A program made the position numbers and the translations under genes. From positions 1 through 22,034 of the IMG/VR virus record IMGVR_UViG_3300030108_000178: a DNA stretch of 22,034 nt; one strand, given 5' to 3'. Source of the DNA: a virus. Every line of letters starts with the position of its first letter. Positions within the stretch are counted from its first letter, which is position 1. This document shows positions 1 to 22,034 of this stretch, piece by piece. The notes under the pieces were generated by a model that was not told the DNA's origin, ran no database searches, and saw only the letters and a program-made list of their open reading frames with translations.

Positions 1-1582
1 CGTAAGGCAACGCTTTGTTGATACCCCACTGCTGCGGCTCCCATAACGGGAATCGACACTTGCGCCCAAGCAAAGTACGGATAGCCCCGCCAGATGCGGG
101 ATGCTCGATTTTTTTCTGAACGGCGTTGATCGTGCCCCGTAAAAACGGGACCTTCTCGTGAAACTCGTTGATCAGCTCAGAAGCTGACTCTAGGTCCATG
201 TCCAACGAGGCGGCTAATTTGGCTTTTCCCATTCCGTACATCAGGCCCAATCCGATTATTTTGGCCTCTTTTCGGCTAACTGCCTCACTCCCCGCCATAT
301 CCGCAACCATTTGATGAAAATCGGTGTCAGGATCGTCGTGATAAGCCTGTACCATTTTGTCAGCACCGTTGAGATTCAACAGGTTGGCATAGTGCAACAG
401 AAGCCTTGGCTCCTGCGAACTGAAATCATTAGCTGCCCACAGCTCCTCCTCTTCAGGAAGAAAAAGCCCTCGGACCATAGGCCCTATGACCGGATGCCTC
501 GCCGGTACTTGCTGGAGATTTGGCTGGGCAAAACTAAGGCGGCCCGTCCGTGTGCCGCCAAAATCTCCCCGTAGCTGATTGATGTGAGAGTGAACACGCC
601 CGTCAGCCTCCGAAAAATCAAGATAGGGCTTGAGAAAAGTGTTGTGGGTCTTGTTGACCTCCCGCGCCTCTACTATTTTGCGCGCTAGATCATGCTCACA
701 TCCTTCCAAAAAACTCTTGGTAAAACTGGGCGCACCTTTGTCGGTTTTTGGGTAGTCCAGACCCACCGCGTCAAAAGCCTTGGAGATGCTTGCCGCCGCC
801 CAAATATCGACGGGCGTGCCAGAGGTCTTGCGAATCTGCTGCACAAGGGCTTTCTCCCGCTTTTGCAGCTCATCAATAAGCTGCTCGGCTTTCGCTCTGT
901 CAAAGCGTATGCCCTTGTAAGTTATGCCCACCAACACAGGCAGCAGATCACGCTCTAGCTCAAAAATGCTTTCAACCTCCTCCTGCCGCAGAAGCACCTG
1001 TAAATGATGCCAAAGCTTCAATGTGAGGGCAGCATCCTGCTCACCGTATTTACCCACGAAATTCGCAGGAAGTTTCCAAAGCTCCTTTTTAGCGTGAATA
1101 TTCCAATCTGCGGCTGCCTGTTTCAAAGCCTCCTCGGACTTCACTTCTTTGAGCATGTCAAATCCAAGGGAGTTCAGCGCATAGCTGAATCGGTTCTCAT
1201 CCACCAAGCCAGCAGCTATCATCGTGTCGATGATCTGCCCCTTAACCTCAAAGCCCGACGCCAAAAGCCACCCAAGATCGTAGGCCGCGTTGTGCATAAC
1301 CTTATCCGATGGCAGTAGCAAGATTTCCTGCACCCACGTCTCAACCATCTTCTTGTCAAGATTGCCGCCGCCTTCGTGTGCAATGGGGTAATACCCGCAC
1401 CACCCGTCCACAGCAACGGCATAGCCGACAATGAAGCCATCTTTTCTTGGCCAGCCGGGTCCGAATTGATCCATGTTTGGATCGCAAGTTTCTAAATCAA
1501 TAGCGATTTCCGTAGCTTCTGATAAGTCAGGAAAACCAGTAGGGGGCAGCCACTCGCTGCTGGGAGGGAACAAATTGCTCAA
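1..1582 (-). CDS. polA: Family A DNA polymerase with 3'-5' exonuclease domain (partial, C-terminus off the window)
   Basis: This is the replicative polymerase of the phage, combining proofreading and polymerisation. I translated it by hand: 527 codons remain open at the left edge. The DEDD exonuclease motifs are all present: D29-L-E31, N98-x3-D102 and Y179-x3-D183. In the palm, motif A is D386-F-S-S-Q-E-P-R, which keeps the metal-binding Asp and the Glu equivalent to E. coli E710. The O-helix motif B has R437, K441, L445 and Y449, so Leu sits where E. coli Pol I has Phe762. Motif C lies beyond the window. No 5'-3' exonuclease domain is present. The start is TTG at 1582, overlapping the TGA of the upstream gene and preceded by AGGAG (1591-1595) at 8 nt; no better start is visible. 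It is the last gene seen in the leftward replication operon. The family call is firm; the exact start is less so. Confidence 0.95.
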   Translation of the reverse strand, partial: MSNLFPPSSEWLPPTGFPDLSEATEIAIDLETCDPNMDQFGPGWPRKDGFIVGYAVAVDGWCGYYPIAHEGGGNLDKKMVETWVQEILLLPSDKVMHNAAYDLGWLLASGFEVKGQIIDTMIAAGLVDENRFSYALNSLGFDMLKEVKSEEALKQAAADWNIHAKKELWKLPANFVGKYGEQDAALTLKLWHHLQVLLRQEEVESIFELERDLLPVLVGITYKGIRFDRAKAEQLIDELQKREKALVQQIRKTSGTPVDIWAAASISKAFDAVGLDYPKTDKGAPSFTKSFLEGCEHDLARKIVEAREVNKTHNTFLKPYLDFSEADGRVHSHINQLRGDFGGTRTGRLSFAQPNLQQVPARHPVIGPMVRGLFLPEEEELWAANDFSSQEPRLLLHYANLLNLNGADKMVQAYHDDPDTDFHQMVADMAGSEAVSRKEAKIIGLGLMYGMGKAKLAASLDMDLESASELINEFHEKVPFLRGTINAVQKKIEHPASGGAIRTLLGRKCRFPLWEPQQWGINKALPY

Positions 1583-2223
1583 AACAAACTCTCCTGAGTC
1601 ATCAACGGTAAAATGTCAAAGCATTCATATCTTTTTGTTTCACCCTTTGGAAAAGGTTGCGGAGAATATTTCAGATACTTTCTTAGACGTTTGTTCCCAA
1701 AATAAATGTAACGATGCTTTAGCTGTGGCGCTCTAGTTTTAATGTTGTTTTCTTTGGCGTATTTGCTTGGTGCGCTTATCCCTCTGTTGGTTAAAACTTT
1801 GGCATGAACCCATTGGTTATCAATCCAATATTCTTTATCGTGAGATTTTGCCGCTCCACAATAAATAAAGTTTGTTGCTTGATATACATAACCAATATGG
1901 CCCATTGCGCCATCAGCGTAACTAACAACAGCCCAATCTTTAAGTTGCCGCAAACTTCTTCCAACAAGGAAAGAAGCCGCATTTTTTGGCGCTCTTTCAT
2001 TGACGCATAGCCTGTTAAGCTCAATGACTTCTTTACGATGCTCTTCGCCTAAGAATCCTCGACCAACCTGTGGAGAGGGAGGCATACCAAAAGTAATAAT
2101 TCCATCTAACTCGTTGCCCACAAATAAGCCAAAGCAAAACATCCTTTGACATTTTCTTTTTGCATAATGTTTCGATAGCAACCACTCATCAGTGACGCTG
2201 CTATCGACTTGTTTTACTCGCAT
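1579..2223 (-). CDS. Mom-like adenine-modification protein (GNAT-type fold family)
   Basis: Phage Mu Mom converts adenine in phage DNA to N6-(methylcarbamoyl)adenine and so protects it from restriction. This 214-residue protein shows the pattern I associate with that family: an N-terminal W-L-L-x-K-H-Y-A-K-R stretch, F-G-L-F, an I-T-F-G-x-P-x-S-P segment, E-L-N-R-L, then S-Y-A-D-x3-G-H-x-G-x-V-Y-Q-A-x-N-F, and near the C-terminus K-H-R-Y-x-Y-F-G followed by P-x-P-K-G. Two starts are possible: TTG at 2232, overlapping the helicase TGA, or ATG at 2223. I prefer the ATG because homologues seem to begin there, but TTG with GAGG upstream is also workable. It lies between helicase and polymerase and is clearly more AT-rich than either, which hints at separate acquisition. 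No com-like regulator is visible. The family call rests on remembered motifs, not a search. Confidence 0.75.
   Translation of the reverse strand: MRVKQVDSSVTDEWLLSKHYAKRKCQRMFCFGLFVGNELDGIITFGMPPSPQVGRGFLGEEHRKEVIELNRLCVNERAPKNAASFLVGRSLRQLKDWAVVSYADGAMGHIGYVYQATNFIYCGAAKSHDKEYWIDNQWVHAKVLTNRGISAPSKYAKENNIKTRAPQLKHRYIYFGNKRLRKYLKYSPQPFPKGETKRYECFDILPLMTQESLF
1591..1595 (-). promoter_or_regulatory. Ribosome binding site supporting the TTG start of the polymerase
   Basis: AGGAG on the minus strand lies 8 nt before TTG at 1582, inside the last codons of the Mom-like gene. It is the reason for accepting a TTG start. Confidence 0.6.
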
Positions 2224-2228
2224 AGAGT

Positions 2229-3725
2229 TCAAAACCTAAATCCTCTTTCTTCTTTCTGGGGTCGCACAATATGCAAACTTTGCCTTGTGCGCGTTACGCC
2301 TACATAAAGCAGACGATTTAAGCTATCGGCATTTCTACTGTATTCTTTTGCAAACTTTGGTGAAAGGTCCGTGAGCAGCAGCACATTGTCAGCCTCCCCT
2401 CCTTTCGCCCCGTGAATCGTGGACAACTGAATAGGGGCTTTGGCACTGAGTTTGGTTCCGCGTCGCAGCACAGCCACAAGATAATCACGCTTGTCCTCGC
2501 CAATCTTGCCTAGCGCCTCGTGCCAGATCGCATCTGTCTCTAGCCCGTAATTCTCCTTTAATTCGTTCATTGAAAACAAACCTTCAGGGTCTGCCTTCTT
2601 CAATCCCCTGTGGCCACGCTTGACCATCCCCACACCCAGATACTTATATATGGGTTTCAGCACGCTAAAATTCACCTCTTGACCAGCCCGTAGCCGTTCC
2701 CAACCAACCACAGCAGTCAAAATAGTGTCCGACACGCTTTTGTGCCCGTGACGCTCGAATAATAATCCTTGGCTCTTGATCCAATGGTGCAGGTCATTGA
2801 GCATATAGTTTGTGCTGGCCATGATGAGCCATTCACCGCTACTTATATCCACCTGCTGATAGTCGTTATAGTAGCTAATCTCGCCGCCTTCCGTGCGGGG
2901 CGCCCATGCTTTGGGCTGCCGCTTCTGGATTCGTTGCACAATCTTGTCCGCAAGAAAGTGGACCTTGGACGGCACTCGATAACTTTGATTGAGTATCTTG
3001 GTCTCTCCCTCGCACCCTAAAAAGCTTTCTACATCAGCCCCCGCCCAGACATATACCGCTTGGTCATCATCGCCTCCGATAATAGTCTTTTCGCTGCGTT
3101 CTGACAAGGACATAACAAGTTTCCACTGAAGTAAACTCAGGTCTTGCGCTTCATCAATGATCAAAGCTCGGAGGGTCGGGAGTCGCTCAGGCTGTTGCAC
3201 AATCTGCTCAAGCAGGTCCGTGAAATCCATCAACATCTTGGCTTCTTTAAATTTACGATAACTTCGCTCAATGTACTCAAAATGGAACCACTCAATGTCC
3301 AAGGCACTCTGATTATAATGCGTATGCAAATCCGTGCCGCGAATACGCGCAATATTGATCTCGTTCATAATCGCGTTGTCTGCTCGGACGACAAACTCCT
3401 CGCCGTCAGTGCTCGTGTTTACCTCTAGCCCCACGCTTTTGGCGAACTCGGCGTAATCCTGTGGAGTCAGCATATCCTTGTTCTCAACCCCTAAACAAAA
3501 GTAGGCGAGGCTGTGCAGTGTCCTGAACCACGGGAAATCTATGTCTGCGCTCAGATGGGGAAACTTCTTGATAGCCCTGTCGCGCGCTTCGTGGGCCGCT
3601 TTTCGCGTAAACGCAAAATAGCCAATGTCCAAGGAGGGAACGTCTTGTTGAAGTTCTTTTTCAACAGCGTCCAATAGATAAGTCGTCTTCCCAGAGCCGG
3701 GTGGACCAAAAACTTTGGTAATCAT
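2229..3725 (-). CDS. UvrD/Rep-like superfamily 1 DNA helicase
   Basis: An ATP-driven DNA-unwinding enzyme of the UvrD/PcrA/Rep type, 498 residues, shorter than the roughly 700 of bacterial UvrD. Walker A is G-P-P-G-S-G-K-T at residues 7-14. Walker B is I-I-D191-E192-A-Q-D. The GDDDQAVYVWAGAD motif follows near residue 220, and the C-terminal RecA-like domain ends with S-T-I-H-G-A-K-G-x-E-A-D and L-Y-V-G-V-T-R-T-R. All core SF1 motifs are therefore present. The start ATG at 3725 overlaps the primase stop (TGATG), so translation is probably coupled. No clear Shine-Dalgarno sequence precedes it. It sits between primase and polymerase, as expected for a replication-fork helicase; a repair or recombination role is also possible. 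Confidence 0.93.
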   Translation of the reverse strand: MITKVFGPPGSGKTTYLLDAVEKELQQDVPSLDIGYFAFTRKAAHEARDRAIKKFPHLSADIDFPWFRTLHSLAYFCLGVENKDMLTPQDYAEFAKSVGLEVNTSTDGEEFVVRADNAIMNEINIARIRGTDLHTHYNQSALDIEWFHFEYIERSYRKFKEAKMLMDFTDLLEQIVQQPERLPTLRALIIDEAQDLSLLQWKLVMSLSERSEKTIIGGDDDQAVYVWAGADVESFLGCEGETKILNQSYRVPSKVHFLADKIVQRIQKRQPKAWAPRTEGGEISYYNDYQQVDISSGEWLIMASTNYMLNDLHHWIKSQGLLFERHGHKSVSDTILTAVVGWERLRAGQEVNFSVLKPIYKYLGVGMVKRGHRGLKKADPEGLFSMNELKENYGLETDAIWHEALGKIGEDKRDYLVAVLRRGTKLSAKAPIQLSTIHGAKGGEADNVLLLTDLSPKFAKEYSRNADSLNRLLYVGVTRTRQSLHIVRPQKEERGFRF

Positions 3726-5257
3726 CAGAAAGGCACGTCGTCGTATTGGGTAGGAGAATCAAACGTAGTGTCCTGCTTTTCAAAGACAGGCATCTTCCAT
3801 AACCGTGTCGTGCGTCCCTTGAGAGAAAGACTGGTAGGAACAGCGCCCATATCACGCAACCGTTGAGAGATTTTTGGCAGGGACAGGCCCGAAAAGTTAC
3901 TGCGTTTCAAATGTGCCTCTAGGTCCTTGATCCTAAAAAAGACCTCGCCGTTTTCTTCGTCCGTCCACACTCGTCCAAGAAGAATCTCCTCGCGCTCAAT
4001 GCCTTGCTGCAAGTGAGTGGTAAACTCCTCCACCAAATCCATAAATCGTCCTGAGATTTTCGTATCTTCACTGGCCTCGGTAATCTGCTCCAGTTCAACC
4101 ATCTCCGTCAAAAGCTCATTAATCAATGACTCCCAGTCGGGCTTTTTCATGGTAGGAGGCAATACGTTAAGCCTCTCCATACATGCACGTTGAAAGTTCA
4201 GTTGGTTGAAAAGGTTGTCCGTTTCTAGCTCTACCCGCTTACCGTTCACGTCCAAGAACCATAAGGGCGGCTCCGAGTTGTACTTGCTCAGTGAAGCAAG
4301 CTGGGGAGAGTCAGGCCCATCCCCGCCTATGCCGTGCTTTCGTGCGCGGCATAAACTGCTGTTGCAGAAAGACTTGATAGGCTCGTCTTTGCACTTATAT
4401 TTGTATTCCTTTTTTTGAAGCTGTTGAGAGATAACCTGCAACTCCTGTATACCGAGGGGAGGCTGAAAGAACTTCATGTTGAATTCTAATAGCTTGTCTT
4501 CCCATTTTTCGGGGAAAGCTTTTTTCAAAAAAATGCCTAATGAAAACAGGCCGTTGTTGCGCGTGCCTTCTGGAAAGCCCTGCGCGCAGAGGGCCTGTAA
4601 ACAGGGAGGGCCGTCCTTCAGCGGATCGTTCTCCACCTTTTTCTTTTTAGGGGGCTTGAGCGTCTCCTGTACGTTGTCCTCATAAAGCTTGAAAAACTCC
4701 TCAAGCGTAGCAGCCGTCCCATCAGGATTTAGAGCATAGCGTAAGGTTTTTCCGTTAGAAGCCCCGTGGAATGGCAGGTTTAGGAAATTTCCGGTATCAC
4801 CGCGTTTTACTAGGATTTCACTTTGCTTGGGAAAAATCTCCCTGCCACTTTGTCCCAACAAAGCAGCACACGCATTAAGGTATTTTTGCATGTCAATCGC
4901 AGGCACAGGCTTTTTTGTGAAGGCGTACACATGCGCTCCTCCCGATTTACTGCGGAAGGTCACGAGAGGCAACTCTAATTTTTTTACCTTTTCAACCAAC
5001 TCCTGAAGGTCGAGCGGGTACTGGTCCACGTCGATTGCTCCCCACGTGCAAGAATTGTCTTCACGTATGGGAATGATGCCCAATGACGGCTCATCGCCGT
5101 CCAAATGCTTTTTCCAAAGATCATCCGTAGGCGGTTTTCTGACCACAAAACCTTTGCCGATTTGTTTATTCTTTTCGTTAGTGCCTTCAATTTTGTACGT
5201 GCCATAAGCACAATCGAGACCCCAAAAAATTTCTTTGAATCTGGACAGGAAATCCAT
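3725..5257 (-). CDS. Primase-polymerase of the archaeo-eukaryotic primase (AEP) superfamily
   Basis: Probably the replication primase, 510 residues. The N-terminal catalytic domain has the AEP signature: D76-V-D78 for metal binding, then S-G-G-A-H109-V-Y for nucleotide binding, followed by G-N-F-L-N-L-P. This arrangement resembles the AEP domain described from TOTE conflict systems. A basic linker (P-P-K-K-K-K-V) leads to a PriCT-like helical region (G-T-R-N-N-G-L-F-S-L) and then a Cys cluster (Y-K-C ... F-C-N-S-S-L-C-R-A-R-K) that could bind zinc. The C-terminal 200 residues look helical, with no motif I recognise. The start ATG at 5257 has the weak purine-rich leader AGAAAGAAGA. A hairpin terminator precedes the gene, so expression probably depends on read-through. 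It is clearly a primase-like protein; whether it also polymerises long stretches is not visible. Confidence 0.87.
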   Translation of the reverse strand: MDFLSRFKEIFWGLDCAYGTYKIEGTNEKNKQIGKGFVVRKPPTDDLWKKHLDGDEPSLGIIPIREDNSCTWGAIDVDQYPLDLQELVEKVKKLELPLVTFRSKSGGAHVYAFTKKPVPAIDMQKYLNACAALLGQSGREIFPKQSEILVKRGDTGNFLNLPFHGASNGKTLRYALNPDGTAATLEEFFKLYEDNVQETLKPPKKKKVENDPLKDGPPCLQALCAQGFPEGTRNNGLFSLGIFLKKAFPEKWEDKLLEFNMKFFQPPLGIQELQVISQQLQKKEYKYKCKDEPIKSFCNSSLCRARKHGIGGDGPDSPQLASLSKYNSEPPLWFLDVNGKRVELETDNLFNQLNFQRACMERLNVLPPTMKKPDWESLINELLTEMVELEQITEASEDTKISGRFMDLVEEFTTHLQQGIEREEILLGRVWTDEENGEVFFRIKDLEAHLKRSNFSGLSLPKISQRLRDMGAVPTSLSLKGRTTRLWKMPVFEKQDTTFDSPTQYDDVPF

Positions 5258-5278
5258 TCTTCTTTCTCGTTGTTAAAA

Positions 5279-5301
5279 GCGTCGGGGCGAAAGCCCCGAC
5301 G
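5279..5301 (-). terminator. Intrinsic-terminator-like hairpin between the ssDNA-binding candidate and the primase
   Basis: A perfect 9-bp GC-rich stem (CGTCGGGGC / GCCCCGACG, 5280-5288 with 5293-5301) has a 4-base loop. On the minus strand it is followed by CTTTT. It lies in the 51-base gap between two co-directional genes. The T-run is short, so termination may be partial. On the plus strand the loop is GAAA and a TTTTT also follows the stem, but no rightward gene ends here. Confidence 0.7.
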
Positions 5302-5308
5302 TAAGTTT

Positions 5309-6088
5309 TTAGAAAAGATCGTGAGTCTCCCCGTCCGCGCCCTTGTCGTCGCTTTCGTGTTTGACATCAACCTCACCATCTTTGATACTTGCGTGGAATG
5401 CTTTGGCTGCTTCGTACACCGCTGCACTTTCGACAGCGCCTACGCGCACAATATCCCATCCATGCCACTTACCTCTGTCATTGGACTCGCTCGTCGTTGT
5501 GAGACGATAAATCTGCGAGTACATCGGAGGGGTAAACATTTTTCCACCACTTCCTTTCATCTTCACCGATACCATCATTGAGTTCCACTTCCTCGACTTT
5601 TTAAGTTGAGTCGATTTCATGCTAATCAACGCAGGCTCCGGTGTGCGGTCATCTGAAACGATTAACACGTAATGGTTGGCAGTTGCTTCAATATAATTAC
5701 CGTTTTCTAAGTAATCCTTGTAGTCGCCCGGTTCCTTGTGTGTTTTGCTCAGGATGTCCGACGTTGCAGGGTAGATGTTTACAGGTGCGCCTGTGCCTCC
5801 TCCACGGGGCGCCCACTCAATATATTGACGAACATATTGACAGGGAATTACAAGCACACCTTCATCGCCTGCAAACAACTCGTTTGTTGCTGTGTTAAAA
5901 ATCATGCCGGGTTGAGCACCCTGAACCTCTCCAATCTGTGGTGACATGTTGGTGAGTAGACGCAAAAATGGCAGCGCCATATCCTCCGTTGTCATCCCAT
6001 CAAAAGTGGTGCTGTCCTGCTCAAATGTATTGGTTAATTCAACCACCGCATTTTCTTTTTTCTCAGCTACTTTTTTCTTTTCTGTCAT
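5309..6088 (-). CDS. Candidate phage single-stranded DNA-binding protein (acidic C-terminal tail)
   Basis: A 259-residue protein with a Lys/Glu-rich N-terminus, a central region with P-F-L-R-L-L-T-N-M-S-P and P-G-M-I-F-N motifs, and a C-terminus ending in a strongly acidic stretch (D-D-K-G-A-D-G-E-T-H-D-L-F). An acidic tail ending in an aromatic residue is characteristic of phage T7 gp2.5 and bacterial SSB, where it recruits other replication proteins. I see no definite OB-fold motif, so the role is inferred from the tail and from its place between a coiled-coil protein and the primase in the replication operon. The start ATG at 6088 has AAAGG upstream. The hairpin just after the gene would let it be made in excess over the primase, as ssDNA-binding proteins usually are. 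A recombination-mediator role is an alternative. Confidence 0.55.
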   Translation of the reverse strand: MTEKKKVAEKKENAVVELTNTFEQDSTTFDGMTTEDMALPFLRLLTNMSPQIGEVQGAQPGMIFNTATNELFAGDEGVLVIPCQYVRQYIEWAPRGGGTGAPVNIYPATSDILSKTHKEPGDYKDYLENGNYIEATANHYVLIVSDDRTPEPALISMKSTQLKKSRKWNSMMVSVKMKGSGGKMFTPPMYSQIYRLTTTSESNDRGKWHGWDIVRVGAVESAAVYEAAKAFHASIKDGEVDVKHESDDKGADGETHDLF

Positions 6089-6106
6089 ATCTTTATACCT
6101 TTTTCA

Positions 6107-6649
6107 TTATGATTTTATCGTTGCTTTCTTTCCAATGAACACGCCAAACAAGTCTGTCGGTAGTTCCGCGCCTCGTTCAACCTGCTCACGAACCCAACCT
6201 TTTAACGACATGGGTTCGATCTTCTCAGCTTGCTCGGCGGGATAGCCTTGCTCACCAAGGAGATTAATAAGACGAGAACAAAGCTCGTCTTCGCCTCTGC
6301 TAAATCTCACAGAGACAGTGTTCTTTATGAGATCGTCCATCTTGTGATCTCGCAACCATTGAAAAGCCTCGGCCTTTCTCGCCGCAGGAATACTGGCCGA
6401 GTAAAAAGGTTTAACCTCCACGCGGCTTCCATCTTCCATGATGAAGCTTTGCATACCAAGCTCATGGAGAGCTTCCGGTATTGTTTCCTCCGTCAATTTT
6501 TTTAGTTGATTTCTTCTTTCTTTAACAACTGCGTCCAGTTCATCGACCTCGGCTTGCAGTTCTTTAGCTTTTTTTGCAAGAGCACTAACGCCCTTGATGT
6601 CTTCATCTTTCAGTTGTAACGCCTCTGCGTCCTTTTCAAAATCAAGCAT
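6107..6649 (-). CDS. Conserved hypothetical coiled-coil protein of the replication operon
   Basis: No function is recognised. The 180-residue protein has a probable coiled coil over about residues 18-55 (K-K-A-K-E-L-Q-A-E-V-D-E-L followed by K-E-R-R-N-Q-L-K-K-L). A mixed globular part follows, and the basic C-terminus ends in K-K-A-T-I-K-S. Three starts are possible: TTG at 6679, ATG at 6658 and ATG at 6649. I chose 6649 because AGAGGAG lies 9 nt upstream; at 6658 the same purine stretch would touch the ATG. With this start it overlaps the upstream gene by 8 bases (ATGCTTGA). The ssDNA-binding candidate follows 18 bases downstream, so the two are probably made together and could act together. 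Confidence 0.8.
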   Translation of the reverse strand: MLDFEKDAEALQLKDEDIKGVSALAKKAKELQAEVDELDAVVKERRNQLKKLTEETIPEALHELGMQSFIMEDGSRVEVKPFYSASIPAARKAEAFQWLRDHKMDDLIKNTVSVRFSRGEDELCSRLINLLGEQGYPAEQAEKIEPMSLKGWVREQVERGAELPTDLFGVFIGKKATIKS

Positions 6650-6977
6650 CCTCGACATCTCCTCTATTGAACAAGTCAATTTGAATTGGTATATAACGAC
6701 GTTCCTGCTTGTCCCATTTCAGACACTTAAATCTACCGTGGTTTTTACTGGCCGCTACCGTTGCCATAATTGCAATCGCAGTAGGGTCGCCAATAAATAA
6801 CAAATAGTCATCATCGCTAAAGGTTTCCAATGATCTTTTGACTCGCGCAACAGTCGGACCCGACGAAAAAATAACTTGCGCTTGAGACGGAGGTAATACA
6901 ACCTCAATTTCACCGTACTCTAAAGCTGGAGCAATGTTATGCTTACCAGTTTCAGACACGACGTACACTTTACCCAT
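6642..6977 (-). CDS. Small conserved hypothetical protein, first gene of the leftward replication operon
   Basis: The protein has 111 residues from ATG at 6977, which has AGGAG six bases upstream; a longer reading from 7016 lacks such support and would overlap the promoter. It begins M-G-K-V-Y-V-V and has alternating hydrophobic strands (I-E-V-V-L-P, Q-V-I-F). It then has L-L-F-I-G-D-P-T-A-I-A-I-M-A-T-V-A-A-S, which suggests a strand-turn-helix, and a basic/aromatic end (R-F-K-C-L-K-W-D). I do not recognise the family. As the promoter-proximal gene it is probably made early and in quantity. Confidence 0.8.
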   Translation of the reverse strand: MGKVYVVSETGKHNIAPALEYGEIEVVLPPSQAQVIFSSGPTVARVKRSLETFSDDDYLLFIGDPTAIAIMATVAASKNHGRFKCLKWDKQERRYIPIQIDLFNRGDVEDA

Positions 6978-7052
6978 TTCATTCTCCTTTCTCTTAATGG
7001 TTCGAGTAGTGTACAATAGTCAGCTAGAAACACAATAGAAAGAAGAAATAAA
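6978..7052. other. Divergent intergenic control region
   Basis: This 75-base gap separates the leftward replication operon from the rightward SNF2-nuclease genes and must carry start signals for both unless transcription reads through. The leftward promoter is listed separately. For rightward transcription TACAAT at 7012-7017 is a fair -10, but no convincing -35 lies 16-18 bases upstream. The two -10 candidates overlap, so the promoters would exclude one another. Confidence 0.5.
7008..7035 (-). promoter_or_regulatory. Candidate sigma70-type promoter for the leftward replication operon
   Basis: On the minus strand, TTGTGT (7030-7035) is separated by 16 bases from TACACT (7008-7013). This lies about 30 bases before the first start codon at 6977 in the only gap between divergent genes. 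It is a moderate match to both hexamers; transcription is predicted to begin near 7001. Confidence 0.45.
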
Positions 7053-8507
7053 ATGGAAAATAAATTTTTACAGACCTATCGGTTTAAAAACGAACCGTAT
7101 GATCATCAACGTGCGTATCTGCAAAGATTTTGGCGTAAGCCTGTTGCTGCGTTATTTGCAGACATGGGTACAGGCAAAAGTTTCATGGTGATTAACAACC
7201 TCTCAATGCTCTATGATCGTGGAGCCATAAACAGTGCCTTGATCATCGCACCTAAAGGTGTCTATCGTAATTGGGTGAACCTTGAATTGCCTAAGCATTT
7301 ACCTGAGCACATTCTACACAGGACAGCCCTATGGCTACCTGCACCGCGCAAAGCTGAAAAAGCAAAACTTGAATCCTTGTGGGAGGTGACTGAAGACCTC
7401 AAAATCTTGGTGATGAACATTGAAGCTTTAAGCACGCCCAAGGGGGTTGAGTATGCCACTCGTTTTGTCAGGAGCACCAATTGTTTTATGGCGATTGATG
7501 AATCGACCACGATCAAAACGCCCACTGCTAAACGTGCCAAGAACGCGGTTAAGGTAGGGAAAGAGGCGCGTTTTAAAAGAATAATGACGGGTAGCCCTGT
7601 AACCCGTTCACCGCTGGATTTGTTTCAACAATGCGACTTCCTGCATCCTGAGTGTCTCAACTCCACCAGCTATTATGCCTTTCGCGCTCGGTACGCTGTG
7701 ATGGTAGAAAAGAATATGGGTTCGCACAGTTTTAAGAAGGTTGTCGGATACCGTAAGTTGGACGAACTTAAAGAAAAGCTGGACCGCTTCAGCTACCGCA
7801 TACGCAAGGATCAATGTCTTGATCTGCCTGAAAAGGTGTATATAAAGAGGGAAGTGCCTCTCACAAAGGAGCAAGAGAAAGCGTATAGCGAGATGAAGAC
7901 GATGGCTCTTGCGTTACTCAAAGACGGCATGGTGACAACCGTCAATGCTTTGACGCAATTGATGAGACTGCACCAGATAGTCTGCGGACACGTCAAACTG
8001 GACGATGACCGCGTAGTCTCTGTCCCTAGCAAACGTATAGAGGAACTGCTCTCCGTGATAGAAGAGGCTTCTGACAAGGTAATTATATGGGCAAACTACC
8101 GTCATGATATTGACGCCATAAAATTGGCACTTCAAAAGGAGTACGGCATGAGTGCCGTGGGAACCTACTACGGAGACACGGATGACGACGAGAGAGCACG
8201 AGTGGTGAAGGAATTTCAGGACCCAGAAAGTGAGCTGCGGTTCTTTGTTGGCAATCCACGCACGGGAGGTTATGGCCTCACGCTTACCGCTGCTGACACG
8301 GTGGTATATTACAGCAATAGCTTTGACCTTGAAGTCCGGCTGCAATCGGAAGACCGTGCTCACCGCATCGGACAGACTCGTTCAGTGACTTATGTTGACC
8401 TCATCTCCCCTGATACGGTTGATGAAAAAATTGTTAAAGCCTTACGGGGCAAAATTGATATTGCCAATCAAGTGTTAGGCGAGGAGCTGAAACAATGGTT
8501 GATCTGA
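7053..8507 (+). CDS. SNF2-family ATP-dependent helicase/translocase
   Basis: A superfamily 2 DNA translocase of 484 residues. Motif I is D-M-G-T-G-K-S at residues 37-43 and motif II is A-I-D149-E-S-T, a DEST form of the DEAx box. G-S-P-V-T-R follows as motif III. The second RecA-like domain has V-I-I-W-A-N-Y, G-G-Y-G-L-T-L-T-A-A and Q-S-E-D-R-A-H-R-I-G-Q-T, the hallmark of SNF2 motifs V and VI. No extra chromatin or nuclease domain is present, so it is a minimal phage version. It probably remodels or moves along DNA during replication or recombination. The start ATG at 7053 has the weak leader AGAAAGAAG. Its end overlaps the exonuclease start by 13 bases, which suggests the two work together. 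Confidence 0.94.
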   Translation: MENKFLQTYRFKNEPYDHQRAYLQRFWRKPVAALFADMGTGKSFMVINNLSMLYDRGAINSALIIAPKGVYRNWVNLELPKHLPEHILHRTALWLPAPRKAEKAKLESLWEVTEDLKILVMNIEALSTPKGVEYATRFVRSTNCFMAIDESTTIKTPTAKRAKNAVKVGKEARFKRIMTGSPVTRSPLDLFQQCDFLHPECLNSTSYYAFRARYAVMVEKNMGSHSFKKVVGYRKLDELKEKLDRFSYRIRKDQCLDLPEKVYIKREVPLTKEQEKAYSEMKTMALALLKDGMVTTVNALTQLMRLHQIVCGHVKLDDDRVVSVPSKRIEELLSVIEEASDKVIIWANYRHDIDAIKLALQKEYGMSAVGTYYGDTDDDERARVVKEFQDPESELRFFVGNPRTGGYGLTLTAADTVVYYSNSFDLEVRLQSEDRAHRIGQTRSVTYVDLISPDTVDEKIVKALRGKIDIANQVLGEELKQWLI

Positions 8508-9181
8508 TACCTCTGCGTAAAAAGTTTACTTATGTCTCTCTCCGGCAGAATGACACTCCAGAAGGTCGTCACTACGTCTATGGAGAACAAAAGCTGCCAA
8601 GTGTTACTACCATATTGTCCGCTACAAAAGAGGATAGAGAGGCCCTTGATGCGTGGATCGAGAGGGTTGGTCAGGAGGAAGCGGACCGAATCAAGAATGA
8701 GGCTGCTGCTGTGGGCACTCACATGCACAACGTAATTGAGAGGATGGTGGCCTATCGGGATTTACCAAGACCTACCAATTGGCAAATGGTCAAAGGCTAT
8801 GAAATGGGCTACCGCTTAATCAACCGATACTTTCAAAACATAAATGAGATTTGGGGCAGTGAGGTGTCGCTCTATTACCCTGAGAAATATGCAGGGACTA
8901 CTGATTTAGTCGGCGTGTACCGAGACAAACCTGCGATTATTGATTTTAAACAATCTAACAGACCAAAGAAACGGCAGTGGATTAATGATTACTTTTGTCA
9001 ACTTGCCGCCTACGCGCTTGCACACGATGAACTGCACGGAACCCAGATCGACAACGCCGTTATCCTTATGGCAGTGAGGGACGGAAGCACGGATGAGTTT
9101 TCTACGGCAGGCAGAGAGTTTCAAAAGTATAAAGACACTTGGCTGCGACGAGTAGACGAGTTTCACAAAAGCCAAAAATAA
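8495..9181 (+). CDS. PD-(D/E)XK exonuclease (Cas4/RecB/MGME1-like)
   Basis: A 228-residue nuclease. The motifs in order are G-T-H76-M-H (an early RecB-family helix motif), E123, then G-T-T-D137 and I-I-D150-F-K152, the PD-(D/E)XK core, and Q169-L-A-A-Y, the RecB-type Q-x3-Y motif. No iron-sulfur Cys cluster of the Cas4 kind is visible, so it is closer to MGME1-like or lambda-type exonucleases. It probably resects DNA ends during replication, recombination or host DNA breakdown. The ATG at 8495 lies inside the end of the SNF2 gene (GAGGAGCTGAAACAATGG gives the binding site), so translation is coupled. It is the last gene before the longest non-coding gap in the window. Confidence 0.9.
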   Translation: MVDLIPLRKKFTYVSLRQNDTPEGRHYVYGEQKLPSVTTILSATKEDREALDAWIERVGQEEADRIKNEAAAVGTHMHNVIERMVAYRDLPRPTNWQMVKGYEMGYRLINRYFQNINEIWGSEVSLYYPEKYAGTTDLVGVYRDKPAIIDFKQSNRPKKRQWINDYFCQLAAYALAHDELHGTQIDNAVILMAVRDGSTDEFSTAGREFQKYKDTWLRRVDEFHKSQK

Positions 9182-9204
9182 CTTTTTAAAAAAATTTACC
9201 CCGC

Positions 9205-9253
9205 ATGAACACTGGCCTACGATAGTGCCGCGTGTCTTTTTATTGAGGTTTTG
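9205..9253 (+). repeat. Diverged tandem repeat, copy 1
   Basis: ATGAACACTGGCCT at 9205-9218 is followed by a variable stretch, then a T-run and TTGAGGTTTTG ending at 9253. The second copy begins at 9292. The first 14 bases are identical between copies, the middle is not, and the T-rich tail is similar. Confidence 0.65.
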
Positions 9254-9291
9254 AGTCTATTTTTCTCGGTGTCAAGCTTTTTTTTCGTGTG

Positions 9292-9339
9292 ATGAACACT
9301 GGCCTGTAGAGCATATTTTCTGTTTTTTTCTGGGTTTTG
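9292..9339 (+). repeat. Diverged tandem repeat, copy 2
   Basis: ATGAACACTGGCCT at 9292-9305 is identical to copy 1. The T-run at 9323-9329 and CTGGGTTTTG ending at 9339 match the tail of copy 1 with one base of slippage. Both copies would encode a tiny peptide beginning M-N-T-G-L if translated, but neither has a Shine-Dalgarno sequence. Confidence 0.65.
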
Positions 9340-9360
9340 TAAAAAATGCAAAAACCCATT

Positions 9361-9369
9361 TGGTATAAT
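9361..9369 (+). promoter_or_regulatory. Extended -10 promoter upstream of two small genes
   Basis: TGGTATAAT is a perfect extended -10 (TGnTATAAT) with TATAAT at 9364-9369. No good -35 lies at 16-18 bases; that position is an A-run and part of an inverted repeat, which fits an extended -10 promoter. It is 49 bases before the ATG at 9418. Confidence 0.65.
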
Positions 9370-9417
9370 ACGCATGTACTTTGATTGTACAGTTCTTTAA
9401 CAATACAGGAGAAAGAA

Positions 9418-9639
9418 ATGAATAAATCAGAATGGTTTATTAAGAACCCAACTGTTCGCAAAGTTAGAAACAGAGGATGGAGACCCGTGTGGTATCACAG
9501 TGACTTTGGGAATAGCGCAGGTTGGATTTATAAGGAAGGCAGTAAATGGTTATATTTTTACTCGCCCAGTCTGGGCAGAAAGAGATTACCAAAGAATGCC
9601 AAACTTACAACCATAGAAAAGAAAGGAGAAAGTAAATGA
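9418..9639 (+). CDS. Small hypothetical basic protein
   Basis: No function is recognised. The protein has 73 residues from ATG at 9418, which has AGGAG (9407-9411) six bases upstream; a TTG start at 9385 would add 11 residues without a binding site. It is rich in Lys, Arg, Trp and Tyr (R-K-V-R-N-R-G-W-R-P-V-W-Y and W-L-Y-F-Y), with a net positive charge, which would suit nucleic-acid or membrane contact. It is driven by its own extended -10 promoter and overlaps the next gene by 4 bases (ATGA). Small strongly expressed genes of this type in phages are often host-takeover factors; that is inference. Confidence 0.7.
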   Translation: MNKSEWFIKNPTVRKVRNRGWRPVWYHSDFGNSAGWIYKEGSKWLYFYSPSLGRKRLPKNAKLTTIEKKGESK

Positions 9640-9893
9640 GTTATAAGATTTATCCAGCAGGCAAAGGGCTTTTGCTTAAAGAGTCAAAAGGTCGAACCAA
9701 ATGTGATGTGCGAATTTGTTTCGCTATTGAATGGTACGAACTAGAGGAAGACGCTGAGTTAGCTGATAAGATAACTCGTAGAGCAGGCAATTGCTACAAT
9801 GGCGGGTGGTTTCATGGGACACCTTGTGGCAGAGACAGAGGTTGGGATCATACGGACGACGATGGAACCAAGTGGTATGCCGTAACTTTCTAG
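9636..9893 (+). CDS. Small hypothetical protein
   Basis: No function is recognised. The protein has 85 residues from ATG at 9636, with AGGAG upstream and an ATGA overlap with the preceding gene, so the two are co-translated. It contains three Cys (K-C-D-V-R-I-C, N-C-Y-N and P-C-G-R), a central acidic helix (E-L-E-E-D-A-E-L-A-D-K-I) and a Gly/Trp/Asp-rich end (G-G-W-F-H-G-T, R-G-W-D-H-T-D-D-D-G). The Cys/His content could bind metal, but the spacing matches no finger I know. Its TAG stop shares the CTAG at 9890-9893 with the stop of the convergent late gene. Confidence 0.7.
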   Translation: MSYKIYPAGKGLLLKESKGRTKCDVRICFAIEWYELEEDAELADKITRRAGNCYNGGWFHGTPCGRDRGWDHTDDDGTKWYAVTF

Positions 9894-12301
9894 CCAAAAG
9901 GAAACAGCGAGTCGTACATCTCTCGACTCGTTGGTCCGGCTGGCCCTTGAGCCACGGGTGGGGGAGCAGGTGTTCCTCCACCTAATGCTGGTACACCGCG
10001 AGTGGGAGGCGCGACGTTTGCTTGAGGTGGAGGAACAGTGACCTCAACTTCCTCTGATTCTTCTATTTCTGGAGTCGAACCAAAACCAACCCCGCCCCCT
10101 AAGATCAAACGATCAAGAGTGCTAGGTGTTCGAGTCACCACTCCTTCAATTGCAGATCGTGCCCTTGGTTCTGCGTAAAGTCTACGCACACCTACTTGCC
10201 CAAAAAACTGGCCAGCTAATCTTCCCACATCCGTAGCGCCCATTGACCTAAACAAGTTGCCTAATAAGCTTCCAATAGCCGCTCCTGAATTAGATCGGTT
10301 CTTTTCCGTGGTGGTCATTCGGGTAACCGTGTCCGCTAAAGAATTAATCATTTTCATTTCTTCAGGGGAAAACAAAGTGGTCAACAGCCTTGGATTGCTG
10401 TTTCTGGCAGAACGCCACTCTCTGGCAAACTTATTTGCAACCTTACCCGTCGCATTAGATGAAATTCCATCAGCCAACATCATAAAAGCTTCTTGCCGCA
10501 ACAGGTCAAACTCTACCGCTGGAAGTTGTTCTTTAAGAGTACGAACTATCCTCACAGCCTCCGGCTTGTTAATTAATCCAGAGAAAGTAGACCCTAGTAT
10601 TGCTTTTGCTGCTGCTTCGGGAGCAACGCTTAAAACTACAGGTCCGTCCATGACCTCCTGCTTGGTCAACTTATTGAGAATGCCTCCGCGACTTTCCCAC
10701 AAGTTTTTGTATTGTCTATAGTTCTTTATGGCATTTGCCCAAAGTCCTACCAACTCATTGTCTCCATACAATAAGTTTTGTTCAGCCATGTCGTATAGTT
10801 TTTGATCTAATTGCTGCACTGCTTCACGCGCAGCCCTACCGTCAGAACTTATATTTGCAGCTTGATTACTAAGCTGTGTCCGAATTGCTTGTATGTCATC
10901 AAGAGAAGCACCGTTTTTAAATGCCTCATCCAAATCATCTAATATGCCATAGGTAACGGGCGCAGACCGTTCGTTAAAATTTCTTCTCAATGAGCCTGTT
11001 ATTTCTTCGCCGTAACTAGATGCCGTTTGTGGATCAAGGTACGCTGCTCCGGCCTGTCTTGCATTTGTATAAAGATCATCAGCCCTTTCTTTTGCTGCTT
11101 GTCTAGCTGAAACAAGTGCCTGTTGAACTTGTTGTCCACCCTCTCCTCTTCCTACAACAGGACCGCCCCCAGCAATGATACGTTGCATCTCGTCGATGTT
11201 TCCTTGAACAGCTTTTTCCTGAGCCTCCATCGCCTGAACAACAATAGTCTTGGCCTCCTCTCCATAAACACCCTTAGAGGCAAGGTCCTCAAACAGTTGT
11301 TGTTCCATGTCGCCGCTTATTTGGCCCTTGGTCAACGTTACGGGGACAGGCAGTCCTTGCGCTTTCATTTGAGCAAGTGCTTCGTCGGGTATGCCTCCCT
11401 GCCTAATAAGTCTTTCCAAATCAGCGTACACATTGACTTGTACTTCTTCAGGATCAAGGCCCACGCTTTTAAGATAAGTCACTGCTTCTGGCGTTAGTTC
11501 AGCGTTTCTATCTATAACTCTAGCAGGGCTTTCCGCAAACATATCTGCTATTTTGCCGCCTATGCCTTTAAAGAATCTTCCTAAACCATAAAAAGCCGAC
11601 CCCCAAACACCTCCTTCTGCTATGGGCCGAGGAGAGATAGATTCTCCTGCTGAAGTAGCCGAGGCTACTTCTCCCACAGCACCTTCAGTTGCTGCGGTTC
11701 CTGCCACCCTTAGACCAAAGGTTGTAGGAACACCTAGAGCCGCAAGACCTGTCTCAACCGCTGGAGCCATCGCTGTAACACCAGCTAATTGAGTAGCAGT
11801 GGGTATATCTAGTCCTCTTGGGTTAGGGTAAAAAGATTTGTACCCCAACATTTTGCCTTGATCATCCTTTACAGGGACATTGGCAATAACGTTACCAAAT
11901 TCGTCTTTTAAAGTTTGAGCGTTGGGTATTATCTCAACAATACCAGCAGCTAGTCTGTCAGGATCAAGCGTTGTGCCTATCAAGGTCATCATACGGGCGC
12001 TATCTGTTGCTGACAGATTTAGGTCACGGACCCCAATTCCTTGGCCCATGATAGGTAGATTGGGATAACTTACTTTCGCGCCACGGGTCCAATCGGCAAT
12101 ATCTCGACCAATGTTCCCAACCGCGCCTGCAATTTTTTCGCCTGTATTAACAATTTTTGCTGTTAGAGATTCGGGTTCTTGGCCTGTAACTATTTCAAGG
12201 CCACGATCAGACACATCGCTTAATCTGCCTTGCGTAAGTGCATCAAGATCAGAATCAGAAAATCGAGTCCAATCAACAGTAACCTCTGTGTTTTCTGACA
12301 T
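9890..12301 (-). CDS. Large virion protein, candidate internal/DNA-ejection protein
   Basis: An 803-residue protein, last gene of the late operon. It has an N-terminal region with G-V-R-D-L-N-L-S-A, then Ala/Gly-rich segments around residues 170-250 that could be membrane-active, and a long Ala/Gln/Glu-rich helical middle. The C-terminal tail is rich in Pro and Gly (V-T-V-P-P-P-Q and T-P-A-P-P-P-V-A) and ends in Y-D-S-L-F-P-F-G. Size, composition and position after two other large helical genes fit the inner-core or ejection proteins of short-tailed phages, such as T7 gp14-16 or P22 gp7, gp16 and gp20, but I see no lysozyme or transglycosylase motif and cannot name a family. The start ATG at 12301 has AGAGG six bases upstream and follows the previous stop by two bases. 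Confidence 0.8.
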   Translation of the reverse strand: MSENTEVTVDWTRFSDSDLDALTQGRLSDVSDRGLEIVTGQEPESLTAKIVNTGEKIAGAVGNIGRDIADWTRGAKVSYPNLPIMGQGIGVRDLNLSATDSARMMTLIGTTLDPDRLAAGIVEIIPNAQTLKDEFGNVIANVPVKDDQGKMLGYKSFYPNPRGLDIPTATQLAGVTAMAPAVETGLAALGVPTTFGLRVAGTAATEGAVGEVASATSAGESISPRPIAEGGVWGSAFYGLGRFFKGIGGKIADMFAESPARVIDRNAELTPEAVTYLKSVGLDPEEVQVNVYADLERLIRQGGIPDEALAQMKAQGLPVPVTLTKGQISGDMEQQLFEDLASKGVYGEEAKTIVVQAMEAQEKAVQGNIDEMQRIIAGGGPVVGRGEGGQQVQQALVSARQAAKERADDLYTNARQAGAAYLDPQTASSYGEEITGSLRRNFNERSAPVTYGILDDLDEAFKNGASLDDIQAIRTQLSNQAANISSDGRAAREAVQQLDQKLYDMAEQNLLYGDNELVGLWANAIKNYRQYKNLWESRGGILNKLTKQEVMDGPVVLSVAPEAAAKAILGSTFSGLINKPEAVRIVRTLKEQLPAVEFDLLRQEAFMMLADGISSNATGKVANKFAREWRSARNSNPRLLTTLFSPEEMKMINSLADTVTRMTTTEKNRSNSGAAIGSLLGNLFRSMGATDVGRLAGQFFGQVGVRRLYAEPRARSAIEGVVTRTPSTLDRLILGGGVGFGSTPEIEESEEVEVTVPPPQANVAPPTRGVPALGGGTPAPPPVAQGPAGPTSREMYDSLFPFG

Positions 12302-12303
12302 AA

Positions 12304-14022
12304 TTAACCTCTAGCTGTTGCTCGTCGTCTTTCCAATTCTTTAAACGCTCCTTCTAAATCTATATCTAAATTAGGCGTTTCAGGCAAATCAGGCATTGTT
12401 ACCTGTGGAGCAGTAGGTATTTCAAATGGTCTTTTCTCCCGTCCAGAAAACTCAAAATATTGATCTAAATCGCCTCTGTTTACTCTGTCGTTGTAAAGCT
12501 GTATAGCTGACACTTCACGTTGTCTACGTTGTTCCGTCATTCGTATTAAAGTGTCTTTGGTGAGTGCTCTAGTACCTGTCAGCACCTCTCTTAAAAATTC
12601 TCTCTCTGCGGGAGTATCAAGACCTCTTGCGCCTATGCCTAATGCGCCTATCTGTGAGAAGACCTCAGAGCCTAATAGCGCATCTAAATACTGATCTTGT
12701 GTAGCTCGATTAGCAGCGTCGGGATCATTCAAAAACTGCCCTTTCAAGCGATCAATGGTGGTGAAGAACTGCGCGCCAACTCCGGTGTTTATGTCTTGTG
12801 TAGCAATTTGATTAAGGGTCTGATCAATTTTAGCTATGTTTGTCACAGCTTTTTGCGCGGCGTCAGCTACTTTTTGATCATCCTCTGCTACAAATTTGGC
12901 TATTGCATCGGCATAAGTTTGTCCTGAATTTATTGTAATACTATCCCCCGCAGAACCCGGCGCGTATAATTTACCTTCTGCATCTACTTGCCACGGACGA
13001 TCTACATCAAGTTCCCTTTCTACTTTTTCTTCTCTAGTAAGAGATCGAAAAGATTTAGTTTTAGCAATATCGGCTAAAAGATCTTGTTGTTGTTCAGCCA
13101 AAGCTAGGTTAGCTGCACGCGCAGTAGCCTGTTCAGCCTGTGCTCCCTGCAAGGCCGCGAGTCGTGCTGCTTGTTCTCCTTTTCTTAGATTAGCCGCAGA
13201 TGCCCCTATCTTGGCAGGTAAGGCACTTGTTGCCTGTGCCAATCTTGCCAGAGGAGAGCCGCGCAAAGCTTCGCCCTGCGGACCTACGTTCCCTGCAAAA
13301 CCAAAAGCTGCTTGCCCTATGTCAAACAACATCTGAGCACGGGCAGCATCTCTGTCACCCATGTTTAATAACTCTGCATATTGAGGAGTAAGTTCCGTGG
13401 TCCTCGACATAAGGTCCGGCACAGTAACAGGTTGTTGTCTAAGCAAGTTTGCTGTCGCTAATTTAGCCGCATTAACTATGTCTTGAGGGTAGGCCGCATA
13501 AGCCGTATCAATCGGAGTAACGCCCTCTTCGCCGCTACCGTCTTGAAAATTTTGAACAATGCCTCCATCAGCCATGCCCATTGGTAATGCACCAATGCCT
13601 GCCGCTCCTTGTTGGGCTTGAGGAGGAACAGGAGCAGGCGCAGGCATGGGCATCGGCATAACTGTTTCTGACATGGTGGCCTCCTCCATAACAGGCAATC
13701 CACCTACGCCTTGTTGCGCTAGGACTGGCTGTAACAGAGCCAACACGTCATCAGGTGTTTCTGCTGCGGCAGAAAACCCCACTAAATCTGCAAGTTCTTC
13801 GCGTCGCGCATCAACAGAACGATAGTCTCCGCGCAAGTTATTCATTAGTATCTCAGGAGAATCGACCTTTCTGTCCATGACTTTAGCCATGTCTTGATCA
13901 CCGTCTCCTCCGGCTTCTGCCTCGGCAATCTCGTCCATAAGCTCTTCAATGTCATCCATAAAGCCGTGCATGATGCCAACATTTTCGATTTCGCTATCTT
14001 CAACCATTTGTTTTTTAGCCAT
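12304..14022 (-). CDS. Large virion protein with G-x-A-x-G-G motif, candidate internal virion protein
   Basis: The protein has 572 residues from ATG at 14022, which has GGTGG five bases upstream; a longer reading from 14124 would lie inside the previous gene. An acidic N-terminus (D-D-I-E-E-L-M-D-E-I-A-E-A-E) leads to a Met-Pro/Ala-Pro repeat at residues 122-133 and G-M-A-D-G-G-I at 149-155. A long Ala/Gln/Leu-rich helical section follows (A-R-L-A-A-L-Q-G-A-Q-A-E-Q-A), then a mixed C-terminal domain ending in A-T-A-R-G. The same G-x-A-x-G-G motif occurs in the 678-residue protein two genes upstream. It is likely a virion component delivered with the DNA; the exact role is unknown. Confidence 0.82.
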   Translation of the reverse strand: MAKKQMVEDSEIENVGIMHGFMDDIEELMDEIAEAEAGGDGDQDMAKVMDRKVDSPEILMNNLRGDYRSVDARREELADLVGFSAAAETPDDVLALLQPVLAQQGVGGLPVMEEATMSETVMPMPMPAPAPVPPQAQQGAAGIGALPMGMADGGIVQNFQDGSGEEGVTPIDTAYAAYPQDIVNAAKLATANLLRQQPVTVPDLMSRTTELTPQYAELLNMGDRDAARAQMLFDIGQAAFGFAGNVGPQGEALRGSPLARLAQATSALPAKIGASAANLRKGEQAARLAALQGAQAEQATARAANLALAEQQQDLLADIAKTKSFRSLTREEKVERELDVDRPWQVDAEGKLYAPGSAGDSITINSGQTYADAIAKFVAEDDQKVADAAQKAVTNIAKIDQTLNQIATQDINTGVGAQFFTTIDRLKGQFLNDPDAANRATQDQYLDALLGSEVFSQIGALGIGARGLDTPAEREFLREVLTGTRALTKDTLIRMTEQRRQREVSAIQLYNDRVNRGDLDQYFEFSGREKRPFEIPTAPQVTMPDLPETPNLDIDLEGAFKELERRRATARG

Positions 14023-14023
14023 G

Positions 14024-15163
14024 TTATCCACCAAAAAGTCCGGCTTGTTTTGCTCCAGCAACCGTTGCCAAAGTGCCCACGCCCAGTCCCGCTGCTGTTT
14101 GCAGTGGAGATGCGGTAGGAGCACTTTGCGCCGTCATTGCCATTTGTGTGGAAGGCGCACCACGGTAAATGTCCGATACAAAGCCCAGTTGTTGATAAGG
14201 AGCCATTGTCTCCTGCAACTGAGTTGCACGCATTGCGTCGAGTTGCGCTTGTGCATTCTGTCGCTCTAAACCACCTAGTCCTGCCAACATTCCAACATCG
14301 GCTGCACCTAGTTGCTGTGAGGCTTGGCCCAAGGCTCCAAACTGAGTACCAAGAGCACCCATTTGTGAACCGAGTCCTCCAAGAGCCTGTGCCTTGGAAA
14401 GGTCTATACCTGCCTGTTGAGCGGTCAAACCACCTATACCTTGTGCAAGGTTGGCAAACTGCATTCCTGCCTGCCCTAACGCTTGCCCTCCGGCCAGTTG
14501 TCTGCCTTGTTGTGCCTCAAAAGCATTCTGCGCGGCTTGTTGTGCTTGCAAATAGTTCTGTGCGTAATCCTGCATGATTCTCTGGGTCATCAAGTCCTGC
14601 ACACCTCGGTCAAACTCTGCTCTTTGAACACCTTCCCGCGTGCCTCCAAAGGCTCCAGAAGCTACAGCCTGAGCAGCATTTTGATTACGAGTCATGTCTG
14701 CTTGTCGGCGCATTTCCTTCAACGCGCCTCGCGTTACTTCCTGTTGATAAGGGTTCATAAAGGACGCTGCACCACTTGGATCGTAGCTTCGAGCTGATCC
14801 TAAAATACCGCCTATGCCCTGCCCCAATACAGGAGCTGCACGAGCAAGCATGTTTTGTGCGCTTTGGAATTGAGGAGCCGTTTGAACTGCTCCTGCGGAC
14901 AATGCCCCACGCTGAGTGAGGTCCATTCCTTGAGTAATGCCTTGAGAGCCTGCTTGTAGGTAGGGTTCAAAAGAACCTACGCCCTGCCTTGCAAGGTCTA
15001 ACGCCTGTTGTTCACCTAAAGAAAGACCCGCTGCTTCAACAGCAGGGAGTCCCATAGGGGTTTGATACAGTCTTTGTGCTTCTTGCAAAAGACCAAGTTT
15101 ATAGGCTTCTACCTCTGGGGCTTCACGCACATATTGCGTGGTGTATGTCATATTGTCAGACAT
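14024..15163 (-). CDS. Gly/Ala/Gln-rich virion protein, candidate ejection protein
   Basis: The protein has 379 residues with very few charged positions in its C-terminal half. Runs such as L-G-G-L-G-S-Q-M-G-A-L-G-T-Q-F-G-A-L-G-Q-A repeat a loose 7-10 residue pattern of Gly, Ala, Leu and Gln. The N-terminus is more ordinary (Y-V-R-E-A-P-E-V-E-A-Y) and ends its first third with F-M-N-P-Y-Q-Q-E-V, a motif I associate with marine phage proteins. The last 20 residues are Gly/Ala-rich and hydrophobic and may insert into a membrane. The start ATG at 15163 overlaps the previous gene by 8 bases (ATGTCTGA). Composition and location suggest a small core or ejection protein; no enzyme motif is visible. 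Confidence 0.82.
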   Translation of the reverse strand: MSDNMTYTTQYVREAPEVEAYKLGLLQEAQRLYQTPMGLPAVEAAGLSLGEQQALDLARQGVGSFEPYLQAGSQGITQGMDLTQRGALSAGAVQTAPQFQSAQNMLARAAPVLGQGIGGILGSARSYDPSGAASFMNPYQQEVTRGALKEMRRQADMTRNQNAAQAVASGAFGGTREGVQRAEFDRGVQDLMTQRIMQDYAQNYLQAQQAAQNAFEAQQGRQLAGGQALGQAGMQFANLAQGIGGLTAQQAGIDLSKAQALGGLGSQMGALGTQFGALGQASQQLGAADVGMLAGLGGLERQNAQAQLDAMRATQLQETMAPYQQLGFVSDIYRGAPSTQMAMTAQSAPTASPLQTAAGLGVGTLATVAGAKQAGLFGG

Positions 15164-17192
15164 TGCTGCGACCCTCCAGTTTTCTCATAAGAGCGTACAT
15201 TCTTTTTGCCCCTTTGCGCCGTGATCCGTCGCCCATGTTTCTCACAGCCTTAGCCGTAAATACAAATTCGCCGTCACTGAGCATCGCTGGAATATCGTCA
15301 GACGTTCCAGTTCCCGGCCCATTGATAGCTCCGTTCTTTCTTGGAAACTTTGCTGTGCCGCCTTTCGCATACCCGTAAGGGTTATAGCCTGACGACGTTA
15401 ATGTGTTGACTCCACCAAAATTCAAACCATAAAGGTTGGGGTATTGTCGTAATAGTTCCATACCGGGGCTTTTGCCTGCCGCCATATCCTCAAAGCCCGG
15501 TGGAGGTTCTGCTTCCTCGCCACCAAGACCGCCTGTAAGAGCAAGTCCACCTATGCCCACTGCTGCGAGAGGACCATACGTTTGTAAAAAATTAGGTGCT
15601 GCTCCAGCTATGGCTGCATTTTTAGCAGCAACAGCTTCTGTTAAAGCAGTAGAAAAACCCTCAGTGCCTTGTGTAATTCCCGCATCTGCAAAAGTAGCTA
15701 AAGTATCGTCAAAAGCCTGTTGCCCTAGCACCTCTGCTTTTGCAGCGGCTGTATCCTTAATACGACCCGGCAAAATCTTGTCCAATCCTCTTTGAAATAA
15801 ATTTCTATCTGGGACAATCTTTCCAACACTTTCTTCAACAGCTTTTCTGGTCAGGTCACCGCCTACTTGGTTAGTCAGATCAACAGGTAAACTGGCTACA
15901 CCCGCATCAGCAGCACCTGTGCCTGCTTCATAAAACCTAAAAGGACTGCTTAAAGTCTGACCCGGATCTGTTTGCATAGCGAGTTTAGTCGCTTCATTTA
16001 ATCCCGTTAATGGTGGATTAGCAGGCAATTGAGAGGTAGGCATCAACGAGGTCCTACCAATTTCCGCGCTTGGTGACGCTGGAATGCCCGAATCAACCAA
16101 TATAGGGTCAACCGCATCAGTCACGGTTTCTGTAGCAATATCAGCGGCCTGTGACCCTACGTCCTCAAGACCTGTGTCTAGGGCAGGTGCTTCTGTGCCT
16201 CCTCCCCCAGTGATAAAATCTTTTGCTTTCTGTAACTGGCCTCCAACAGTGGTAGGTCCAGTGTAGCTTCCCGCTTGAAACGCTTCAGCACCACCAAAGA
16301 TGCCTGCGCCTGCGCCTCCTGCCAAACCGCCAATAGCACCTGCTTTGAGCGCGTCTTTAAGGTTACCGCCTGCTAATAAAGTAGAGCCTGCACTTCCAAC
16401 GAACCCAGACACAGCGGCTACTCCGACAGTAGAGCTGACTCCCATCGCTGTTGCAGCGGCAGGTCCAAGCACAAAAGCAAGGGCTAAGGTTGTAACAATG
16501 CGGCCAACTTTGGACTTAGCAAATTTTTTAACAGCTCTTCCAATGCTTTTAAGCGCCTTACCTACCCCCTTAAAAAGCTTTTTAAGGGGCTTGATAAAAA
16601 ACTCAGGTAGTCCGGTATTTGGGTTGATGCTGCCGCTTCCTCCCATTTGTTTTAAGACTCTCGCTTCTCGTGGAGAGATGTGTGCCAACATGGTATCGCC
16701 GTATCTGCCTTGATCGGCCATTGCTGCGGCTATTGGGCGTAACGTAGCAAGCCCACCTGCTGCAAATCCCTGTGGAGGCAACGGTGTTCCCGTAGAAGCA
16801 CGCATTTCATCTAAAGCAAGATTAAGTGCGGAAAAGAACTCCGCATCAAAAGTAGGAGGTAAAAGCTCTTCAGGAATATCCTGAGCCATATACTTTGCAC
16901 GTATCTGTGCATACTGCTCAGGCATAGCCAGTATCTCATCGACCATCTGATTTAACAGGTCTAGGACTTCTAGAGGTAAATTTTGATCCCTAAGTTCCGC
17001 TTTAAACTCTGCGACAGCAACCGGATCGGCCTCTGCTGCCGTGCTCAGAAGGTCCTCCGAAAACTCAGACGGAGGTATTTCCTGCCGCATTTGTTCAAAC
17101 GCAGCAAGATTTTCCGGCGTCATGCCGTTGTTAGGAGCTTGTGGAGCGGTTTGGGTTGGGAGTCCCGCTATTCCCGACATCGCTTCTGCCAT
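15156..17192 (-). CDS. Large virion protein with cationic helix and glycine-rich hydrophobic block
   Basis: The protein has 678 residues from ATG at 17192, with AAGG nine bases upstream. The N-terminal 135 residues are acidic and helical. G-F-A-A-G-G-L is at 142-148, and M-L-A-H-I-S-P-R-E-A at about 168-177. A strongly cationic amphipathic stretch covers about 200-231 (11 Lys and 2 Arg), followed at once by a hydrophobic Gly/Ala block to about 301 (A-L-A-F-V-L-G-P-A-A-A, A-I-G-G-L-A-G-G-A-G-A-G). Near the C-terminus G-Y-A-K-G-G-T (607-613) leads to M-L-S-D-G-E-F-V-F-T-A-K-A-V and R-R-K-G-A-K-R-M-Y, a module that recurs in marine phage proteins. The cationic-hydrophobic pair looks membrane-penetrating, as for an ejection protein. 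Function is inferred. Confidence 0.83.
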   Translation of the reverse strand: MAEAMSGIAGLPTQTAPQAPNNGMTPENLAAFEQMRQEIPPSEFSEDLLSTAAEADPVAVAEFKAELRDQNLPLEVLDLLNQMVDEILAMPEQYAQIRAKYMAQDIPEELLPPTFDAEFFSALNLALDEMRASTGTPLPPQGFAAGGLATLRPIAAAMADQGRYGDTMLAHISPREARVLKQMGGSGSINPNTGLPEFFIKPLKKLFKGVGKALKSIGRAVKKFAKSKVGRIVTTLALAFVLGPAAATAMGVSSTVGVAAVSGFVGSAGSTLLAGGNLKDALKAGAIGGLAGGAGAGIFGGAEAFQAGSYTGPTTVGGQLQKAKDFITGGGGTEAPALDTGLEDVGSQAADIATETVTDAVDPILVDSGIPASPSAEIGRTSLMPTSQLPANPPLTGLNEATKLAMQTDPGQTLSSPFRFYEAGTGAADAGVASLPVDLTNQVGGDLTRKAVEESVGKIVPDRNLFQRGLDKILPGRIKDTAAAKAEVLGQQAFDDTLATFADAGITQGTEGFSTALTEAVAAKNAAIAGAAPNFLQTYGPLAAVGIGGLALTGGLGGEEAEPPPGFEDMAAGKSPGMELLRQYPNLYGLNFGGVNTLTSSGYNPYGYAKGGTAKFPRKNGAINGPGTGTSDDIPAMLSDGEFVFTAKAVRNMGDGSRRKGAKRMYALMRKLEGRSNV

Positions 17193-17265
17193 GTAAAATT
17201 ACCTTTATGTTAGGTCTCATGGGACCGCGCGCGGGAAACGCGAATACAGCATTATCTAAAAAAAC
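17193..17265. other. 73-base gap in the late operon with inverted repeats
   Basis: The gap contains GGTCTCATGGGACC, an interrupted palindrome, next to the alternating run CCGCGCGCGG. A wider 6-base inverted repeat (TTAGGT and ACCTAA) encloses the whole. A run of seven T on the leftward strand near 17260 follows the end of the preceding gene but has no stem directly before it. It could fold in the transcript; it is not a standard terminator. Confidence 0.35.
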
Positions 17266-17598
17266 CTAATTTCTGTCCACTTCCAAATACGACAGATAAA
17301 AATGCACTGTCGCTTGTGAAGAGATTACGTTTAATTTATCACCAGCTTCCAAAACAAGGGGCACTCCGGCAAACACATCTACCGTTGCATCAGCTACAAG
17401 TGCTTGATCTTTATGCAAATAAGTATCTGTGCTGCTCCCACTATCGTTTTGAATAACCGTAATATCGCTTGACGAGGCGTTTGCATTTGTCACCCGCAGA
17501 CTTTTTAAAATCGCCGTCGTTGCAGCGGGGACCGTATACATAGTAGTTTCGGTGGCCGCTGAAGGTATAACGTTTTTCTGTAAAAACCTATCTGACAT
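17266..17598 (-). CDS. Small virion-associated protein, all-beta
   Basis: A 110-residue protein with no named family that I recognise. It is dominated by short beta strands and Ser/Thr/Val (T-T-M-Y-T-V-P-A, A-I-L-K-S-L-R-V-T-N, D-I-T-V-I-Q-N and L-V-L-E-A-G-D-K-L-N-V). This resembles small jelly-roll-like decoration or tail-attached proteins found next to tail genes in marine phages. It follows the 57-residue gene with no gap (TAG then ATG), so it depends on coupled translation. The likely place is in the virion, near the tail; confidence in the gene is good, in its role low. Confidence 0.75.
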   Translation of the reverse strand: MSDRFLQKNVIPSAATETTMYTVPAATTAILKSLRVTNANASSSDITVIQNDSGSSTDTYLHKDQALVADATVDVFAGVPLVLEAGDKLNVISSQATVHFYLSYLEVDRN

Positions 17599-17772
17599 CT
17601 AAATTCCAAACCATGTTCGCCCTGTGCCTTTGTTTTCTGACACATAGGACGTATATGAACCGTTTAATTGAAGCACAATTTGCTCCAAGGACCTTACTAA
17701 CTGATTAAATTGTCGAGCATCGTACTCAGGAGAAGTCGTGTTAGGTAAACGTACATTAGTGATTTTGCTCAT
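17599..17772 (-). CDS. 57-residue phage protein between tail genes
   Basis: I found this by translating the gap between the gp10-like gene and the small beta protein. It begins M-S-K-I-T-N-V-R-L-P-N and ends T-W-F-G-I. The ATG at 17772 overlaps the upstream stop by four bases (ATGA), and the TAG at 17599 is followed directly by the next ATG, so it fits the operon exactly. A helical middle (A-R-Q-F-N-Q-L-V-R-S-L-E-Q-I-V-L-Q-L) has hydrophobic residues at heptad-like spacing and could form a coiled coil. No function is recognised; a small tail or head-completion component is possible. Confidence 0.8.
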   Translation of the reverse strand: MSKITNVRLPNTTSPEYDARQFNQLVRSLEQIVLQLNGSYTSYVSENKGTGRTWFGI

Positions 17773-19637
17773 CTTATCCCATCCGGTTGAATATCTACAC
17801 GCAACGTGCCGTATCGCCAGTCGGTATCAAGGGCGCTACTGGTTATTTTAAGGGAAATCTGCCGTCCTCTCGCTCTTGTGTCTATCTTTTGTGTTGTTGG
17901 GGACACAGTATAAGGGTCCAGTGAACTGTTTGTTGCAGCTGACTGAGGATAGGCCCTAAGAAACAGGTTTACTGTTAAGTCGCCCTGTTGGTCTTTAAAA
18001 TCGGGGATAAAACGTTTCATGTACATCATGTTATCCCCATCTCCTATGTCAAAATAACCTGACGTAATAAACGCCGAGATGGGTTGACCGTTGGCATTTA
18101 TGCCTTTTTCCTGCTCATACACTTGAGCGCGTCCGGCTGTTAAGCCATAAATAGTGCTGATCGTAGACTCTGTGCCTGTAGAATCGTATTCAGTGGCTAA
18201 AGGATTATCATAAGCCCCGTAATCTTGCCAAGCGGTTCTTGATAACGTCCCTATTGACCAAACGTTTTCCACATAGTTATACGTCACACAACGATCAACA
18301 TAGTCACTGCTTGATGAACAGTAAAACCATGTTACCTCGTTAAATTGACTATTTAATCCTGCATACACCTTATTTCGTTGTATGAGGTTTATATCTTCAA
18401 ACACATAATCCTGCACCGTAGAGGGCAATTTTTTAACTGTGCCGTCAAATAGATAGAAGGCTTCTATACCCATCCAAAAGGCTATTCCATTCACGTCTAT
18501 CGCTGCATGAGGTCCTGAACACCCACAGTTAGCCCCTAATTGTGTAAAGCCAAACGTGTAGGGAGGACCTATATATTGCATACCATGCAGTGAAGTGTCC
18601 GTGATAATAAGCAATTGCCCACGAGAACGGATTGCTGTGACTATTTCGTTACCATCAGTAAGTCTTTGACCCCCAGCGGTATTAGTGGCGCTTTCAGCAA
18701 ACGTGTTAATGTCTTCTTGATCGGAGAATCTCACAAACATAGGGTCTTGAGACGCAGGATCGCCTATAGTGGTCTCCGTGCCTAATAACACTAAATGTCT
18801 GTCTGGAGAGCTGACCAAAGCATATTTACTTTTTGTAGGTGCTCCTGTTACTTGTGTTGCTCTTGTAGTTGTTCCGGCTGAAAGGTCCCAACGAAAAGTT
18901 TTACCATCCTGTAGTTGACAAATAACATCTTCACCAAAAAGGTCAAGTTGCCATACCCGTGCAGCTAAACTAATTCCTGTTACGCCTGAGCGCGGAGTTC
19001 CCCACGTAGAAGCTCCCCATGTTCCAGTGCCCCATCCAAAATCAAAATAACTGAAATCTGATCCTGTGTTTATCTGATAAGCGCCTACAACAGAGGACCC
19101 CCCATTACCTGTATCAGAGGCGTCTGCTGCTATTGAAGCTGTAATCGTATAAGTGTCTACCGTAAGAACTTCTGTAACCTCATATTCAGCGTTCAATAAA
19201 GCGGCTGTAATGTTTCCTCCCAAGCTCACTGCGCCTGAGTACGTTACAAAATCACCTGCTAGTGCGCCGTGAGCTGTGTCTGTTACTGTAATAACCGCAG
19301 AGCCATTAGATGCGGAAAAAGTGACATCCCCCGCTGCTGTTGTTTCCCTTATTGGAGTAACATCGAACCATGCTCCTCCTGTGCTTACATACAACTTCTT
19401 ATGAGTGCCTACCATGGCATACGGCACACCTGTCAAACTTGTCCACGTAATTATATCTGAGGGTCGGCCAACAAGATAAATGTTTGAAAAATCTCCAAAC
19501 TCCTGCCATCCTCCTATTTTTTCGGGAAGTCCAAAACGAAAACGCACGTTGTCACAATCCGTCCAGCCGCCTTCCGCACCATACTCAGTGTTTTGTTTAT
19601 CAATTCCTGCTGCTAGTGCTAATCGAAAATAAGCCAT
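17769..19637 (-). CDS. Tail protein resembling P22 gp10 / T7 gp12 (nozzle or DNA-stabilisation protein)
   Basis: This 622-residue protein is mainly beta. It begins with G-W-T-D-C-D-N-V-R-F-R-F-G-L-P-E-K-I-G-G-W and contains repeated blade-like units: V-W-Q-L-D-L-F-G-E-D-V-I-C-Q, L-L-I-I-T-D-T-S-L-H-G-M-Q-Y, I-A-F-W-M-G-I-E-A-F-Y-L-F-D-G and Y-N-Y-V-E-N-V-W-S. The phrases near L-F-G-E-D and the following G-K-T-F-R-W-D are typical of the packaged-DNA-stabilisation or tail-tube proteins of short-tailed phages, which form a beta-propeller plug under the portal. A Ser/Thr/Val-rich insertion at about residues 100-180 could be an extra beta domain. The start ATG at 19637 overlaps the lysozyme stop by one base (TAATG). 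The family call comes from remembered motifs. Confidence 0.72.
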   Translation of the reverse strand: MAYFRLALAAGIDKQNTEYGAEGGWTDCDNVRFRFGLPEKIGGWQEFGDFSNIYLVGRPSDIITWTSLTGVPYAMVGTHKKLYVSTGGAWFDVTPIRETTAAGDVTFSASNGSAVITVTDTAHGALAGDFVTYSGAVSLGGNITAALLNAEYEVTEVLTVDTYTITASIAADASDTGNGGSSVVGAYQINTGSDFSYFDFGWGTGTWGASTWGTPRSGVTGISLAARVWQLDLFGEDVICQLQDGKTFRWDLSAGTTTRATQVTGAPTKSKYALVSSPDRHLVLLGTETTIGDPASQDPMFVRFSDQEDINTFAESATNTAGGQRLTDGNEIVTAIRSRGQLLIITDTSLHGMQYIGPPYTFGFTQLGANCGCSGPHAAIDVNGIAFWMGIEAFYLFDGTVKKLPSTVQDYVFEDINLIQRNKVYAGLNSQFNEVTWFYCSSSSDYVDRCVTYNYVENVWSIGTLSRTAWQDYGAYDNPLATEYDSTGTESTISTIYGLTAGRAQVYEQEKGINANGQPISAFITSGYFDIGDGDNMMYMKRFIPDFKDQQGDLTVNLFLRAYPQSAATNSSLDPYTVSPTTQKIDTRARGRQISLKITSSALDTDWRYGTLRVDIQPDGIR

Positions 19638-20065
19638 TAGTCCAGATACTCGTTTGTTTTTATTTGGTCAGTAAGCTCTAAAGCCCTGCCCTTCACTTGA
19701 CGCGCCCATAGGCTATCAAGAAATTCGGCGGCTGCGCCATCCCAATCGTTGTTCTCTAAACAAGCAATTGACTTTTGAAACTTAGAAAATGTAGTTTGTC
19801 CTAAGTTAAAGTGAATATTAACAATAGCGTCTTTTCTTGGTCCATCAGGCATTTGCTTAAACCACGCATAATGAGAAAGTTCTTCTATTGTTCTATTTAT
19901 GTCGTTATTTAGTAAATATTCTATTTCTTCTTCTGAAAGACCCAAGCCGTTTTTAGAGATGTTCCTGCCGCAAGCAATGTGCTCAAGGCCGTGCATGTCT
20001 AAGTAGACGTGAGATTTAACCCCTTCATGGCGTTTAAGTTGTTCAATTAGCTTACTTTTTTGCAC
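19637..20065 (-). CDS. GH24 phage lysozyme (T4-like endolysin) with His at the catalytic Thr position
   Basis: This enzyme cleaves the glycan chains of peptidoglycan at lysis. From GTG at 20065 it has 142 residues. Catalytic Glu is E14 (K-R-H-E-G-V-K) and Asp is D23 (Y-L-D-M-H-G), with the same spacing as T4 lysozyme E11 and D20. Where T4 has Thr26 there is His29 (L-E-H-I-A-C-G-R-N-I). Further family signs are L-S-E-E-E-I-E-Y-L-L, N-I-H-F-N-L-G and the C-terminal W-A-R-Q-V-K-G-R-A. No signal or SAR helix is present, so release should depend on the holin. GGAGG five bases before the GTG decides the start; the ATG at 20077 has no binding site and would add four residues. It overlaps the holin gene by 14 bases. 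Confidence 0.92.
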   Translation of the reverse strand: MQKSKLIEQLKRHEGVKSHVYLDMHGLEHIACGRNISKNGLGLSEEEIEYLLNNDINRTIEELSHYAWFKQMPDGPRKDAIVNIHFNLGQTTFSKFQKSIACLENNDWDGAAAEFLDSLWARQVKGRALELTDQIKTNEYLD

Positions 20066-20522
20066 TTGAGCCTCCATAATAGAACGCCGCTGCCGTACCT
20101 AAAATTCCTGATAGCTGGCCTAATACCAAACTTATAATCGTTTCATCGCTTTGATCATGCGGCATCAGGGTCACGATCATAACAAAAGCGCCATACAGCA
20201 GAAGTGTCAGCACTGTAAAGACTTTTGGGGTCCAGTCCGTTGCAAAGTTAGCTCGTGCATCTTTCCGGTCATCCACTTCAGTTTTAAACGACTCTAAATC
20301 AATTTCCATTTCTCGGATACGGTCTTTAAAGTCATTGTCTGCTTCCTTGAGAAGCACTGCCTTTTCGGGTTGCTTCTCAATTAAATCCTCTATTTCATTA
20401 GCCGTAGCATCTGGCACACCTAACTTCTGTGCAGCCATCTTGACAGCCATTCCGGCCATTGGCCCTCCTGCTGCCGAGGCAATCGTAGGGGCTAGGCTTT
20501 TGAGTAGTCCACCTAATTTCAT
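20052..20522 (-). CDS. Holin of the 3TM / gene-transfer-agent-release type
   Basis: The holin forms inner-membrane holes that set the time of lysis and release the lysozyme. The 156-residue protein has a weakly hydrophobic Gly/Ala N-terminus (A-P-T-I-A-S-A-A-G-G-P-M-A-G-M-A, about 11-30), a charged middle with D-D-R-K-D-A-R-A, and two clear membrane segments at about 100-120 and 128-150. It ends in the short basic S-S-A-K-K. The order charged helix, D-W-x-P-K, TM, TM fits the 3TM holin family. The start ATG at 20522 has no Shine-Dalgarno sequence that I can find; just upstream is a small hairpin, CACTT-ATTA-AAGTG. Weak translation would be one way to delay lysis. Confidence 0.82.
   Translation of the reverse strand: MKLGGLLKSLAPTIASAAGGPMAGMAVKMAAQKLGVPDATANEIEDLIEKQPEKAVLLKEADNDFKDRIREMEIDLESFKTEVDDRKDARANFATDWTPKVFTVLTLLLYGAFVMIVTLMPHDQSDETIISLVLGQLSGILGTAAAFYYGGSSAKK
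20071..20075 (-). promoter_or_regulatory. Ribosome binding site favouring a GTG start for the lysozyme
   Basis: GGAGG on the minus strand lies five bases before GTG at 20065 and inside the holin reading frame. It overlaps the alternative ATG at 20077, which therefore cannot use it. Confidence 0.55.
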
Positions 20523-20565
20523 TGTAGTAACAAATACACTTTAATAAGTGCCTCTAGTTCGTTAA

Positions 20566-20775
20566 TTACTTTCCCTCGGTGCTTTCCTCCGTGATGGTAT
20601 CTATAGTATCGCACACATCAGGAACCCGTATTCCAGTGGTCACTTCAGTAGTTACACGGCCTACAGCACGTATGCCCTTGTAGACACCGGAGCAGTATAG
20701 TTGTTTATTAGCGATCATTTCTTCCGAAACTGTGCAGCCAGTTATCAATAAACACAACGCAAAAACTCTAAGCAT
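20566..20775 (-). CDS. Small lipoprotein of the lysis cassette, candidate outer spanin
   Basis: The protein has 69 residues from ATG at 20775, which has GAGG six bases upstream and overlaps the lipase stop by 8 bases (ATGCTTAG); an earlier start at 20790 is less likely. It has a short signal peptide (M-L-R-V-F-A-L-C-L-L) and a lipobox I-T-G-C with the lipidated Cys at residue 14. The mature part is about 56 residues with two more Cys (Y-C-S and V-C-D), and it is not Pro-rich, unlike lambda Rz1. With Thr at +2 it should go to the outer membrane. Outer-membrane lipoproteins in holin-lysozyme cassettes usually act as o-spanins, but no matching inner-membrane partner with an N-terminal anchor is seen here. 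Confidence 0.75.
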   Translation of the reverse strand: MLRVFALCLLITGCTVSEEMIANKQLYCSGVYKGIRAVGRVTTEVTTGIRVPDVCDTIDTITEESTEGK

Positions 20776-21511
20776 TTTCCACCTCATCAAGCATTTTATT
20801 AAGATCCTTTATGTCTTCTTCACTTGGCGCACTGTTTTGAGCGTCTAAAAAACGTTCAAGGCGTTCTTTATACCCTTCCATAAAATGGTCCGACACTGCG
20901 TCCTTGATGCTTCTGTCCTCTTTTCTAGTTTGTTTAGAAGGATCAATTAGGTCTTGTCCATTGTTAGCAAAGTACAACATTTTCTGAGATACAGAAGGCC
21001 CGTAGCAAAGACGGGGTATGCGTGCCACCATGTCCGAACCTTGCACACAAGAAATTTGGTTATCAAGCGTGGTCATTGCTCGTTTGAAACCTTTAAAAAA
21101 AGTATTAGGTTTGCCAAAAGTAATAATGTTTAAGTTGTCGTGTTTTTTCCACAATTTAGCTGCACTTAACTCTGCTAATGCTCCACCAAGACTATGCCCA
21201 CAAATTAAAGTGCGCTTTTTCATATCAACGTGTTTAAGTATCTTTTTCCAAATAGAGGCGTGTTGAGCAACAAAACCGCCATGACAAAGCCTCCCTGCAT
21301 AAGGCACGGGTATGACAGCTAGGTCCGTAAGAATATCTAGTTTTTCCTGCGTCCCACGAAAAGCTATAATATCCACGGTTTCTCTTTTTGCTACATAAGC
21401 CGTTGCAGATGTCCACTTACTTTCAATTTTTATAGCGTCTTCTACAAAATCCCTATAAGCCTTCATACTCCAAGAACACGCCATGTTAAGCAGTACAGGG
21501 TCTAGTTTCAT
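20768..21511 (-). CDS. Class 3 lipase (alpha/beta hydrolase)
   Basis: A 247-residue enzyme predicted to hydrolyse acyl-glycerols or phospholipids. It shows the class 3 lipase layout: F-R-G-T at 51-54 near the oxyanion region, the nucleophile elbow G-H-S107-L-G-G-A, the catalytic Asp in G-S-D160-M-V-A-R-I-P-R, and His209 in S-D-H-F-M-E-G-Y. The C-terminal 35 residues are acidic and helical. No signal peptide is visible, so it would stay in the cytoplasm unless it leaves through the holin. The start ATG at 21511 overlaps the previous stop by one base (TAATG), and its end overlaps the lipoprotein start. It lies in the lysis cassette, which suggests a role in membrane breakdown; a role in lipid supply or in the virion is also possible. 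Confidence 0.9.
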   Translation of the reverse strand: MKLDPVLLNMACSWSMKAYRDFVEDAIKIESKWTSATAYVAKRETVDIIAFRGTQEKLDILTDLAVIPVPYAGRLCHGGFVAQHASIWKKILKHVDMKKRTLICGHSLGGALAELSAAKLWKKHDNLNIITFGKPNTFFKGFKRAMTTLDNQISCVQGSDMVARIPRLCYGPSVSQKMLYFANNGQDLIDPSKQTRKEDRSIKDAVSDHFMEGYKERLERFLDAQNSAPSEEDIKDLNKMLDEVENA

Positions 21512-21999
21512 TATTCAGCTCCAATCCCAAAAATTAAAAATACCGCACCGAAAATAAAAATAACTGTACCTACAAGCCATGCAAACATTACGGCTAGGTC
21601 ACGTACCAAAGCATCTTCTGCTTTTTCTGCGGCAGCTTTTTGTTTCCTTTTAACTTCGCGTTTCTTCTCTATTTTAACCGCTTCTTTCTTTATCTTTACC
21701 CATCTATGGGTCTGCCCCTTGCGAGAGTAATAATCTCCCACTTTCTTCATCATTCGCTCAATACGCTCTTCTTGCTGGTCTATCGTAATGGCTTCTTCAA
21801 GCGCAGAACCTACCATCAAATCATCAGTACCAGCCTGACGAGCTTTCTGTATATGCTCCTCAACTTTCTTCTTGGCAGTGAAGAAACGGCCTACTTCTCC
21901 AGCCATGTCCTCGACTTCTTTTTTCTTGGCAATAGCCGACTGTACAACAACAAACGCAGAGTCTAAGGCTTTTATTGCGAGTAACGCTTCACCGATCAT
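21511..21999 (-). CDS. Unknown protein with C-terminal membrane anchor
   Basis: No function is recognised. It has 162 residues from ATG at 21999, which has AGGTGG five bases upstream; a GTG at 22008 would overlap that site. It is helical and rich in Lys and Glu. About residues 103-131 form a highly charged helix (V-K-I-K-K-E-A-V-K-I-E-K-K-R-E-V-K-R-K), followed by one hydrophobic segment at about 136-158 (F-A-W-L-V-G-T-V-I-F-I-F-G-A-V-F-L-I-F-G) and a two-residue end. It therefore looks tail-anchored with most of the protein in the cytoplasm, the reverse of a lambda Rz spanin. Proteins of this shape recur before lysis genes in marine phages. An ATGA overlap links it to the gene upstream. Confidence 0.8.
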   Translation of the reverse strand: MIGEALLAIKALDSAFVVVQSAIAKKKEVEDMAGEVGRFFTAKKKVEEHIQKARQAGTDDLMVGSALEEAITIDQQEERIERMMKKVGDYYSRKGQTHRWVKIKKEAVKIEKKREVKRKQKAAAEKAEDALVRDLAVMFAWLVGTVIFIFGAVFLIFGIGAE

Positions 22000-22034
22000 T
22001 TGTACCACCTGCTGTCTTCATCTGCATTTATTGG
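21996..22034 (-). CDS. C-terminal end of an upstream gene (partial)
   Basis: The last 12 codons and stop of an open frame entering from the right edge read P-I-N-A-D-E-D-S-R-W-Y-K then TGA at 21996-21998. The stop overlaps the next ATG as ATGA, the same coupling used elsewhere in this operon, which is the main support. Too little is present to name a product. Confidence 0.4.
   Translation of the reverse strand, partial: PINADEDSRWYK

What the first reader, a model, noticed from the sequence alone, without database searches (positions are those of the whole stretch)
19637..21999. Lysis cassette that includes a class 3 lipase next to a lipoprotein, holin and lysozyme
Seen: tail-anchored protein, lipase, lipoprotein, holin and lysozyme are consecutive; only the lipoprotein-holin pair is separated, by 43 bases, and the rest overlap by 1 to 26 bases depending on start choice. 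The lipase has a complete Ser-Asp-His set. Known: Gram-negative phages normally break the outer membrane with spanins; here there is no protein with the N-terminal anchor and periplasmic coiled coil of an inner spanin. Inference: the lipase, released through the holin, may help open the outer membrane, alone or with the lipoprotein, as an alternative to a two-part spanin.
Basis: partly seen in the sequence, partly recalled or inferred. Interest (0 to 1): 0.62.

Follow-up and report, generated by a model that had tools for sequence, protein, structure and literature searches.

The report
Marine phage lysis cassette with lipase
A large group of uncultured, mostly marine bacterial viruses carries a fat-splitting enzyme and a partner lipoprotein inside the gene cluster that bursts the host cell, which suggests these viruses may attack the outer membrane with an enzyme instead of, or as well as, the usual physical membrane-disrupting proteins.

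Summary
On the minus strand, window 19637-22008, five genes run consecutively: tail-anchored protein, class 3 lipase, 74-aa lipoprotein, 2-3TM holin-like protein, phage lysozyme. The cassette is widespread: among 175 distinct IMG/VR or MAG loci, the lipoprotein gene is the lipase's direct downstream neighbour in 171 of 174 evaluable cases; the holin family follows in 144/153 and the lysozyme family in 124/153. The Ser-Asp-His triad is invariant. Neither lipase nor lipoprotein matches any INPHARED record at the limits used. The nearest named relative, DSL-LC04, has the same local order without the lipase-lipoprotein pair. However, 50 of 106 evaluable relatives carry small N-terminally anchored membrane proteins near the lipase (23 with a long coiled coil of i-spanin architecture) and keep the lipase, so 'replacement for a spanin' is not established. 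Best reading: a dedicated lipase plus outer-membrane-lipoprotein pair that attacks envelope lipids once the holin triggers. Substrate, timing and outer-membrane action are inferred. A GDSL lipase beside holin and endolysin in Pseudomonas phages (PMC12173070) is a published precedent.

The parts
21511..22008 (-). Tail-anchored coiled-coil protein, 165 aa (GTG; alternative ATG at 21999), single TM at residues ~138-160, 5-residue C-tail; positive residues before the TM imply N-in
   Evidence: upstream neighbour of the lipase in 62 of 175 loci, variable in the others; related protein before the holin in DSL-LC04
20768..21511 (-). Class 3 (fungal-type) lipase, 247 aa, no signal peptide or TM; catalytic S107 (GHSLGG), D160, H209
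   Evidence: PF01764 63 bits, PHROG 21992 esterase/lipase, invariant triad, AF2 model pLDDT 73 with best PDB matches to A. niger feruloyl esterase A and fungal lipases
20566..20790 (-). Short lipoprotein, 74 aa, lipobox LITG-C19, mature part ~55 aa with two near-invariant Cys (C33, C60); predicted outer-membrane sorting (no Asp at +2)
   Evidence: direct downstream neighbour of the lipase in 171 of 174 loci
20052..20522 (-). Holin-like membrane protein, 156 aa, two strong C-terminal TM segments and a weakly hydrophobic N-terminus
   Evidence: PHROG 1544, weak similarity to the PF11351 holin of DSL-LC04, family found in 144 of 153 cassettes
19637..20077 (-). Phage lysozyme (endolysin), 146 aa, no signal or SAR segment
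   Evidence: PF00959 39.1 bits, PHROG 7 endolysin; maximum hydropathy 0.15
17769..19637 (-). Flanking virion stabilization protein, 622 aa, marks the position of the cassette at the edge of the tail module; not itself a lysis gene
   Evidence: PHROG 3287, 69% identity to DSL-LC04

Best explanation
A late lysis cassette whose third, envelope-lipid step is carried out by a lipase and a dedicated outer-membrane lipoprotein. Steps: (1) the five proteins are made late from one minus-strand gene string (gene order and overlaps shown; co-transcription inferred). (2) The lipoprotein is exported, lipidated at C19 and sorted to the periplasmic face of the outer membrane (signal shown; localisation inferred). 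(3) Lipase and lysozyme, which both lack any export signal, collect in the cytoplasm (shown from sequence) until the holin opens the inner membrane (inferred). (4) The lysozyme cuts peptidoglycan; the lipase, recruited or activated at the outer membrane by the lipoprotein, hydrolyses acyl esters of inner-leaflet phospholipid or LPS and weakens the outer membrane so that virions escape (inferred). It would work like LysB of mycobacteriophages, an esterase in the lysis cassette acting after endolysin, but it is not a member of that family.
For: Lipase and lipoprotein form an almost inseparable pair (171/174 loci, lipase identity down to 41%), followed by holin (144/153) and lysozyme (124/153). 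The string lipase-lipoprotein-holin-lysozyme keeps together in different genomic places: beside tail fibre and stabilization genes (window, L013), behind DNA polymerase (L188), and in DSL-LC04-like 62-kb as well as ~34-37-kb genomes. The lipase is replaced by a 41-43% relative with the lipoprotein retained (L122). The holin slot is taken by a different small membrane protein (DUF6127) in L050, L051 and L121 while lipase, lipoprotein and lysozyme stay. DSL-LC04, syntenic with the window, lacks exactly this pair between tail-anchored protein and holin. Catalytic triad invariant and dN/dS low, so an active enzyme is selected. No i-spanin-like gene in a complete relative or in the window's own record. 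Precedents for esterase or lipase in lysis: LysB, whose deletion leaves phage trapped in debris (PMC5707550), and a GDSL lipase beside holin and endolysin in Pseudomonas Nickievirus phages with active-site-dependent antibacterial synergy (PMC12173070).
Against: No experiment; substrate unknown, and the closest solved folds are feruloyl esterase and triacylglycerol lipases, with phospholipase A1 only weakly. Some relatives carry i-spanin-like proteins as well, so the outer membrane may be opened by a spanin there. In L138, L139, L141 and L143 the lipoprotein, holin and lysozyme stand together without a lipase upstream, though these contigs are incomplete. L187 has a lipase with no lipoprotein or lysis genes nearby. 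The host, and hence a Gram-negative envelope, is not proven for the window.
Confidence: 0.5

Rival explanations
1. Spanin-first: the lipoprotein is an o-spanin-like subunit that works with a membrane coiled-coil protein of the cassette (the ~181-aa N-anchored protein where present, or an unconventional partner such as the tail-anchored protein in the window lineage). The lipase only helps, e.g. by clearing membrane debris or vesicles so that virions do not re-adsorb.
For: The ~181-aa protein has inner-spanin architecture and sits upstream of the lipase in 23 of 106 loci; it and the tail-anchored protein never occur together (0 of 106), as if they fill one slot. The lipoprotein is short with two Cys, like some o-spanins (the Brenneria phage o-spanin also has them), and one relative has a weak hit to an Rz-like spanin PHROG (E 0.06). 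Kongari et al. allow spanins of other topology (PMC6139136).
Against: The tail-anchored protein has the wrong predicted topology (positive residues before a C-terminal TM, 5-residue tail). The mature lipoprotein of ~55 aa is far from spanning a periplasm alone. The ~75-aa N-anchored protein has a relative in a Brenneria phage beside holin and endolysin with a separate Rz/Rz1-like pair, so it is not the i-spanin. The pair is kept where no N-anchored protein exists (46 of 106 loci have the tail-anchored protein only, 10 neither).
Confidence: 0.22
2. Auxiliary lipid metabolism: the lipase acts in the cytoplasm or on the inner membrane before lysis, recycling host phospholipid or easing membrane rupture, and merely shares the late operon.
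For: No export signal. Distant class 3 lipases occur outside lysis clusters, e.g. P-SSM2 between a tRNA ligase gene and T4-GC hypotheticals, and in L187.
Against: Near-invariant coupling to an exported lipoprotein and to holin/lysozyme, including when the cassette moves to another genomic place. A lipase free to attack the inner membrane before holin triggering would be expected to spoil lysis timing (inference).
Confidence: 0.17
3. Virion-borne lipase: the enzyme is packaged or attached to the tail and acts at entry.
For: The cassette lies between tail-fibre-like genes and the virion stabilization protein.
Against: The cassette also lies beside DNA polymerase in 9 loci; the partner is an exported lipoprotein; no structural domain is fused to the lipase.
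Confidence: 0.06
4. The lipoprotein is an inhibitor or immunity-like partner that protects the envelope from leaked lipase until lysis, as periplasmic lipoproteins do for type VI lipase effectors; the lipase is still the lysis enzyme.
For: Tight pairing with overlapping genes. The analogy to Tle/Tli pairs is from memory and was not tested.
Against: A cytoplasmic lipase without a signal would not need a periplasmic inhibitor before holin triggering. The lipoprotein occurs without a nearby lipase in four incomplete contigs.
Confidence: 0.05

Closest known systems
GDSL lipase of Pseudomonas Nickievirus phages (PMC12173070)
   Same: Lipase gene beside holin and endolysin in a Gram-negative phage, proposed lysis cassette; active-site-dependent antibacterial effect and esterase activity shown on an engineered fusion
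   Different: GDSL hydrolase with an N-terminal helix and a carbohydrate-binding domain, not class 3 lipase; no conserved lipoprotein partner reported in the text read; different phages
Mycobacteriophage LysB (PMC5707550)
   Same: Serine esterase encoded in the lysis cassette, released after the holin, acting on the outer lipid layer as a third lysis step
   Different: Mycolyl-arabinogalactan esterase of mycobacteria; substrate absent in Gram-negative hosts; no lipoprotein partner; sequence relation not tested here
Two-component spanins Rz/Rz1 (PMC6139136)
   Same: A small outer-membrane-type lipoprotein in the lysis cassette
   Different: No type II inner-membrane partner with periplasmic coiled coil in the window lineage; enzyme present instead
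Phage DSL-LC04 (OR003939)
   Same: Syntenic genome: stabilization protein, endolysin, 3TM holin, tail-anchored protein, tail fibre; helicases 65-73% and stabilization protein 69% identical
   Different: Lacks lipase and lipoprotein; endolysin is an M15 peptidase
Class 3 lipase of Prochlorococcus phage P-SSM2
   Same: Distant class 3 lipase relative in a marine phage (about 32% to the divergent L122 lipase)
   Different: Not in a lysis cassette; no lipoprotein recognised next to it

Membership tests
Class 3 lipase (Pfam PF01764) | Profile score above the curated cut-off | tested here: met
   63 bits against 22
Class 3 lipase (Pfam PF01764) | GxSxG nucleophile elbow with Ser-Asp-His triad | tested here: met
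   S107 172/172, D160 174/174, H209 174/174; fungal-lipase fold in the AF2 model, moderate confidence
Two-component spanin (Rz/Rz1 type) | Outer-membrane lipoprotein (lipobox, no Asp at +2) | tested here: met
Two-component spanin (Rz/Rz1 type) | Adjacent, overlapping or embedded type II inner-membrane protein with periplasmic coiled coil | tested here: not met
   None in the window or the 3.4 kb upstream, nor in the complete 61,976-bp relative; an i-spanin-like protein is present in other relatives
Unimolecular spanin | Lipobox plus C-terminal TM in one chain | tested here: not met
   The 74-aa lipoprotein has one hydrophobic segment, the signal
LysB (mycolyl-arabinogalactan esterase) | Esterase activity on mycolyl-arabinogalactan | not testable with these tools
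   Sequence scans put the lipase in Lipase_3 and PHROG 21992
GDSL lipase lysis protein of Nickievirus | GDSL hydrolase family and carbohydrate-binding domain | tested here: not met
   The only Pfam hit is Lipase_3; 247 aa without a further domain
GTA_holin_3TM (PF11351) | Profile score above cut-off in the window protein | tested here: not met
   No hit at E up to 1; the DSL-LC04 counterpart does meet it (30.4 against 24.8) and is weakly similar
Phage lysozyme (PF00959) | Profile score above cut-off | tested here: met
   39.1 bits against 22.3
Type VI lipase effector with lipoprotein immunity (Tle/Tli) | Lipoprotein binds and inhibits the lipase | not testable with these tools
   Only the gene pairing is similar

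The most novel reading that the evidence does not exclude
A third class of outer-membrane disruption in Gram-negative phage lysis, beside spanins and disruptins: an enzymatic lipase working with a dedicated outer-membrane lipoprotein, widespread in uncultured marine phages.
Probability: 0.33. Interest if true: 0.8.

Novelty: new variant of a known kind. Interest (0 to 1): 0.57.

Why it matters
About 13% of the genomes surveyed by Kongari et al. (PMC6139136) had no recognisable spanin, 20 of the 91 from marine cyanobacterial hosts, and the paper leaves their route through the outer membrane open. A conserved lipase-lipoprotein pair in spanin-poor marine phages offers a directly testable answer and a natural source of outer-membrane-active enzymes. 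A review (PMC10975011) states that the role of phage lipases has yet to be elucidated.

Tried and rejected
Lipase and lipoprotein tblastn against INPHARED: nothing. The ~75-aa N-anchored protein upstream of the lipase (59 loci) was considered as the missing i-spanin and set aside, because its relative in Brenneria phage BREN6 stands beside holin and endolysin with a separate Rz/Rz1-like pair. The tail-anchored protein as i-spanin: set aside on charge and topology. An i-spanin embedded in another frame around the lipoprotein: no candidate ORF in the window. DSL-LC04 as a control expected to have a spanin: it has no lipoprotein gene, so it does not show that the pair replaced a spanin. AF2 model of the lipoprotein: low confidence (pLDDT 67, pTM 0.34), not used. 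Literature searches for a class 3 lipase in phage lysis found none, apart from the GDSL precedent. My greedy gene calls missed some holins that overlap long lysozyme ORFs; counts were redone with profiles on all ORFs. Hydropathy, not a trained predictor, was used for TM segments and lipoboxes, so weak signals may be missed; the scan of the complete relatives was restricted to non-overlapping gene calls for type II proteins. The 175 loci come from scans seeded with this lipase family, and only the best 80 per scan were kept, so the pairing rate applies to this family, not to all phage lipases.
Full report
WHAT IS THERE. The window is bases 1-22034 of a 25,488-base virus record. The lipase passes the Pfam cut-off for Lipase_3 (63 bits against 22) and the lysozyme that for Phage_lysozyme (39.1 against 22.3). 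The lipoprotein has a signal ending LITG-C, and its mature part of about 55 residues holds two further cysteines. The holin is a reasonable but indirect call: two strong TM segments, PHROG 1544 of unknown function, weak similarity to the PF11351 holin at the same place in DSL-LC04. Neither lipase nor lysozyme has a signal or TM segment, so both depend on the holin to reach the periplasm.

HOW WIDESPREAD. One scan of IMG/VR found 276 contigs encoding close relatives of the lipase, a second, profile-based scan 457. Neither lipase nor lipoprotein matched any of 50,697 INPHARED records at E limits of 1e-3 and 1. After pooling five scans and removing duplicates, 175 distinct loci remained; 171 of the 174 where it can be judged have the lipoprotein gene directly after the lipase, usually with an overlap of 4-26 bases. 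In a fourth (L236) it lies elsewhere on the same contig; L208 is a 4-kb fragment; L187 lacks it in a 29-kb record. The holin family follows in 144 of 153 and the lysozyme family in 124 of 153 loci with enough sequence. Over these loci lipase identity to the window falls to 41%, yet the triad never varies, and the lipoprotein residue after the lipidated Cys is never Asp, the inner-membrane retention signal of E. coli (the meaning of Asp+2 is established knowledge). Close pairs show strong purifying selection on the lipase.

MODULARITY. What stands upstream of the lipase varies: tail-anchored protein (62), a ~75-aa N-anchored protein (59), a ~181-aa N-anchored coiled-coil protein (15), DNA polymerase (9). 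The downstream string moves as a block: beside the stabilization protein in the window and L013, behind DNA polymerase in L188, next to a terminase in L192; in L240 the lipase-lipoprotein pair sits beside head-tail adaptor and tape-measure genes. It occurs in ~60-62-kb genomes and in ~34-37-kb genomes. The lipase can be exchanged for a 41-43% relative with the lipoprotein kept (L122) and the holin for a DUF6127 protein (L050, L051, L121). Relative to the syntenic DSL-LC04, the window has gained, or DSL-LC04 has lost, precisely lipase plus lipoprotein between tail-anchored protein and holin, and the endolysin differs. These are the marks of one functional unit for lysis with the lipase-lipoprotein pair as a sub-unit.

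SPANIN QUESTION. G004 (61,976 bp) has an exact 77-bp terminal repeat and is circularly permuted relative to its relative G005, so it is complete. Its only convincing short membrane proteins are holin, lipoprotein and tail-anchored protein. G005 and G011 have near-exact end repeats and likewise no cassette-linked type II protein; G005 has one 61-aa type II protein about 24 kb away on the other strand. But 50 of 106 evaluable loci have an N-anchored membrane protein near the lipase, 23 of them the ~181-aa protein with inner-spanin architecture. The lipase is therefore not exclusive with i-spanin-like genes. The ~75-aa protein is probably not an i-spanin, since its relative in Brenneria phage BREN6 accompanies a separate Rz/Rz1-like pair. 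DSL-LC04 itself has no lipoprotein gene.

STRUCTURE. The AF2 model of the lipase is of moderate confidence (pLDDT 73, pTM 0.74). Best solved matches are A. niger feruloyl esterase A and fungal triacylglycerol lipases, with plant phospholipase A1 weaker; profile search against PDB sequences gives the same families. The fold does not tell the substrate.

MECHANISM. I take the lipase-lipoprotein pair as the outer-membrane step: lipoprotein exported early to the outer membrane, lipase and lysozyme released by the holin, lipase recruited or activated at the outer membrane to cut acyl esters. Gene organisation, signals and active site are shown; release, recruitment, substrate and consequence are inferred. 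Overall confidence 0.5. The main rival is that the lipoprotein is part of an unrecognised spanin and the lipase an accessory (0.22).

PRIOR KNOWLEDGE. Kongari et al. found no spanin in 91 of 677 genomes and ask whether there is another route through the outer membrane (PMC6139136). LysB is the clearest functional analogue (PMC5707550). Warring et al. report a GDSL lipase upstream of holin and endolysin in a Pseudomonas phage and suggest a lysis cassette (PMC12173070). A review notes that phage lipases are rare and of unknown role (PMC10975011). I found no description of a class 3 lipase or a lipase-lipoprotein pair in a lysis cassette in the papers searchable here. Hence 'new variant of a known kind'.

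Noticed in passing
window 1579-2232 (-): 217-aa protein of the Mom family (PF25680, 157 bits), a phage DNA-modification protein, lying between DNA polymerase and the UvrD-like helicase; DSL-LC04 has no gene at this place.
   Followed up: partly
window 22031-22034 and L002 5032-5035: Short scaffold gap (four N) at the upstream edge, inside a small N-terminally hydrophobic, Cys-containing gene that is intact in L013 5322-5516 and precedes the tail-anchored gene in 73 loci.
   Followed up: partly
106 relative loci: The tail-anchored coiled-coil protein and the ~181-aa N-anchored coiled-coil protein never occur together (0 of 106), as if they fill the same slot with opposite topology; shared ancestry was not excluded as the cause.
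   Followed up: partly
L077 3400-4305, L081 7012-7917, L129 1344-2240 and others: A ~300-aa protein with no Pfam match is inserted between lipoprotein and holin in about 10 loci.
   Followed up: no
L006 6970-8193 and about 20 relatives: In one sub-lineage the gene after the holin is a 407-aa protein without family match instead of the lysozyme; the endolysin of these phages was not located.
   Followed up: no
L157 / L158 (NYWC01000113.1, Gammaproteobacteria MAG CPC27): The 49.6-kb MAG contig repeats itself with a period of 34,295 bases (99.95% over 8.7 kb): a circular phage genome assembled past its end, not two lipase copies.
   Followed up: yes
L208 71-352: A different lipoprotein-like gene with two Cys overlaps the start of a divergent lipase that lacks the usual lipoprotein.
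   Followed up: no
L138, L139, L141, L143: Lipoprotein-holin-lysozyme cassette beside a portal-like gene without lipase upstream; the contigs are incomplete, so the lipase may lie elsewhere.
   Followed up: partly
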